Of a DNA stretch of 64,000 nucleotides, positions 1 through 64,000 are shown in pieces. Where the stretch lies: NCBI RefSeq assembly GCF_016806835.2, contig NZ_CP086111.1:798001-862000 (forward strand), in the 5' to 3' direction. The DNA is from Skermanella rosea. Its GTDB lineage: Bacteria > Pseudomonadota > Alphaproteobacteria > Azospirillales > Azospirillaceae. Positions within the stretch are counted from its first letter, which is position 1. Each line of letters begins with the position of its first letter. The position numbers and the translations under genes were made by a program. The notes beneath the pieces are model-generated. The model worked only from the letters and a program-made list of their open reading frames with translations. It was not told the origin of the DNA and made no database searches.

Positions 1-320
1 TGCTGCCAGAGTTTGGCGAAAGTCACGGCTTGGTTCTCGACGTCATAGGGTGGCGGCAGCGGCAGGTCGGCATCCCCAAGCGCGACGAGCAACTCGGCGT
101 AGTCGCGCAGCCCGAGAAGTCGAATGGCCTCGTTCCTGGCCAAGCGTCCCTGCGAATACGCCAGCAACGGATCGTCCGCGACGGGGTCGGTGCCATTCGA
201 AGTCACCGCCTCCAAGTTCTCTCGGACAATCGCCGTCATCGTCGTCCCATGCGCGGCGGCATACGGCTCGGCCCGAGCCATAAGATCGTCTGACAGGTTG
301 AGCGTCGTGTTCCTGAGCAT
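1..320 (-). CDS. Antitoxin-like ribbon-helix-helix protein (3' end beyond window)
   Basis: Reading leftward from an ATG at 318-320, an open frame runs off the left edge, giving at least 106 residues. The N-terminus (MLRNTTLNLSDDLMARAEPY) has the alternating strand followed by a helix seen in ribbon-helix-helix antitoxin DNA-binding domains. Residues about 25-40 (MTAIVRENLEAV) look like the second helix. The later part (ARNEAIRLLGLRDYAELLVA) resembles the C-terminal toxin-binding tails of antitoxins paired with PIN-type toxins. The partner gene would lie outside the window, so the toxin-antitoxin role is inference. No strong Shine-Dalgarno sequence is visible. A second ATG in another frame lies a few bases upstream but gives a frame of odd, arginine-rich composition. 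Confidence 0.6.
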   Translation of the reverse strand, partial: MLRNTTLNLSDDLMARAEPYAAAHGTTMTAIVRENLEAVTSNGTDPVADDPLLAYSQGRLARNEAIRLLGLRDYAELLVALGDADLPLPPPYDVENQAVTFAKLWQ

Positions 321-431
321 ATGGCACCCGCACGCATCACAGATAGATGTGAGAACCGCTTCCGGGATCGATGCCACGCCGACGCAAGGTGCGAACAGAG
401 CCCTTTATTCGACGATCGCCGGCCGGAGCCT

Positions 432-457
432 GGGAACCGGGGCTGACCCCGGTTCCC
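432..457 (-). terminator. Perfect 11-bp hairpin after ilvC
   Basis: GGGAACCGGGG and CCCCGGTTCCC form a perfect 11-bp stem around a four-base loop, 30 bases past the ilvC stop codon. There is no T-run on either strand, so it is either a weak terminator or a 3' stabilising hairpin for the ilv transcript. Confidence 0.5.
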
Positions 458-486
458 TTCGCCTGCACCGGCGCAGGACGCCCCGA

Positions 487-1596
<1,110 letters not shown>

Positions 1597-2103
1597 CTAC
1601 AGGCTGGCGGCGCCTTTGGAGATGGCGGCGGCGCCGGTCCGGCTGACATCGACCAGCCCGAGCTGACGCATCAGCCCGATGAAGTCGTCCAGCTGGGCCG
1701 CCGTGCCGGTCATTTCGAACACGAAGGAGTTGAGCGTCGCGTCGACCACGCGGGCCTTGAAGATGTCGGCGATCCGCAGGCTCTCGATGCGCCGGTCGCC
1801 GGTGCCGGCCACCTTGATCAGCGCCAGCTCGCGCTCGATGAAGGGACCCTCGTCGGTCAGGTCGCGCACCCGGTGGACCGGAACCAGCCGGTCGAGCTGG
1901 TTCTTGATCTGCTCGATGATCATGCGGGTGCCGCTGGTCACGATGGTGATGCGCGAGACCTGCTGCTCGGCATCCACCTCGGCGACGGTCAGGCTCTCGA
2001 TGTTGTAGCCCCGGCCGGAGAACAGGCCGATGACGCGGGCGAGCACGCCCGGCTCGTTGTCGACCAGGACGGAGATGGTGTGCTTTTCGATGTTGATTTC
2101 CAC
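1597..2103 (-). CDS. ilvN: Acetolactate synthase small (regulatory) subunit
   Basis: The regulatory subunit of acetohydroxyacid synthase activates the large subunit and confers valine feedback inhibition. The 168-residue protein opens with an ACT domain (ISVLVDNEPGVLARVIGLFS, residues about 10-29, then GYNIESLTV). The C-terminal half (ERELALIKV, FVFEMTGTAAQLDDFI) is the usual ALS_ss_C domain. Length matches the 160-175 residues typical of IlvH/IlvN. It lies between ilvB (105-base gap) and ilvC (90-base gap) on the same strand. The symbol ilvN rather than ilvH is a convention for this gene order; biochemically the two are equivalent. Confidence 0.95.
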   Translation of the reverse strand: MEINIEKHTISVLVDNEPGVLARVIGLFSGRGYNIESLTVAEVDAEQQVSRITIVTSGTRMIIEQIKNQLDRLVPVHRVRDLTDEGPFIERELALIKVAGTGDRRIESLRIADIFKARVVDATLNSFVFEMTGTAAQLDDFIGLMRQLGLVDVSRTGAAAISKGAASL

Positions 2104-2208
2104 GGAACGGGCTCCAGCAGGGATGGCATTGGGTTGGTTGGTATGGGCGCATGACGACCGGCCCCGCGCCGTCGCGGGACCGGCCTTTCGACCGCGGAAA
2201 GCGGCGCC

Positions 2209-3984
<1,776 letters not shown>

Positions 3985-4122
3985 CTTTGACTACCTTCGT
4001 GTGTAGCGCACCCGCGCGCACCGCGGATGCCTCGTCTCCGTCTATGAAAATCCCGTTGTTTCTCAGGAATTTCAGCAAGTTGGCACTTCGGCCCGGGGCT
4101 GTGCCGAGGGCCGGGAAGCCGC

Positions 4123-4151
4123 AACCTAATCAAAACATTTTCCAGGGTCAA
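4123..4151 (-). promoter_or_regulatory. Candidate promoter of ilvBNC
   Basis: On the minus strand, TTGACC (4146-4151) is followed after 17 bases by TAGGTT (4123-4128), about 140 bases before the ilvB start. The -35 hexamer overlaps the miaA stop codon. The prediction rests on consensus matching only. The leader between it and ilvB shows no run of Leu/Ile/Val codons in a short reading frame, so I see no classical attenuator. Confidence 0.4.
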
Positions 4152-5110
4152 CCCATTTTGCGAATTATGTTGCGAACCGTTTGTTGCATGCTTTCCGAAT
4201 CTTGCGCGTTAATCACATGGCTGCCATGCGCCGGGCCGAGCTGGTGGCGGAACCAGGTGCCCTGCCGTTTGGCGTAGCGCCGGGTCGAGGTCTTGGCGGC
4301 GGCGACCGCGTCCTCCAGCGCGGCCTCGCCGCGCAGATAGGCCGAAAGTTCCGGCACGCCCAGCGCCTTCAGGGCCGGCAGGCCGGGGGAGAGGTCCAGC
4401 TCCAGCAGCGCGCGGACCTCGTCCAGGGCGCCGCGCTCCATCATGATGTCGAAGCGCCGGTCGCAGGCGGCGTACAGCGCGCCGCGCGGCGGATCGACCA
4501 CGAACGGCACGAAGCGCAGGCCGGGCGGCGGGCCGGCCGCCGGGGCGGACTGCCAGTCGGTGATCGACCGGCCGGTCGCCTCCAGCACCTCCAGCGCGCG
4601 GCCCAGGCGCTGGCCGTCGCCCGGCTTCAGGCGGGCCGCCGTGGCGGGGTCGCGTTCGGCCAGCAGCGCGTGCAACCCCGGGGCACCCAGCGCTTCCCGG
4701 CGCTCCCGCACGGAAGCCCGGACCGCCTCGGGGATCGGCGGGATGTCGGCCAGCCCCTCCATCAGCGCCCGGATATAGAGGCCGGTGCCGCCGACCACGA
4801 TCGGCAGCCGCCCGGCCGCGTGGGCCTCGGCGATCTCCGCCAGGGCCAGCGCCTGCCAGCGCGCCGCCGAGCAGCGCTCCGACGCCGGCAGCGCGCCGTA
4901 GAGCCGGTGCGGCGCCCGCGCCTCGTCCTCCGCGGTCGGCCGGGCGGTCAGGACCGGCAGCTCGGCGTAGATCTGCATGCTGTCGGCATTGATGACGGTA
5001 CCGCCGAATTCCTCGGCCAGATCGAGTGCCAGCGCGGATTTGCCGCTGGCGGTAGGTCCGCCGACGACGACTACGGGTTTATCTGGCATGGACAACGCTT
5101 GGTGAGACAT
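4148..5110 (-). CDS. miaA: tRNA dimethylallyltransferase
   Basis: Transfers a dimethylallyl group to N6 of adenosine 37 in tRNAs that read codons starting with U. The 320-residue protein has the P-loop GGPTASGKSALALDL (residues 17-31), the conserved INADSMQIY segment, the VGGTGLYIRALMEGL motif, and the late motifs ALGVPELSAYLRGE and RRYAKRQGTWFRHQ. All are diagnostic of MiaA. A second ATG seven codons in (MPDKPVVVV) is an equally good start and would remove MSHQALS. It is divergent from serB, with 38 bases between the starts. The chromosomal pairing with serB is common in alphaproteobacteria, to my knowledge. Confidence 0.96.
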   Translation of the reverse strand: MSHQALSMPDKPVVVVGGPTASGKSALALDLAEEFGGTVINADSMQIYAELPVLTARPTAEDEARAPHRLYGALPASERCSAARWQALALAEIAEAHAAGRLPIVVGGTGLYIRALMEGLADIPPIPEAVRASVRERREALGAPGLHALLAERDPATAARLKPGDGQRLGRALEVLEATGRSITDWQSAPAAGPPPGLRFVPFVVDPPRGALYAACDRRFDIMMERGALDEVRALLELDLSPGLPALKALGVPELSAYLRGEAALEDAVAAAKTSTRRYAKRQGTWFRHQLGPAHGSHVINAQDSESMQQTVRNIIRKMG

Positions 5111-5148
5111 TTCATAAAGGCGGCCGACCCTCGCCCGCGGATACTTCC

Positions 5149-6060
5149 ATGAACAATGTTCTGACCCTGATCGCCGATCCCGCCGCCGCCGACCTGGACG
5201 ATAGCACGGTAGGCGCCGCGCGCGCCGCCCTGAAGGACCTGGGGGCCGAAACCGGCGCTCCGGACTGGCTCGCCCCCGGCGTCGCCTGCGACATCCCGTT
5301 CGACGGGCTCAACTGCGACCAGGCCGACGCGGCGCTCCACACCGCCTTGCCCGGGCGTCCGGTGGACCTGATCACCCAGCCGGCCGAGGGACGCCGCAAG
5401 CGGCTGCTGGTGGCCGACATGGAGTCCACCATCATCCGGCAGGAGATGCTGGACGAACTGGCCGAGCTGGTCGGGCTCAAGGACCTGATCGCCGGGATCA
5501 CCTGGCGCGCGATGAACGGCGAGATCGACTTCAAGGACGCGCTGCGCGAGCGGGTGGCGCTCCTCAAGGACCTGCCGGTCGAGGCGCTGGACCAGGTCTA
5601 CGGCCGGGTCGACCTGATGCCGGGCGCGCTGGCGCTGGTCGCGACCATGAAGGCGAACGGCGCTTACTGTACCCTGGTGTCCGGCGGCTTCAAGTTCTTC
5701 ACCGAGCGGGTGCGCGCCACGGTCGGGTTCGACGAGGACCAGGCCAACGATTTCGAAATCGCGGACGGAAGGCTGAGCGGCCGAGCGGTCGAGCCGATCC
5801 TGGACAAGGACGCCAAGGTGGCCGCCCTGATCCGGGTCGCCGGCGCCCAGCGGATCCCGCTGCGGGAGTCCATCGCGGTGGGCGATGGCGCCAACGACCT
5901 GCCGATGCTCCAGGCCGCCGGGCTGGGCGTCGCGTTCCACGCCAAGCCGGCGGTGGCGGCCCAGGCGCGGGCGCGGGTGGAGCGCTCCGACCTGACGGCG
6001 CTGCTTTACGCCCAGGGCTACCGGACCGAGGAGATCCAGGCGCCCCGCCTGATCTCCTGA
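5149..6060 (+). CDS. serB: Phosphoserine phosphatase (HAD superfamily)
   Basis: Last step of serine synthesis: hydrolyses O-phosphoserine. The 303-residue protein has an N-terminal extension of about 80 residues and then the HAD core. Motif I is VADMESTIIRQEMLDEL with the nucleophile Asp90. Motif II is TLVSGGFKFF, and motifs III/IV include the lysine near LDKDAKVAAL and GDGANDLPML. The usual motif I in SerB is DxD-ST; here the second, acid/base aspartate is a glutamate (Glu92). Every other signature is intact, so I keep the assignment, but the change could affect rate or specificity. The gene is divergent from miaA and convergent with the next gene. Confidence 0.93.
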   Translation: MNNVLTLIADPAAADLDDSTVGAARAALKDLGAETGAPDWLAPGVACDIPFDGLNCDQADAALHTALPGRPVDLITQPAEGRRKRLLVADMESTIIRQEMLDELAELVGLKDLIAGITWRAMNGEIDFKDALRERVALLKDLPVEALDQVYGRVDLMPGALALVATMKANGAYCTLVSGGFKFFTERVRATVGFDEDQANDFEIADGRLSGRAVEPILDKDAKVAALIRVAGAQRIPLRESIAVGDGANDLPMLQAAGLGVAFHAKPAVAAQARARVERSDLTALLYAQGYRTEEIQAPRLIS

Positions 6061-6076
6061 CGTCCGGCGCTTCCCG

Positions 6077-7222
6077 TCACGCCGTTTTCCGCTCCGCGTC
6101 CGGAGCATCCGGAGCGTCCGCCGGCTGCGGAGCGTCCGCCGGCGGGGCGGCCTCTGGCTCCGCGGCGGCGGGGGCCATGGCGGCCGCCGCGGCCGTCGTC
6201 GCGGCGGCGACCGCCGCTACCGCCGCGGCGCTGCCCGCCAGGGTGCCCGGGGCACCCTCCGCCGGGGCCTGAGCATCCGCCGCCGCGGGAGCGGAGGTGG
6301 GAGCGGGAGCAGGCGCGGGAGCCGGAGCAGGCGCGGGAGCCGGAGCAAGAACCGGCGCGAAGTCCGAAGCCGCCGGGGCGGAGCCGCGGGCGGGAGCCGC
6401 GGACGGGTCCGTCTTCTGCTTGAACAGGGATTCGACCGTGTCCACCAGCCGCTGCAGGATCGTGTAGACCAGAGTCGCCGAGAAGCCGCCGAGCAGGGCC
6501 AGCAGCGGCTTGCTGAAGGTGGCAGCCGCCGAGGTCGAGGTGACCGCCCCGGTCGCCTGGTCGATCTCCGGCCCGATCGGGATCATCTGCGACAGGACGA
6601 GCCCGGCGATCACGCCCAGGCCGATCCGGATCCAGTAGGACGATTCGAAATGCGGGTCGTAGGTGCCGGCCCCGATATAGGAGTGGGCGATGAACAGCGC
6701 GTGGAAGCACCCACCCATCGCCGCCGCGCTCATCAGGAAAACCAGCACCAGGAAGCTTTCCATCCCGCTCATCGAATAGATGTCGGACGCCAGGTTGGGA
6801 AGGTTGACGGCGTCCGACAGGCTGGTCAGCACGAACAGCAGGGTGAACAGAGTGGCGCCGACCACCAGCCTCCGGATCGACGGCAGCGGCCCCAGGCAGG
6901 AGATCCAGCCGTTGCGCGCCCGGTCGATCTGGAGCAGGTAGATCGTCCGGGGCGACGCCGGCGCCACCACCCTGGCCAGCTGGGTATGGATCGCGCCGAG
7001 CGTCGCGAGCGGCACCCCTCCGGAATTCACCGCCGTCTCGACCAGGTCCAGGGACTGCATCAGCGGATCCGGTATCACGGTCCCGCTGCCCATCGCGTGC
7101 CGGGCCATGGCGTCGCATTCCAGGGCGATCCGCTGGGTCAGGGTGACCTCGCCCCATTCCGCTTCGGGCGAACCGTTCGCGGCCGCCAGCCGGACCAGAT
7201 TGTTGACCGATGTATCCGTCAC
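6077..7222 (-). CDS. Conserved membrane protein with Ala/Pro-rich tail, unknown function
   Basis: I do not recognise the family. From the GTG at 7220-7222 the protein is 381 residues. I chose this start because GGAGG sits six bases upstream, better than an ATG 36 bases earlier. The N-terminal 130 residues are soluble and probably helical. Four hydrophobic segments follow: LVVGATLFTLLFVLTSL, FLVLVFLMSAAAMGGCFH, IGLGVIAGLVLSQM and LLALLGGFSATLVYTIL. The C-terminal 110 residues are almost only Ala, Pro and acidic residues, including an (AP)n run encoded near 6303-6352. This tail looks like a flexible linker or low-complexity expansion. The gene converges on serB and is divergent from topB. Confidence 0.75.
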   Translation of the reverse strand: MTDTSVNNLVRLAAANGSPEAEWGEVTLTQRIALECDAMARHAMGSGTVIPDPLMQSLDLVETAVNSGGVPLATLGAIHTQLARVVAPASPRTIYLLQIDRARNGWISCLGPLPSIRRLVVGATLFTLLFVLTSLSDAVNLPNLASDIYSMSGMESFLVLVFLMSAAAMGGCFHALFIAHSYIGAGTYDPHFESSYWIRIGLGVIAGLVLSQMIPIGPEIDQATGAVTSTSAAATFSKPLLALLGGFSATLVYTILQRLVDTVESLFKQKTDPSAAPARGSAPAASDFAPVLAPAPAPAPAPAPAPAPTSAPAAADAQAPAEGAPGTLAGSAAAVAAVAAATTAAAAAMAPAAAEPEAAPPADAPQPADAPDAPDAERKTA

Positions 7223-7418
7223 GGATGGCCTCCAGGAAATTGACAACCGAAAGGACATGAGATTTCGCGGAAAGCATAAATAAATTATAAAAGACAAATC
7301 ATGCACTACCGCGGCGTGTGCGGCTCTGGCGGAGGGCTGCAACCCTCCGCCGATGTTCTTGATTTGTTTGCGCGTACCCCTTAATGTAGACCTGTCCCCA
7401 CAGCCCGGCATGCTTCCC

Positions 7419-9581
7419 ATGGCGACCGTCATCATCACGGAAAAATCCAGTCAGGCCAAAGACCTGCGCGCCGCGCTGGGCGACCGGTTCGGCCGCATCC
7501 TGCCGGCGGAGGGGCACCTGCTGCGGCTGGCCGAGCCGGACGAGGTCAATCCCGCCTGGAAGCGCTGGTCCTCGGCCCTGCTCAAGCCCGACGGGCTGTA
7601 CCCGACTCGGCCGGACCCGAACGGCAACAAGCCGGCCAAGTTCCAGGCCATCGCGTCGGCGCTGAAGGCGTGCGACCGGGTGATCCTGGCGACCGACTGC
7701 GACCGCGAGGGCCAGCTGATCGGGCAGGAGATCCTGGAGCATGTCGGGTTCCGCGGGCCGGTGCTGCGCGCCATCTTCACCGCGCAGGACCCCAAGACGA
7801 TCCGCGACGCCTTCGACCGGCTGAAGCCCAACGCCGAGCTGCGCCCCGTCTACGAGGCGGCGGTCGCGCGCCAGCAGGCCGACCAGATCTTCAACCTGTC
7901 CCTGACGCGCACCGCGACCACGACCCTGCTGGCGCCGGGCGTCAAGGGCGTCATCGGCATCGGCCGGGTCAAGACGCCGACCCTGGCGATCGTCTGCCTG
8001 CGCGAGCTGGAGATCCTGAACTTCAAGCCGGAGGATTATTTCGAGGTCACGGCCACCGCGACGGTGGGGGCCGGCACCTTCCTGATGCGCCACGCCCCGC
8101 CGCCCAAGGACCGGATCAAGGACCGCGCCCGGGCGGAGGCGATCGCCGCCGCGGCGGAAGGCTGCCGGGGACCCCTGGCGGTGACGGTGGAGGAGAAGCG
8201 GCAGGGTCCCCCCCGCCTGTTCGACCTGCCCGCGCTCCAGAAGACCTGCGGCCAGCGCTGGGGCTGGAACGCCGACAAGACCCTGGCGGTCGCCCAGGAG
8301 CTGTACGACGGCGACGGTAAGAAGCTGATAACCTATCCCCGGGCCGAGGCCCGCTACCTGTCGGAGAACCAGATCGCCGACGTGCCGGCGGTCGTCGGCG
8401 CGCTCACGGCATTACGGGGCTTCGCCCACCTGGACATCTCCCGCCCGGTGATCCGCAAGGGCAAGTCCGGCCATTTCCACGACAAGTCGCTGGAAGGCGT
8501 GTCGCACCACGCGATCGTCCCCAACGTCAACGTCCTCAACGACCTGGAGCCCCGGCTGGCCCGGTTGAGCGACGACGAGAAGCGCCTGTTCGCGCTGATC
8601 TGCCGCTCCTACCTCGCGATCGTGATGCCGGACTACGAGTACCGCCAGACCACAATCACCATGCCGGTGCCCGTGCCGGGTTCAATGCCGCCGGGCAAGC
8701 CCGTGGAGTTCCGCACCATCGGCCGCGTGCCGATCCGGCTGGGCTGGAAGCAGGTCTTCGGCGGCACCGAGCCGGGCGCCCCCGCCGAGCCCGAGAACGA
8801 GCAGACCCTACCCCCCGTCAACGACGGTGACCCCGCCACCCTGTCCGACGCCAAGGTGGAGGCCAAGCGCACCCAGCCACCGCCCCGCTACAACGAGGGC
8901 ACCCTGATCGACGCCATGCAGAACGCCTGGCGCTTCGTCGAGGACCCGGCGCTGCGCGACCGGCTGAAGGAAGCCAAGGGCATCGGCACGCCGGCGACCC
9001 GCGCCGAGGTGATCAAGGGGCTCAAGCGGCAGAACATGCTGGCGACCGACGGCAAGCTGGTGGTGCCGACGCCGGCCGGCCTCCACCTGTTCGAGCTGCT
9101 CCGGACCTCCGCGCCCGTGCTGGTCGATCCCGGCACCACCGCCGTCTGGGAGATGCGGCTGGACGAGATCGTGACCGGCCGGGCCGAGTTCCGCCACGTC
9201 ATCGACGGCATCGCGACCGAGGCCGAACGCCTGATCGGCGCCCTCCGGTCCCGCCGGGGCACGGCCCTGGACCTGGGCGCCCCGGCCCCTCCCGTCGCCA
9301 AGACCCCGTCCAAGCGCCGCGCCGCCGCACCCGGAACCGCGCGCAAGCGAAAGTCCGCGGCGCCTGCCGACGGCGAGGCTTCTGCGGCACCGAAGCGCCG
9401 CCGGGCCACCACGCCGCGCAAGGCCGCGCCCAAGCCGTCCGGCAATCCGCCGACCGAGAAGATGCTGGCCTTCGCCAACAGCCTCGCGACCCGCAAGGGC
9501 GTCCCGCTGCCCCCGGAGGTAAGCACCGACTTCGACGCCTGCCGCAAGTTCCTGGACGCGCACGCCAAGGTCTCGCCCTGA
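7419..9581 (+). CDS. topB: DNA topoisomerase III (type IA)
   Basis: A type IA topoisomerase that passes single strands through a transient break, acting mainly as a decatenase. The 720-residue protein starts with the Toprim domain: [16 protein letters not shown], with the acidic pair in [15 protein letters not shown]. The central domain contains [19 protein letters not shown], and the active-site tyrosine is in [14 protein letters not shown]. After about residue 600 there is a Lys/Ala/Pro-rich linker. A short C-terminal helical motif follows ([17 protein letters not shown] ... [12 protein letters not shown]), often found at the end of alphaproteobacterial TopB. No CxxC zinc ribbons are present. 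An ATG at 7410 is an alternative start adding three residues. The gene is convergent with the superoxide dismutase gene. Confidence 0.93.
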
Positions 9582-9590
9582 CACCCGGAG

Positions 9591-9630
9591 GGTGCGCGTC
9601 CCGCGCACCATGGGCGGCGTGACGCCGCCC
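9591..9630. terminator. Twin hairpins between convergent topB and sod
   Basis: Two consecutive perfect stem-loops, each 8-3-8: GGTGCGCG-TCC-CGCGCACC (9591-9609) and GGGCGGCG-TGA-CGCCGCCC (9612-9630). They fill the 77-base gap between genes that end toward each other, so they probably act as a bidirectional termination or mRNA-end structure. There is no U-tract on either strand. Confidence 0.6.
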
Positions 9631-9658
9631 CTCCCCGGAAACGACGCCGGCGGCGGCC

Positions 9659-10390
9659 TCAGACCGTCAGCGACCCCGCCTTGGCGGCGGCGTAGCGCTC
9701 GCCGACCTTGGCCCAGTTCACCGTGTTCCACCAGGCCTTCAGGTAGTCGGCCCGGCGGTTCTGATAAGTCAGGTAATAGGCGTGCTCCCACACGTCGTTG
9801 CCCATCAGCACGCGCTTGCCGTCCATCAGAGGCGTGTCCTGGTTCGGCCGGCTGTCCAGCGCCAGCTTGCCCTGGCGGTCCACCGTCACGAACACCCAGC
9901 CGGACCCGAACACCCGCGCCCCGGCGCCGTTGAACAGCTCCTTCATGGACTCCAGGCCGCCCAGGTCGCGGTCGATCGCGGCCTTCAGCTCGCCCGCCGG
10001 GGCACCGCCGCCCGGCCCCATGATCTGCCAGAACATGGTGTGGTTGGCGTGCCCGCCGCCATTGTTCCGGATTGCTGTCCGCACCGCCTCGGGCATCTCG
10101 CCGAGCTTCGCCAGGATGTTCTGGAGCGGCATCTCCGCGACCCTGGAATGGTCCTTTACCGCCGCGTTCAGGTTGTTGACATAGGCCGCGTGATGGCGCC
10201 CATGGTGGATCTCCATGGTCTTGGCATCGATGTGCGGCTCCAGCGCCGACGGCGCATAACCCAGCGGCTCCAGCTTGAACGGCCCCGACGGCGCCTGGGC
10301 CCACGCCCGGCCCACCGCTCCGCCCGCCAGCGTGACCATCGAGACAGCCCCCGCAGCCGCAAGAAATCCGCGGCGCCCCATCATCAGCAT
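9659..10390 (-). CDS. Exported Fe/Mn superoxide dismutase
   Basis: Dismutates superoxide. The 243-residue product starts MLMMGRRGFLAAAGAVSM, which looks like a twin-arginine or Sec signal with cleavage after AWA (about residue 31), so the enzyme is probably periplasmic. Mature motifs are those of Fe/Mn SOD: EPHIDAKTMEIHHGRHH (ligand His62), GGGHANHTMFW (His117), and DVWEHAYYLTYQ (Asp199 and His203). I place the start at 10388-10390 because GGGAGGG precedes it by nine bases; upstream in-frame ATGs would bury the signal. Metal preference cannot be read safely from the sequence. Most SODs of this family are cytoplasmic, so the signal peptide is notable. Confidence 0.92.
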   Translation of the reverse strand: MLMMGRRGFLAAAGAVSMVTLAGGAVGRAWAQAPSGPFKLEPLGYAPSALEPHIDAKTMEIHHGRHHAAYVNNLNAAVKDHSRVAEMPLQNILAKLGEMPEAVRTAIRNNGGGHANHTMFWQIMGPGGGAPAGELKAAIDRDLGGLESMKELFNGAGARVFGSGWVFVTVDRQGKLALDSRPNQDTPLMDGKRVLMGNDVWEHAYYLTYQNRRADYLKAWWNTVNWAKVGERYAAAKAGSLTV

Positions 10391-10529
10391 CGCTCGTGCC
10401 CTCCCTGATGCAGTCTTCGGCGGGTGCCTCATGCCGGCACCGCCCCATTGCCTAAATGGGCGCCGTGCATTTTCTCTTCGAGACTGATCGGAGCGCACTT
10501 TCGATCAGTCTCCAACAGATCACCGCCTC

Positions 10530-10898
10530 CTACTCCACCGCCTCGAAGCTCGCATAAAGCTTCCGCGCCCGCTCCACCACCTCCCAAGTCCCCACGAACC
10601 CCGCCGGCATCACGAAGGCATCCCCCGCCTTGAAGGTCCGCTCGCCGCCCGCCTCGTCGCGCACCACGACCACGCCCGCCAGCAGATGGCAGAACTCGTT
10701 CTCGGTGAAGTTCACCCGCCACACGCCGGGGGCGCCCTCCCAGATGCCGGCCGAGAACTGGCCGGTTGCATCGGTGAAATGGTTCCACGCCACCTGGTCG
10801 GGAGATCCCGCAAGGATGCGCTCCTCGTCCGGGCGGATGACATATTCCTCGGACGGGGTCTCCCCGATCACGGCGAGGTCGGAGATGCGTTTCGACAT
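10530..10898 (-). CDS. Cupin-domain protein (cupin_3/DUF861-like)
   Basis: A 122-residue single-domain protein with the compact cupin pattern. A segment around SAGIWEGAPGVWRVNFTENEF supplies motif 1, with the Glu/His-type metal site in ENEFCHLLAG. GDAFVMPAGFVGTWEVVE forms motif 2. This is the layout of the cupin_3 family, whose known members include ureidoglycine aminohydrolase-like proteins, but many are uncharacterised and no substrate can be named. It lies upstream of sod on the same strand with a gap of about 140 bases and is divergent from leuC, so the spacer at 10899-11083 probably holds promoters for both directions. Confidence 0.8.
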   Translation of the reverse strand: MSKRISDLAVIGETPSEEYVIRPDEERILAGSPDQVAWNHFTDATGQFSAGIWEGAPGVWRVNFTENEFCHLLAGVVVVRDEAGGERTFKAGDAFVMPAGFVGTWEVVERARKLYASFEAVE

Positions 10899-11083
10899 GA
10901 AATTTCCTTTTTCCGGGGGCGCCGCGCATGGGATGCTCCGAAATGCGCTGGCTGTATTGCATTAAAGTCTAGTCCCTTGAGACGCGGAGGGGCAGGGGCT
11001 ATGTTGACGCCCAGAGGCGAGTCCGGCCCCCGGGCCGGGCAGTTCGGGTCCCCCGATGGAACGTGAATCAGAGAATTAAAGAA

Positions 11084-12490
<1,407 letters not shown>

Positions 12491-12505
12491 GGAGCGTCCC
12501 GCATC

Positions 12506-13117
12506 ATGGAAAAATTCACCACGCTGACCGGGGTCGCGGCCCCGCTGCCGATCATCAACGTCGATACCGACATGCTGATCCCCAAGCAGTTCCTCAAGAC
12601 GATCAAGCGGACCGGCCTGGGCAAGCACCTGTTCGACGAGATGCGCTACACCCCGGAAGGGGCGGAGAAGCCCGACTTCGTGCTGAACAAGCCGGCCTAC
12701 CGCCAGGCGAAGATCCTGGTCGCCGGCGACAATTTCGGCTGCGGCTCCTCGCGCGAGCACGCCCCCTGGGCGCTGGCCGACTTCGGCATCCGCTGCGTCA
12801 TCGCCCCCAGCTTCGCGGACATCTTCTACAACAACTGCTTCAAGAACGGCATCCTGCCGATCGTCCTGCCGCAGGAGCAGGTGGACTTGCTGATGGACGA
12901 CGCCGAGCGCGGCTCCAACGCCGTCGTCACGGTGGACCTGGAGAAGCAGGAGATCACCGGCCCCGACGGCGGCACGATCCGGTTCGACGTCGATCCCTTC
13001 CGGAAGCACTGCCTGCTGAACGGCCTGGACGATATCGGGCTGACGCTGGAGCACGCCGGCTCGATCGACACTTACGAGACATCGCAGCGCGGCACGCAAC
13101 CCTGGCTGTGGGCATAG
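12506..13117 (+). CDS. leuD: 3-isopropylmalate dehydratase small subunit
   Basis: The swivelling small subunit of isopropylmalate isomerase. The 203-residue protein starts [20 protein letters not shown]. It contains [20 protein letters not shown], the conserved [17 protein letters not shown] and [17 protein letters not shown], all characteristic of LeuD. Length matches the E. coli protein (about 201). GGAGCG lies upstream of the ATG. The gene sits between leuC and leuB, and the three probably form one operon, although 78 bases separate leuD from leuB. Confidence 0.97.
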
Positions 13118-13195
13118 CGCATCAGGGGAGCTTTTCAGGAGCGCCCCGGCGCACTACAAAGCTCCGCAGCACATAATCCATGGAGTGAACACGCG

Positions 13196-14308
13196 ATGTC
13201 CGCCAACAAGAAGCTGCTGATACTGCCCGGTGATGGTATCGGCCCGGAAGTGATGCGCCAGGTGCGGCGCGTGATCGACTGGATGGATCGCAAGAGGCGT
13301 GTGACGTTCGACGTTCAGGAAGGCTTGGTCGGCGGCATCGCCATCGACCACTACGGCGTTCCCATTTCCGACGAGACGATGGCCGACGCCATGGGCGTCG
13401 ACGCCGTGCTGCTGGGCGCCGTCGGCGGCCCCAAGTGGGACAATATCGGCTTCGACAAGCGCCCCGAGGCCGGCCTGCTGCGCCTGCGCAAGGAGCTGGG
13501 CCTGTTCGCCAACCTGCGCCCGGCGATCGTGTTCGACGCTCTCGTGGACGCCTCGACCCTCAAGGCGGACATCGTCCGCGGCCTGGACCTGATGATCGTC
13601 CGCGAGCTGACCGGCGGCGTCTATTTCGGCGAGCCGCGCGGGATCGAGGAACTGCCCGACGGCCAGCGCCGCGGCGTCAACACCCAGGTCTACACCACGT
13701 CGGAGATCCACCGCGTCGCCCGCGTCGCCTTCGAGTTGGCGCGCAAGCGGCAGAACAAGGTCTGCTCGGTCGAGAAGGCCAACGTGATGGAATCCGGCCT
13801 GCTGTGGCGCCAGGAGGTGACCGCCCTGCACAAGGCCGAATATTCCGACGTCGAGCTGTCGCATATGTACGCCGACAACTGCGCCATGCAGCTGATCAAG
13901 AACCCCAAGCAGTTCGACGTCATCGTCACCGACAACCTGTTCGGCGACATGCTGTCGGACGAGGCGGCGATGATGACCGGCTCGCTCGGCATGCTGCCGT
14001 CTGCCTCGCTGGGCGCCCCGGACGACACCGGCCGCCGCCGCGCCCTGTACGAGCCGGTCCACGGCTCCGCTCCGGACATCGCCGGCCGCGACCTCGCCAA
14101 CCCGATCGCGACGCTGCTCAGCTTCGCCATGATGCTGCGCTACTCGTTCGACATGAACGAGGACGCCGACCTGATCGAGAAGGCGGTCCAGACCGTGCTG
14201 AACGGCGGCACCCGCACCTCCGACATCATGGCGCCGGGCATGGCCCGCTGCTCCACGTCGGTGATGGGCGACTCGATCGTCCGCGTGCTGGACAAGATCG
14301 CGTCCTGA
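13196..14308 (+). CDS. leuB: 3-isopropylmalate dehydrogenase
   Basis: Oxidatively decarboxylates 3-isopropylmalate to 2-oxoisocaproate with NAD+ and Mg2+. The 370-residue protein starts [20 protein letters not shown]. It carries [11 protein letters not shown], the [14 protein letters not shown] loop, the catalytic-lysine region [31 protein letters not shown] and the NAD-binding [20 protein letters not shown] precedes the ATG at a good distance. A strong hairpin follows the stop codon (14318-14345). It closes the leuCDB cluster; leuA is not in the window. Confidence 0.97.
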
Positions 14309-14317
14309 ACCGATCCG

Positions 14318-14345
14318 AAGCGCGGGCCGGCCCCGGCCCGCGCTT
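14318..14345 (+). terminator. Hairpin terminator-like structure after leuB
   Basis: AAGCGCGGGCC and GGCCCGCGCTT form a perfect 11-bp stem with a six-base loop, nine bases after the leuB stop. Only two T residues follow, so this is a strong structure without a full U-tract. Confidence 0.6.
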
Positions 14346-14411
14346 CCCGATATCCCGATACGCCTCGCGTCACCGCGCCGCATCGACCATCGCGCGCAAA
14401 ACCGCCATGAG

Positions 14412-15263
14412 ATGCATGCACAGGCATGCAAGGGGCGGCTCGTGGGGCACGATTACGACGCGACGATCAAGGCGCTGGTCTGGACCGGCACCCCGGCCCT
14501 GCTGCGCATGCTGACCGGCGCCGACGTCGAGCGCTTCGTCCCCACCGAGTTCGCCAGCATCCGCCTGCGCCGCCCCGACATGGTGGCCGAACTGGCCGGC
14601 GGCGGCGTCTTCCACCTGGAGCTGGAATCAGGCACTTCTCCGGACATCGTCTGGCGGATGTACGAGTATTACGGCCTGATCTCCGAACGCTACGGCAACG
14701 CGCCGGTCACCCAGCTCGTGCTGCGCCTCGGCGAGCGCCGGGCCGACGAGCCCGTCGGCATCTTCCATCCCAACCTGAACTTCCGCTTCGAGGTCCGCTA
14801 CATCGCCGACTTCGACGCCGGCCCGCTGCTCGACAGCCCGTCGCCCGACGACGCGGTACTGGCAATCCAGTGCAAATGCGACGATATTCGAGAGCGCGTG
14901 CGCGCGATCCTGGCGCGGCTCGCGACACTCGGCAGGCGGGACCGGAACGACGCGGCCAACCGGCTCCTGACCCTGTCGAAACTGCGGAAAGCCGCCCCGG
15001 TCGTAGTGGAGGAGGTCAGGAACATGGCAGTGCAGTTCACTCTGGAAGAGTACCCGCTGTACGACGAGGCCTTCGCGAAGGGACAGGTGAAAAGCCTGCT
15101 GCGCCTTATCGAGCGCCGCATCGGATCGGTTCCCGGCCATGTGGCTGAGCGCGTCCGCCAGGGATCTGCCGATGATCTCGACCGCTGGTTCGACGCCATC
15201 GACGATAGCCGGAAGCTGACTGCCGCCGAACTCGACGCGATCCTCGATCTGCGTCCAAACTGA
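14412..15263 (+). CDS. Rpn-family recombination-promoting nuclease / putative transposase
   Basis: A 283-residue protein resembling the Rpn (YhgA-like, transposase_31) PD-(D/E)XK nucleases, which cut DNA and promote RecA-independent recombination. It shows an N-terminal helix (DATIKALVWTGTPALLRML). The nuclease core includes MVAELAGGGVFHLELESG, where the acidic residues of HLELES are the likely catalytic ones, followed by IVWRMYEYYGLISERYG. The C-terminal helices (LDRWFDAIDDSRKLTAAEL) match the regulatory tail of DUF4351-type members. The start is unclear: the ATG at 14412 lacks a good ribosome site, and a GTG at 14442 (VGHDYDATI) is preceded by GGGGCGG. These genes are often multicopy and mobile; here it lies between leuB and a REP-like hairpin. 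Confidence 0.75.
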   Translation: MHAQACKGRLVGHDYDATIKALVWTGTPALLRMLTGADVERFVPTEFASIRLRRPDMVAELAGGGVFHLELESGTSPDIVWRMYEYYGLISERYGNAPVTQLVLRLGERRADEPVGIFHPNLNFRFEVRYIADFDAGPLLDSPSPDDAVLAIQCKCDDIRERVRAILARLATLGRRDRNDAANRLLTLSKLRKAAPVVVEEVRNMAVQFTLEEYPLYDEAFAKGQVKSLLRLIERRIGSVPGHVAERVRQGSADDLDRWFDAIDDSRKLTAAELDAILDLRPN

Positions 15264-15564
15264 CATGCAGTTCCTGGACAACCACCGCCCTGATCGGCAA
15301 AGCGCCCCATCCCCGTAGGTCGGACTTCGCCCGCAGGGCGAACTCCGACAGCGGGCTATACCTAACCCATGATGGAGACCGGTAACATGGCCGGCGCGGG
15401 CACGAAAGCAATCCTTAACCGTTCAAGGATAAAATACCTAAAATCCCACCTCTCCGCGAAACCTCCGGCCATGCCCGCATTCCCTGCCGAGCCCGGCGCC
15501 GTCACCCCGTTCGGGTCCCCATGATGACGGATGCTGACACATGCGGCCAAACCCCGGGGGGTCC
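15264..15564. other. 301-bp intergenic segment with one REP-like hairpin
   Basis: No convincing reading frame. It contains the REP-like palindrome at 15314-15350 and a short AT-richer stretch near 15408-15448. The rest shows nothing I can name. The genes on both sides end here (the nuclease gene rightward, the 87-residue gene leftward). Confidence 0.6.
15314..15350. repeat. REP-like palindromic element (copy 1)
   Basis: The core GTAGGTCGGACTTCGCCC is followed by a GCA loop and GGGCGAACTCCGAC. The arms GTCGGACTTCGCCC and GGGCGAACTCCGAC pair with one mismatch. The same element occurs twice more at 22012-22110, so it is a dispersed repeat. It sits just after the nuclease gene. Confidence 0.75.
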
Positions 15565-15828
15565 TCACGGGAATTTCCGGCTGTTCTCCACCAGCAGCAC
15601 ATACAGTTCCTTGATGAAGTCCTGCTGCTTCAGCCGGCCGAAGGGCAGGTTGTCGCAGGCGAAATCGACCAGCCCGTCCGAGGCCTTGGTCGGCACGATC
15701 TCGAACCCGGCCTTGCGCAGCGCGATGATCACCGCCGTGGCCTGCTTCACATAGTCCTCGTTGAAGAACGACTTGTCCGCGTCCTTGATCGCCAGGGCGA
15801 TCGTGTCGCGCAAGAGATTGGTGCTCAC
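15565..15828 (-). CDS. Conserved hypothetical protein, 87 residues
   Basis: I do not recognise the family. Translation from the GTG at 15826-15828 gives a compact soluble protein with helix-rich segments ([39 protein letters not shown]) and a C-terminal helix ([18 protein letters not shown]). GGGAG lies six bases upstream of the GTG. The start overlaps the stop of the preceding gene as GTGA, so the two are probably translationally coupled. A longer reading frame in this phase exists but crosses the upstream gene and has shadow-like composition, which is why I use the GTG. Confidence 0.7.
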
Positions 15829-16175
15829 GCCGGCTCCCGTCTGGAGTGCTGATCCGCGTGACGGCGCAGTTCGGCATCCAGCCGCCCCGTCACGAACAGG
15901 TAGAACATGCGGAAATCGCTGGCCAAAGACCAGAGCGGATAGGTGAACGTCGCCGGCCGGTTCCGCTCGATCGCCATGTGGCTGATCCAGGCGAACGCGT
16001 AGCCGGAGACGACGGCCGCCACGACCAGCCAGCCGTTGCCGGTCGCGGCGGCGGCCCCCAGCAGGACCAGCGCCAGCGCGGTGCCGGCGAAGTGGAAGGC
16101 CCGGGTGCCCGGCCGGCTGTGCTCGGCCAGGTAATGGGGCCAGAACTCGCGATATGTCGAATAGTCGCGCGCCAT
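15825..16175 (-). CDS. DUF962 / Mpo1-like small membrane protein
   Basis: A 116-residue protein with the DUF962 (YGL010w/Mpo1-like) pattern: [20 protein letters not shown] at the N-terminus, then hydrophobic segments [18 protein letters not shown] and [39 protein letters not shown] and [20 protein letters not shown] follow. The His residues near both ends of the core correspond to the metal site of yeast Mpo1, a fatty-acid alpha-dioxygenase. Bacterial members are mostly uncharacterised, so that role is only a possibility. I use the ATG at 16173-16175, six bases after GGAGG. It is the first gene of a two-gene operon and is divergent from asd. Confidence 0.85.
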
Positions 16176-16344
16176 GTCCATCCTCCAGGAGCAGCGTCCT
16201 CCGGGGACTCATCATGTCGAATCACCCCCGTCCTTGCAAACGGGCGGCGCGGGGCATAAGTCAAGTACCCTTGACGGATAGTCACGGGCGCCGTCCCAAA
16301 AGGCGCGCCCGGTCCGATACCCAGAAAAGAAACAGGAACGCATC

Positions 16345-17364
16345 ATGGGCTACAAGGTCGCGGTCATCGGCGCCACCGGCAATGTCGGGCGCGAGATGTT
16401 GACCACCCTGGCGGAGCGCAATTTCCCGGTGGACGCCGTCGCCGCCCTCGCGTCGGAAAACTCCATCGGCACCCAGGTCTCCTTCGGCGAGAAGGATATC
16501 CTGGACGTCCAGGACCTCGCCAAGTTCGACTTCCGGGGCTGGGACATCGCGCTCTCGTCGCCCGGCGGCAAGGTGTCCGCCCAGTACGCGCCAAAGGCCG
16601 CCGGCGCCGGCTGCGTCGTGATCGACAACACGTCCCATTTCCGGATGGAGCCGGACGTGCCCCTGGTCGTGCCGGAGGTCAACCCCGAGGCGCTGGCCGG
16701 CTACACCAAGCGCAACATCGTCGCCAATCCCAACTGCTCGACCATCCAGATGGTGGTGGCGCTGAAGCCGCTGCACGACCTCGCCCGCATCAAGCGCATC
16801 GTGGTCTCCACGTACCAGTCGGTGTCGGGGGCGGGCAGGGACGGCATGGACGAGCTGTTCAACCAGACCCGCGCCATCTACGTCAACGACCCGGTCGAGA
16901 AGCGCAAGTTCGACAAGCAGATCGCCTTCAACGTCATTCCCCACATCGACAGCTTCATGGAGGACGGCACCACCCGGGAGGAGTGGAAGATGATGGTCGA
17001 GACCAAGAAGATCCTCGACCCCCGCATCACCGTCACCGCCACCTGCGTGCGCGTGCCGGTCTTCATCGGCCATGCCGAGGCCGTCAATGTCGAGTTCGAA
17101 CGGCCGATCACGGCGGAGGAGGCGACCGAGGCGCTGCGCGAAGCCCCCGGCATCACCGTGATCGACCACCGCGCCGACGAGGGCTTCGTCACCCCGGTGG
17201 AATGCGCCGGCGACGACCCCGTCTTCGTCTCGCGCATCCGGGAGGACTTCTCGGTCGAGAACGGCCTGAACCTCTGGGTCGTCGCCGACAACCTGCGCAA
17301 GGGCGCCGCCCTCAACGCGGTGCAGATCGCGGAACTGCTGGCAGGCAGCTATCTGCGGAAGTAA
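16345..17364 (+). CDS. asd: Aspartate-semialdehyde dehydrogenase
   Basis: Reduces aspartyl phosphate to aspartate semialdehyde, the branch point to lysine/diaminopimelate, threonine and methionine. The 339-residue protein starts MGYKVAVIGATGNVGREML with a glycine-rich NADP site. The catalytic cysteine is Cys131 in ANPNCSTIQMV, and the active-site histidine is in RVPVFIGHAEAVNVEF. The sequence is of the proteobacterial usg/asd2-like type, as is usual in alphaproteobacteria. It is divergent from the DUF962 gene and followed by a palindrome at 17388-17414. Confidence 0.96.
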   Translation: MGYKVAVIGATGNVGREMLTTLAERNFPVDAVAALASENSIGTQVSFGEKDILDVQDLAKFDFRGWDIALSSPGGKVSAQYAPKAAGAGCVVIDNTSHFRMEPDVPLVVPEVNPEALAGYTKRNIVANPNCSTIQMVVALKPLHDLARIKRIVVSTYQSVSGAGRDGMDELFNQTRAIYVNDPVEKRKFDKQIAFNVIPHIDSFMEDGTTREEWKMMVETKKILDPRITVTATCVRVPVFIGHAEAVNVEFERPITAEEATEALREAPGITVIDHRADEGFVTPVECAGDDPVFVSRIREDFSVENGLNLWVVADNLRKGAALNAVQIAELLAGSYLRK

Positions 17365-17387
17365 CGGGCGGCAACACGCTTCCTTCA

Positions 17388-17414
17388 TCATGCCCGGATC
17401 AAGTCCGGGCATGA
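17388..17414. repeat. Perfect 11-bp palindrome downstream of asd
   Basis: TCATGCCCGGA-TCAAG-TCCGGGCATGA is a perfect inverted repeat with a five-base loop. It has the form of a dispersed palindrome seen in many alphaproteobacterial intergenic regions and may also end the asd message. No U-tract follows; a run of GA-rich near-repeats (ATGAGGAGA, CATGAAGAGG) follows instead. Confidence 0.65.
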
Positions 17415-17530
17415 GGAGATCATGAGGAGACCTCGATGAGACCATGAAGAGGTCATGGGGAGATCAGGCGCCGCACCGCCGTGGATCATCCCTGTCCATC
17501 GCCGTAATCTGTGGCAAGAATCCCTTCCCC

Positions 17531-18391
17531 CTAGCGCACCTTGGCGACGTCGAACAGCCGCCCCGGGCGCACCAGCTCGTCCTGGGCGGCGATCAGCTGA
17601 AGCTCCCGCGTCCCGACCTTCAGCGTCGCGGCGAACACGCCGTAGATCGCCGCCGCGGCATGCCCCAGGGCCGCCGCCGCGTCGCCGGTCTCCAGGTACT
17701 TCGCCAGGAACACCGCGGCCACGCAGTCGCCCGCCCCGTTGGGCGGCGGGTCCAGCGGCAGGCGGGGCGTCGCCACCACATAGGCGCCGTCCGGCGTGTC
17801 CAGCAGCATCTCGATGGTGTCGGGGGCCGCCTCGGCACGGGTCAGGCTGGTCAGCAGCACCAGCTTCGGCCCCAGCGCGCGGGCAGCCGCCGCCGCGGCC
17901 AGCGCGTCCTCCATCGAGCGGACCTCCCGCCCGGTCAGGAACTCCAGCTCGAACTGGTTGGGGGTGATGATCCCGGCGGCGGGGACCGCGTGCTCCCGCA
18001 TGAAGCTGCGGATGTCCTCGCTGACGAAGAAGCCGCGCCCGACGTCGCCCATCACCGGGTCGCAGCAATAGACCGCGCGGGGGTTGCCGGCCTGGACCCG
18101 GCGGACCGTCTCGACGATCACCTGGCCCAGGGCCGCCCCGCCCATGTAGCCGGACAGCACGGCGCCGCAACGGTCCAAGCCGCCGCGCTGGCCGATGCCG
18201 TCGATCACGTCGGCGATGTGCTCGGGCGTGAAGACCTGGCCGGTCCAGGACCCGTAGCCGGTATGGTTGGAGAACTGGACGGTATTGACCGCCATCGCGT
18301 CGAACCCGAGGCGCTGGAGCGGGAACACGGCCGCACGGTTGCCGACATAGCCGAAGGCGACGTGGGACTGGATGCTGAGGATCTGTTTCAT
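17531..18391 (-). CDS. pdxY: Pyridoxal kinase
   Basis: ATP-dependent phosphorylation of pyridoxal in the PLP salvage pathway. The 286-residue ribokinase-fold protein starts MKQILSIQSHVAFGYVGNRA. It has the substrate-binding NTVQFSNHTGYGSWTG, the CDPVMGDVGRGFFV strand, ITPNQFELEFLTG, and the anion-hole/catalytic-base motif PNGAGDCVAAVFLAKYLETG with the aspartate of GAGD. The assignment to PdxY rather than PdxK follows length and motif style. Its ATG overlaps the stop of the diguanylate cyclase gene as ATGA, so it is translated from the same message. Confidence 0.92.
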   Translation of the reverse strand: MKQILSIQSHVAFGYVGNRAAVFPLQRLGFDAMAVNTVQFSNHTGYGSWTGQVFTPEHIADVIDGIGQRGGLDRCGAVLSGYMGGAALGQVIVETVRRVQAGNPRAVYCCDPVMGDVGRGFFVSEDIRSFMREHAVPAAGIITPNQFELEFLTGREVRSMEDALAAAAAARALGPKLVLLTSLTRAEAAPDTIEMLLDTPDGAYVVATPRLPLDPPPNGAGDCVAAVFLAKYLETGDAAAALGHAAAAIYGVFAATLKVGTRELQLIAAQDELVRPGRLFDVAKVR

Positions 18392-19755
18392 GGCGCCGCC
18401 AACGGTGCCACAAGCTCGCGCGCCGCACCAGCCCGCATCACGCGGTTCCGCCCCGCGGCCTTGGCCTCGTAGAGCGCCTGGTCGGCCCGGGCCAGCGGCT
18501 GCTCGATCCGGCTGTCGTCGCGCCGGCCCTCCGCCACGCCCAGGCTGACGGTGAAGCGGATCCCGGTGCCCGGCGCGCCCGCGGCGGACATGCCGGACAT
18601 GGCGGGCAGGCGCAGGCCGGCGACATGGTGGCGGACCCGCTCCGCCACGGCCATGGCCTCGTCCTCGCGGGCTTCCGGCAGCAGGATGGCGAACTCCTCG
18701 CCGCCCATGCGGCCGGCCAGGTCGTTCTCCCGGATCACCGGGCGGAAGGCGGACGCCAGGAGCATCAGCGCCTCGTCGCCGACCGCGTGCCCGTAGGTGT
18801 CGTTGATCCGCTTGAAGTGGTCGACATCGGCCATGATCAGGCTGAACGGGGCGCCCGACCGGCGCAGACGCGCCAACTCGCGCTCGGCGCAGTCCAGCAG
18901 GTGGCGCCGGTTGGCGATCCCGGTCAGCGGGTCGGTGGTCGCCAGCAGCACCAGCTCCGCCTCGGTCCGCTTGCGGCCGGTGATGTCCCGGATCATGGCG
19001 GTGAAGATCGGGCCTTCCGGCCCCTCGGACCGGGACAGCGAGATCTCGACCGGAAAGCCGGTGCCGTCGCGGCGCCGGCCGCTCACCTCGGGCCGGTCGG
19101 CCATGACCTGCGCGGTCACGGCATTGCGCAGGAATTCGCTGAAATGGGCGGAATGCCGGGCGCGCAGCGGCTCGGGGACCAGCCGCGACAGCGGTTCGCC
19201 CAGGATCTCGTCGGTGCGGTAGCCGAACATCCGTTCCGCCGCCGGATTGAACAGGACGATGCGCTGGCCGGCATCGACCGACACGACGGCGTCGTGGGCG
19301 AGGTCCAGGATGTTCTTCAGCCGCGCCTCCGACCGGCGCAGCCGGTCCTCCAGCTGGCCGCGCGCGATCGCGTGCCGCACCGCGCGCTCGATCATGGCGT
19401 CCTCGAACTCGCCCTTCACCAGGAAGTCCTGGACGCCGGCCTCGACCGCGGCCAGCGCCATGTCGTTGTCGCTCAGCCCGGTCAGGACGATCAGGGGCAG
19501 GGTGGGCGCGGCGCGGCGCACCGCGCCGATGGTCTGGAAGCCCTGGCTGTCCGGCAGCGACAGGTCGAGCAGGACGACATCGTAGCGCGTCTCGGCGAGC
19601 AGCGTCAGCGCGTGCGCCAGCGTCTCGACCCAGGTCACCCCGAACTGGCCGCGTCGGCCGCCCAGCGTCCGGGTCACCAGATCGGCGTCGCCCGGCTGGT
19701 CCTCGACGAGCAGGACGCTGATGATCTCGGCGGTATGGCCTGCGGGAGCGAACAT
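18388..19755 (-). CDS. Response regulator-PAS-GGDEF diguanylate cyclase
   Basis: Predicted to make cyclic di-GMP under control of a phosphorelay and a PAS sensor. The N-terminal receiver domain (SVLLVEDQPGDADLV ... YDVVLLDLSLPDSQG) has the phosphoacceptor aspartate in LLDLSLPD. The PAS domain runs from about DAVVSVDAGQRIVLFNPAAE to TAMIRDITGRKRTEAEL. The GGDEF domain has an intact GGEEF active site (GRMGGEEFAILLP), with the inhibitory RxxD I-site (REND) exactly five residues before it. So the enzyme should be active and product-inhibited. No EAL domain is present. The start is uncertain: I chose the ATG at 19753-19755 near the receiver domain; an ATG at 19815 is also in frame. It is cotranscribed with pdxY. 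Confidence 0.88.
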   Translation of the reverse strand: MFAPAGHTAEIISVLLVEDQPGDADLVTRTLGGRRGQFGVTWVETLAHALTLLAETRYDVVLLDLSLPDSQGFQTIGAVRRAAPTLPLIVLTGLSDNDMALAAVEAGVQDFLVKGEFEDAMIERAVRHAIARGQLEDRLRRSEARLKNILDLAHDAVVSVDAGQRIVLFNPAAERMFGYRTDEILGEPLSRLVPEPLRARHSAHFSEFLRNAVTAQVMADRPEVSGRRRDGTGFPVEISLSRSEGPEGPIFTAMIRDITGRKRTEAELVLLATTDPLTGIANRRHLLDCAERELARLRRSGAPFSLIMADVDHFKRINDTYGHAVGDEALMLLASAFRPVIRENDLAGRMGGEEFAILLPEAREDEAMAVAERVRHHVAGLRLPAMSGMSAAGAPGTGIRFTVSLGVAEGRRDDSRIEQPLARADQALYEAKAAGRNRVMRAGAARELVAPLAAP

Positions 19756-19988
19756 TCTGATTGCGGTCCGCCGTCCGCCAGGGGAAACGGAGCCTCCCGG
19801 GGATGGGCGATTCATCGGTGGAAACGACGATATCATATCAAATTGCGGGGGAGATCGGACGCAAAATCCGCCACCTAAGCGTGGCGCGTCATTGTGCTGC
19901 ACCTCCGCCCATGTCGCCGATTGCCCTTTGCCGCACCCGCGCTGTAAGGTCCCGGCCGAATCAAGCCGGCATCTTCGGGAGAACACCC

Positions 19989-20879
19989 ATGGCAATGACT
20001 GTCCGCCCCCGTCGCAGCGTCCTCTACATGCCGGGGTCCAACCCGCGGGCCATGGAGAAGGGCAAGACCCTGCAGGCCGACGGGCTGATCCTCGACCTGG
20101 AGGACGCGGTCGCTCCCGATGCCAAGGCGCAGGCCCGGACCCAGATCGGCGACGCGATCCGGGGCGGCGGCTACGGAAGGCGCGAGCTGATCGTCCGGAC
20201 CAACGGGCTCAATACCCCCTGGGGCTACGAGGACCTGGTGTTCGCCGCCACCTCGGGCGCCGATGCGGTGCTGCTGCCGAAGGTGGAGTCGGCCGACATG
20301 GTCCGCCAGGCGGAGCAGGTGCTGGCGGCGTCCGGCGCTCCGGCCGACCAGCGGATCTGGTGCATGATGGAGACGCCGCTGGCGATGCTCAACGTCAAGG
20401 AGATCGCCGGCGCCTCCCCCCGGCTGGGCGGTCTCGTGATGGGCACCTCCGACCTCGCCAAGGACCTCCACGCCGCCCACACGCGGGACCGCCTGCCGAT
20501 GATCACCAGCCTGGGCCTGTGCCTGCTGGCGGCGCGGGCCTACAACCTCGCCATCCTGGACGGCGTCTATCTCGACCTGAACGACGACGAGGGGTTCGCC
20601 GCCAGCTGCCGGCAGGGGCTGGAGCTGGGCTTCGACGGCAAGACCCTGATCCACCCCAAGACTCTGGCCGCCGCCAACGCGGTGTTCGGCCCGTCCGCCG
20701 AGGAGGTGGCCTGGTCCCGCCGAATCATCGACGCCTTCCAGGCCGCCGTGGCCGAGGGGAAGGGCGTGGTTCTGGTGGACGGCAAGCTGGTGGAGAACCT
20801 GCACGTCGAGAACGCCCGCCGCCTGGTGGCGCTCGCCGAAGCGATCGAGGCCATGGACGGCGACGCCGCGGCCGCCTGA
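19989..20879 (+). CDS. HpcH/HpaI-citrate lyase-like enzyme (malyl-CoA thioesterase/lyase type)
   Basis: A 296-residue CitE-like protein, from an ATG at 19989. Motifs: RRSVLYMPGSNPRAMEKGK, LILDLEDAVAP (Mg2+ ligand region), VLLPKVESADMV, WCMMETPLAML, LVMGTSDLAKDL and TLIHPKTLAAANAVF. Family members include L-malyl-CoA/beta-methylmalyl-CoA lyase (Mcl1) and (3S)-malyl-CoA thioesterase (Mcl2). The short length, the PRRSVLYMPGSN start and the adjacent mesaconyl-CoA hydratase favour the Mcl2 type, because in Rhodobacter, as I recall, mcl2 is near mch and mcl1 is elsewhere. Lyase activity cannot be excluded. It starts 233 bases from the divergent diguanylate cyclase gene and ends 41 bases before the hydratase gene. 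Confidence 0.85.
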   Translation: MAMTVRPRRSVLYMPGSNPRAMEKGKTLQADGLILDLEDAVAPDAKAQARTQIGDAIRGGGYGRRELIVRTNGLNTPWGYEDLVFAATSGADAVLLPKVESADMVRQAEQVLAASGAPADQRIWCMMETPLAMLNVKEIAGASPRLGGLVMGTSDLAKDLHAAHTRDRLPMITSLGLCLLAARAYNLAILDGVYLDLNDDEGFAASCRQGLELGFDGKTLIHPKTLAAANAVFGPSAEEVAWSRRIIDAFQAAVAEGKGVVLVDGKLVENLHVENARRLVALAEAIEAMDGDAAAA

Positions 20880-20920
20880 CACCCCCATCCCAGTTCCCGC
20901 GTCAGGAGAGAGCCAAGGCC

Positions 20921-21979
20921 ATGACCAAGACCAATCCCGGCAACTACTTCGAAGATTTCCGCCTGGGCCAGGAGATCGTCCACGCCACGCCGCGCACCGT
21001 GACCGAAGGCGACATGGCGCTCTACGTGGCGCTCACCGGCTCCCGCTTCGCCCTGCATTCGGCGGACACCTTCGCCCAGGACCTCGGGTTCGAGGGTGCG
21101 ACCATCGACGACGTGCTGGCCTTCCACGTGGTGTTCGGCAAGACCGTGCCCGACGTCTCGCTGAACGCGGTCGCCAACCTGGGCTACGCCGCCTGCCGCT
21201 TCGGGGAGCCGGTCTATCCCGGCGACACCCTGTCCTCGGTCTCCCAGGTGATCGGCCTGAAGGAGAATTCCAACGGCAAGACCGGCACGGTCTATGTCCG
21301 CTCCATCGGCGTCAACCAGCGGGACGAGATGGTGCTGGATTATTGCCGCTGGGTGATGGTCCGCAAGCGCGACGAATCGGCCCCGGCGCCCGACCCGGTG
21401 GTTCCCGAGCTGCCCGACGCCGTCGCGGTCCACGACCTGATCGTGCCGACCGGCGCCGGCTTCGCGGTCTACGACACGGTCGCGGCGGGCTCCCCACACC
21501 TGTGGGACGACTACGAGGAGGGCGAGCGGATCGACCATGCCGACGGCATGACGATCGAGGAAGCGGAGCACGCCATGGCGACCCGCCTCTACCAGAACAC
21601 CGCGCGCGTCCACTTCAACCAGCACACCGAGAAGGACGGGCGGTTCGGCCGGCGGCTGATCTATGGCGGCCATATCATCAGCATCGCCCGCGCCCTCAGC
21701 TTCAACGGGCTGGCCAACGCGGTCCGCATCGCCGCGATCAACGGCGGGCGCCACGTCGCCCCGACCTTCGCGGGCGACACCATCTATGCCTGGAGCGAGG
21801 TGCTGGAGAAGCACGAACTGCCCGGCCGCCACGACATCGGCGTGCTGCGCCTGCGCACCGTCGCCGCCAAGGACCGGCCCTGCGCCGACTTCCCCGGCAC
21901 CGGGGCGGACGGGAAGACCGACCCGTCCGTCGTGCTCGACCTCGACTACACCGTGCTGATGCCGCGCCGGGTGTCCTGA
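20921..21979 (+). CDS. mch: Mesaconyl-CoA hydratase (double MaoC/hot-dog)
   Basis: Interconverts mesaconyl-CoA and beta-methylmalyl-CoA in the ethylmalonyl-CoA pathway for acetyl-CoA assimilation. The 352-residue protein starts MTKTNPGNYFEDFRLGQEIV. It has a first MaoC-like hot-dog domain (TVTEGDMALYVALTGSRFAL, residues about 25-160) and a second (about 190-350) with ARVHFNQHTEKDGRFG and RLIYGGHIISIARALSF. Length and both domains match the bacterial Mch family. AGGAGAG precedes the ATG. It forms an operon with the CitE-like gene. No crotonyl-CoA carboxylase/reductase gene is in the window, so the rest of the pathway must be elsewhere. Confidence 0.9.
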   Translation: MTKTNPGNYFEDFRLGQEIVHATPRTVTEGDMALYVALTGSRFALHSADTFAQDLGFEGATIDDVLAFHVVFGKTVPDVSLNAVANLGYAACRFGEPVYPGDTLSSVSQVIGLKENSNGKTGTVYVRSIGVNQRDEMVLDYCRWVMVRKRDESAPAPDPVVPELPDAVAVHDLIVPTGAGFAVYDTVAAGSPHLWDDYEEGERIDHADGMTIEEAEHAMATRLYQNTARVHFNQHTEKDGRFGRRLIYGGHIISIARALSFNGLANAVRIAAINGGRHVAPTFAGDTIYAWSEVLEKHELPGRHDIGVLRLRTVAAKDRPCADFPGTGADGKTDPSVVLDLDYTVLMPRRVS

Positions 21980-22011
21980 CCGGCCCAGCCGCCCTGGTGT
22001 TTCGGCGCAAC

Positions 22012-22110
22012 CGTAGGTCAGCCTTCGCCCGCAAGGGCGAACGCCGACACCCTGCGCCGACGCTCCGGCCATGCTGTCGGCGTCGGCCTTCGGCCGAGGC
22101 CGACCTACGA
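22012..22110. repeat. Pair of REP-like elements in opposite orientation (BIME-like)
   Basis: Copy 2 (22013-22048) reads GTAGGTCAGCCTTCGCCC, GCAA, GGGCGAACGCCGAC. Copy 3 (22076-22109) reads GTCGGCGTCGGCCTTCGG ... CCGAGGCCGACCTACG and lies in the opposite orientation. So the two outer ends (CGTAGGTC and GACCTACG) are inverted. Copy 2 matches the element at 15314-15350 at most positions. It lies after mch and before the convergent peptidase gene, where it may also serve as a transcript end. Confidence 0.75.
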
Positions 22111-22136
22111 TAAACCGATCAACAAAACCGTGCCGC

Positions 22137-23534
22137 TCACGAGGGCTCGCGCTCCTTCCCGGCCTCGGGATCGCGGGCCAGCGTGAGGACGGCATGGGCC
22201 GCGGCGTCGGCCATCTGGTGGAGCACGGCGGCGTCTATGTTGGTCAGGTCGTCGCAGGCTTGGTGGTAGCAGGGGTCGAACGGCTGTCCGGCGGTGCCGC
22301 CGAACCGGGCGGCCGACTCCTCCGACTTGATCTCCCCGGCGCCGGTATAGAGCCCGCCGGTCGGGATGCCCGCCCGGGCGAAGGGCGCGTGGTCAGATCC
22401 GCCGCGCATCGGGGTGGACCCCGCCTCCAGCCCGATCGCGGCGAAATAGTCCCTGAACACCCGCTCGATCGCGGCCGGGCCGTCATAGATCAGCCGGCCG
22501 GGATTGGGCGAGCCCAGCATGTCGAAGTTGAGCACGGCGGCCAGCCTGCCGCGCTCCTCCTCCGGCAGGGACTGCAGATGGTGGCGGGAGCCGACCAGCC
22601 CGACCTCCTCGGCGCCCCAGAAGGCGAACCTGACCCGGTTGGCCGGCTGCTCTCCGCCGCCCAGTTCGGCCATGCGGAGCGCGGTCTCCAGCACGACCGC
22701 GGCGCCGCTGCCGTTGTCGTTGATGCCCGGCCCTTCCGGCACGCCGTCCAGGTGGGCGCCGACCAGCACGGTGTTGCCGGTGGTCCCCTCCGGCCCGTCG
22801 GCCACGACGTTGCGGCTCGACCTGGTGCCGGTGCGGGCATCGACCGCCAGCCGCACCTCCGGCCGGGCCTCGCGCAGCCTCAGGCCGATCTCCGCCGGAA
22901 CGCCGACCACCGGGACCGGCGCCGGATCGCCCAATTGGCCACGGAAGGCGCCGGTGCGCCCCTCCGTGCCCTCGTTGTAGATCACAACGCCTTTGGCCCC
23001 GGCCGCCGCGGCATGGCCGACCTTGGTCTGGAAGGTGCAGGTGCCACGCCGGACCAGGGCGATGGCGCCGCGGGTGAAGCCCTGGAAGTCGGACGCCTCG
23101 CAGGCGAGCGACGAGCCCGACGGCGGGACCACGCGGGCGGTCACGTCGCCGCTGCCGGAATTGGCGAGGGTTCGGACCTGGTTCCGCTCCAGCGCGACGC
23201 CCGGCGCGGCCAGCACGGGCGGCGCGGTCTCCTCGAAGAAGGGGAACTCGAACCGTTCGAAGCGGACCGTGTATCCCGCCTGTTCCAGCAGGGCGGCGAC
23301 ATGGTCGGCGGAGCGCTCGTGGCCGGGCCGTCCGGCGGCCCGGTTGCCGCCGTTCTCCTCGGCGATCCGCTGGAACGAGCGGAGATGGCCCAGCAGGCCG
23401 TCCTCCGTCACCGCGTTCCGGAGCGCCTCGGTGGCCGCCACGTCCGCGACGGCCGGGACTGCGGCGAGGCACAGGGCACCGGCCAGGACGGCATGGCGCG
23501 CGGCGGACATCCACGGCGACGCTCCATCACGCAT
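22137..23534 (-). CDS. Secreted M28-family zinc aminopeptidase with PA domain
   Basis: A predicted exported metallopeptidase of 465 residues. An N-terminal signal (MSAARHAVLAGALCLAAVPAVA) is followed by a protease-associated (PA) insert (RGAIALVRRGTCTFQTKV ... GAKGVVIYNE). The catalytic domain has the M28 zinc ligands in order: VGAHLDGVPEG (His), GINDNGSGAA (Asp), FWGAEEVGLVGS (Glu pair), LNFDMLGSPN (Asp) and GGSDHAPFARAG (His). I placed the start at 23532-23534, where GGAG lies upstream; an ATG eight codons later begins directly at the signal. Two cysteines in FDPCYHQACDD could form a disulfide. It shares its strand with the lytic transglycosylase gene upstream, separated by 115 bases. Confidence 0.9.
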   Translation of the reverse strand: MRDGASPWMSAARHAVLAGALCLAAVPAVADVAATEALRNAVTEDGLLGHLRSFQRIAEENGGNRAAGRPGHERSADHVAALLEQAGYTVRFERFEFPFFEETAPPVLAAPGVALERNQVRTLANSGSGDVTARVVPPSGSSLACEASDFQGFTRGAIALVRRGTCTFQTKVGHAAAAGAKGVVIYNEGTEGRTGAFRGQLGDPAPVPVVGVPAEIGLRLREARPEVRLAVDARTGTRSSRNVVADGPEGTTGNTVLVGAHLDGVPEGPGINDNGSGAAVVLETALRMAELGGGEQPANRVRFAFWGAEEVGLVGSRHHLQSLPEEERGRLAAVLNFDMLGSPNPGRLIYDGPAAIERVFRDYFAAIGLEAGSTPMRGGSDHAPFARAGIPTGGLYTGAGEIKSEESAARFGGTAGQPFDPCYHQACDDLTNIDAAVLHQMADAAAHAVLTLARDPEAGKEREPS

Positions 23535-23649
23535 CGGATCTGCTCCAGGTTCGGGAAGGCACGATCGGATACATAGGGCCGCGACGCGGATTGTCCGCTT
23601 GGCAAGGGAAATACCTTGGTTTCGCCCCAATCCCGGGCGACTCGGCGGA

Positions 23650-24540
23650 TCAGTCCAGTTCCGCCACCTCGGAGGAGGCGAAGACGCCGGACGCCTTGGC
23701 GATGCTCGGCTCGTAGGGATGGCGCTTGCGCGGGTAGACGCCGCTCAGCCGCTTCACATAAGCCTCGGTCTCGCGGTAGGGGGGAATGCCGCGGTACCGC
23801 TCCACCGCGCCCTCGCCGGCATTGTAGGCGGCGGCGACCAGCGCCACGTCGCCCCGGAAATAGGCCATCAGCCAGCGCAGGTAGCGCATTCCGCCCTGGA
23901 TGTTCTCCTTCGGATCGAACGGGTCCTTGACCCCGAAGCGCTCCGCGGTGTCCGGGATCAGCTGCATCAGCCCCTGGGCGTTGCGCGGCGACACCGCGTC
24001 GGCGCGGTAGCCGGACTCGATCTGCATGATCGCCAGCACGAAGTCGGGATCGAGGCCGTAGCCCGGCGCCATCGACCGCACCATCTTCTCGATCTTGGCC
24101 GGGGCGGGCAGGTGGCCGGCGCCGCGGACGCCGGGGACGTAGCAGCCCGGCGCCTGGACCTGCTTGACGCTCGCCACCTTTGGCATCAGCTCGCGGGCTT
24201 CCATATGGCCAAGCTCGATCGCCCGGCGGACCCAGGCTGCCGCCATGGCCTGGTCGCGCGGCGCGCCCTTGCCGGCGAGGTAGAACTGGCCGAGCCGGTA
24301 CGCGGCGATCGGATGCCCCTTCGCCGCCGCCTGGCAGTACAGGCTGAAGGCCCGGCCATGATCCAGGGCGACGCCGACGCCGTTTTCGAACCGCCGGCCC
24401 AATTCGAACTGGGCCCGGGTGCTTCCGGAATTGGCCAAGGTCTCAAGGGCAAGTACAGTGCGATCCGGCGTTGCGGCATATGCGGGAATAGTACTGAAGC
24501 AAAGGCCGAAAATAATCAACGTTCGTCGGATTGCCTTCAT
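23650..24540 (-). CDS. Sel1-repeat lytic transglycosylase
   Basis: A predicted periplasmic murein lytic transglycosylase of 296 residues. The signal peptide is MKAIRRTLIIFGLCFSTIPAYA. Residues about 35-110 hold two to three Sel1-like repeats (AQFELGRRFENGVGVALDHG, AYRLGQFYLAGKGAPRDQAM). The C-terminal SLT domain (from about 135) has the catalytic glutamate in IMQIESGYRADAVSPRNAQG, then GLMQLIPDTAERFGV and ALVAAAYNAGEGAVERYRG. The fusion of Sel1 repeats with SLT suggests that the repeats bring a partner protein to the enzyme. Only the stretch from 24541 to 24727, with nothing notable, separates it from the next gene. Confidence 0.92.
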   Translation of the reverse strand: MKAIRRTLIIFGLCFSTIPAYAATPDRTVLALETLANSGSTRAQFELGRRFENGVGVALDHGRAFSLYCQAAAKGHPIAAYRLGQFYLAGKGAPRDQAMAAAWVRRAIELGHMEARELMPKVASVKQVQAPGCYVPGVRGAGHLPAPAKIEKMVRSMAPGYGLDPDFVLAIMQIESGYRADAVSPRNAQGLMQLIPDTAERFGVKDPFDPKENIQGGMRYLRWLMAYFRGDVALVAAAYNAGEGAVERYRGIPPYRETEAYVKRLSGVYPRKRHPYEPSIAKASGVFASSEVAELD

Positions 24541-24727
24541 TGCCGAGCGACTTTCATTTGATCAAGACTGACCTGTTCGAAGTAACACAGGGCGTCTCGT
24601 CGCCCAAGAGCAACTTTCGGCTATCGGGAAGCCCATCCGGTTCACCCCGATGCCCGCCATGGCCGCCCCCGCTTCTCCGGTCGATACCCGGCGAAGCGGG
24701 GCGGCCCTGCTGGCGGGCCGGGCCGGA

Positions 24728-25897
24728 TCAAGCCTGGAGGGGAGCCGTCTCGCGCTCCAGCAGGACCGCCTCCGCCTCCGCCGCGATGGCGAGCGAGGCG
24801 GTGATGCCAGGCGATTCGATGCCGTAGAGGTTGAGCAGCCCCGGCACGCCGTGCTGGCGCGGTCCCTGGATCATGAAATCGGCGTCGGCCACCCCGGCCG
24901 CGACCAGCTTCGGCCGGATGCCGGCGTAGCCGGGCTGGAGCGCGTCGTCGGGCAGGTCCGGCCAGTAGCGGCGGATCGCTCCGTAGAACTTGTCGGCGCG
25001 GCGGATGTCCACGTCGTAGTTGATCCGGTCGATCCATTCGACGTCCGGTCCGAACCGGGCCTGCCCGGCCAGGTCGAGCGTCAGGTGGACGCCCAGGCCG
25101 CCCGGTTCCGGCACCGGATAGATCAGCCGGCTGAACGGCGCCCGCCGGGCGAGCGAGAAATAATTGCCCTTCGCCAAGTGGATCGGCGGGATCGAGTCCG
25201 CCGGGATGCCCTGGATCGACCGCGCGATCTCCTGGGCGAACAGCCCGCCCGAATTGACCACCAGGTTGGCGATCAGGCGGAACGGCTCCGGGCCGCCCGT
25301 CTCGATGATGATGCCGTCGTCGGTGACCCGCCCGCCGGCGACCGGGCTGTTGAAGGCCACCATGCCGCCATGGTCCTCCAACTCGCCCTGGTAGGCCAGC
25401 ATCAGCCCGTGGGTGTCCACGATGCCGCTCGACGGGGAATGCAGGGCGCCGACGGTGTGCAGCGCCGGCTCCAGCGCCGCGACGTCGGCGGCGCTCAGCC
25501 ATTCCAGGTCGGTCACGCCGTTGGCCCGCGCCTTGGCGTCGATCTCGGCCAGCTTGCCGCGCTGGCCCTCGTCGGTCGCGACCAGCAGCTTGCCGCAGCG
25601 GCGATGGGGAACGCCCCGGTCGGCGCAGTAGGCGTAGAGCGCGTCGCGGCCCCGGACGCACAGCCGCGCCTTCAGGCTGCCCTTGGGATAATAGAGGCCG
25701 GCATGGATGACCTCGCTGTTGCGGGAGCTGGTGCCGCTGCCGATGCAGTCCGACCCTTCCAGCAGGACGACGTCCCGGCCGGCCAGGGCCAACTGGCGGG
25801 CCACCGCCAGCCCGATCACTCCAGCGCCGATCACCACGCAATCGACTCTCTCCGGGGCCACGCCGTCCAGGGCGCGGTTCGGCTGAATTTCGCTCAT
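24728..25897 (-). CDS. FAD-dependent oxidoreductase, L-2-hydroxyglutarate dehydrogenase-like
   Basis: A 389-residue DAO-type flavoprotein. The dinucleotide motif is DCVVIGAGVIGLAVARQLAL near the N-terminus. The conserved SSRNSEVIHAGLYYPKGS is typical of the LhgO/L2HGDH group. A C-terminal GIESPGITASLAIA completes the FAD site. The group oxidises L-2-hydroxyglutarate to 2-oxoglutarate with electron transfer to quinone; other hydroxy acids are possible. GTG (25903), ATG (25900) and ATG (25897) lie in tandem, and I take the last, which follows AGGTGATG. No neighbour supports a specific pathway. Confidence 0.85.
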   Translation of the reverse strand: MSEIQPNRALDGVAPERVDCVVIGAGVIGLAVARQLALAGRDVVLLEGSDCIGSGTSSRNSEVIHAGLYYPKGSLKARLCVRGRDALYAYCADRGVPHRRCGKLLVATDEGQRGKLAEIDAKARANGVTDLEWLSAADVAALEPALHTVGALHSPSSGIVDTHGLMLAYQGELEDHGGMVAFNSPVAGGRVTDDGIIIETGGPEPFRLIANLVVNSGGLFAQEIARSIQGIPADSIPPIHLAKGNYFSLARRAPFSRLIYPVPEPGGLGVHLTLDLAGQARFGPDVEWIDRINYDVDIRRADKFYGAIRRYWPDLPDDALQPGYAGIRPKLVAAGVADADFMIQGPRQHGVPGLLNLYGIESPGITASLAIAAEAEAVLLERETAPLQA

Positions 25898-26372
25898 CAT
25901 CACCTGACTGATCGCTGAAACCCGCGGATCGGCCCGCCTGCGCGCCGGCCCCGTCCGCCAATCTGTCCAGCGGTCACTATGCCGCGCGACGACGGGGCAC
26001 GTCCATGGCTCCGACGAACGCGCCCAAGAAAGAGGGCGGCGTCCCCTTCGGGGGACACCGCCCTTGCCAGTGCGAGGCTAAACATCGAGAGGCATTGGGA
26101 TAGAGAAACGGCCCGAACCCCACTTCGTCCGGACCCGGCGCCGGGTACTGCAGTAACGACGGTCCGGCGACGCCGATCCAGACCGTCATCCACGGTACGA
26201 CGGCAATCGTGTCGATCAAGGATGGAGGATCCACGGTCGATACCTTCCGCTTTTATCCTCGGTAGTCGGAGAACTATTGAACCTCCGACCCTGATCCAGC
26301 GACTGCCGAAGTTATACCCGGTTAACATTGGCTGCGGGCTTCACGTTCCCTTGGCGGTTCAAAATTTTCTTT
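25898..26372. other. 475-bp region without a recognised gene
   Basis: It holds a strong hairpin at 26035-26066. A leftward frame at 25977-26234 (85 residues) has mixed codon bias and no recognisable motif, so I do not call it. About 210 bases of unassigned sequence upstream of the hairpin could carry a small RNA or the long 3' end of the MucR-like gene, which reads into this region. I see no direct evidence for either. Confidence 0.5.
26035..26066. terminator. Strong UUCG-loop hairpin
   Basis: On the plus strand GGGCGGCGTCCCC, TTCG, GGGGACACCGCCC forms a 13-bp stem (one mismatch or wobble) with a stable UUCG tetraloop. On the minus strand the stem is followed by TCTTTCTT, so it may end leftward transcripts from the MucR-like gene. 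Confidence 0.6.
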
Positions 26373-26750
26373 TCACCGCCTCGTGCCAGCCTTCGCCTTG
26401 CCGAGCGCATTGGCCGGGGTCCAGGTCGGCCGGCCTCGGCCGGTCCCGTTCATGCCGGTGCGCTGCGGCGTGGCCTTGGCTACCGCCTGGGGTTTGGGCG
26501 GGGCCGCCACCCGGGCCGGCGCCGGCCTTGCCGGGACCGGCGTCCGTGCGGGTGCCGCCTTGGCGGGGCCGGCGGTTCTCCGCGCCGGAACGGCGGCTTC
26601 CTGCGGCGGCTCTGCGCAGGAAAGCAGCCCGTGGTAGGCGGTTCGGAAAAGCTGCGGGAAGGCGTCGAACGTCTCGTTGTGGGATCGGGCATACGACAAG
26701 GCGATCTTCGTGGCCATCCTGTGGATGTCTGCACGCTCGCTGATGCTCAT
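26373..26750 (-). CDS. MucR/Ros N-terminal-like small protein with Ala/Pro-rich tail, no zinc finger
   Basis: A 125-residue protein starting MSISERADIHRMATKIALSY. The segment IALSYARSHNETFDAFPQLF followed by RTAYHGLL has the spacing of the N-terminal helical region of MucR/Ros regulators (pattern I..AYV..N......P.LI..V..AL). In MucR that region mediates oligomerisation. The C2H2 zinc finger that binds DNA in MucR is absent: only one cysteine (GLLSCAEPP) remains. The rest is a basic Ala/Pro-rich tail ending GRGRPTWTPANALGKAKAGT. It could be a nucleoid-associated or MucR-modulating protein; that is inference. Start chosen at 26748-26750 (a longer frame adds 46 unsupported residues). Confidence 0.6.
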   Translation of the reverse strand: MSISERADIHRMATKIALSYARSHNETFDAFPQLFRTAYHGLLSCAEPPQEAAVPARRTAGPAKAAPARTPVPARPAPARVAAPPKPQAVAKATPQRTGMNGTGRGRPTWTPANALGKAKAGTRR

Positions 26751-26947
26751 CGGTGGGGGCTCCTCAGTGTCCGCCCGGACAGGGCAATCCTGCCCATTCG
26801 GCTGATTAACGCCGGCCATGCCGCTGTGTTCCCCCAAGGACTCGCCGAAATTGCGGAAACGGCGGCGGTACTCCCGAACGACTCGCAACCGCTTTCGCCC
26901 GTCGTCGTTAACGTATTGGAATCAACCCCAACAGAGAAAGCCAGGCC

Positions 26948-27934
26948 ATGCGAAGTATTCGATACGAGCGCTTCGGCGAGCCGTCGGATGTCCTTTTCCT
27001 GCAGGAGCGGGAAAAACCCCGGCCCGGCCCCGGCGAGGCGCTGGTGCGCCTCCGGCTGCGCTCGATCAATCCGGCCGACCTGCTCCAGGTCCGCGGCCTC
27101 TACGGCCAGTTGCCGCAGCTCCCGGCGACCGCCGGGATGGAAGGCGTCGGGGTGGTCGAGGAACTGGGCGAAGGCGTCGGGGAAGGGACCGGCCCGGCGG
27201 TCGGCAGCCGGGTCATGCCGCTGGGGAGCCCGGTTTGGCAGGAATATGCCTGCGTCAAGGCGGCGGCGCTGCTCCCGATCCCCGACGCCATGCCCGACCC
27301 GGTCGCGGCGCAGGCCTTCGTCAACCCGGTCACCGCATGGCTCATGACGGTGGAGGAGCTGAAGCTCAAGCCGGACGACACGGTCCTGGTGACGGCGGCC
27401 GGCTCGGCCCTGGGGCGCATCGTCATCCAGCTCTCCCGGCGCCTCGGGTTCAAGGTGATCGGCACCGTGCGCCGGGCGGCCCAGGCCGACGAGCTGATGG
27501 CGCTGGGCGCCCACGCCGTCGTCTCGACCGCCGACGAGGACCTGCGCGGGCGCGTGCTGGAACTGACCGGCGGCCGGGGCGCCGACGGCGCGATCGAGGC
27601 GGTCGGCGGCGCGGTCGGGGCGGCGGCGGCGGGCGCGCTGGCGCCGGGAGGCACGATGCTGGTCTATGGCCTGATGTCCGGCGAGCCGATTCCGGTCCCG
27701 GTCACCGACATGATCTTCAAGAGCTTGCGGATCAGGGGCTTCTGGCTGGCAGACTGGGCCCGGACGGCGCCGGAGGAAGCGCGCCGCGCCGCGATTTCCA
27801 AGGTGTTCGGCCTGCTGGCCCAAGGGGAGATCGATCTTCCGGTGTCCGCCGTCTATGATCTGGCCGATATCCGCGACGCGGTCCTTGCCGCGGAGTCTTC
27901 CGGCCGTCCCGGCAAGGTCCTGCTCGGCGGCTAG
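26948..27934 (+). CDS. Zinc-independent MDR oxidoreductase (quinone/enoyl reductase-like)
   Basis: A 328-residue medium-chain dehydrogenase/reductase. The N-terminal GroES-like domain (RYERFGEPSDVLFLQE ... SINPADLLQVRGLYGQLPQL) and the Rossmann domain (VLVTAAGSALGRIVIQLSRR) are clear. The catalytic and structural zinc ligands of alcohol dehydrogenases are missing, which places it in the quinone oxidoreductase or mitochondrial enoyl-reductase-like branch (NADPH-dependent reduction of a double bond). Substrate unknown. It is divergent from the MucR-like gene across about 200 bases, which probably hold both promoters. Confidence 0.88.
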   Translation: MRSIRYERFGEPSDVLFLQEREKPRPGPGEALVRLRLRSINPADLLQVRGLYGQLPQLPATAGMEGVGVVEELGEGVGEGTGPAVGSRVMPLGSPVWQEYACVKAAALLPIPDAMPDPVAAQAFVNPVTAWLMTVEELKLKPDDTVLVTAAGSALGRIVIQLSRRLGFKVIGTVRRAAQADELMALGAHAVVSTADEDLRGRVLELTGGRGADGAIEAVGGAVGAAAAGALAPGGTMLVYGLMSGEPIPVPVTDMIFKSLRIRGFWLADWARTAPEEARRAAISKVFGLLAQGEIDLPVSAVYDLADIRDAVLAAESSGRPGKVLLGG

Positions 27935-28039
27935 CGTACCGGGATCCGGGGGGCGGGATCTCCGGCAGCGTCCGGGGCCGTTCCGGCCCTCCGCCCCGGT
28001 GCATAGAGCCTGTCGCAAAGAAATGAGGAGGAATCCATC

Positions 28040-28498
28040 ATGAAGACGAACCGCGCTCCGGTCGTGGCGATCCCCGTCATGCTCCGTGCCGTGATCCTCG
28101 GGGCCGCCATCCTCGGCGCCGCCGGACCCCTGGCGGCCCAGCAGTCCGCGCCCGCCGTCACGGCGACTCCCAACCGCCAGATGCAGCCGACCGCCACCGG
28201 CCGCACCCAGGCTCCGCCGGCGGCTCCGATGGCTCCCTCTTCCGGCGCCTCGTCCGGGACCCAGCTCAGCCTGGAGCAGGGGCGCCCGTCCGTCACCGAC
28301 CGCATGGGCAGGGACCAGCGCGAGATGGAGCTGGTGCAGACCAGCCTGCTGAACCGCTTCGGCGGCATGGGCTTCGCGGAAATGCGCAACTTCCGCAAGA
28401 TCGGCGAGAACTACGCGGCGGAGGTGCGGACCGTCGAGGGCGTCTGGATCAACGTCGTGATCGATCCCGCGACCGGCGCGGTCACCGTCCAGCAATAG
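28040..28498 (+). CDS. Small exported protein of unknown function
   Basis: A 152-residue protein with a signal peptide (AVILGAAILGAAGPLAAQ, cleavage after about residue 33). A Pro/Ala/Thr/Ser-rich, probably disordered stretch of about 55 residues follows (residues 35-90), then a compact C-terminal domain. The final segment, ENYAAEVRTVEGVWINVVID then PATGAVTVQQ, resembles the strand-turn of PepSY-like domains, but I would not assign the family. GGAGG sits at a good distance before the ATG. It follows the MDR gene by 105 bases and converges on the yjbH-like gene. Confidence 0.75.
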   Translation: MKTNRAPVVAIPVMLRAVILGAAILGAAGPLAAQQSAPAVTATPNRQMQPTATGRTQAPPAAPMAPSSGASSGTQLSLEQGRPSVTDRMGRDQREMELVQTSLLNRFGGMGFAEMRNFRKIGENYAAEVRTVEGVWINVVIDPATGAVTVQQ

Positions 28499-28532
28499 GC
28501 GGTTCCCCGGGGGGCGCCGCCGTCCGGCCGGC

Positions 28533-30551
28533 TCACTCCAGCAGGCGGTTCCAGGTTCCCATGATCCGGCCGACGCCGGAGCCTCCGGTCAGGTCGTACA
28601 GGCGCAGGGGCTGGTCGACCCGCTGGCCGGCGTCCCGGCCCAGGGACCTGACCGCGACTTCCGATGCCAGCCCGCGCCCGGAACCGGACAGGGGGCCCGG
28701 CAGCAGCCCGAGCGGGATGCGGATGCTGATCCCCTGGTCCATCGCCCCGGTTCCCGCGTCGGTGACCGTGGCATAGGCCCCGATGCGCACGCCGCCCTCG
28801 AAGGCGCGGCTCAGCTCCAGCGTCGCCCCGAGGTCGCCCGCCAGGTAGCGGCCGGCCCTTATCGTCCCATGGGTCAGGCCGTCGCGGCTCTCGTAATAGA
28901 CGCTGGCATGGGCCGAGGCGTAGCCCTGCGCCTCGAAATAGAGCAGGTTGCCGGGTACCCGCTTCGCCACCAGGTCGGCATCGGCCCCGGCGGCCCAGCG
29001 GGCGCCGAACGGCCGGAACAGCACCTCGGCCTCCCAGCCGCCGAACATCTCGTCCAGGTGTCCCGCGGACAGGCGGGTGTGCCAGTCGGAGACGGGGTTC
29101 CACAGCCACGCGGTGTACAGGTGGTCGGCCGTGACCGCGACGCCCTCGGCGTACCGGGCCAGGTCGCCGCGCACCGTCGGCAGGCCGGCGTCCCGCCCGC
29201 CGGCCGATCGCCGTGCCAGATCGCTGCCCAGGTTGAAGCGCAGCCCGGCGCCGGTGACGAACCCGCCCGCCAGCCCGCTCGCCACCGCCGCGTCGAGGGT
29301 CGCGCGGTAGGCCGGCGACCCGGAGCGGAAGGCGGGCGACAGGTCGAGCCGCGGGGTCAGCGTGAAGTCCCAGCGCTCGCCCGGCGGCCGTGGCGGGGCG
29401 TCGATGCTCCCGGCCCGTTCCAGCTCCGCCGTCCGCCAGATCTCGGCCGGCGAACCGGCATGGCGATCCGCGCGCTCCAGGTCGGCGCGCAGGATGGACA
29501 CAGCGGTCCCGTTCAGCTCCGCCGGGCCGAGCACCACGGTCAGCATCTCGACCTCCGCAGGCGCGCGTGCCGCCATGATCCGGGCCGCCCGACCGGCCGT
29601 GCGTGCCGGCGGCCCGTCGGGAATCTCGTCCAGCCAGACCGTCGCTTCTTCTTCGTCGATCCTGGCCGCCCGGGCGGCCATCCCGGCGGACCGGAGCGCC
29701 GCCAGGATGCGCCGTTCGGCGGTGCGCGGAGTCGTCCGCGCCGGGCGGGCAACCGGCGCAGGGCGCGCGGCCTTGGCCGGCGGGGCTGCGGAGGGACGGC
29801 GGTCCAGCCCGGCGGCGTCGAGGAGGAACGCGCCGCGCAGCATGGCGTAATGCCCCTGCTCGAGCCCGGCGCCGACCTCGATCCAGGGCAGCGGGCGCCA
29901 CGCCAGGCCGACATTCACCGGGAACGGGCGGGACAGGCCGGGGTGGGCCGCCCGTTCGGCCCGCAGCAGGTCGCCGGTATAGTCCAGCTTCAGCGACAGC
30001 CCGTCGACCGGGGTCCGGACCTCGACCCCGCCGATCGGCGAGACGCGGGAGCCGAACGGGCTCCCCTGCGCGAAGCGGCCCCAGCCGACGCCCAGGGTCC
30101 AGTCGGTGTCGAACCACCGCCGGCTCATCACGAGATAGCCGGCCGCCTGTCCGCCGGTCTGGAACAGGCCGCGGGCGCCGATCGAGACCTCGGGCCGGCC
30201 GGCATCCTCGCGAAGCAGCCTGAGCTTCAGGTCCAGTCCGCCCGACTGCCCGCCGGGACGCTCATGGGTCGCGATCCCGGTGGATTGCCGGAGGGTCACC
30301 TCCAGGTCCGGCAGGGCCTGGAGCGTGACGAAGCCGTGCCGGTACAGCGGCGTCCAGGCCACGCCGGCGGCCAAGGTGTCGGGCGGCAGCATGCGGGCGC
30401 CGGGGACCTGCAGCAGGCCGGTCCCGCCGGTGTCGGTCAACGAGGGGCCGGCACCGGCGGGGGACGCCAATGCGGCGGCCAGGAACGCCCCGAGGCCGAC
30501 GAGGCCGTGCCGGCATGACCCGGTGGATGGAACCATTGCCGACACGCGCAT
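28533..30551 (-). CDS. YjbH-like outer-membrane beta-barrel protein
   Basis: A 672-residue exported protein of the YjbH (exopolysaccharide biosynthesis, DUF940) family, which forms large outer-membrane barrels linked to polysaccharide export. The signal sequence (GLVGLGAFLAAALASPAGAG) is followed by the family start (GPSLTDTGGTGLLQVPGARM). Repeated amphipathic strands follow (TLRQSTGIATHERP, GRFAQGSPFGSRVSPIGGVE). A soluble insert lies at about 250-360, rich in Ala/Arg/Pro. The barrel signatures YFEAQGYASAHASVYYESRD and RVDQPLRLYDLTGG come late. In Enterobacteria yjbEFGH act together; here no yjbE/F/G is adjacent. The nearest envelope genes are the L,D-transpeptidase and polysaccharide deacetylase. 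Confidence 0.85.
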   Translation of the reverse strand: MRVSAMVPSTGSCRHGLVGLGAFLAAALASPAGAGPSLTDTGGTGLLQVPGARMLPPDTLAAGVAWTPLYRHGFVTLQALPDLEVTLRQSTGIATHERPGGQSGGLDLKLRLLREDAGRPEVSIGARGLFQTGGQAAGYLVMSRRWFDTDWTLGVGWGRFAQGSPFGSRVSPIGGVEVRTPVDGLSLKLDYTGDLLRAERAAHPGLSRPFPVNVGLAWRPLPWIEVGAGLEQGHYAMLRGAFLLDAAGLDRRPSAAPPAKAARPAPVARPARTTPRTAERRILAALRSAGMAARAARIDEEEATVWLDEIPDGPPARTAGRAARIMAARAPAEVEMLTVVLGPAELNGTAVSILRADLERADRHAGSPAEIWRTAELERAGSIDAPPRPPGERWDFTLTPRLDLSPAFRSGSPAYRATLDAAVASGLAGGFVTGAGLRFNLGSDLARRSAGGRDAGLPTVRGDLARYAEGVAVTADHLYTAWLWNPVSDWHTRLSAGHLDEMFGGWEAEVLFRPFGARWAAGADADLVAKRVPGNLLYFEAQGYASAHASVYYESRDGLTHGTIRAGRYLAGDLGATLELSRAFEGGVRIGAYATVTDAGTGAMDQGISIRIPLGLLPGPLSGSGRGLASEVAVRSLGRDAGQRVDQPLRLYDLTGGSGVGRIMGTWNRLLE

Positions 30552-30635
30552 AGACCGGGAGCGGACTTGAGGATTGCTCCCATTTAGACGCGATCGGAAT
30601 ACGATTGCAACCGCCGGGATGCCGCAGCGGCCCGG

Positions 30636-31850
30636 TCAGCGGAAATAAGGCGCTCCGGGCAGCTTGGCGCCGGTCAGGTCGGCGCCCGCGAGGTCGGCGA
30701 GGTCGAGATTCGCCTCGCTGAGGTTGGCCGAGGCCAGCTGCGTGCCCACGAGATGGGCCCGGCGCAGGTCCGCCCCCAGCAGCGACGTCGCCCAGATCCG
30801 GCCGCTCGGCTTGCCGTTGCCGTCCAGGATCTGCGCGGGGCACAGCAGCGCGTCGTGCAGGTCCGCGCCGTTCAGGCGGGCGTAGCTGAGGTTGGCGCCG
30901 GACAGGTCGGCGCCGCTGAGGTTGGCGCCGGACAGGTCGGCGCCGGACAGGTCGGCCATGATCATCCTGGCGCCCGCCAGCAGGGCCTTGACCAGCGACG
31001 CTCCGCGCAGGGTGGCGCCGCTCAGGTTGACGTTGCGCAGGTCGACGCGGTTGAGGTCGGCGCCGTCCAGTTCGGCCCGGGCGCCCCGCGCGCCGCCGCT
31101 CTCGATCCAGCGCTCGTGGTTGTTGATCACCCGCTGGATCTCCAGCCCCAGGGTGTCCAGCATCTTGGTGAAATGAGCGCCCGCGAGGTCGGCATGGGTC
31201 AGGTCGCAGCCGGACAGGCGGGTGCCGACCAGGTCGGCGTTGTGGAACCGGGTGCCGGCCAGCGCCGCGCCGTCCAGGTTCGCGCCGCACAGGCGGCATT
31301 CCGACAGGTTCGTGCCGGTCAGGTTGGCTTCGCTGAGATCCGCATTCTGCAGGTTGCAGCCGGTCAGGTCCGCCCCGGTGAGGTCGGCCCGGCGCAGCGA
31401 CGCGGCGGTCAGGTCCGTCCGCGAGCACAGTCCCGCGGGCACCGGCAGGCCATGCCAGGGCGCGCGGGGCCTGGCCTGCGGATCCGGCGGGCCGTCGGCG
31501 GGAGCCATCAGGTTCCCCTCGCGCAGGTCGGCGTCCCGGAAATTGGCCCCGGCGCAGTCCGCCGAATGCAGCCGGGCGCCGCGCAGGTCGGCACCGGAAA
31601 GATCGGCGCCGCGCAGGTCGCAGTGGCGCAGGTCGACGCAGAACAGGTCGGAGCCGGACAGCCTTGCGCCCGCCAGGTTGGCCCTGGCAAGCTTGGCGCC
31701 GCGCAGCAGGGCGCCGCGCAGGTCGACATGGCAGAGATCCAGTCCCTCGAGGTTCGACAAGGAAAGATCGGCGCGGGTCCCGCCCGCCAGCCCCCTGACC
31801 CAGCGCGAGTGCCTGTCCAGAACATCCTGCAAGAATTCGGGCGTCATCAT
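30636..31850 (-). CDS. Pentapeptide-repeat protein
   Basis: A 404-residue protein composed almost entirely of A(D/N)LXX pentapeptides (for example ADLSGADLRGARLHSADCAG and NLSGADLSGANLSYARLNGA). These fold into a right-handed quadrilateral beta-helix. Repeats run from about residue 30 to 395, interrupted twice by non-repeat loops (around 110-150 and 235-265). There is no signal peptide or enzymatic domain. Functions in the family range from gyrase protection to scaffolding, so none can be assigned. The internal repetition makes the DNA itself quasi-repetitive, with frequent AGGTCGGCGCC-type words. Confidence 0.93.
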   Translation of the reverse strand: MMTPEFLQDVLDRHSRWVRGLAGGTRADLSLSNLEGLDLCHVDLRGALLRGAKLARANLAGARLSGSDLFCVDLRHCDLRGADLSGADLRGARLHSADCAGANFRDADLREGNLMAPADGPPDPQARPRAPWHGLPVPAGLCSRTDLTAASLRRADLTGADLTGCNLQNADLSEANLTGTNLSECRLCGANLDGAALAGTRFHNADLVGTRLSGCDLTHADLAGAHFTKMLDTLGLEIQRVINNHERWIESGGARGARAELDGADLNRVDLRNVNLSGATLRGASLVKALLAGARMIMADLSGADLSGANLSGADLSGANLSYARLNGADLHDALLCPAQILDGNGKPSGRIWATSLLGADLRRAHLVGTQLASANLSEANLDLADLAGADLTGAKLPGAPYFR

Positions 31851-32079
31851 CTTCCGTCGGCGGATCGTGGCACCAGGCGAGCATTCTGGTGGCCGCTCAT
31901 GCCTCGCGTGCAGGATGGCCGTAATTCATTACAGAACAATAAACCCTTATGACTCCAGGGTTGCCCGCGACGTCCGCCCCGTGGCCGCCGGGCTGCGGGG
32001 CGGGACAAATTTGGAACCAAGGTGCCTACCACTTCATTTAGGTGTATAGTCGTCCCGAAAGAGGCGTGGTGGAAAGTCG

Positions 32080-33759
32080 ATGAGAGTCCTTCTCCGTAGA
32101 GTCCTGGTCCTTTGCGCCCTCGGCGGCTGGCCCGGCGCGGCTCCCGCGCATGCGGTCGAGCCGTTCCTGCCGGCGCTGGCCGAGGCGACCGAAGCCGATG
32201 TCGCGATCGCGCGGCGGCTCAGCAAGGACGGCCCGCTCGAGGTGGACGGCCAGCGGCTGCGCAATCTTGCCGCGCTTCGCCGCTTCTATGCCGAGAGGGG
32301 CTTCGATCCGGCCTGGACCGACGGCGCCGGCCTTGCCCCCGCGGCACCCGGGCTGGTAGCGCTGGTCCGGCAGGCGGAGCGGGAAGGGCTGGAGCCGCAG
32401 CATTACCATCCCGACGCGATCGAGCGGCGGCAGGGCATGGCCGACGTGGCGACGCTGGCCGAACTGGACCTGCTGATCACCGACGCGGTCATGGAATACG
32501 CCGTCGACCTGCGCGCCGGACGCCTGACGCCCCGCCAGATCGCCGCGGAGCTTGCCGCGGTGCCGCCCCGCCTGGACCCGCAGGAGATCGCCCGGGCCGC
32601 CCTGGCGGCTCCTGACCTCGCCGCGTTCCTGACCGGCTTCACGCCGCCCCATCCGCAGTACGCGGCCCTGCGCGACGTGCTGAAGCGGTACCGGACGGTC
32701 GCGGCGGCGGGCGGCTGGCCCGCGGCGGGCGAGGGACCGGTGCTGAAGCCGGGCATGCGGGACGCCGGCGTGCCGGCCTTGCGGCGGCGCCTCGCCGCGA
32801 CCGGCGACTATGCCGGCAAGGACCTCTCCTCCACGCTGTACGACGCTCCCCTGGAGGCGGCGGTGAAGCGGTTCCAGTCCTACAACGGCCTCAGCCAGGA
32901 CGGCGTGGTCGGCGCCTCGACGCGGGCGGCTCTCAACGTCCCGGCGGCCCGGCGGGTCGGCCAGATCATCGCCAACATGGAGCGCTGGCGCTGGATGGAG
33001 GATGACCTGGGCGAGCGGCACGTCATGGTGAACATACCCGGCTACACCCTCAAGGGCGTGGCGCCGGGGGTCGAGCCGCTGCGCATGCCCGTGATCGTCG
33101 GCACCGTGGAGCGGCCGACGCCGGTGTTCAGCCACCGCATCAACCATCTGGTGTTCAATCCGACCTGGACGATTCCGCCCACGGTCGCCCGCAACGACAT
33201 CCTGCCGAAGCTGATCCGCAATCCCGGCTACCTGAAGGAGCACGACATAACCCTGTACGAGAGCTGGGCGGCCGGCGCGCGGAAGCTCGACGCCCGGGGG
33301 ATCGACTGGCGGAGCGTCGGGTCCAGGATCACCCGTTACCGGATGCGCCAGGATCCGGGACCGAAGAACTCGTTGGGACAGGTCAAGTTCATGTTCCCCA
33401 ACGATTTCGACGTCTACCTGCACGACACCCCGGCGCGCGACAAGTTCAGCCGCAACGCCCGCGGCCTGTCGTCGGGCTGCGTCCGCGTCGGCGACCCCGA
33501 CGCCCTGGCCCGGTTCCTGATGGAAGGCATGGCGGACTGGACGGAAGAGCGGCGCCGGCAGGTGCTCGACGCCGGGGAGACGAAGACCGTCTGGCTGCGG
33601 CAATCGATCCCGGTCCACCTGACGTACCAGACCGTCTTCGTCGATGACGCCGGCCGGACCCAGTTCCGGGAGGATATCTATGACCGCGACGGCGCCTTCA
33701 TGAACGCCCTGATGAAGCGGCTGCCGACCCAGCAGACCGTGGCGCAGGCGGTGGACTGA
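32080..33759 (+). CDS. L,D-transpeptidase (YcbB/LdtD-like) with peptidoglycan-binding domain
   Basis: A 559-residue periplasmic enzyme that probably makes 3-3 crosslinks in peptidoglycan. The signal peptide is MRVLLRRVLVLCALGGWPGA... ending near AHA (residue 25). An N-terminal scaffold domain (FYAERGFDPAWTDGAGL) is followed by a peptidoglycan-binding domain at about 225-290 (PALRRRLAATGDYAGKD, AVKRFQSYNGLSQDGVVGAS). The YkuD catalytic domain (about 315-500) has YLHDTPARDKFSRNARGLSS followed by GCVRV; the cysteine is the nucleophile and the histidine its partner. Length and order match E. coli LdtD. The next gene, a DUF882 protein, is a frequent companion. Confidence 0.93.
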   Translation: MRVLLRRVLVLCALGGWPGAAPAHAVEPFLPALAEATEADVAIARRLSKDGPLEVDGQRLRNLAALRRFYAERGFDPAWTDGAGLAPAAPGLVALVRQAEREGLEPQHYHPDAIERRQGMADVATLAELDLLITDAVMEYAVDLRAGRLTPRQIAAELAAVPPRLDPQEIARAALAAPDLAAFLTGFTPPHPQYAALRDVLKRYRTVAAAGGWPAAGEGPVLKPGMRDAGVPALRRRLAATGDYAGKDLSSTLYDAPLEAAVKRFQSYNGLSQDGVVGASTRAALNVPAARRVGQIIANMERWRWMEDDLGERHVMVNIPGYTLKGVAPGVEPLRMPVIVGTVERPTPVFSHRINHLVFNPTWTIPPTVARNDILPKLIRNPGYLKEHDITLYESWAAGARKLDARGIDWRSVGSRITRYRMRQDPGPKNSLGQVKFMFPNDFDVYLHDTPARDKFSRNARGLSSGCVRVGDPDALARFLMEGMADWTEERRRQVLDAGETKTVWLRQSIPVHLTYQTVFVDDAGRTQFREDIYDRDGAFMNALMKRLPTQQTVAQAVD

Positions 33760-33994
33760 TCGGCCCCGCGCCGGCCGCCCCGGCGCGTCCCGCCCGCGCC
33801 GGAAGATGCGGCGCCGCCGCCATGTCTCGAAATGGTCACTCCGCGGCCGCTGGAATATAGCGGTATCAGCGGCTTATCCCGTGTATGTAAACCTTTGCTT
33901 AACCCGCCCCGGCAATGCTGGGGCCGTCGCGCCAACATATTGATGCGGTCGCCGGGTTTTATTTGGATTTGCAGGTGTTTTCGCTGGGGGCGGG

Positions 33995-34576
33995 ATGATG
34001 CGGGATGAGCGCGCGGAGCAGGGCCGGGCAAGCATGGTCGGGCGTCGTTCATTCCTCTGCTTCGGTGTCGCCACCGCCGCTTCCGTCATCCTGGATCCCG
34101 TGCAGGCCCTGGCCGCGAGCCGGGTCGCCCCGCCCCGGCGGGTGTCGCTCCTGAACACCCACACCGGCGAGCGGCTCACCGCGGAATACTGGAACCGGGG
34201 GCGCTACCAGCGCGACGCGCTGCGGGCCATCGACAGGATCCTGCGGGACCACCGCACCGATGCGGTTCACCCGATCGATCCCGGGCTGCTGGACACTATC
34301 CATGCGCTGCATTCCCGGCTCGGCGCCCGCGCGCCGCTCCACGTGATCTCCGGCTACCGCTCGCCCGAAACCAACGAGATGCTGCGGGAAACCGGCGGCG
34401 GCGGGGTCGCGCGGAGCAGTTTCCACATGCGCGGGATGGCGATCGACATCCGGGTGCCGGGGACCGACACCCGGATGGTCAGGCGGGCGGCGCTGCGCCT
34501 GCGGGCAGGGGGCGTCGGCTTCTATCCCCAAAGCGATTTCGTCCATCTGGATGTCGGGCCGGTCCGCTCCTGGTGA
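33995..34576 (+). CDS. DUF882 / M15-like peptidase, exported (YcbK-like)
   Basis: A 193-residue protein of the DUF882 (YcbK) family, related to peptidase M15 zinc D-Ala-D-Ala peptidases. A twin-arginine-type signal is visible (GRRSFLCFGVATAASVILDP). The mature domain has HVISGYRSPETNEMLRETGG, SSFHMRGMAIDIRVPG (ligands His and Asp) and SDFVHLDVGPVRSW (His ligand). In E. coli, ycbK follows ycbB, the same order as here, so the pair probably cooperates in cell-wall maturation (inference). The start may be any of ATG 33995, 33998 or 34034; all precede the signal. An intrinsic terminator lies 12 bases after the stop. Confidence 0.9.
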   Translation: MMRDERAEQGRASMVGRRSFLCFGVATAASVILDPVQALAASRVAPPRRVSLLNTHTGERLTAEYWNRGRYQRDALRAIDRILRDHRTDAVHPIDPGLLDTIHALHSRLGARAPLHVISGYRSPETNEMLRETGGGGVARSSFHMRGMAIDIRVPGTDTRMVRRAALRLRAGGVGFYPQSDFVHLDVGPVRSW

Positions 34577-34587
34577 CGATGGCGGTC

Positions 34588-34620
34588 GCGGCATACCCGA
34601 AGTAGTTCTGCCGCTTTTTT
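34588..34620 (+). terminator. Intrinsic terminator after the DUF882 gene
   Basis: GCGGCA (34588-34593) pairs with TGCCGC (34609-34614), followed by six T residues (34615-34620). The loop is 15 bases. It is 12 bases past the stop codon, the clearest T-run terminator in this part of the window. Confidence 0.8.
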
Positions 34621-34644
34621 CATCATCGAACCAAGTGTTTGGCT

Positions 34645-34662
34645 GATAGAACCCGTTCTATC
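34645..34662. promoter_or_regulatory. Perfect palindrome GATAGAAC-CC-GTTCTATC
   Basis: An 18-bp perfect inverted repeat in an intergenic region, typical in size of an operator for a dimeric regulator. It lies 25 bases beyond the DUF882 terminator and about 420 bases before the deacetylase start. No regulator gene is adjacent. Confidence 0.5.
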
Positions 34663-35084
34663 GAAAGATGAATCGAGGACGGATGCTTCATGTCATTCGT
34701 GCAGACCCGTGCCCGCGTTCCGCGCGCAAGGGGAACGCGTCGCGCCGAAGGCTAATGCTGCTTGGTGCTTTCCACCTATTACTCAGAGAACGGTAGCGTA
34801 TTGGAATATTTTGTATCAAAATTATGTTCCGGCCGAAGTAAACTTTGTGGCTTGCTCCCCCGAAATAAAAAGCATGAGCAGCGGGAGCAAACGTTTTCGG
34901 CGATCGGGGTAACCGAATTTCTTCCGGCTGTTGGCCCTGGTAGGGCCACGTTGGCGCTTTAAGTGAAATTATGGGTACTTGGTCATTTCCTCCTACGAAA
35001 GCAATGTATTGCCTCATGGAGGGGGGACAGAAAGCTGTTTTCGTGGTTGTCTAGGCAGGCATTTTCAGCCCAGGGGAACATTCG

Positions 35085-36125
35085 TTGGGTAAATTCATCA
35101 TCACAATAGATACAGAGGGCGACAACATATGGAACGGCCCGCGTGAAACCACGACGCGCAATGCGACGTACCTTCCGCGCTTCCAGGACCTTTGCGAGCG
35201 GCACGGGCTGAAGCCGACATACCTGGTGAACCATGAGATGGCCGTTTCCCCGGCCTTCGTCGAATTCGGCCGGGACGTCCTGGCACGGGGCCAGGGCGAG
35301 ATCGGCATGCACCTGCACGCGTGGGACTCCCCGCCGTCGGTGCCGCTCACCGAGAACGACCACAAGTACAAGCCGTACCTGATCGAGTATCCGGTCGAGG
35401 TCATGAGGGCCAAGATCGACTACATGACCAAGCTGCTGCAGGACGTCTTCGACACGCCGATCACCAGCCACCGTGCCGGCCGGTGGGCGATGAACGAGAC
35501 CTATGCCGGCATCCTGATCGACCAGGGCTACCTGGCCGACTGCTCGGTGACGCCGCATGTGGACTGGAGGGGGACCGCGGGTAATCCGGCCGGCAAGGGC
35601 GGCACCAACTACCAGGGCTATCCCGGCGTTCCCTATTTCGTCGATCCCGCCGATCTCGGCCGGCCGGGCCAGTCGCAGCTTCTCGAAGTGCCGATGACCG
35701 TGTCCAAGCGCCTGCCCCTGGCGCTGCGCGACGTCTTCGACGGCTACCTCCAGCAGGGCGGCCTTCCGGTCCGCCTGCTGAACCGGATGATGAAGAACCA
35801 CTGGCTGCGCCCGAACGGCCGGAACGGCGCCGACATGGTGAGCCTTGTGCGGTCCGAGGCTGCGGTCGGCGCCGCCCATGTGGAATTCATGCTGCACTCC
35901 TCCGAGTTCATGCCGGGGGGCAGCCCGACGTTCCGCGACGCCGAGGCGATCGAGCGGCTCTACGCCGACATCGATGCCGTCTTCGCCGAGGGCGCCGCTT
36001 TGTTCGAGGGTGCCACCCTGGCCGAGTTCCGGTCGAGCTTCGCCACGGCGGTGCAGCCGGTCCCCGATCCGATCGAGGCGATGGCCTCGGGCGGCAACGT
36101 GGTTATTGATGGCTTAAGGAGTTGA
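35085..36125 (+). CDS. Polysaccharide deacetylase-like protein (NodB superfamily)
   Basis: A 346-residue CE4-like protein without a signal peptide, so probably cytoplasmic. The start is a TTG with AGGGGA seven bases upstream; no better start exists. KFIITIDTEGDNIWNG supplies the metal-ligand acidic pair. GEIGMHLHAWDSPP supplies the histidines, and ITSHRAGRWAMNETYAGILI the later motif. The C-terminal HVEFMLHSSEFMPGGSPTF carries the histidine of the family's last motif. The closest types act in lipid- or exopolysaccharide-related sugar modification. The AT-rich upstream segment and rare start codon suggest low or regulated expression. Confidence 0.85.
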   Translation: MGKFIITIDTEGDNIWNGPRETTTRNATYLPRFQDLCERHGLKPTYLVNHEMAVSPAFVEFGRDVLARGQGEIGMHLHAWDSPPSVPLTENDHKYKPYLIEYPVEVMRAKIDYMTKLLQDVFDTPITSHRAGRWAMNETYAGILIDQGYLADCSVTPHVDWRGTAGNPAGKGGTNYQGYPGVPYFVDPADLGRPGQSQLLEVPMTVSKRLPLALRDVFDGYLQQGGLPVRLLNRMMKNHWLRPNGRNGADMVSLVRSEAAVGAAHVEFMLHSSEFMPGGSPTFRDAEAIERLYADIDAVFAEGAALFEGATLAEFRSSFATAVQPVPDPIEAMASGGNVVIDGLRS

Positions 36126-36187
36126 CCTCTACGGTATAGTCCATCAGGAATGGTGGACCGGCTCGGCCGGGGCAGGATGAGGACGGC

Positions 36188-37996
36188 ATGGATACTCTCT
36201 TCGTCGCTCTGAAGCGCGGCTTTCTCGCCGGTACCATCGCGGGTCTCCTCGCCGTCGGCGGGCTTCCGGCCCGGGCGACGGCGGCGCAGGCGGGGACCGA
36301 TGCCCGCCTGTCCGCCGAGACCCTGGCAGCGGTGACGACGGTCACCGGCAGCTATCTCGCCGGCCGGCACGCGCAGCAGACCGACGACTGGGCCGCCGCG
36401 GCCGAATTCATGGGGCGGGCGCTCGCCAGCGATCCCGGCAACCTGGCGCTGCTGCGGCGGACCTACCTGCTGCAGCTGGGCGACGGACGGATCGGCGACG
36501 CCGCCGACCTGGCGCGCCGGCTGACCTCGGTGGAACCCGGCAATCATCTGGCGGCGACCCTGCTGGCGGCGGACGACGTGATCGCCGGCCGCTTCGCGGA
36601 GGCGCAGGCGCGGCTCGCCGGCGGCACCGACGACGCGCTGGCCCGCTATGTCGAACCGATCATGCTGGCCTGGATCGCCGTCGGCCGGGGCGACCTGTCG
36701 GCCGCCTGGTCCGCGCTGGAACCCATGTCCAAGGCCCAGGGCTTCGCAGTCCTCCACAACTTCCACGCCGGCCTGATCGCGGAGCATGCCGGCGACGCCG
36801 TCGCCGCCGAGAGCTGGTTCCTGAAGGCGATCGGCGCCGGGGCGCCGCTGCGGATCGTCCAGACCGTCGGAGGCTTCTTCGAGCGCGCCGGACGGCCGGA
36901 GGAGGCCCGCGCCCTCTATGGGAAATTCATCGCCGACAATCCCGGCACCCTGCTGCTCCAGGCCGACCTGGACCGGCTGGCGCGCGGCGAGAAGCCCGCG
37001 CCGACCGTCGCCGACCCTCGCCAGGGCATCGCCGAGGCGCTGTTCGACATCGGGAGCGCGCTGAACCAGGAAGGGGCCGGCGAGTTGGCGTTGATGTACG
37101 GCCGCATCGCGGTCCATCTGCGCGCCGACCTGCCGCTGGCCCGCCTGATGATCGGCGACATCCTGGCCCAGCGCACCCGCTACGAGGCGGCGCTGGCGGA
37201 ATATTCCGCGGTCGGCGGCGGCGACGGGCTGCGCTGGACCGCCCGGCTGCGCAGCGCCGGCCTGCTGGAGAAGCTGGGCCGGACCGACGAGGCGGTGGCC
37301 CTGCTGGACGCCATGGCCGCCGAACGGCCCGAGCGGGCCGACGCGCTGATCGAGCTGGGCGACGTGCAGCGCGGGGCGGAGCGGTTCGACCAGGCGATCG
37401 CCGCCTATGACGCGGCGCTGGAACGGCTGGGCGAGCCGCAGGCGCGCCACTGGCTGCTCTACTACACGCGCGCGATCTCCTACGACAAGACCAAGCGCTG
37501 GACCGAGGCCGAGCGGGACCTCCAGCGGGCGCTGGAACTGTCCCCCGACCAGCCGCTGCTGCTCAACTACCTGGGATATTCCTGGATCGACCGCGGCGTG
37601 AACCTGGACCGCGGCCGGTCCATGATCGAGCGGGCGGTGCAGCTGAAGCCGTCCGACGGCTACATCATCGACAGTCTGGGCTGGGCGCTCTACCGCCTGG
37701 GCGATTTCGGCGGCGCCGTCACCCACCTGGAGCGCGCGGTGGAGCTGAAGCCGCTCGACCCGACCATCAACGACCATCTGGGCGACGCCTACTGGCAGGT
37801 AGGCCGCCGGGCGGAGGCGCGGTTCCAGTGGCGCCGCGCGCTTCAGAACGCCGAGGAGCCCGAACTGGCCAAGACGATCCAGGCCAAGCTCGACAACGGG
37901 CTGCCCCGGCACCAGACCGCCGCCGACCTGAACGCGCCCGCTCCGCAGTCCCCGGCTCCCCAGGGTCCCGCGCAAGGCCAGCCCGCCGCCCGATGA
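36188..37996 (+). CDS. Exported TPR-repeat protein
   Basis: A 602-residue protein with an N-terminal signal (FLAGTIAGLLAVGGLPARAT). Tetratricopeptide repeats run through most of the rest: AAEFMGRALASDPGNLALLR, WTEAERDLQRALELSPDQPL and AVTHLERAVELKPLDPTIND are typical units. Similar alphaproteobacterial proteins sit just upstream of ispE; their role is not established, but they are thought to be envelope scaffolds. The final 35 residues are Pro/Ala/Gln-rich. Its stop overlaps the ispE start as ATGA, so the two are cotranscribed and translationally coupled. Confidence 0.88.
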   Translation: MDTLFVALKRGFLAGTIAGLLAVGGLPARATAAQAGTDARLSAETLAAVTTVTGSYLAGRHAQQTDDWAAAAEFMGRALASDPGNLALLRRTYLLQLGDGRIGDAADLARRLTSVEPGNHLAATLLAADDVIAGRFAEAQARLAGGTDDALARYVEPIMLAWIAVGRGDLSAAWSALEPMSKAQGFAVLHNFHAGLIAEHAGDAVAAESWFLKAIGAGAPLRIVQTVGGFFERAGRPEEARALYGKFIADNPGTLLLQADLDRLARGEKPAPTVADPRQGIAEALFDIGSALNQEGAGELALMYGRIAVHLRADLPLARLMIGDILAQRTRYEAALAEYSAVGGGDGLRWTARLRSAGLLEKLGRTDEAVALLDAMAAERPERADALIELGDVQRGAERFDQAIAAYDAALERLGEPQARHWLLYYTRAISYDKTKRWTEAERDLQRALELSPDQPLLLNYLGYSWIDRGVNLDRGRSMIERAVQLKPSDGYIIDSLGWALYRLGDFGGAVTHLERAVELKPLDPTINDHLGDAYWQVGRRAEARFQWRRALQNAEEPELAKTIQAKLDNGLPRHQTAADLNAPAPQSPAPQGPAQGQPAAR

Positions 37997-38877
37997 ACTC
38001 CGACCAATCCTCGATCGTCGAGCACGCCCCGGCGAAGCTGAACCTGTACCTGCATGTGCTCGGCCGCCGCCCCGACGGCTACCACGAACTGGACAGCCTG
38101 GTCGCCTTCGCCGACATCCGGGACACCGTGACGATCCGCCCGGCCGACCGCCTGACGCTGGAGATCGACGGCCCCTTCGCGCCCGCCCTGGCCGGGGAGG
38201 CCGCCGGCGACAACCTGGTGACCCGGGCCGCCGTCCTGCTCGCGCGCGCGCTCGGTCGGGACGAGCCCGGCGCCGCGATCACCCTGACCAAACGCCTGCC
38301 GGTCGCGTCCGGCATCGGCGGCGGATCGGCCGACGCCGCCGCCTGCCTGCGCGCCCTTGCGCGGCTGTGGGCCATCGGCGCGGACGATGCCCGGCTGGCA
38401 CCGATCGCCGCCCGGCTGGGGGCCGACGTGCCGGTCTGCCTCAGCGGCAGGCCCGCCTATTTCGGCGGGATCGGCGACATCGTGGATCCGGCGCCGCCGC
38501 TGCCGTCCTGCGCCGTGGTGCTGGTCAATCCCGGAACGCCGCTGGCGACCCCGGCGGTGTTCAAGGCCCGGAGCGGCCCGTTCTCCCTCCCGGCCCGCTT
38601 CGAGGGGGAGCCGCCGGCCGACGCCGCGGCCCTGGTGGCGCTGCTGGCCGCCCGGGGCAACGATCTGACCGCCCCGGCGCGGACCCTGGTCCCCGCCATC
38701 GCCGAGGTGCTGGAAGCGCTGGACCGGACGCCGGGCTGCCTGCTCGCCCGCCTGTCGGGCAGCGGCGCCACCTGCTTCGCGCTCTATGCCGACCGGGACG
38801 AAGCCGCCGCGGCGGCCGCCGGCCTGGAGAGCGACCATCCCGGATGGTGGGTGCGGGCGGGCGGGCTGCTGGCCTGA
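37993..38877 (+). CDS. ispE: 4-diphosphocytidyl-2-C-methyl-D-erythritol kinase
   Basis: Phosphorylates CDP-methylerythritol in the non-mevalonate isoprenoid pathway. The 294-residue GHMP kinase has HAPAKLNLYLHVLGRRPDGY at the N-terminus. The ATP-binding motif PVASGIGGGSADAAACL is at residues about 102-118, and the C-terminal LARLSGSGATCFALY is in place. It starts at the ATG overlapping the stop of the TPR gene; an earlier in-frame codon would extend into that gene with no family support. Confidence 0.96.
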   Translation: MNSDQSSIVEHAPAKLNLYLHVLGRRPDGYHELDSLVAFADIRDTVTIRPADRLTLEIDGPFAPALAGEAAGDNLVTRAAVLLARALGRDEPGAAITLTKRLPVASGIGGGSADAAACLRALARLWAIGADDARLAPIAARLGADVPVCLSGRPAYFGGIGDIVDPAPPLPSCAVVLVNPGTPLATPAVFKARSGPFSLPARFEGEPPADAAALVALLAARGNDLTAPARTLVPAIAEVLEALDRTPGCLLARLSGSGATCFALYADRDEAAAAAAGLESDHPGWWVRAGGLLA

Positions 38878-38891
38878 GAGGCTTTTCTTTT

Positions 38892-38928
38892 CCGGTTCTT
38901 CACGATTGGCCCGGTTCTTCACGATTGG
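38892..38928. repeat. 18-bp tandem duplication
   Basis: CCGGTTCTTCACGATTGG occurs twice (38892-38909 and 38911-38928) with one base between. It lies between ispE and the FliL-like gene and could place two copies of a binding site upstream of that gene; alternatively it is a replication slip. Confidence 0.85.
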
Positions 38929-38990
38929 TAAGCCCGTGCCGGTGTATGGAGGGGGCCGGTAACCCGATCCCTTCCGACGACGGTGCGTCC

Positions 38991-39419
38991 ATGAGCGATT
39001 TCGTGAAGTTCCTGCGCGCGGGCCTCGTCCTCGCGGGCATCCTGGCTTGCGCCGCCCCCGCATCCGAGGCCCAGGCGTCCGAGAAGAAGGAAGGCCCGGT
39101 CTCGCTCAGCGTGCCGATCACCAACCTGACGCTGCCCCTGCTGCTGGAGGACCGCAGCATGGTCGGCCGCCTCGACCTCGTCCTGGATGTCCAGGCGACC
39201 GATGCCGCCGCCGTGACCCGGATCGAGGAGCAGCTCCCCCGCATCCGCGACCTGCTGCTGACCCGCGTCACGCCGGCGCCGATCCCCGGCAGCAGCAACG
39301 TTTCGGCGCAGACGCTGACCGAGATGAAGAGCCGTATCCTGGCCCTGCTGCGCGAAGTGGTCGGGGCCGACGCGGTGAAGGCCGTCTACATCGTCAAGGC
39401 GATGACCCGGCGGAGCTGA
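38991..39419 (+). CDS. FliL-like exported/membrane protein
   Basis: A 142-residue protein with a hydrophobic N-terminus (FLRAGLVLAGILACAAPASE). The remainder resembles the periplasmic domain of FliL: VSLSVPITNLTLPLLLEDRS, GRLDLVLDVQATDAAAVTRI and LTEMKSRILALLREVVGADA. FliL normally modulates the flagellar stator; here no flagellar gene is adjacent, so this may be a paralogue with another role. The ATG at 38991 has only a weak ribosome site; an in-frame ATG at 38946 is an alternative. It is convergent with metQ. Confidence 0.7.
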   Translation: MSDFVKFLRAGLVLAGILACAAPASEAQASEKKEGPVSLSVPITNLTLPLLLEDRSMVGRLDLVLDVQATDAAAVTRIEEQLPRIRDLLLTRVTPAPIPGSSNVSAQTLTEMKSRILALLREVVGADAVKAVYIVKAMTRRS

Positions 39420-39468
39420 ACCGCCCGACGGATCACCCGCCCGTCCGCCCGCCTGTCTACCGGGAGGG

Positions 39469-40278
39469 TCACCAGCCGGCGACCACCGAGCCCTTGAACT
39501 TGTCCTGGACGAACTGCTTGACCTCCGGCGAGTGGTAGGACTCGACCAGCTGCTTGACCCAGGGCTTGTCCTTGTCCTGCTCGCGCACCGCGATGATGTT
39601 GGTGTAGGGCGAGTCCGCGCTCTCGCGGGCGATGGCGTCGGTCAGCGGGTTCAGGCCGGATTCCAGCGCATAGTTGGTGTTGACCGCCGCCGCCGTCACG
39701 TCGCCCAGCGAGCGGGGGAGCTGCGCCGCGTCCAGCTCGACGATGCGGATGCCCTTCGGGTTCTCGACGACGTCGATCGGGGTGGCCTTCAGCCCGGCGC
39801 CCTCGGCCAGCTTGATCACGCCCTCGGCCTCCAGCAGCAGCAGCGCCCGGCCGCCGTTGGTCGGGTCGTTCGGCACGGCGACGGTGGCGCCCTCGGGCAG
39901 CTCGGCCAGGCTCTTCACCTTGTTGGAGTAGATCCCCATGGGGAACACCACGGTCTTGCCGACCGAGACCAGGTCCAACCCCCGGTCCTGGACCTGGTTG
40001 TCCAGGTAGGGCTGGTGCTGGAACGAGTTCGCCTCGATCTCGCCGGCGGCCAGGGCCGCGTTGGGGATGACGTAGTCGGTGAACTCGATGATCTTGATCT
40101 CCAGGCCCTGCTTGGCGGCGATCGGCTTGACCGCGTCCAGGATCTGGGCGTGCGGGCCGGCCGAGACGCCGACCCGGACGGTCTCGGCGGAGGCAGCACC
40201 CGCGAGGGCGATGGCGGCGGCGCCGACCAGGGCGGCACCGAGGCGCCGGGACAGGATCTTGGCGGAGGGGATGTTCAT
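39469..40278 (-). CDS. metQ: Methionine ABC transporter substrate-binding protein (NlpA family)
   Basis: The periplasmic methionine receptor of the MetNIQ importer. The 269-residue protein has the NlpA fold: VRVGVSAGPHAQILDAVKPI, IIEFTDYVIPNAALAAGEIE, NSFQHQPYLDNQVQ and a final VKQFVQDKFKGSVVAGW. The signal peptide (GAALVGAAAIALAGAASA) ends in an AxA site with no lipobox cysteine, so it looks like a soluble periplasmic protein; E. coli MetQ is a lipoprotein. It is the last gene of the metNIQ operon, 91 bases after metI. Confidence 0.93.
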   Translation of the reverse strand: MNIPSAKILSRRLGAALVGAAAIALAGAASAETVRVGVSAGPHAQILDAVKPIAAKQGLEIKIIEFTDYVIPNAALAAGEIEANSFQHQPYLDNQVQDRGLDLVSVGKTVVFPMGIYSNKVKSLAELPEGATVAVPNDPTNGGRALLLLEAEGVIKLAEGAGLKATPIDVVENPKGIRIVELDAAQLPRSLGDVTAAAVNTNYALESGLNPLTDAIARESADSPYTNIIAVREQDKDKPWVKQLVESYHSPEVKQFVQDKFKGSVVAGW

Positions 40279-40293
40279 GAGGGTCCCACTTTC

Positions 40294-40353
40294 TTTAGGC
40301 TATTGGGCTTCAGGCTGTTGGGCTTCAGGCTGTTGTACTTCAAGCTGTCGAAT
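40294..40353. repeat. Four 15-bp tandem repeats between metI and metQ
   Basis: Consensus TTCAGGCTGTTGGGC in four consecutive copies: 40294-40308, 40309-40323, 40324-40338 and 40339-40353. The central two are the most alike and the outer two diverge. On the transcribed (minus) strand they lie just upstream of metQ and could form intramolecular structure that affects metQ translation relative to metNI; this is inference. Confidence 0.85.
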
Positions 40354-40369
40354 TCGTTGTTCGTCTTGA

Positions 40370-41038
40370 TCAGCGGGTTCCGATGGCCCGCTTGTTGAGC
40401 TTGCGGGCGAGGCGGTCGCCCAGGCTCTGGACGATCTGGACCAGCACGATCAGCACCAGGACGACGGCGGCCATCACCTCCGGCAGGAAGCGCTGGTAGC
40501 CGTACCGGATGCCCAGGTCGCCCAGGCCCCCGCCGCCGACCGCGCCGACCATGGCCGAGTAGCCGATCAGGCTGACCACCGCGAGCGTCAGGCCCAGCAC
40601 GATGCCGGGCAGCGCCTCGGGCAGCAGGAACTTGGCGATGATCTGGAGCGGCGTGGCGCCCATGGCCTCGGCCGCCTCGATCAGGCCGCGGTCCACTTCC
40701 CGGATGGCGCCCTCGATCAGGCGCGCGATGAACGGGATCGCCGCCACGGTCAGCGGCACGATCGCCGCCGAGGTCCCGATCGAGGTGCCGGCGACCAACC
40801 GGGTGAAGGGGATGATCGCGACGACCAGGATGATGAACGGGGTGGAGCGGGTGGCATTGACCACCACGCCGGCGATCCGGTTGAACGCCACGTTCTGGAG
40901 CAGTTCGCCCCGGCCGGTGGTCGCCAGCAGCACGCCCAGCGGCAGCCCCAGCAGGGTGCCCAGCAGCGCTGCCAGGCCCACCATGTAGAGCGTTTCGACG
41001 GTGGCGTTAACCAGCAGCGCGTAGACTTGCGGGGACAT
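40370..41038 (-). CDS. metI: Methionine ABC transporter permease
   Basis: The membrane subunit of the methionine importer, 222 residues with five predicted helices (ETLYMVGLAALLGTLLGLPL, TPFIILVVAIIPFTRLVAGT, IVLGLTLAVVSLIGYSAMVG, AVVLVLIVLVQIVQSL and one more). The EAA coupling motif is EAAEAMGATPLQIIAKFLLP. Its start overlaps the 3' end of metN by 32 bases, which implies translational coupling. Confidence 0.95.
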   Translation of the reverse strand: MSPQVYALLVNATVETLYMVGLAALLGTLLGLPLGVLLATTGRGELLQNVAFNRIAGVVVNATRSTPFIILVVAIIPFTRLVAGTSIGTSAAIVPLTVAAIPFIARLIEGAIREVDRGLIEAAEAMGATPLQIIAKFLLPEALPGIVLGLTLAVVSLIGYSAMVGAVGGGGLGDLGIRYGYQRFLPEVMAAVVLVLIVLVQIVQSLGDRLARKLNKRAIGTR

Positions 41039-42068
41039 GTCCGAGGACCTCTACCGACAGGTTGTTGACTTGGATGAACGAGATGGCGGACTGCACCGCC
41101 TCGGCGCCGCCGACCGCCTCGACCACCAGGATGCCGAACGGAGCGCCCTGGATATGGTCGATCCGGCCGTGCAGGATGTTCACGTCGAGCCCGAAGCGCC
41201 GGGTCATCTGGCTGATGATCGGCGTGTTGGCCATGGCGCCCTTGAAGGTGATGCGCAGCACCGGGTTGCCGCCGGGCAGCGGCTCCGCCACCAGCCGGGC
41301 GGCCAGGGTTTCCGGCAGCTCGGCCCCGGCCACGGCCGAGACGAAGCTGCGGGTCGTCGGGTGCCGCGGCGCCGTGAACACGTCGAACACGTCGCCGCGC
41401 TCGATGATGCGGCCGGCCTCCATGACGGCGACGCGGTGGCAGATCTCCTTGATCACGGCCATCTCGTGGGTGATCAGGACGATGGTCAGGCCGAGCTTCT
41501 CGTTGATGTCGGCCAGCAGGCGCAGGATCGACGTGGTGGTTTCCGGATCGAGCGCCGAGGTCGCCTCGTCGCACAGCAGCACCTTGGGCTCGCTGGACAG
41601 GGCGCGGGCGATGCCGACCCGCTGCTTCTGGCCGCCGCTCAGCTCTGCGGGATAGCGGTCCCGCTTGTCGCCGAGGCCGACCAGGTCGAGCAGCGGCTCC
41701 ACCTTAGCCTTGATCTCCGCCTTGCGCAGCCCGGCCAGTTCCAGCGGCAGCGCCACATTGTCGTACACGGTGCGCGACGACAGCAGGTTGAAGTGCTGGA
41801 AGATCATGCCGATGCCGCGCCGGGCGGCGCGGAGGCCGGAACCGTCCAGCGCCGCCATGTCGACGCCATCGACCGTGACCCGCCCGGCGGTCGGCCGCTC
41901 CAGCATGTTGACCACGCGGATCAGCGTGCTCTTGCCCGCCCCGCTGCGGCCGATGATCCCGAAGATCTCGCCGCGGCCGACGGAAAGGTCGATCCCGTCG
42001 AGCGCCCGAACCTCGGGACCGCCGCCCCGCCCGGGAAACACCTTCTCGACACCGTGAAACTCGATCAT
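41007..42068 (-). CDS. metN: Methionine ABC transporter ATP-binding protein
   Basis: The ATPase of MetNIQ, 353 residues from MIEFHGVEKVFPGRGGGPE. The Walker A is GIIGRSGAGKSTLIRVV, the signature YPAELSGGQKQRVGIARALS, and the Walker B PKVLLCDEATSALDPETT. The C-terminal NIL domain (about 270-345, LRITFKGAMANTPIISQM and APFGILVVEAVGG) binds methionine and inhibits transport when the internal pool is high. A start 11 codons upstream is in frame, but MIEFHGV matches the family. The leader holds a promoter, SAM-II riboswitch and intrinsic terminator. Confidence 0.95.
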   Translation of the reverse strand: MIEFHGVEKVFPGRGGGPEVRALDGIDLSVGRGEIFGIIGRSGAGKSTLIRVVNMLERPTAGRVTVDGVDMAALDGSGLRAARRGIGMIFQHFNLLSSRTVYDNVALPLELAGLRKAEIKAKVEPLLDLVGLGDKRDRYPAELSGGQKQRVGIARALSSEPKVLLCDEATSALDPETTTSILRLLADINEKLGLTIVLITHEMAVIKEICHRVAVMEAGRIIERGDVFDVFTAPRHPTTRSFVSAVAGAELPETLAARLVAEPLPGGNPVLRITFKGAMANTPIISQMTRRFGLDVNILHGRIDHIQGAPFGILVVEAVGGAEAVQSAISFIQVNNLSVEVLGHVPASLRAAG

Positions 42069-42079
42069 CCCCATACCCC

Positions 42080-42121
42080 GCAAAAACAAAAATCCGCCCA
42101 CAGCAGCTACGCCGGGCGGAT
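42080..42121 (-). terminator. Intrinsic terminator in the metNIQ leader
   Basis: On the minus strand ATCCGCCC (42114-42121) and GGGCGGAT (42092-42099) pair perfectly around a 14-base loop. A run of mostly T follows (TTTTGTTTTTG). It begins one base after the riboswitch core and lies just before the metN start, so it can attenuate transcription. Confidence 0.85.
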
Positions 42122-42180
42122 CCCCACGCTCTTTAGCTGCATTTATAAAGCGCCCGCAATCTGGTGCTCAAATCGGCGCT
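42122..42180 (-). promoter_or_regulatory. SAM-II riboswitch controlling metNIQ
   Basis: The minus-strand sequence has the SAM-II layout. AGCGCC pairs with GGCGCT as P1, around the loop GATTTGAGCACCAGATTGC. The conserved segment TTTATAAATGCAGCTAAAG follows, matching the SAM-binding J region (GAUUU...AUUGC and AUAAAUG.AGCUAAA) of the characterised metX class. The 3' GTGGGG would form the pseudoknot with the C-rich loop; I could not verify P2 pairing fully by eye. It starts within a few bases of the predicted transcription start. SAM-II elements usually act on translation; here an intrinsic terminator follows directly, which suggests transcriptional control. Confidence 0.88.
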
Positions 42181-42189
42181 GTGAATTGC

Positions 42190-42217
42190 TATATAATCAC
42201 ATGCTGCGTTGCGTCAA
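42190..42217 (-). promoter_or_regulatory. Promoter of metNIQ
   Basis: On the minus strand TTGACG (42212-42217) and TATATA (42190-42195) are separated by 16 bases. The expected start point is near 42183, immediately before the riboswitch, so the aptamer occupies the extreme 5' end of the message. Confidence 0.7.
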
Positions 42218-42343
42218 ATGGAATTTCCGACGCATCTCCCATGTGGTTTGTGCAGGCGTCCGCTCCGGACTCTCTCCGGAATTCCTCCGGAATCTCTTCG
42301 GGACAAGGGCTTCCCGCACCCGGAGATGGTGCCAAGCAGCCGC

Positions 42344-42372
42344 TTGCGGAAGCACGCTTTTGTGGCTATGGT
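42344..42372 (+). promoter_or_regulatory. Promoter of tRNA-Gln
   Basis: TTGCGG (42344-42349) and TATGGT (42367-42372) with a 17-base spacer, ending 17 bases before the mature tRNA. Consensus match only. Confidence 0.55.
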
Positions 42373-42389
42373 CCGCCCCACCTCAAGGC

Positions 42390-42464
42390 TGGGGCGTCGC
42401 CAAGCGGTAAGGCAGCGGTTTTTGGTACCGCCATACGCAGGTTCGAATCCTGCCGCCCCAACCA
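42390..42464 (+). tRNA. tRNA-Gln (anticodon UUG)
   Basis: A 75-nt cloverleaf. The acceptor stem TGGGGCG pairs with CGCCCCA. The D-arm is GCC...GGTAAGGC, the anticodon stem GCGGT/ACCGC carries the loop TTTTGGT (anticodon TTG), and the T-arm is CAGGTTCGAATCCTG. The CCA end is encoded. The acceptor A-U first pair and UUG anticodon identify glutamine. It is divergent from the metN leader and directly precedes a toxin-antitoxin pair and a repeat array. Confidence 0.96.
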
Positions 42465-42614
42465 GCCTGATCGCGCGCAGGCTGAAGCGCCGGAACGTTT
42501 CCTGAAAATTGAAAAGAAGCTTCGATGGTCCCTGCGGGTGTTCGCCATTGGAGAACTTGCGCTTGACGCGGCATTCTCCATGAGAGAACATCGGGCATTC
42601 TTGGGAGAACGACC

Positions 42615-42875
42615 GTGCAGATCCAGATACTCCCGAAAGCGGCGAAGGACCTCAAGGCGCTGGCGCCGCCGGACCGAGCCCGCGTCGTCTCCAAAATCGA
42701 GCAGTACGCCGCCGACCCCGCTTCGCTGGTCAACAACGTCAAGGCATTGCAGGGGTCTGACCTGTTTCGCCTGCGCGTAGGGGATTATCGGATCCTTTTC
42801 ACCGTTAACGAAGACGGCACCGTGTCTGTCCTGCTGGTCCACCGCGTTCGACACCGGAGAGAAGCCTATGACTGA
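42615..42875 (+). CDS. RelE/ParE-family toxin
   Basis: An 86-residue protein with the RelE/ParE fold pattern: MQIQILPKAAKDLKALAPPD, RARVVSKIEQYAADPASL, KALQGSDLFRLRVGDYRILF and SVLLVHRVRHRREAYD. The RVGDYRILF strand and the terminal HRREAY match mRNA-cleaving RelE-type members better than gyrase-targeting ParE, but target class is uncertain. It precedes its Xre-type partner and overlaps it by eight bases, the toxin-first order seen in HigBA-like systems. It starts 150 bases after tRNA-Gln. Confidence 0.9.
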   Translation: MQIQILPKAAKDLKALAPPDRARVVSKIEQYAADPASLVNNVKALQGSDLFRLRVGDYRILFTVNEDGTVSVLLVHRVRHRREAYD

Positions 42876-43194
42876 GACGCTCACCATTTCCCGCGCCGAG
42901 TACGACGCGCTCACCGAGCGGGTCGAGGACCTGGAAGATATCCTGGCTGCGATGAACGCGCGCGGTGGTCAGCCGATGCCGCTGGAGTGGGCCGGGCGAA
43001 TCATCAATGGGGAGAGCGCCATCCGGGTCTGGCGCGAGTTCCGGGGGCTGTCGCTGCGGGCGCTCGCCGCCAAGTCGGGTGTGAGCGCGGGTTATCTGTC
43101 CGAGATCGAGGCGGGCAAGAAGCCCGGGTCGGTGGAGGCCTACAAGGCGCTCGCAGAGGCCTTGGACACGTCCGTTGATTGGCTGGTCCTGTGA
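42868..43194 (+). CDS. Xre-family antitoxin
   Basis: A 108-residue protein. The N-terminal 45 residues (ISRAEYDALTERVEDLEDIL AAM) form an acidic helix suited to toxin binding, similar to Phd-like or MqsA-type linkers. The C-terminal helix-turn-helix (VWREFRGLSLRALAAKSGVS ... YLSEIEAGKKPGSVEAYKAL) is a clear Xre/Cro domain. It overlaps the toxin gene by eight bases and probably represses the shared promoter. Confidence 0.9.
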   Translation: MTETLTISRAEYDALTERVEDLEDILAAMNARGGQPMPLEWAGRIINGESAIRVWREFRGLSLRALAAKSGVSAGYLSEIEAGKKPGSVEAYKALAEALDTSVDWLVL

Positions 43195-43270
43195 CGGCGG
43201 AGCAGGGTCCGCGGCGGCCCGCCTGATAGGGCGGGGTACAGTGGTGGCGCTGGTCGGCTACGTGCACGTC

Positions 43271-43543
43271 TTAGCTGAAGCCTGAGCTACCCTCAGGCAA
43301 TACGATGAGTTGAGGCATGCCACCGGTGCTGCGGTCTTCAAGAAGAAGTACAGCCACGTCAAACCACTTCCGGTCCTGGGAAGCGATCCATTCCGGCTCC
43401 GCGCTGGGATTGAGGATTGCAATCCTGAAAACATCAGGACAAAAAACCTTGAAAACTCCGCTATCCTTCTCTTCATCCAACGGCGCACGCTGATGCCTCG
43501 CGTGCTGGTGGAGGGCTGCGCAACATAAGGTCTCCAGATAGGA
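43271..43543 (-). pseudogene. Possible gene remnant before the repeat array
   Basis: In one minus-strand frame the sequence reads as a protein-like C-terminal part (GVFKVFCPDVFRIAILNPSA and KWFDVAVLLLEDRSTGGMPQ), ending GSSGFS before a stop. No start codon with a ribosome site lies in this frame, which continues back into the noncoding repeats. The composition is less GC-rich than typical genes here. I read it as the remnant of an unknown gene truncated where the repeat array begins; it could also be chance. Confidence 0.3.
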
Positions 43544-43898
43544 ATGACCACGTTTGTTGACATCCCGGAGGGGGTTAGCCATCACCGATACGGTCGCCTG
43601 TGCCGTTTCCGGCAACGCCGGACATTCACGCCAAGGAGTACGCATAACGACGTTTGTTGACATCCCCGTGGGGCGTAGCCACCGCCGGCACCCGTGGCCC
43701 GGGCATCTATGGCGCTTCCCGACAGTCACACCAAGGAGTACGCATGATGACGTTCGCTGACATCCCCGGGGGGAGAGATTACTGCGGGCACCCATCCCCG
43801 GAACGCGCCGGCAACTCCTGACAGTCACACCAAGGCGAACGGATGATCACGTTTGTTGACAGGCTCCCAGGGGGTGAGCGGCATGGCGGGCACCCCGC
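43541..43898. repeat. Array of four diverged 100-bp tandem repeats
   Basis: The motif ACGTTTGTTGACA (or a close variant) begins at 43550, 43650, 43750 and 43849, so the period is 100, 100 and 99 bases. The best conserved block is CACCAAGGAGTACGCATGAT then GACGTTTGTTGACATCCCC, about 45 bases, followed by a G-rich run that can fold back on the C-run. The remaining 50-55 bases per unit are more variable but alignable (GTAGCC, GGCACCC, GGCAAC). The period is not a multiple of three, so it is not a protein repeat. The last unit runs into the 3' end of the DUF4384 gene. Confidence 0.85.
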
Positions 43899-43905
43899 CG
43901 CCCGG

Positions 43906-45168
43906 CTACTCGCTGCCCGCCGACAGACCGGCGTTCTGAAGATAGGGGGAAAGGCGTGCCGCTGCCGTGACGGTGATGGGCATGGTGTCGCTGTCCACCC
44001 CCGGACCAGACAGCCTCGCGAAGGCGCCCAGGATATCCTGCAACTCCAGCCCGGGGATCGGGAGCAGGTCGTCGGTGCGGACGCCGTCGATCCCGTCGAG
44101 CATGGTGCCGTCCACCTCGGTCGGGGATGCCAGGCAGGCGACCACCTCCGGTCGTCCCGGCGTGTCCAGGCGGATGTGGAAGGGCCGTTCCGGTCCCGGC
44201 GGCACCTCCACGACCCTGCCGGCCGGAACCAGGGCGTCGGGCTGGAACCGGTTGGGAAAAAGCCGCGCCACCTGGCCGAGCCCGTCCGTGTAGTAGCAAT
44301 AGACGAAGCTGTCCGATGTGGTCTCCACCCGCACAACGATGGTCTCCCCGGCGGGCAGGACCGGGGCCGCGCCGTGGTCGCTGGAAACCAGCAGGCCGAC
44401 AGCCGCCTCCGCCGGTTCCGGCGCTTCCGTCACTTGTATCGCTTGCGCCGTTTGGACTGCTTCCGGGCGGACCGGGGAGGGCTCCGGCCCGGTGGCGACA
44501 AGCCAGTACGCCGCGGCGGCGGCAGCGACGCAGGCCAGGGCGGGGATGCGGAGGCGGTGCGGACGGGAAGGGGCCGGGGGTGGCCGTTCGCCGGGGGATG
44601 CCTGCGGAAGGCCCGCCTCCCGCAGCGGGGCGAGATGCCATCGGGACACCGGGCCGTCCGGATCCAGGTCCAACCCTGCGGTCCCGGCCAGCAGCACCTG
44701 GAGCACGCGGCCCTCTCCCAAATCCGCCTGGGACAGCGCCACCAGCCTGCCCAGCAGGTCCGCGTCCAGAGCATGGGCCTGCAGGACGACGAGAAGCCCG
44801 GCATCCTCCCCCCGGAGCAAGCGGGAGGCCAGCGCCGCGGGGCCGCCGGCGGTCTGCCCTCCGGCCGGGACGGTCCGCGAGGGGGCCGCCTGGTCGAGCA
44901 GATCCTCCAGCGTCGTGCCGGCCTGGGCGACGGCGGTCATGACCACGGCACCCGCCGCCTCCAGGCGCGATCCGACGGCCTGGGCCAGAAGCGCGGCGTC
45001 GTCCTCCCGGTCGGCGGTCACGGCCAGGGCCCTGCGGCCTGCCATGGCGGAGAGAAGCACGGCGTTCAGGATCTCCCCGGCATCCGCTGGGGCGCCGTCC
45101 TGGCCGCCGCCCGGGTGCCGCGTCCCGACCGAGGGCACCCCAACCGATGTAGTCCGCGCCGTCGCCAT
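43906..45168 (-). CDS. DUF4384 protein with N-terminal ATPase-like region and one transmembrane helix
   Basis: A 420-residue protein. The first 180 residues resemble a degenerate ExeA/AAA-type ATPase (ALAVTADREDDAALLAQAVG, GLLVVLQAHALDADLLGRL) without a Walker A motif. A transmembrane segment (IPALACVAAAAAAYWLVATG) is near residue 225, then a short linker. The C-terminal DUF4384 domain (VLPAGETIVVRVETTSDSFV, YCYYTDGLGQVARLFPNRF and VVEVPPGPERPFHIRLDTPG) is usually extracytoplasmic. DUF4384 occurs in proteins of peptidoglycan or secretion context; no function is known here. The 269-base gap to the TetR gene shows nothing notable. Confidence 0.7.
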   Translation of the reverse strand: MATARTTSVGVPSVGTRHPGGGQDGAPADAGEILNAVLLSAMAGRRALAVTADREDDAALLAQAVGSRLEAAGAVVMTAVAQAGTTLEDLLDQAAPSRTVPAGGQTAGGPAALASRLLRGEDAGLLVVLQAHALDADLLGRLVALSQADLGEGRVLQVLLAGTAGLDLDPDGPVSRWHLAPLREAGLPQASPGERPPPAPSRPHRLRIPALACVAAAAAAYWLVATGPEPSPVRPEAVQTAQAIQVTEAPEPAEAAVGLLVSSDHGAAPVLPAGETIVVRVETTSDSFVYCYYTDGLGQVARLFPNRFQPDALVPAGRVVEVPPGPERPFHIRLDTPGRPEVVACLASPTEVDGTMLDGIDGVRTDDLLPIPGLELQDILGAFARLSGPGVDSDTMPITVTAAARLSPYLQNAGLSAGSE

Positions 45169-45437
45169 CCCGATGCCTCGCGTTCCGGAGTTCCGCGTTC
45201 TGCGCAGCCGGGGCCGAGGGCCCGGACGCCTTGTTCGGGATTGGTTAAGGCCGATCCGGCCCGCCCGCTATGAACCGGTTCACATCCCGGCCCAGTCCCG
45301 GCCCAGGTCACGGGGTAGCGCCGGTGACGAATCAACGCTATCATCACCCATAACGGCCAGCAGCCGGGCCGGCGGCCGGCGACCACCCCGGCCCGCCGCC
45401 CAGGCCCTTTCTGAGCGTTCGGGAGAACCCAGCGACC

Positions 45438-46073
45438 ATGACCGGCATGATCGATGACAAGAGCCCGCAGTCGCCGCCGTCCGGCCGGCGCGGGCCGGCG
45501 GAGCACGAGCGGCGCGGGCAGATCCTTGCCGCGGCGGACGAGCATTTCCGCCACTACGGCTACAAGAAGACCACGGTCGCCGACCTGGCGAAGGCGATCG
45601 GGCTGTCGACCGCCTACGTCTACAAGTTCTTCGAGTCGAAGCAGGCGATCGGGGAGGCGGTCTGCGGCCGGTGCCTCGGCTCCATCGAGGCCGAGCTGCG
45701 CGCCATCGCGGGGGAGCCGAAACTGGCGGCCGACCGGCTGCGGCGCATCTACAAGACGCTGGGCAAGCGTAGCGCCGAGCTGTTCTTCAACGACCGGAAG
45801 CTCCACGACATCGTCCAGGCCGCGGTGGAAGAGGACTGGCAGGCGCCCATGACCCACAAGGCCGCCCTGCAGGACATCGTCCGGCAGGTGGTCGGGGACG
45901 GCAGGGACGCCGGGGAGTTCGAGCGCAAGACACCGCTGGACGAGACCTGCCGGGCCATCATCCAGACGATGCTGCCGTTCTGGCATCCCCTCATCCTGGA
46001 GCGGACCCTGGACGACCTGGACGACAATACGACCGCCGTGGCGACCCTGGTCCTGCGGGGGCTGAGCGCATGA
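45438..46073 (+). CDS. TetR-family regulator of the adjacent RND pump
   Basis: A 211-residue regulator. The N-terminal TetR helix-turn-helix is clear (RRGQILAAADEHFRHYGYKK, TTVADLAKAIGLSTAYVYKF then FESK). The C-terminal ligand domain (ALQDIVRQVVGDGRDAGEFE) is of the type that accompanies efflux operons. The gene is immediately upstream of the membrane-fusion protein gene in the same direction, and the spacer contains a -35-like TTGACA with inverted repeats. It is therefore likely to repress the pump and perhaps itself; its ligand is unknown. Confidence 0.9.
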   Translation: MTGMIDDKSPQSPPSGRRGPAEHERRGQILAAADEHFRHYGYKKTTVADLAKAIGLSTAYVYKFFESKQAIGEAVCGRCLGSIEAELRAIAGEPKLAADRLRRIYKTLGKRSAELFFNDRKLHDIVQAAVEEDWQAPMTHKAALQDIVRQVVGDGRDAGEFERKTPLDETCRAIIQTMLPFWHPLILERTLDDLDDNTTAVATLVLRGLSA

Positions 46074-46105
46074 CCGACGGGGCGGCGGCGTACCCCCTAT
46101 CCTTT

Positions 46106-46158
46106 GGGTGATGAGTAACAAGTGACGGATTGACAAATTCATCACTCGTGAATTAGCG
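46106..46158 (+). promoter_or_regulatory. Candidate promoter/operator of the RND pump
   Basis: TTGACA (46130-46135) and TTAGCG (46153-46158) with a 17-base spacer. The spacer contains the imperfect palindrome ATTCATCACTCGTGAAT. GTGATGA (about 46108-46114) and TCATCAC (46139-46145) form a second, wider inverted pair. Such overlap of operator and promoter fits TetR control; the -10 is weak. Confidence 0.5.
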
Positions 46159-46187
46159 TGGTCTTCAATGTCCCACGGAGGCCAGCC

Positions 46188-47375
46188 ATGACGCGTTCCA
46201 GCAGGTCCAGTACCTCCACCGCCTTTTCCCCGCTCGCCCTCTCCCCGCTCTCCTTTCTTCCGGCCACCCGCCGCATCCCGGCGACCCTCCCCCTCATGGC
46301 GTTGGCGCTCGCGCTCGCCGCCTGCACCCCGTCGCAGTCGGCCGAAGAGGCGCCGGCCGATCCCCGGACCGGTCCCCAACTGGTCCGCGTCGCGGCGGTG
46401 CAGCCCGCCGGCCCCGCCGTCCGCGGCTTCACGGGCACCGTCTCCGCCCGCATCCAGAGCAACCTGGGCTTCCGCGTGCCGGGCAAGATCGTCGAGCGGC
46501 TGGTCGATGCCGGCCAGGTGGTCCGGTCCGGCCAGCCGCTCATGCGGATCGACCGCACCGGGTACGAGCACGCCATCGCGGCGCAGCTCGGCAACGTCGC
46601 GGCGGCGAAGGCGCGGCTGATCCAGGCCGCCGCCGACGAGACCCGGCTGCGCGGGCTGGTGGCGTCCGGCGCCGTCTCCACCGCGGCCTACGACCAGGCG
46701 AAGGCCGCGGCCGACAGCGCGCGGGCGTTGCTGGCCGCCGCCGAGGCGACCCTGAAGATTGCGCGGGACGAGGCCGACTACGCGACCCTGGTCGCCGATG
46801 CCGACGGCACGGTGGTGGAAACCCTGGGCGAGCCCGGGCAGGTCGTCGGCGCAGGGCAGCCCGTCGTCCGGCTGGCCCATGCCGGCCCGCGGGAGGCGGC
46901 GGTCAGCCTGCCGGAAACCCTGCGCCCCGCCCTCGGCTCCGCCGCGCGGGCAAGCCTCTACGGCAGCGGCGCGGAGTGGCCGGCCCGCCTGCGCTTGCTC
47001 TCGGATGCCGCCGATCCCGTCACCCGGACCTTTGACGCCCGGTACGTCCTCGACGGCGAGGCGGCGCGGGCGCCGCTGGGCGCCACCGTCACGGTATACC
47101 TGGAAGGGGCCGCAGCACCTGCCGCCGGCACGGTCCCGCTCGGCGCCGTCGCCGACCGGGGCGACGGGCCGGGCGTCTGGGTGCTAGACCCCGGCTCCGA
47201 GCCCGGCGGGGCGACCGTCTCGTTCCGGCCGGTCCGGATCGGCGCGGTCGGCGGGGAAACCGTCACCCTGGACGGCGGCGTCGGCGTCGGCGAGCGGGTC
47301 GTGGCGCTGGGCGGGCGCTTCCTCCACGAAGGGCAGCGCGTCCGCGTCGCCGAGGATCTCGCGGTGCTGCGATGA
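46188..47375 (+). CDS. RND efflux periplasmic adaptor (membrane-fusion) lipoprotein
   Basis: The adaptor of a tripartite pump, 395 residues. A Ser/Pro-rich N-terminus is followed by a lipoprotein signal (LALALAACTPSQ, lipobox LAAC). The lipoyl and hairpin segments are visible (VRGFTGTVSARIQSNLGFRV, VPGKIVERLVDAGQVVRSGQ, DEADYATLVADADGTVVETL), then a beta-barrel domain. I use the ATG at 46188, six bases after GGAGG. The stop overlaps the permease start as ATGA. Confidence 0.93.
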   Translation: MTRSSRSSTSTAFSPLALSPLSFLPATRRIPATLPLMALALALAACTPSQSAEEAPADPRTGPQLVRVAAVQPAGPAVRGFTGTVSARIQSNLGFRVPGKIVERLVDAGQVVRSGQPLMRIDRTGYEHAIAAQLGNVAAAKARLIQAAADETRLRGLVASGAVSTAAYDQAKAAADSARALLAAAEATLKIARDEADYATLVADADGTVVETLGEPGQVVGAGQPVVRLAHAGPREAAVSLPETLRPALGSAARASLYGSGAEWPARLRLLSDAADPVTRTFDARYVLDGEAARAPLGATVTVYLEGAAAPAAGTVPLGAVADRGDGPGVWVLDPGSEPGGATVSFRPVRIGAVGGETVTLDGGVGVGERVVALGGRFLHEGQRVRVAEDLAVLR

Positions 47376-50300
47376 CGGGCTTCAACCTTTCCGCCCTGGC
47401 GGTCCGCGAGCGCTCGGTCACCCTGTTCCTGATCGTCGCGATCATCCTTGCCGGGGGCTACGCCTTCGTGAAGCTGGGACGCGCCGAGGACCCCGTCTTC
47501 ACGATCAAGGTGCTGACGGTTTCGGCGATCTGGCCCGGAGCGACCGCCCGGGAGATGCAGGACCTCGTCGCCGATCCGCTGGAGAAGCGCCTTCAGGAGC
47601 TTCGCTGGTACGACCGCGTCGAGACCTTCACCCGTCCCGGCCTGGCCTTCATGACGGTCACGCTGAGGGACGACACGCCTCCGTCCGAGGTGCCGGCCGA
47701 ATTCTACCAGGCCCGCAAAAAGCTGGACGACGAGGCCCGCAACCTTCCGCAGGGCGTCCTGGGGCCCTTCGTCAACGACGAGTTCTCGGACGTGACGTTC
47801 GCCCTCTTCGCGGTCCAGGCGCCCGACATGCCGCCGCGGCTGCTGACGCGGGAGGCCGAACGGCTCCGCCAGCGGCTTCTGCAAGTGGCGGGGGTCAAGA
47901 AGGTGAACATCCTGGGCGAGCGTCCGGAACGGATCTTCGTCGAGTTCTCCCACGCGAGGCTGGCGACCCTCGGCATCGGGGCCAGGGACATCTTCGACGC
48001 GCTCCAGCGCCGGAACGCGGTCACGCCGGCCGGATCGATCGAGACCGACGGGCCGCAGGTCTTCGTCCGGCTCGACGGCGCCTACGACGACCTGCAGGAG
48101 ATCCGCGACACGCCGATCGTCTCCGGCGGGCGCGTGCTGAAGCTGTCCGACATCGCCTCGGTCGAGCGCGGCTACGAGGACCCGGCCACCTTCCTGATCC
48201 GCCACGGCGGCGAGCCGGCCCTGATGCTCGGCGTCGTCATGCAGGACGGCTGGAACGGCCTGGAACTGGGCGCGGCGCTGGAGTCGGAGCGGGCGCGGAT
48301 CTCGGCGGAGCTGCCGGCCGGCCTCGCGCTCACGAAGATCACGGACCAGGCGGTCAATATCCGCGAGTCCGTGGACGAGTTCATGCTCAAGTTCTTCGCG
48401 GCGCTGGGCGTGGTCATGGCGGTCAGCCTCGCCAGCCTGGGGTGGCGGGTCGGCATCGTGGTCGCGGCGGCGGTGCCGCTGACGCTGGCGATCGTCTTCG
48501 TGGTCATGCTCGACACCGGGCGGGCGTTCGACCGGATCACGCTGGGCGCCCTGATCGTGGCGCTCGGCCTGCTGGTGGACGACGCGATCATCGCGATCGA
48601 GATGATGGTGGTGAAGCTGGAGGAGGGCTTCGAGCGCGCCAAGGCCGCCGCCTATGCCTGGAGCCATACCGCCGCCCCCATGCTGTCGGGCACGCTCATC
48701 ACCGTCATCGGCTTCACGCCGGTCGGGTTCGCCAGGTCGACCGCGGGCGAGTATGCCGGCAACATCTTCTGGATCGTCGGGTTCGCCCTGGTCGCGTCCT
48801 GGTTCGTCGCGGTGATCTTCACCCCCTATCTCGGGGTCAGGCTGCTGCCCGACATCAAGCCGGTTCCGGGCGGGCACGCGGCGATCTACGCGACGCCCAA
48901 CTACCGCCGGCTGCGCCGGATCGTGGGATGGTCGGTCCGCCGCAAGTTCCCCGTCGCGGGCGCGGTGGTCGGCCTGCTGGTCCTGTCCGGGCTGGGCCTG
49001 GGCACGGTCAAGCAGCAGTTCTTCCCGGCCTCCGACCGGCCGGAGGTGCTGGTCGAGGTGCAGATGCCGGAAGGGACCGGCATCGCCGCCACGTCGGCCG
49101 CGACGGCCAAGGTCGAGGCCTGGCTGAAGCTCCAGCCGGAGGCGGAGATCGTCACCAGCTACATCGGCCAGGGCGCCGCCCGGTTCTTCCTGTCCTACAG
49201 CCCGGAACTGCCCGATCCGTCCTTCGCCAAGCTGGTCGTGCTGACCCCCGACGCGGAGGCGCGCGACCGCCTCAAGCTCCGCCTGCGCCAGCGGATCGCG
49301 GAGGGGCTGGCCCCGGAGGCGCGGCTGCGGGTGACCCAGCTGGTGTTCGGCCCCTATTCCCGCTTCATGGTCAATTTCCGGGTGATGGGTCCCGATCCGG
49401 CGCGGCTCCGCGCCATCGCCGACGAGGTCCAGGCGGTGATGCGGGCCAATCCCCACACAAGGCAGGTCAACCAGGACTGGGGCGATCGCGCGCCGACGGT
49501 GCATTTCGTCCTGGACCAGGACCGCCTGGGCCTGATCGGCCTGACGCCCCGGGACGTGGGCGAGCAGCTCCGGTTCCTGCTGGCCGGCGTGCCGGTGACC
49601 CAGGTCCGGGACGGCATCCGCGCGGTCGAGGTGGTCGCCCGCAGCGCCGGCCCGGAACGCCTGGACCCGTCCAGGCTCGGCGAGCTGACCCTGACCGCGC
49701 GCGACGGCCGGCCGGTCCCGCTCTCCCAGGTCGGCCGCGTCGAGATCCGGCCGGAGGACCCGATCCTGAAGCGCCGCGACCGCACGCCCACCATCACCGT
49801 CCAGGCCGACATCGACGAGACCCTGCAGCCGCCCGAGGTCTCGCTGGAGATCCTGGAAGCGCTGGCGCCGCTGACGGCGCGGCTGCCCGACGGCTACCGG
49901 ATCGAGGCGGGCGGCAACATCGAGGACGCGGGCAAGGCCAACGCGGCGCTGCTCCCGCTGTTCCCGGTCATGATCCTGCTGACCCTGCTGGTCCTCGTCG
50001 TGCAGACCCGGTCGCTGTCGGCGACCGCCATGGTGTTCCTGACGGCGCCGCTGGGGCTGGTCGGCGCCGTGCCGGCCCTGCTGCTGTTCCAGCAGCCCTT
50101 CGGCTTCAACGCGATCCTGGGGCTGATCGGGCTGTCCGGCATCCTGATGCGCAACACGCTGATCCTGATCGGCCAGATCCACGCCAACCAGCGGGACGGG
50201 CAGGATCCCTACACCGCCGTGGTCGAGGCGACCGTCCAGCGCGCCCGGCCGGTGATCCTGACGGCGCTGGCCGCCGTGCTGGCCTTCATCCCGCTGACCA

Positions 50301-50503
50301 CCTCGGTCTTCTGGGGCTCGATGGCCTATACCCTGATCGGCGGCACGGCGGCCGGCACGGTGCTGACCCTGGTGTTCCTGCCGACCCTCTACGCGATCTG
50401 GTTCCGGGTCCGCGCCGGCGAGGCTCCCGCCGCGCCGCGGGCGACGCCGGATGACCTCATCCCGGGGTTGACGGTCTCCGGCTCGCGCCATAGCGTCGTC
50501 TGA
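47372..50503 (+). CDS. RND efflux permease (AcrB/MmpL superfamily, HAE1-like)
   Basis: The inner-membrane proton-driven pump, 1043 residues with 12 expected helices in two halves, each with a large periplasmic loop. The first helix is VTLFLIVAIILAGGYAFVKL. The helix-4 proton relay is LGLLVDDAIIAIEMMVVKLE with the Asp pair. Other segments include FRVMGPDPARLRAIADEVQA and, in the second half, VMILLTLLVLVVQTRSLSAT and ILMRNTLILIGQIH. It is cotranscribed with the adaptor. No outer-membrane channel gene (TolC) is in the operon, so the pump must use a channel from elsewhere. Substrate range unknown. Confidence 0.94.
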   Translation: MTGFNLSALAVRERSVTLFLIVAIILAGGYAFVKLGRAEDPVFTIKVLTVSAIWPGATAREMQDLVADPLEKRLQELRWYDRVETFTRPGLAFMTVTLRDDTPPSEVPAEFYQARKKLDDEARNLPQGVLGPFVNDEFSDVTFALFAVQAPDMPPRLLTREAERLRQRLLQVAGVKKVNILGERPERIFVEFSHARLATLGIGARDIFDALQRRNAVTPAGSIETDGPQVFVRLDGAYDDLQEIRDTPIVSGGRVLKLSDIASVERGYEDPATFLIRHGGEPALMLGVVMQDGWNGLELGAALESERARISAELPAGLALTKITDQAVNIRESVDEFMLKFFAALGVVMAVSLASLGWRVGIVVAAAVPLTLAIVFVVMLDTGRAFDRITLGALIVALGLLVDDAIIAIEMMVVKLEEGFERAKAAAYAWSHTAAPMLSGTLITVIGFTPVGFARSTAGEYAGNIFWIVGFALVASWFVAVIFTPYLGVRLLPDIKPVPGGHAAIYATPNYRRLRRIVGWSVRRKFPVAGAVVGLLVLSGLGLGTVKQQFFPASDRPEVLVEVQMPEGTGIAATSAATAKVEAWLKLQPEAEIVTSYIGQGAARFFLSYSPELPDPSFAKLVVLTPDAEARDRLKLRLRQRIAEGLAPEARLRVTQLVFGPYSRFMVNFRVMGPDPARLRAIADEVQAVMRANPHTRQVNQDWGDRAPTVHFVLDQDRLGLIGLTPRDVGEQLRFLLAGVPVTQVRDGIRAVEVVARSAGPERLDPSRLGELTLTARDGRPVPLSQVGRVEIRPEDPILKRRDRTPTITVQADIDETLQPPEVSLEILEALAPLTARLPDGYRIEAGGNIEDAGKANAALLPLFPVMILLTLLVLVVQTRSLSATAMVFLTAPLGLVGAVPALLLFQQPFGFNAILGLIGLSGILMRNTLILIGQIHANQRDGQDPYTAVVEATVQRARPVILTALAAVLAFIPLTTSVFWGSMAYTLIGGTAAGTVLTLVFLPTLYAIWFRVRAGEAPAAPRATPDDLIPGLTVSGSRHSVV

Positions 50504-50540
50504 CAAGCCGCGACAAGAAGGCGGCGGAGGGGGAAAGAGC

Positions 50541-51536
50541 ATGCATATCCTTATCATCGGCGCGGCCGGCATGGTCGGCCGCAAACTGGCCGGGCGCCTG
50601 GCGGTTGACGGCCAACTCGGGGGGAAGGGCGTGGACGTCTTGACCCTGGCCGACATGGTCGAGGCCGAGGCGCCGGCCGGCTTCACGGGCGAGGTTCGTA
50701 AGGTCGCCCTCGACATCTCCAAACCGGGCGAGGTGGAAAAGCTGGTCGCCGCGCGGCCGGACGTGATCTTCCACCTCGCGGCCATCGTCTCCGGCGAGGC
50801 GGAGGCGGATTTCGAGAAGGGCTACGCGATCAACCTGGACGGAACGCGCTTCCTGTTCGAGGCGATCCGGCTCGAATCCGCCCGGGAGCCTTACAAGCCG
50901 CGCGTCGTCTTCTCCTCCTCCATCGCGGTGTTCGGGGCGCCGTTCCCGGAGAAGATCGGCGACGAGTTCTTCACCACGCCGCTGACCAGCTACGGCACCC
51001 AGAAGGCCATGGGGGAGCTGCTGCTGGCGGATTATTCGCGGCGCGGTTTCTTCGACGGCATCGGCATCCGGCTGCCGACCATCTGCATCCGTCCGGGCAA
51101 GCCGAACAAGGCGGCGTCGGGCTTCTTCTCCAACATCCTGCGCGAACCCTTGGCCGGGCAGGAGGCCGTGCTGCCGGTCGGCGAGGATGTCCGGCACTGG
51201 CACGCCAGCCCGCGCTCCGCGGTCGGGTTCCTGCTGCACGCCGCGACCATGGACCTGGAGCGGCTGGGCTGGCGCCGCAACCTGTCGATGCCCGGCCTGT
51301 CGGCGACGGTGGGGGAGCAGATCGAGGCGCTGCGCCGGGTCGCCGGCGACAAGGCCGTGAAGCTGATCCGGCACGAGCCCGATCCCTTCATCATGAAGAT
51401 CGTGGCAGGCTGGTCGCGCGACTTCGATACCAGCCGGGCGGAATCCCTGGGTTTCACGGCGGAGAAGAATTTCGACGAGATCATCCGGGTCCATGTCGAG
51501 GACGAACTGGGTGGGAAACTGCCGACTTATTCCTGA
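50541..51536 (+). CDS. denD: NAD-dependent epimerase/dehydratase, D-erythronate dehydrogenase-like
   Basis: A 331-residue extended SDR protein starting MHILIIGAAGMVGRKLAGRL with the NAD-binding motif. It shows the DVIFHLAAIVSGEAEADF segment, the catalytic SSSIAVFG ... YGTQKAMGELL (Ser/Tyr/Lys), and CIRPGKPNKAASGFFSNIL typical of DenD. DenD oxidises D-erythronate at C2 in tetronate catabolism. The partner genes denK and otnC/otnI are not adjacent; instead a ROK repressor and a sugar importer follow, so the substrate may be a related polyol or sugar acid. The gene symbol is by family, not proven. Confidence 0.8.
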   Translation: MHILIIGAAGMVGRKLAGRLAVDGQLGGKGVDVLTLADMVEAEAPAGFTGEVRKVALDISKPGEVEKLVAARPDVIFHLAAIVSGEAEADFEKGYAINLDGTRFLFEAIRLESAREPYKPRVVFSSSIAVFGAPFPEKIGDEFFTTPLTSYGTQKAMGELLLADYSRRGFFDGIGIRLPTICIRPGKPNKAASGFFSNILREPLAGQEAVLPVGEDVRHWHASPRSAVGFLLHAATMDLERLGWRRNLSMPGLSATVGEQIEALRRVAGDKAVKLIRHEPDPFIMKIVAGWSRDFDTSRAESLGFTAEKNFDEIIRVHVEDELGGKLPTYS

Positions 51537-51651
51537 AACGGGTCGAAGTGGCCGCGGGTCGGTTCGATCTTCGGGCTTGACGGTTTGAAGCTCCCGCCGT
51601 AGCGTTCCCTGCAAGCCGCGATCAGACGGCTGTCGTGGGGAGCGTTCCGGT

Positions 51652-52926
51652 GTGGCTGTCTTGATTCCAGGGTCTTCGACCGCATGGTCCGGCCTGTCGG
51701 CCAGCGAAAGGGCCGTGCTGGACCTGCTGTTCTGGTCCCCGGGCCTGTCCCGCGACACGATCTCGACGCGCGCCGCCTTCTCCAAGACCCGCACCAACGC
51801 CATCGTCGCGGGCCTGATCGAGCAGGGCCTGGTCGAGGAGATCGGCCTTCAGGAATCGACCGGCGGCCGGCGCGCCGAGACGATCCGCATCAACCGCGGG
51901 CTGGGCGTGCTGCTGGGCGTCGATCTCGACGCCACCCGGTTCGACGTCGCCGTCTTCACCCCCGACCTCCACCTGCTGGCCCGCGACGGCGAGGAGATCG
52001 ACGTGCGCCGGGGTCCCGGGCTGGTGCTGTCCCATGTCCGGGCGCGGATGCGCGGCCTGCTGGCGCGCTGCGGCGCCACGGCCGACCAAGTGCTCGGCAT
52101 CGGCATCGGCGTTCCCGGCCCGGTGAATTTCGACACCGCCGAACTGGTGGCCCCGCCGCTGATGCCGGAATGGGACAGCTTCTCGATCCGCGCCGACCTG
52201 CGCGCCGACTATGCGGCGCCGATCTTCGTGGACAACGACGTGAACCTGATGGCCCTGGGCGAGCTGTGGCACCTCCGCCGCCGGCTGCAGGACTTCCTGG
52301 TCATCAAGGTCAGCACCGGCATCGGCTGCGGCATCGTCTGCCACGGGCAGGTCTATCGCGGGGCCAACGGCTCGGCCGGCGATGTCGGGCATATCTGCGT
52401 GGACACCCACGGCCCGCGCTGCCACTGCGGCAATATCGGCTGCGTCGAGGCCATGGCCGCCGGACCCGCCATCGCCCGCATGGGGGCGGAGGCGGCCCAG
52501 GCCGGCGAAAGCCCCGTGCTGGCCGACATGCTCGCGGCCAAGGGGGCAATCGATCTGGGCGACGTGGCCCAGGCCAGCCGCGCCGGCGACGCCGCGTCCA
52601 ATATGATCATCCAGCGCGCCGGGGCGAGGATCGGGCAGATGCTGGCCTCCGTGGTCAATTTCTTCAACCCGTCCCACGTCTTCATCGGCGGGGAGGGGGC
52701 ACGCATCGGGCCGCTGTTCCTGGCCTCCGTGCGGCAGAGCGTCTACCAGCGCTCCCTGCCGCTCTCCACCCGCAACCTCCAGATCCAGTACACCCCGCTC
52801 GGCGAGCAGGCCGGGCTGATCGGCGCCGGCGTCCTGGCGATGCAGGAGGCCATGAGGGACAGGGCCCGGAATGGGGCGCGGGGAAACCTGCTGGAACCCA
52901 GCCAGCTTGAGAGTGCCGGCCCATGA
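51652..52926 (+). CDS. ROK-family transcriptional repressor
   Basis: A 424-residue ROK protein of the NagC/Mlc type. A winged helix-turn-helix (GLSASERAVLDLLFWSPGLS, AAFSKTRTNAIVAGLIEQGL) occupies the N-terminal 80 residues. The ROK domain follows, with GIGVPGPVNFDTAELV, the sugar-binding DNDVNLMALGELWHLRRR, the ATP-like GTGIGCGIV and the zinc motif CHCGNIGCVEAMAAG. The start is a GTG. Its stop overlaps the start of the ABC ATPase gene as ATGA, so regulator and transporter are cotranscribed. It probably represses this operon, with the imported sugar or a derivative as inducer (inference). Confidence 0.93.
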   Translation: MAVLIPGSSTAWSGLSASERAVLDLLFWSPGLSRDTISTRAAFSKTRTNAIVAGLIEQGLVEEIGLQESTGGRRAETIRINRGLGVLLGVDLDATRFDVAVFTPDLHLLARDGEEIDVRRGPGLVLSHVRARMRGLLARCGATADQVLGIGIGVPGPVNFDTAELVAPPLMPEWDSFSIRADLRADYAAPIFVDNDVNLMALGELWHLRRRLQDFLVIKVSTGIGCGIVCHGQVYRGANGSAGDVGHICVDTHGPRCHCGNIGCVEAMAAGPAIARMGAEAAQAGESPVLADMLAAKGAIDLGDVAQASRAGDAASNMIIQRAGARIGQMLASVVNFFNPSHVFIGGEGARIGPLFLASVRQSVYQRSLPLSTRNLQIQYTPLGEQAGLIGAGVLAMQEAMRDRARNGARGNLLEPSQLESAGP

Positions 52927-54413
52927 GCATCGCCGTCCGGTTCGATGGAATCGTGAAGGAGTTCGGCTCCGTGCGCGTGCTGCACGGCGTCGGCTTCGAG
53001 CTGGCGCCCGGCCGGGTCTACGGCCTGCTGGGCGAGAACGGCGCCGGCAAGTCCACGCTGATGAAGATCCTCAGCGGCTACGAGCAGCCGACCGGCGGCA
53101 CCGTCCATGTGGACGGCCAGCCCCGGACCTTCCGCAGCTCCCGCGACGCCGAGGCCGCCGGGATCGTCCTGATCCACCAGGAATTCAACCTGGCCGAGGA
53201 CCTGACGATCCAGCAGAACATCTTCCTCGGCCATGAGAGGAAGCGCGGCTGGTGGCTGGACGAGGCGGCGATGCGGGCCGACACCGTCCGGGTGCTGGCC
53301 CAGGTCGGCCTTGACCGCGACCCCGACACGCCGGTCCGGCAGCTGATCGTGGCGGAGAAGCAGCTGGTCGAGATCGCCAAGGCGCTCGCCCGCAACGCCC
53401 GCCTGCTGATCATGGACGAGCCGACCGCCTCCCTGACTCCGGGGGAGACGGAGGCGCTGTTCGCCCTGATGGCCAAGCTCCACGGCGAAGGCGTCACCAT
53501 CGTCTATATCTCCCACAAGCTGGACGAGGTGGAGCGCACCACCGACGAGGTGATCGTGATGCGCGACGGCCGCTTCGTCACCCGGCAGGCCACCCGCGAC
53601 GTGACCCGCCACCAGATGGCCAACCTGATGGTCGGGCGGGAGCTGTCCGACCTCTACCCGCCCAAGGACCCGGCGCCCGCCGGCAAGCCGCCGCTGCTGA
53701 GCGTGCGCGGGCTGAACGTGCCCGGCTGGGCTTCGGGTATCGGCTTCGAGGTTCAACCCGGCGAGATCCTGGGGTTCGCCGGGCTGGTCGGCGCCGGCCG
53801 GACCGAGCTGTTCGAGGGACTGCTGGGCCTGCGCCCGCACGACGTGGAGCGGATCGAGCTGGACGGCCGGGAGATCCGCATCCGCAACCCGCGCGACGCG
53901 GTGGACCAGGGCCTGACCTACCTGAGCGAGGACCGCAAGGGGAAGGGCCTCCATGTCGGGTTCGGCCTGAGCGAGAACCTGACCATGATGGCGCTGGAGC
54001 ACTACGCGAAGCCCTGGCTCCGCCCCCGCGAGGAGCGCCGCGCGCTGGAGACGGCTGTGAAGGATTTCGGCATCCGCACCGGATCGCTGGACGTCCGCGC
54101 CGCCTCCCTGTCGGGCGGCAACCAGCAGAAGCTGGCGCTCGCCAAGGTTCTCCACCCCCGGCCCAAGGTGGTCGTCCTGGACGAGCCGACCCGCGGCGTC
54201 GATGTCGGCGCCAAGCGGGACATCTATTTCCTGATCCAGCGGCTGGCGCGCGAAGGGCGCGGCGTCGTCGTGGTCTCGTCGGAGCTGATGGAACTGGTCG
54301 GCCTGTGCCACCGCGTCGCGGTGATGCGCGCGGGCCGCATCCAGGCCGTCGTCGACGCGCAACATCTGACCGAAGAGGAGCTGATCTCCCATGCGACGGG
54401 AACGAAGCAGTGA
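52923..54413 (+). CDS. Sugar ABC transporter ATPase (RbsA/XylG-like)
   Basis: A 496-residue protein with two fused nucleotide-binding domains, as in ribose-type carbohydrate importers. The first domain has LLGENGAGKSTLMKILSGY, and LIMDEPTASLTPGETEALF as Walker B/D-loop. The second has the family's degenerate loop GFAGLVGAGRTELFEGLLGL, the signature LSGGNQQKLALAKVLHP and VVLDEPTRGVDVGAKRDIYF. It overlaps the ROK gene at ATGA and precedes the permease by nine bases. The transported sugar cannot be named. Confidence 0.94.
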   Translation: MSIAVRFDGIVKEFGSVRVLHGVGFELAPGRVYGLLGENGAGKSTLMKILSGYEQPTGGTVHVDGQPRTFRSSRDAEAAGIVLIHQEFNLAEDLTIQQNIFLGHERKRGWWLDEAAMRADTVRVLAQVGLDRDPDTPVRQLIVAEKQLVEIAKALARNARLLIMDEPTASLTPGETEALFALMAKLHGEGVTIVYISHKLDEVERTTDEVIVMRDGRFVTRQATRDVTRHQMANLMVGRELSDLYPPKDPAPAGKPPLLSVRGLNVPGWASGIGFEVQPGEILGFAGLVGAGRTELFEGLLGLRPHDVERIELDGREIRIRNPRDAVDQGLTYLSEDRKGKGLHVGFGLSENLTMMALEHYAKPWLRPREERRALETAVKDFGIRTGSLDVRAASLSGGNQQKLALAKVLHPRPKVVVLDEPTRGVDVGAKRDIYFLIQRLAREGRGVVVVSSELMELVGLCHRVAVMRAGRIQAVVDAQHLTEEELISHATGTKQ

Positions 54414-54422
54414 GGGGGCGGC

Positions 54423-55430
54423 GTGGTAGAGCGGCAAGCTGAACCCCGGACGGTGCCCCGGTTCCAGCAGGTGCGGTCGCTGGGCTCGTGGCTGCACGGC
54501 GTCGGGCCGATCGCGGGGCTGGTGCTGCTGTGTGTCGTCGGCACCCTGCTGAACGGCGATTTCGCCTCGCTCGACAACGCGACGAACGTGCTGACCCGTA
54601 CCGCCTTCATCGGCATCATCGCGGTCGGCATGTGCTTCGTCATCATCTCGGGCGGCATCGACCTGTCGGTCGGCTCCATGGCGGCGCTGATCGCCGGCCT
54701 GGTCATCCTGCTGATGAACACGCTGGCCGGGTGGATCGCCCAGCCGGTGCTGGTGGTCGCCGCCGGCATGGTCTGCTCGGTCCTGCTGGGCGCCGCATTC
54801 GGCCTGATCCACGGGCTGCTGATCACCCGCGGCCGGATCGAGCCCTTCATCGTCACGCTGGGCACGCTCGGCATCTTCCGGGCCTACCTGACCTACTTCT
54901 CCAACGGCGGCGCCATCACCCTCGACTACGAGCTGTCGGACGTCTACAGCCCGGTCTACTACGCGACCCTGGCCGGCCTCCCGGTTCCCGTCTGGGTGTT
55001 CCTGCTGGTGGCGGTCGCGGGCGGCCTGATCCTGAACCGGACCGCCTACGGGCGCTACGTCCAGGCGATCGGCTCCAACGAGCAGGTGGCGCGCTACGCC
55101 GCGGTGAACGTCGACCGGATCAAGGTGCTGACCTACGCGCTGCTGGGCGCCTGCGTCGGCATCGCGACGCTGCTCTACGTGCCCCGGCTGGGCTCGTCCT
55201 CGCCGACCACCGGCCTGCTGTGGGAGCTGGAGGCGATCGCCGCGGTGATCGTCGGCGGCACCGCGCTGAAGGGCGGGTCGGGCAGCATCGTCGGGACCGT
55301 CGTCGGCGCCATCCTGCTGTCGGTCATCAGCAACATCCTGAACCTGACCAGCGTCATCAGCGTCTACCTGAACGCGGCGGTCCAGGGCTTCGTGATCATC
55401 ATCGTGGCGTTCCTGCAAAGGCGGAAATGA
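54423..55430 (+). CDS. Sugar ABC transporter permease (RbsC-like)
   Basis: A 335-residue inner-membrane permease of the BPD_transp_2 family with about ten hydrophobic helices ([57 protein letters not shown] and others). The conserved [16 protein letters not shown] segment and [19 protein letters not shown] are diagnostic of RbsC/XylH-type permeases. The start is a GTG, nine bases after the ATPase stop. It forms a complex with the flanking ATPase and binding protein. Confidence 0.94.
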
Positions 55431-55472
55431 CCACGCCGGCAAGGCCGGCAAAAGCAAGGGGAGGAAGAGACC

Positions 55473-56435
55473 ATGACGTTGAAGTCCTGCATAGTCGCGA
55501 TGGCCGCGGCGGCGGTCGCGTTCGGGGCGCCCGCGGCGGCGTTCGCCCAGAACAAGGTCAACCTGGGCGTCGCCATCCCGGCGGCGACCCACAGCTTCAC
55601 CGCCGGCATCGTCTGGTGGGCCAACGAGGCCAAGAAGGAGCTGGAGGCCAAGCACCCCGACCTGAAGGTCACGATCAAGACGGCGGCCAACGCCGGCGAG
55701 CAGGCCAACCAGCTCCAGGACCTGGCGACCGCCAACAGGATCAACGCGCTGGTGATCTTCCCGTTCGAATCGGCGGCGCTGACCCGGCCGGTGGCCCAGG
55801 TCAAGAAGCAGGGCGTGTACGTGACCGTGGTCGACCGCGGCCTGACCGACACCAGCGCCCAGGACGCGTACGTGTCCGGCGACAACACAGCCTTCGGCAA
55901 CGTGCCCGCGGAGTACATCGCCAAGGCGCTGGACGGGAAGGGCAATATCGTGGCCCTGCGCGGCATCGCCACCACGCTCGACAACGAGCGGATGGACGCC
56001 TTCAACTCCGTGCTGAAGAACTATCCCGACATCAAGCTGCTGGACGCCCGGTACGCCAACTGGAACCGCGACGACGCCTTCAAGGTGATGCAGGACTACC
56101 TGACCCGCTTCAAGCAGATCGACGCGGTGTGGGCCGCCGACGACGACATGGCGGTCGGCGTGCTGAGGGCGATCGAGCAGGCCAAGCGCGAGGACATCAA
56201 GATCGTGTTCGGCGGCGCCGGGGCCAAGGGCATGATCAAGACCCTGATCGACGGCGCCGACCCGCGCATCCAGGCCAACGTCTCCTACTCGCCGAAATTC
56301 ATCTACGAGGCGATCAAAATGACGGCCGAGGCCCGCCTGAAGGGCGAGGCGCTGCCGGCAACCACCATCGTGCCCTCGGTGCTGATCACCAAGGACAACG
56401 CGAAGGACTTCTACTTCCCCGACAGCCCGTTCTGA
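55473..56435 (+). CDS. Sugar ABC transporter substrate-binding protein (RbsB-like)
   Basis: A 320-residue periplasmic binding protein with signal peptide ([17 protein letters not shown]). The fold is periplasmic-binding-protein family 4: [60 protein letters not shown] and [20 protein letters not shown]. The neighbouring ROK regulator and DenD-like dehydrogenase suggest a polyol, sugar acid or aldose. A strong palindromic hairpin (56444-56469) ends the operon. Confidence 0.94.
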
Positions 56436-56443
56436 GGAACCCC

Positions 56444-56469
56444 GGGGCGGACCCGGCCGGGCCCGCCCC
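56444..56469. terminator. Hairpin between the convergent transporter and autotransporter genes
   Basis: GGGGCGGACCCGG and CCGGGCCCGCCCC pair with one mismatch over 13 positions. It lies between genes that end toward each other (stops at 56435 and 56491), so it can serve both transcripts. No T-run follows. Confidence 0.65.
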
Positions 56470-56490
56470 ATTCCCCGACGACCGTATCTT

Positions 56491-59400
56491 CTACCACTGG
56501 TAGCGGATGCGACCGAGCAGCGCGTAGGCCTGCTGGCCGTCGCGCAGCTCGGCCGCCCCGCCCAGGTTCAGGGCCGGCCCCATGGGCAGCTCGGCCGAGA
56601 CGCCGGCGGCGAGGATCACGGCGTTGCGCGGCTGCTCGTTGCCCTCGACCGCGAAGCTGCCGCCGGTCGCCCCGGCGAAGCGCGAGGTGATGGTGGCGTC
56701 CGGCTGCACCAGGTCATAGCCCCAGCGGACCTCGAGCGACGGCGTGACGGTCCCCAGCGTCTCGGTCCGGAACGGGGCGGACGCCGCGACGCCGAGGGTG
56801 GCGGTCAGGGCGTTCTCCGCCTTGCCGGAGACGGCCAGTTCCGCCCCGGTGGCGCCGTTCTCGGTATAGCTGTCCTGGACGAAGCGGGTCCAGGACAGCC
56901 CGGCGGCGGGCTTGATCTCGAAACCCTCGATGTCGTAGGTGCGGCCTCCCTCGACCGCGGCGGACAGCTCGGTCCCGCCGAAGTCCGACGTGGCGACCCC
57001 CGGGCTGGCCACGAAGGCGATCCGCCGCGCCCCGTGATAGTCGTTCTGGGCGATCCCGACCTGGACGTTCAGGTCGGTCCGTCCCCAGGTCTGGCTGCCG
57101 TAGAGGCCGAGCTGATAGCTGCTGACGTCGCCGTCGGTGCCTGCCCGCTCATGCAGGACGACCGTGCGGGAGAACCCGGCCGACACGCCGACCACGGTGC
57201 CCGGCGCCACCTCGGCGTCGGCCCCGAACTGCATGCCGCCGCCCCGCCAGTCGAAACCGTTGTCGGTTCCGGCGTCGCCGTCCGCCCGTCCATAGAGGCC
57301 GAAGCCGCGGCCCCAGACCCCGCCGCGGGAGCTTCCCGCGACCGCATCGGCGGGTGCGGCCGCCAACTCGGCCGGATTGCCGGCGAAGGCGAACTGCGGG
57401 CCGGGAGCGTTCGCGTCCCCGGCGCTCCTCACGGCGCCCAACCGCTGCCCGACCGCGTCCCGGAACCGGGACGACGCGCCGGTGGCGATGGTGCTGAAGG
57501 CGTTGGAGGCGTCGGGCGCCATCTGGTCGAACGCGCCGGCCGCCTGGGCGGCGTCCAACTGGTTGAGCCGGGCCAGGGCCGTCTTGAAGTTCCCGGTGGC
57601 GCTGCCCTGCGACTGGTCCAGCGCGCGGGCGACGGCGGTGCCGGCCGCGCCGCTGGCGACCGACTGGTAAGTCGTCGCGTTGCGCACGACGGTGACCTGC
57701 ACGGCATCAGCCCCGTAGCTGACCTCCGGCATCAGGAACAGGCTCGGCAGCGATCCGCTCAGGGTGGCGAAGCGGCCCGTCACGCCCCTGGTGGCGGACA
57801 GGACCGTATAGGCGGTATCCTGCGCATAGGTGCCGGACGCCGCCGTCAGCGCCAGGGTGCCGCCGTCCAGCACGGCGGAGCCGGCGGCCTGGAGCAGGTC
57901 CGACCGGCCGGCCGCGTCGATGTCCACCGCCACGGTGCCGGTGGAGGCGTTGGTGAAGCCCCCGGTCACGGCCAGCGTTGCGATCGAACCGGTCCCGCTT
58001 CCTGGCGATACCGTACCGGCGTTGGCCAGCGTCGCGGTGGCGATCGCCGCCGAGCCGCCCAGGCCGGCGCCGGCGGCGACCGTCACGCGGCCGGTGCTTT
58101 CCAGCGATCCGGTCAGCCGAACGGTGCCGGTGTCGATGCGGGTGGTCTCGAACCCGGAGAAGGCGTTGGCGTCGCCGTAGGTCGCCCCGCTTCCGACGGC
58201 GAAGACCAGGGCGTCCGACCCGGCGCCGCCGCGGACCGCGCCGGAGAAGCCGCCGCCGCGGACCGTCAGGCTGTCGTTGCCGGCCCCCAGGTCCAGCGCC
58301 ACCGCGCCGGTCCCCGCACCGGAGATGGTGCCGCTGTTCGTCACGGTGTCGTCGTAGGGGCCGACCAGGGTGATGCCTGCCCCGGCGAGGCCCGCGATCG
58401 TGCCCTCGTTGGTGATGGTGGTGGCGCCGTAGGCGCTGCCCGACGCCCCGTCGTCGATCAGGATGCCGCGCGTGGCGCCCGTGATGGTGGCGCCGGCGGC
58501 GTTCAGGATGGTGCCGCCGCCGGCCGCGATGCCCTCGCTGCCGTTGGGCCGCCCGCCGCTGTCCACGCCCCCGGCGCCGGTCCCCCGGATCGTGCCGTAG
58601 TTGGAGATCGTCGCGATCAGGTCGATATCGACCCCGTCGCCGTCGCCGTTCTGGGAGGCCGTGCCGCTGCTGTTGAAGATGTTGCCGGCGCCGGCATAGT
58701 CGCCGGAGATCAGGCCGTAACTGACGACCGTGCCGTTGCCGTCCGATCCGACGCCGGACCCGTTGCGACCGGTGATGGTCCCGCCCGCCAGGTTGGTGAC
58801 GCTGATGTCATTGTCGGCTGTGATGCCGTGCCGCGCGCCGGAGATCACGCCGGTTGCCTGGTTGGTCACCGTGACGCCCGTCCTGCCACCCGCGTCGATC
58901 GCGTCCGAGGTGCCGTTGGCGCCGCCGCTGGTATTGGCGCCGAAGCTTCGGATGGTTCCGGCATTGTCGATGACGGCGTTCAGGCCCGGTCGTAGCGCGT
59001 CGTCGTTCAGCGCCTCGATCAGGCCGGTCGCCGTATTGGTGACGGTGAGCGCCACGCCGGCCGTGTTCATGGTGCGGAGGTCCAGCGCCTGCCCCTGCAC
59101 CGAACTGGTGGTGTCGGTCGGCGCCGCGGCGCGGATCGTGCCGGAATTGGTGATGGCGACCGAGCCGCTGGTGATGTTGGTGTTGATCCGGAACGCGTCG
59201 TTCACGTCGGACTGGAACAGCGCGCCGGCGCGGTTGACCAACGAGAAGGTCCGGGCATTGGCGGCGCCGGAGGTGTCGAAGCCGCGGCTGCCGGTGGAGC
59301 GGATCGTGCCGACATTGTCGAGCAGGGCGCCGGTCGCGAAGTTGTTCAGCGTGACGGAGGTGCCGGAGGTCTGGAGCGTCCCGGTCGCCTGGACCGTGCC

Positions 59401-59559
59401 GGTCTGAGTGCCGCTCAGGGTCCTCGACGTGGTGCTGGTGGTGCCGGCGGCGACCGTGAACTGAGCCGAGGCCGGCGTCGCGCCGGTGAGCAGGAGGCCG
59501 GCGGCCAGGGGTAGGCCGAGGATCAGGGGGCTGACGCTGGAAAGAAGGATGCGCTTCAT
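56491..59559 (-). CDS. Autotransporter (type Va) with beta-helix passenger
   Basis: A 1022-residue exported protein. The signal peptide (LILGLPLAAGLLLTGATPAS) is followed by a passenger of about 650 residues. It is full of short parallel-beta-helix motifs (TNSGTIRAAAP, ISNYGTIRGTGAGGVDS, TNEGTIAGLAGAGITLVGPY). The linker contains GNFKTALARLNQLDAAQAAG. The C-terminal autotransporter domain begins about residue 760 (SSRGGVWGRGFGLYGRADGD) and ends RIRYQW, with the terminal aromatic residue that BamA recognises. The low-complexity, Gly/Thr-rich passenger may bind surfaces; the target is unknown. Passenger cleavage is not evident. Confidence 0.92.
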   Translation of the reverse strand: MKRILLSSVSPLILGLPLAAGLLLTGATPASAQFTVAAGTTSTTSRTLSGTQTGTVQATGTLQTSGTSVTLNNFATGALLDNVGTIRSTGSRGFDTSGAANARTFSLVNRAGALFQSDVNDAFRINTNITSGSVAITNSGTIRAAAPTDTTSSVQGQALDLRTMNTAGVALTVTNTATGLIEALNDDALRPGLNAVIDNAGTIRSFGANTSGGANGTSDAIDAGGRTGVTVTNQATGVISGARHGITADNDISVTNLAGGTITGRNGSGVGSDGNGTVVSYGLISGDYAGAGNIFNSSGTASQNGDGDGVDIDLIATISNYGTIRGTGAGGVDSGGRPNGSEGIAAGGGTILNAAGATITGATRGILIDDGASGSAYGATTITNEGTIAGLAGAGITLVGPYDDTVTNSGTISGAGTGAVALDLGAGNDSLTVRGGGFSGAVRGGAGSDALVFAVGSGATYGDANAFSGFETTRIDTGTVRLTGSLESTGRVTVAAGAGLGGSAAIATATLANAGTVSPGSGTGSIATLAVTGGFTNASTGTVAVDIDAAGRSDLLQAAGSAVLDGGTLALTAASGTYAQDTAYTVLSATRGVTGRFATLSGSLPSLFLMPEVSYGADAVQVTVVRNATTYQSVASGAAGTAVARALDQSQGSATGNFKTALARLNQLDAAQAAGAFDQMAPDASNAFSTIATGASSRFRDAVGQRLGAVRSAGDANAPGPQFAFAGNPAELAAAPADAVAGSSRGGVWGRGFGLYGRADGDAGTDNGFDWRGGGMQFGADAEVAPGTVVGVSAGFSRTVVLHERAGTDGDVSSYQLGLYGSQTWGRTDLNVQVGIAQNDYHGARRIAFVASPGVATSDFGGTELSAAVEGGRTYDIEGFEIKPAAGLSWTRFVQDSYTENGATGAELAVSGKAENALTATLGVAASAPFRTETLGTVTPSLEVRWGYDLVQPDATITSRFAGATGGSFAVEGNEQPRNAVILAAGVSAELPMGPALNLGGAAELRDGQQAYALLGRIRYQW

Positions 59560-59702
59560 GAACTGATGGACTCCGTCGGCTGCGACCGGCCCGCCGGCAG
59601 GGAGCGGCGTCCGATGTATTCCGAAGGGCTTAATCCATTCGGTTTTCAGAAATGTGACGGGATTAGGGCAAGTGGAATTTAGTTCGGAAATGCTGAGTGC
59701 TT

Positions 59703-59963
59703 CTAGATGCCGGCGTCCGGCATCGTCGCGGTTCCCGACAGCCTGACGCCCGGCCCGCCGGACTCGTCCGCATCCTGGAAGCTGACGCCGGCACCTTCAA
59801 GCGCGCGGCGGATCGCCGCCATGGTCGCCCGCTGCATGTCCCTTTGGCCGCTTACGAATCCGCGCACGGTGCTTCGGCTCACTTCCGCGGCGGCGGCAAG
59901 CTCGTCCTGGGTCCAGTCCAACAGCGCGCGCGCGGCGCGGCATTGCTCGGGGGTCAGCGGCAT
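59703..59963 (-). CDS. Small Xre-family DNA-binding protein
   Basis: An 86-residue protein with an N-terminal helix-turn-helix (QCRAARALLDWTQDELAAAA, EVSRSTVRGFVSGQRDMQRA) and a short tail ending GTATMPDAGI. It resembles small Cro/C1-type repressors annotated widely in alphaproteobacteria, whose targets are unknown. It faces away from the Kef-type antiporter gene, and the 115-base gap may contain operators for both. It ends 143 bases from the autotransporter start. Confidence 0.88.
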   Translation of the reverse strand: MPLTPEQCRAARALLDWTQDELAAAAEVSRSTVRGFVSGQRDMQRATMAAIRRALEGAGVSFQDADESGGPGVRLSGTATMPDAGI

Positions 59964-60078
59964 CAGGCGAAGATGGGGATGTGACTTAAAAGGTCAAGAT
60001 GCGCCATTTTGGTTGATTTGCATGCGGGGGCAACCATGTAGCAGGTGCAGCAGATCCGGATTCGGAGGGGAAAGAACA

Positions 60079-61848
60079 GTGCCGGCGCATCACACACCGC
60101 TTGTCTCGATGATCGCCATCGGCCTTGTCCTAGCCTTCCTCCTGGGGCTTGTCTCTCACCGCCTGCGCGTCTCCCCGCTGGTGGGATACCTGCTGGCCGG
60201 GATCATCGTCGGTCCCTTCACGCCGGGCTTCGTCGCCAACCAGGCGCTGGCGAACGAGCTGGCGGAGATCGGCGTGATCCTGCTGATGTTCGCGGTCGGC
60301 CTGCATTTCTCGCTCAAGGACCTGCTGTCGGTCAGGGCGGTGGCACTGCCCGGGGCCGTGGTGCAGATCGGCGTCGCGACCCTTCTCGGCATGGCCCTGG
60401 CCTGGGCGCTCGGATGGCCGGTCGGGGCGGGGATCGTCTTCGGCCTGGCGCTTTCGGTCGCCAGCACGGTCGTCCTGATCCGCGCCCTGCAGGAGCGGCG
60501 CATCATCGACACCGACCGGGGCCGCATCGCGGTCGGCTGGCTGATCGTCGAGGATCTGGCGATGGTCCTGGTGCTCGTCATGCTGCCGGCGCTCGCCGGG
60601 GCGCTGAGCGGCGCCGGGGAGACGCCGGACTGGTACGCCATCGCGGTCTCGGCCGGGCTGACCCTGGTGAAGGTCGCCACCTTCGTCGCGATCATGCTGA
60701 TTGCCGGGCGCCGCGTTGTTCCCTGGATCATGCATTACGCCGCCCACACGGGATCGCGCGAGTTGTTCCGCCTGTCGGTCTATGCGGTCGCCCTGGGGAT
60801 CGCCTACGGCGCCGCCGCCCTGTTCGGCGTGTCCTTCGCGCTCGGCGCCTTCTTCGCCGGCATGGTTCTGGCGGAGAGCCCGCTGAGCCAGCGGGCGACC
60901 GAGGAGGCGCTGCCCCTGCGCGACGCCTTCGCCGTGCTGTTCTTCGTCTCGGTCGGGATGCTGTTCGATCCCGGCGTCCTGGTCCGCTCTCCCTGGTCGG
61001 TGCTCGCCACAGTCGCCATCATCGTGATCGGCAAGTCGATCGCCGCCTACTCGATCGTCCGCCTGTTCGGCCGTTCCAACGGGACGGCGCTGACCATCTC
61101 CGCCAGCCTGGCGCAGATCGGCGAATTCTCCTTCATCCTGGCCGGCCTGGGCGTCGGCATGGGCGTGCTTCCGCAGGAAGGGCGCGACCTGATCCTGGCC
61201 GGCGCCATCATCTCGATCCTGCTGAACCCGCTGATCTTCGCCGCCGTGGACCGGCCGCGGTCCCGCAAGGCGCCGGACCGGACGCTCCTGACCTCCGCCG
61301 GGGATAACGCCGTCCCGGCCGCGGACGAGGCCGTCGGGGCGGCCGTGCCCGACGCGGTCGCCGACCTGACGCCGACGAGCCTGACCGGCCACGATGTCCT
61401 GGTAGGCTATGGCCGGGTCGGGTCCCTGGTCGGATCCGGCCTGCGCGCTGCCGGGCGTCCGGTCCTGGTGTTCGAGGAACGGGCCGACGAGATCGAGGCG
61501 GCGCGCCGCGACGGCGCCGAGGTGGTGGTCGGCAACGCCGCCGATCCCGAGATCCTGGCGACCGCCAACCTGCCGGGCGCCCGTCGGCTGATCGTCACCG
61601 TCCCCGAAGCCTTCGAGGCGGGGCAGGTGGTCGAGCAGGCGAGGGCGGCCAATCCCGACCTGGAGATCGTCGCCCGCGCCCACACCGACGCGGCGGTCGA
61701 ACACCTGACCGACCTCGGCGCCAGCCTGGCGGTCATGGGCGAACGGGAGATCGCCATGCGGATCCTGGAGCGGATCGAGCACGACGATGAAGCCGCCGGA
61801 GTCCGTCCCCAGGCCGGCGGAGGACCCGCGGACCCGACTGCGGATTAG
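60079..61848 (+). CDS. Monovalent cation:proton antiporter (KefB/YbaL-like, CPA2)
   Basis: A 589-residue membrane protein. The CPA2 transporter domain (about 1-390) begins PLVSMIAIGLVLAFLLGLVS and includes PLVGYLLAGIIVGPFTPGFV, the ALSVASTVVLIRAL segment and GVSFALGAFFAGMVLAESPL. A cytoplasmic TrkA-N/RCK domain (about 440-575) has HDVLVGYGRVGSLVGSGLRA and ADEIEAARRDGAEVVVGNAA. This is the YbaL/RosB type rather than glutathione-gated KefC. The start is a GTG at 60079 with GGAGGGG eight bases upstream; a much longer in-frame extension has no support. Confidence 0.92.
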   Translation: MPAHHTPLVSMIAIGLVLAFLLGLVSHRLRVSPLVGYLLAGIIVGPFTPGFVANQALANELAEIGVILLMFAVGLHFSLKDLLSVRAVALPGAVVQIGVATLLGMALAWALGWPVGAGIVFGLALSVASTVVLIRALQERRIIDTDRGRIAVGWLIVEDLAMVLVLVMLPALAGALSGAGETPDWYAIAVSAGLTLVKVATFVAIMLIAGRRVVPWIMHYAAHTGSRELFRLSVYAVALGIAYGAAALFGVSFALGAFFAGMVLAESPLSQRATEEALPLRDAFAVLFFVSVGMLFDPGVLVRSPWSVLATVAIIVIGKSIAAYSIVRLFGRSNGTALTISASLAQIGEFSFILAGLGVGMGVLPQEGRDLILAGAIISILLNPLIFAAVDRPRSRKAPDRTLLTSAGDNAVPAADEAVGAAVPDAVADLTPTSLTGHDVLVGYGRVGSLVGSGLRAAGRPVLVFEERADEIEAARRDGAEVVVGNAADPEILATANLPGARRLIVTVPEAFEAGQVVEQARAANPDLEIVARAHTDAAVEHLTDLGASLAVMGEREIAMRILERIEHDDEAAGVRPQAGGGPADPTAD

Positions 61849-61867
61849 CCGGCCCGTCCGCTTCCGC

Positions 61868-61899
61868 TTGACACAGGCTTTCAATTGGGTGAAGATATT
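61868..61899 (+). promoter_or_regulatory. Candidate promoter of the IclR-ECH-mutase operon
   Basis: TTGACA (61868-61873) is followed after 18-20 bases by AAGATA or GATATT (about 61892-61899). With either choice the expected start point is at or next to the ATG at 61903, which would make the message leaderless or nearly so. Prediction by eye. Confidence 0.45.
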
Positions 61900-61902
61900 T
61901 TC

Positions 61903-62655
61903 ATGAATGTGAATGGCAACGTCAAGACCGCGGGCCGGACGCTGGATGTGTTCGAGGCGTTCGAGGATATCGGCAAGCCTCTGACCCTGTCCGACCTGGC
62001 GCGCCGGTTGGAGATGCCGGTCAGCAGTTGCCATGGGCTGGTCGGCACGCTGAAGGCGCGGGGCTACCTGTACGCCGTGAACCGGCGCACGCTCTATCCG
62101 ACCCGCCGGATCCTGGAGATGGCGCGCCGCATCGTCGCCAAGGATCCGATGCTGGAACGCATGGCCGCTTTCCTGGAGCGGCTGCGCGACGACACGGGGG
62201 AGACCGTCATCCTGGGCAAGCGCCAGGACGACGCGGTGATCTATCTCGACGTGGTCGAGGGGGCGCGGACGATCCGCTATTCCGCTGAGCCGGGCGAGCT
62301 GAAGCCGCTGCATTCCAGCGCGATCGGCAAGGCGATGCTGGGGGAGATGGCTCCGGCCGACCTCGCCGCATGGCTGGCGGGGCATTCCCTGGACGCCGTC
62401 ACCGAAAACACGCTGGTCACGGCGGAAAGCCTCGCGAGCGATCTCGCGGCCGGGCGGCAGCGCGGCTACCACGTCACGCGGGGCGAAAACGTGGCCGACG
62501 TCATGGCCGTGGCGACCGCCATCCATCTCAACGGCGAGCCGCTCGGCGTCGCGGTCGCGGGACCGCTGGAACGGATGAAGTCCGGGCTCGCCGTCCACGC
62601 GGAAAGACTGCTGGCGATGAAAACGGCCGTCGAGGCCGGCGAGGAACACCCATGA
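61903..62655 (+). CDS. IclR-family transcriptional regulator
   Basis: A 250-residue regulator from an ATG at 61903 (an in-frame TTG six codons earlier is possible). The winged helix is VKTAGRTLDVFEAFEDIGKP followed by LTLSDLARRLEMPVSSCHGL. The effector domain is in the IclR style: LRDDTGETVILGKRQDDAVI, PLHSSAIGKAMLGEM and LAAGRQRGYHVTRGENVADV. It overlaps the enoyl-CoA hydratase start at ATGA, so it is cotranscribed with the enzymes and probably responds to a related organic acid or CoA intermediate. Confidence 0.93.
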   Translation: MNVNGNVKTAGRTLDVFEAFEDIGKPLTLSDLARRLEMPVSSCHGLVGTLKARGYLYAVNRRTLYPTRRILEMARRIVAKDPMLERMAAFLERLRDDTGETVILGKRQDDAVIYLDVVEGARTIRYSAEPGELKPLHSSAIGKAMLGEMAPADLAAWLAGHSLDAVTENTLVTAESLASDLAAGRQRGYHVTRGENVADVMAVATAIHLNGEPLGVAVAGPLERMKSGLAVHAERLLAMKTAVEAGEEHP

Positions 62656-63422
62656 ACGACGAACTTCTGGTTGAGCGCCGCGACGACGTCCTGTCCGTCA
62701 CCCTGAACCGGCCGGAAAAGCGCAACCCCCTGAGCCGCGCCCTGCTGGAGGCGCTCCGCCGATGCTTCGAGGCGCACGCGGACGATCCGGGCTTGCGGAT
62801 CGCCGTGCTGCGCGGGGCGGGCGAGAAGAGCTTCGCGGCCGGCGGCGACCTGAAGGATCTGGGCATGCTCCGCTCGGCCGAGCAGGCCGGCGAAATGGCG
62901 GACTATGCCAAGGCGGCGCTCGACGCGGTCCGCCGGTTCCCCGTTCCCGTGGTCGCCGCCCTCAACGGCGACGCGCTGGGCGGCGGGGCGGAACTGGCCG
63001 TCGCCTGCGACTTCCGCGTCGGCGCCCGCCATGCCCGGATCGGCTTCGTCCAGGGCAGACTCAACATCGCGACCGCCTGGGGCGGCGGCATCGACCTGCT
63101 CAATCTGCTCGGACCCGCCGCGGGACTGCGGCTGCTGGCCCGCTCCGATCTCCTCGACATGGAGGCGGCGCAGGCGATCGGGCTGGTGGACGCGGTGGCC
63201 GAACCCGACCAGGAACTGGACGGGGCCGTCGCCGACTTCATCGGGCCGATGCTGCGCCAAGCCCCGCAGGTGCTCCGGGCCTTCAAGGCGCTGGCGCTGG
63301 CGCATCGCTCGGGAGCTTCCCGCACCGACATGGAACGGCTGGAAACCAGGCTGTTCGCCGGGACCTGGGTCCATGACGACCACTGGTCCGCCGTCGAGCG
63401 GCTCAACCTGGGACGGAGGTAG
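62652..63422 (+). CDS. Enoyl-CoA hydratase/isomerase (crotonase family)
   Basis: A 256-residue crotonase-fold protein: [20 protein letters not shown], the oxyanion-hole segment [15 protein letters not shown], and [20 protein letters not shown] with the glycine-rich second hole. The first catalytic glutamate of classical hydratases is in [11 protein letters not shown]. At the second-glutamate position the sequence is [15 protein letters not shown], without the usual Glu, so it may be an isomerase or decarboxylase-like member rather than a hydratase. Overlap with the IclR gene and one-base spacing to the mutase gene define the operon. Confidence 0.88.
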
Positions 63423-63423
63423 C

Positions 63424-64000
63424 ATGACCGCCGCGCAATCCACCAAGGCAGAAAGCACCAAGACGGCCGTCGCGGCCGAACTGGAAGCCGCGAGGCCGGG
63501 TCCCGGCGCGCCGAAGCCGGTGACCCCCTCGGGGATCGAGATCCCGGCGGTGGTCACGCCCGACATGCTGACGCGGCCGGACCCCGGAATGCCGGGGGAA
63601 GCGCCGTTCACGCGCGGGATCTTCGCCGACGGGTACCGGGGGCGGCTCTGGACGATCCGCCAGTATTCCGGCTTCGGCACGGCGGAGGAGTCGAACCAGC
63701 GCTACCGTTTCCTGCTCGACGGCGGCCAAACCGGGCTGTCCGTGGCGCTGGACCTGCCGACCCAGTGCGGGCTCGACCCGACCGACCCCATCGCGAAGCC
63801 CGAGGTCGGCAAGGTCGGAGTCTCGCTGTCCAACCTCGCCGAGGCGGAGATCCTGTTCGACGGCATCGACCTGTCGAAGATCTCCACCTCCTTCACCATC
63901 AACGGCACCGCGGCGATCATCTACGCCATGTATTGCGCGGTCGCCGACAAGCAGGGCGTGCCGCGCTCCAAGCTGACCGGCACGATCCAGAACGACATAT
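63424..64000 (+). CDS. B12-dependent acyl-CoA mutase, large subunit (5' part only)
   Basis: The reading frame opens at 63424 and runs off the right edge, 192 residues seen. The N-terminal 50 residues are low complexity. Then comes the mutase (beta/alpha)8 barrel: [80 protein letters not shown] and [20 protein letters not shown]. These match the methylmalonyl-CoA mutase family, nearer the isobutyryl-type large subunits. Substrate specificity (methylmalonyl-, isobutyryl-, ethylmalonyl- or 2-hydroxyacyl-CoA) depends on residues and domains partly beyond the window. Confidence 0.88.

Follow-up and report, generated by a model that had tools for sequence, protein, structure and literature searches.

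In a 64,000-nucleotide stretch of the Skermanella rosea genome (hereafter the window), a SAM-II element precedes the methionine transporter operon metNIQ, and we consider it, with a probability of roughly 0.78, to be a transcriptional OFF switch for that operon, working through three mutually exclusive pairings: the SAM-bound core, an antiterminator and a terminator. Established here are the sequence elements, the Rfam match, complementarity and covariation in relatives, and a predicted folding order. A covariation-backed antiterminator provides a concrete model for SAM-II transcriptional control that is testable by swap mutants. The model would also place methionine uptake under a SAM-II switch; metNIQ is absent from the SAM_alpha targets (metY, hom, metA, metX, metC and metW) named in the main text of a single survey, which finds SAM_alpha only in Rhizobiales and Rhodobacterales (Leyn 2014, PMC4239095).

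Aptamer, terminator and operon in the window

All the elements lie on the minus strand, in the order promoter, SAM-II aptamer, 8-bp hairpin with U-tract, and metN-metI-metQ. This order had been proposed from the letters alone (the sequence-only reading), and is confirmed by the promoter hexamers, the match to RF00521, the hairpin with its U-tract and the gene models. The predicted sigma-70-like promoter (42190..42217), recognised from its sequence, comprises TTGACG (42217-42212), a 16-base spacer and TATATA (42195-42190), and its position gives a putative +1 site. It is retained in the two more divergent members of the genus, L007 and L010, the second hexamer reading TATATT in L010. A strict consensus promoter scan, which requires T as the final base of the second hexamer, found none.

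The aptamer (42112..42189) matches the Rfam SAM-II model RF00521 (SAM_alpha) with 40.0 bits against a gathering threshold of 36 (E 1.5e-5), and in this covariance search the SAM-II identity claimed by the sequence-only reading held. It is the sole riboswitch in the window at the Rfam gathering threshold, at which SAM-V (RF01826) gave no match there. In the cmscan alignment, P1 is formed by AGCGCC (42175..42180) and GGCGCU (42149..42154), with all six of its 6 bp standard in the window. By eye, the inner five pairs are invariant across 12 aligned relatives, and the outermost is A-U, C-G or G-C in 11 of the 12; L051 has A facing G there, which breaks the pair. The window also holds the conserved words GAUUU (L1, 42174-42170), UUGC (42159-42156) and GCUAAA (42137-42132), which we take to be the words of the SAM-II pocket that carry the SAM-contacting bases. 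UUGC and GC(U)AA are able to pair in the P2 pseudoknot, whose further pairs appear by eye to be ambiguous and weak in the window. Because the RF00521 score, P1 and the core words all agree, the element is filed as SAM-II, a structurally well-studied class whose studied example is of the translational-occlusion type, and SAM is its predicted ligand. Like other RF00521 elements, it has P1, the core words, a promoter just upstream, a score above the cut-off and a methionine-related operon; unlike them, it has a distinct L1 (GAUUUGAGC...) and the 3′ core AAAUGCRGCUAAAG, the classic P2 pairing is not evident, and its target is a transporter operon. The L1 and 3′ core are specific to a subtype, whose model, R1, matches 42120..42183 with 88.9 bits, R1 having been built partly from the window sequence.

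The terminator consists, by sequence and folding, of a left arm, AUCCGCCC (42114..42121), and a right arm, GGGCGGAU (42092..42099), which form a perfect 8-bp stem, and of the U-tract UUUUUGUUUUU (42082..42092), the expected termination zone; hairpin and U-tract span 42121-42082. It stands directly behind the aptamer, a placement that the sequence-only reading had right, and its layout is kept, with changes, within the genus. A generic terminator scan returned a single terminator-like site, which was in a different register, where 1.0 would be expected at random; this being no better than chance, it is the way relatives conserve the terminator, with changes, that makes the case for it. Termination would take place at the U-tract.

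The first gene, metN (41007..42068), encodes the ATPase of a methionine ABC transporter and has TIGR02314 as its top match (443.5 bits, under the cut-off of 499.7); the ATG at 42068 is the start that best fits relatives, and 42074 is also possible. The permease gene metI (40370..41038) matches NF008049 with 237.4 bits, above the cut-off of 212, and metQ (39469..40278), for the substrate-binding lipoprotein, matches TIGR00363 (MetQ/NlpA) with 273.8 bits, above the cut-off of 228.85, and NF008285 under its cut-off. All three names are those of NCBIfam models, the MetN equivalog standing below its curated cut-off. On the opposite strand, a tRNA-Gln (TTG) lies at 42390-42464, with some 170 bases between it and the metN promoter downstream. 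Farther along the plus strand are a ParE-type toxin gene (42615-42875) that overlaps a helix-turn-helix gene (42868-43194), likely a toxin-antitoxin pair with the toxin first, and a TetR-family regulator gene (45438-46073).

Predicted antiterminator, its covariation and the predicted folding order

The 5′ strand of the antiterminator, GCAGCUA (42140-42134), overlaps the aptamer core GCUAAA and is a 7-bp exact complement of the 3′ strand, UAGCUGC (42109-42103), which lies inside the terminator hairpin. The antiterminator hairpin extends inward by GCGU:GCGU and GGG:CCC and thereby occupies part of the terminator left arm, the CCC of which pairs with the GGG of 42125-42122. By prediction and covariation, the antiterminator can form, and it would be incompatible with the SAM-bound core as well as with the terminator. 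The 7-bp helix of the window alone is not rare, with 8.5% of shuffles reaching 7.

The test for covariation drew on all R1 places listed for the family and for the class sample that score 50 bits or more, which amounts to 98 elements from 71 genomes, with two elements under 50 bits left out; the 98 include at least one element, G204 (51.7 bits), of classic rather than subtype appearance. The register GCYGN-GGCGG with a U-rich stretch was recognised in 60 of the 98, and the other 38 were dropped. Allowing one row for each combination of genus, 5-mer and partner reduced these to 42, after removal of the window's own genus (5 rows, in four of which the search pattern misplaced the partner) and of the misregistered G272, G106 and G270, in which it caught loops; the permutation test (20,000 permutations) handles kinship only by this collapsing of rows per genus. 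In the outermost pair of the antiterminator, an aptamer base that is not part of P1 meets a base that is bulged, and so unpaired, in the terminator. Because that partner is bulged, the terminator does not explain how the pair varies. Across the 42 rows, it is G-C in 24, A-U in 4, C-G in 2, U-A in 1, G-U in 3 and non-standard, that is, broken, in 8, including 4 of the 11 rows whose first base is not G. It is Watson-Crick in 31 of the 42, compared with a permuted mean of 19.5 and with 0 of 20,000 permutations reaching 31, and standard in 34, compared with 27.2 (p 0.00125). The middle pair, which also belongs to the terminator stem, is Watson-Crick in 34 rows versus 22.8 (p 5e-5) and standard in 41.

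A general test on 66 rows, each a different combination of genus and 5-mer, found five-pair partners in 44 versus 32.6 expected (p 0.0003). Helices of at least 8 bp derived from the core occurred in 16 of the 98 relatives, versus 2.0% after shuffling of the downstream stretch, shuffles that preserve base composition only. The helix reaches 11-14 bp in some relatives, as with GCAGCUAAAGC and GCUUUAGCUGC in G255, and in one genus (G272, G106, G331) the partner is placed immediately 5′ of the terminator, not inside it. Covariation among relatives backs the antiterminator, and the predicted switching model is well supported.

Folding energies place the two hairpins side by side: -20.3 kcal/mol for the antiterminator stretch (42140-42098) versus -20.5 kcal/mol for the terminator stretch (42125-42080). 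In folding of the growing transcript, the antiterminator has a probability of 0.995 when the RNA ends at 42103, 0.982 when it ends at 42099 and 0.992 when it ends at 42096. With the 3′ end at 42093 and the core free, the antiterminator stands at 0.91 and the terminator at 0.07; blocking the core to mimic SAM binding raises the terminator to 0.83. At equilibrium, the full-length leader gives the terminator 0.976 with the core free and 0.988 with the core blocked. Since the finished leader favours the terminator even with a free core, either the switch is kinetic or basal termination is high, and since the full-length terminator prevails either way, any switching has to happen while the polymerase is still in or before the U-tract. 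Control should be kinetic, since the antiterminator is favoured until the right arm of the terminator has been made. Bulk folding of the 72 relatives in which a terminator had been recognised gave a switch-like order in 36 and not in the other 36.

We picture the switch as follows. With SAM absent, GCAGCUA would pair with UAGCUGC once the latter is transcribed, and the inner part of the antiterminator would hold the left-arm CCC, letting the polymerase pass the U-tract before the terminator wins. With SAM present, the aptamer would keep GCUAAA, its 3′ core, within the binding pseudoknot; the left arm would be left free, the terminator would form as the right arm emerges, and transcription would stop at about 42090-42082. 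When SAM is plentiful, the methionine importer would thus not be made. We infer both the direction and the size of this response to SAM. The sequence-only reading had thought transcriptional control of metNIQ by SAM likely, and the terminator together with the covariation-backed antiterminator makes it probable; it had called the link from SAM to the terminator unclear, which was incomplete, the sequence offering an antiterminator that covariation supports.

Alternative mechanisms and known systems

The terminator could instead be constitutive and SAM could act elsewhere, on translation or on RNA stability. This has been proposed for S. meliloti metA, where a terminator follows the aptamer and the authors could predict no antiterminator for it that SAM-II would drive (PMC9373788). 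That the terminator wins at equilibrium whether the core is free or blocked would suit this reading, as would the subtype leaders in which no terminator is visible by eye, such as Bosea and Microvirga records. We nonetheless find it unlikely: covariation of the aptamer core with a base bulged in the terminator is unexpected if the two are independent, and the Shine-Dalgarno-like GGGG (42079-42076) lies downstream of the U-tract and outside the aptamer. A switch based on P1 is very improbable. Its 3′ strand CGGGCG (42156-42151) does have a 6-bp exact complement in left-arm CGCCCG (42118-42113), and P1 switching is common among other riboswitches (PMC2258182); the P1 region is, however, paired in the minimum-energy fold at nearly all lengths, with the GCAGCU helix used instead, and P1 of a metX SAM-II RNA was protected with and without SAM in probing (PMC10907184). 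P1 and the terminator left arm vary too little among relatives for a covariation test.

The L1 and P2 region differ from classic SAM-II, and the subtype might respond to a related sulfur metabolite in place of SAM. Its loci fall near the Rfam cut-off, with an element above the RF00521 cut-off in 13 of 20 subtype loci scanned and other subtype elements at 28.9-35.8 (L160 had no RF00521 match, and L133 had two elements, one above and one below the cut-off), and its targets include sulfate and sulfonate genes. Given that GAUUU, UUGC and GCUAAA are retained in the window element and that metY is the commonest target (30 of 98 relatives), we regard a ligand other than SAM as highly unlikely.

A SAM-dependent transcriptional switch, the reading that we prefer, has precedent, as terminator-linked SAM-II is already established in print. 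Barrick and Breaker (2007, PMC2258182) report SAM-II most often with regulatory terminators in alpha- and betaproteobacteria, in a survey that describes its control mechanism as then being without experimental proof; Corbino (2005, PMC1273637) reports putative terminators in many representatives; and Scheuer (2022, PMC9373788) treats S. meliloti metZ as terminator-linked, SAM-II effects on gene expression having been, by that account, unstudied before the metA and metZ work. The view in the sequence-only reading that SAM-II is mainly translational finds no support in these reports, in which terminators are commonest or frequent, though a 2024 review (PMC10907184) classes SAM-II under translational occlusion. 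As in the window, the metZ leader has a SAM-II aptamer followed by a Rho-independent terminator, there predicted to form with SAM, and a riboswitch-sized sRNA was detected; unlike in the window, the gene is another one, and we found no covariation-backed antiterminator in the text of the metZ account, whose alternative structure is given in a supplementary figure (PMC9373788). In Bacillota, metN is under tandem SAM or T-box riboswitches (PMC12452182). In open-access full-text literature, sampled in part, we found neither a covariation-supported SAM-II antiterminator nor SAM-II ahead of metNIQ, and open-access full text held nothing on SAM-II with a methionine ABC transporter or on Azospirillum with a SAM-II riboswitch.

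Distribution of the subtype and its downstream genes

RF00521 matched in 75 of 82 genomes of the family, the order-level sample being these same 82, and in 219 of 389 genomes of the class sample. All five genus genomes examined have two matches each and keep the window-type element; the window's own genome carries the window element and, besides it, a classic match scoring 64.5 bits. The subtype model R1, built from 12 sequences of the window's own type, picked out 12 elements of at least 70.5 bits in 11 of the 82 family genomes, with the rest listed at 39.3 bits or less, a gap that is partly by construction since those 12 are the model's own building sequences. Across 385 genomes sampled from the class, R1 matched at E 1e-6 or better in 135, and among the places listed, which run down to 35 bits, many of the weaker ones coincide with RF00521 places.

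We assigned downstream genes by tblastn within 1500 bases, using references named by profile plus MetX and MetZ named by reading the sequence. A methionine or sulfur gene follows in 86 of the 98 relatives: MetY in 30, an SsuA-like sulfonate-binding protein in 24, MetN in 12, MetZ in 5, CysG in 4, MetQ and CysH in 3 each, NirA/CysI-like in 2, and MetH, MetF and SbpA in 1 each, the other 12 having no assigned gene. The gene match starts within 450 bases downstream in 75 and farther in 11; in three of these 11, all of one genus, a different gene intervenes, which is OsmC-like in the one tested.

By pattern scan of named genomes, the subtype is also present, among the matches listed, in records titled Beta- or Gammaproteobacteria, and several of these elements, read by eye, precede MetX-, MetZ- or MetH-like genes. 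Against RF00521, eight such loci gave three elements above the cut-off, four below and no match in L215; R1 matches all eight with at least 45.9 bits. The betaproteobacterial metXZ RNA element, reported as novel, similarly has a possible pseudoknot of conserved regions and a terminator and stands ahead of metX and metZ (Leyn 2014, PMC4239095), a description that suggests possible identity with the window subtype. RF02424 (Bp2_287), an Rfam sRNA family, matches the opposite strand of the L172, L261 and L221 elements below its cut-off, and has a strong genome match in 1 of 299 (G790, L329 1501-1703). On reading, the opposite strand of L329, GATTTGAGATCAGCTTGC...CAGCTAAAGCG, is a SAM-II-like leader with an inserted hairpin, ahead of a MetZ-like gene; RF00521 has no match in L329, and R1 matches only the 5′ part of the leader, at 27.1 bits. 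RF02424 may be a wrong-strand description of this riboswitch, and both it and the metXZ element may belong to the window's subtype.

A joint reading, on which we are evenly divided, is that the window element is one of a distinct SAM-II subtype that ranges, by record titles, over alpha-, beta- and gammaproteobacteria and often brings its own platform, in which the upper right arm of the terminator (GCYGN beside GGCGG) copies the complement of the aptamer 3′ core. The subtype would act as a general transcription switch of the sulfur regulon (metY, metNIQ, sulfonate and sulfate uptake, cysH, cysG, metF and metH), and the metXZ element and RF02424 would be the same thing.

Among betaproteobacterial records, terminator-bearing subtype elements, which may be the metXZ element of Leyn 2014, precede genes read as MetX-like in L215 and L269 and, as judged by no more than the beginning of the reading frame, in L240 and L264. 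The pairing GCAGC:GCUGC seems to be replaced by AAAACG:CGUUUU in L215 and L264.

In 16 of the 98 relatives (e.g. L178, L147 and L151), the first element is followed after 66-178 bases by another SAM-II-like one, which is of the weak SAM_alpha-like group described below. Tandem SAM-II/SAM-V leaders likewise have the SAM-II with a terminator in first place (PMC9481103), and the doubled elements are possibly tandems acting on transcription and then on translation; unlike those leaders, the window has a single Rfam riboswitch match. L138 has a weak SAM-V match (35.8 against a cut-off of 41). In L165, L169 and L173, of one genus, subtype elements are paired about 700 bases apart, the second ahead of an SsuA-like gene in 3 of 3; the first is ahead of an OsmC-like gene in the one tested (L136). 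Same-family genomes further hold a second weak SAM_alpha-like group (L052-L060), in which L052-L058 score 27-30 bits, below the cut-off. L054 reads CGCGGCAATTTGATCGCCAGCTTGCGCCGCG...AAACGCTAAAGCGCC, with no evident terminator, and L055, L056 and L059 precede genes with, by eye, a sulfate-binding-protein-like start.
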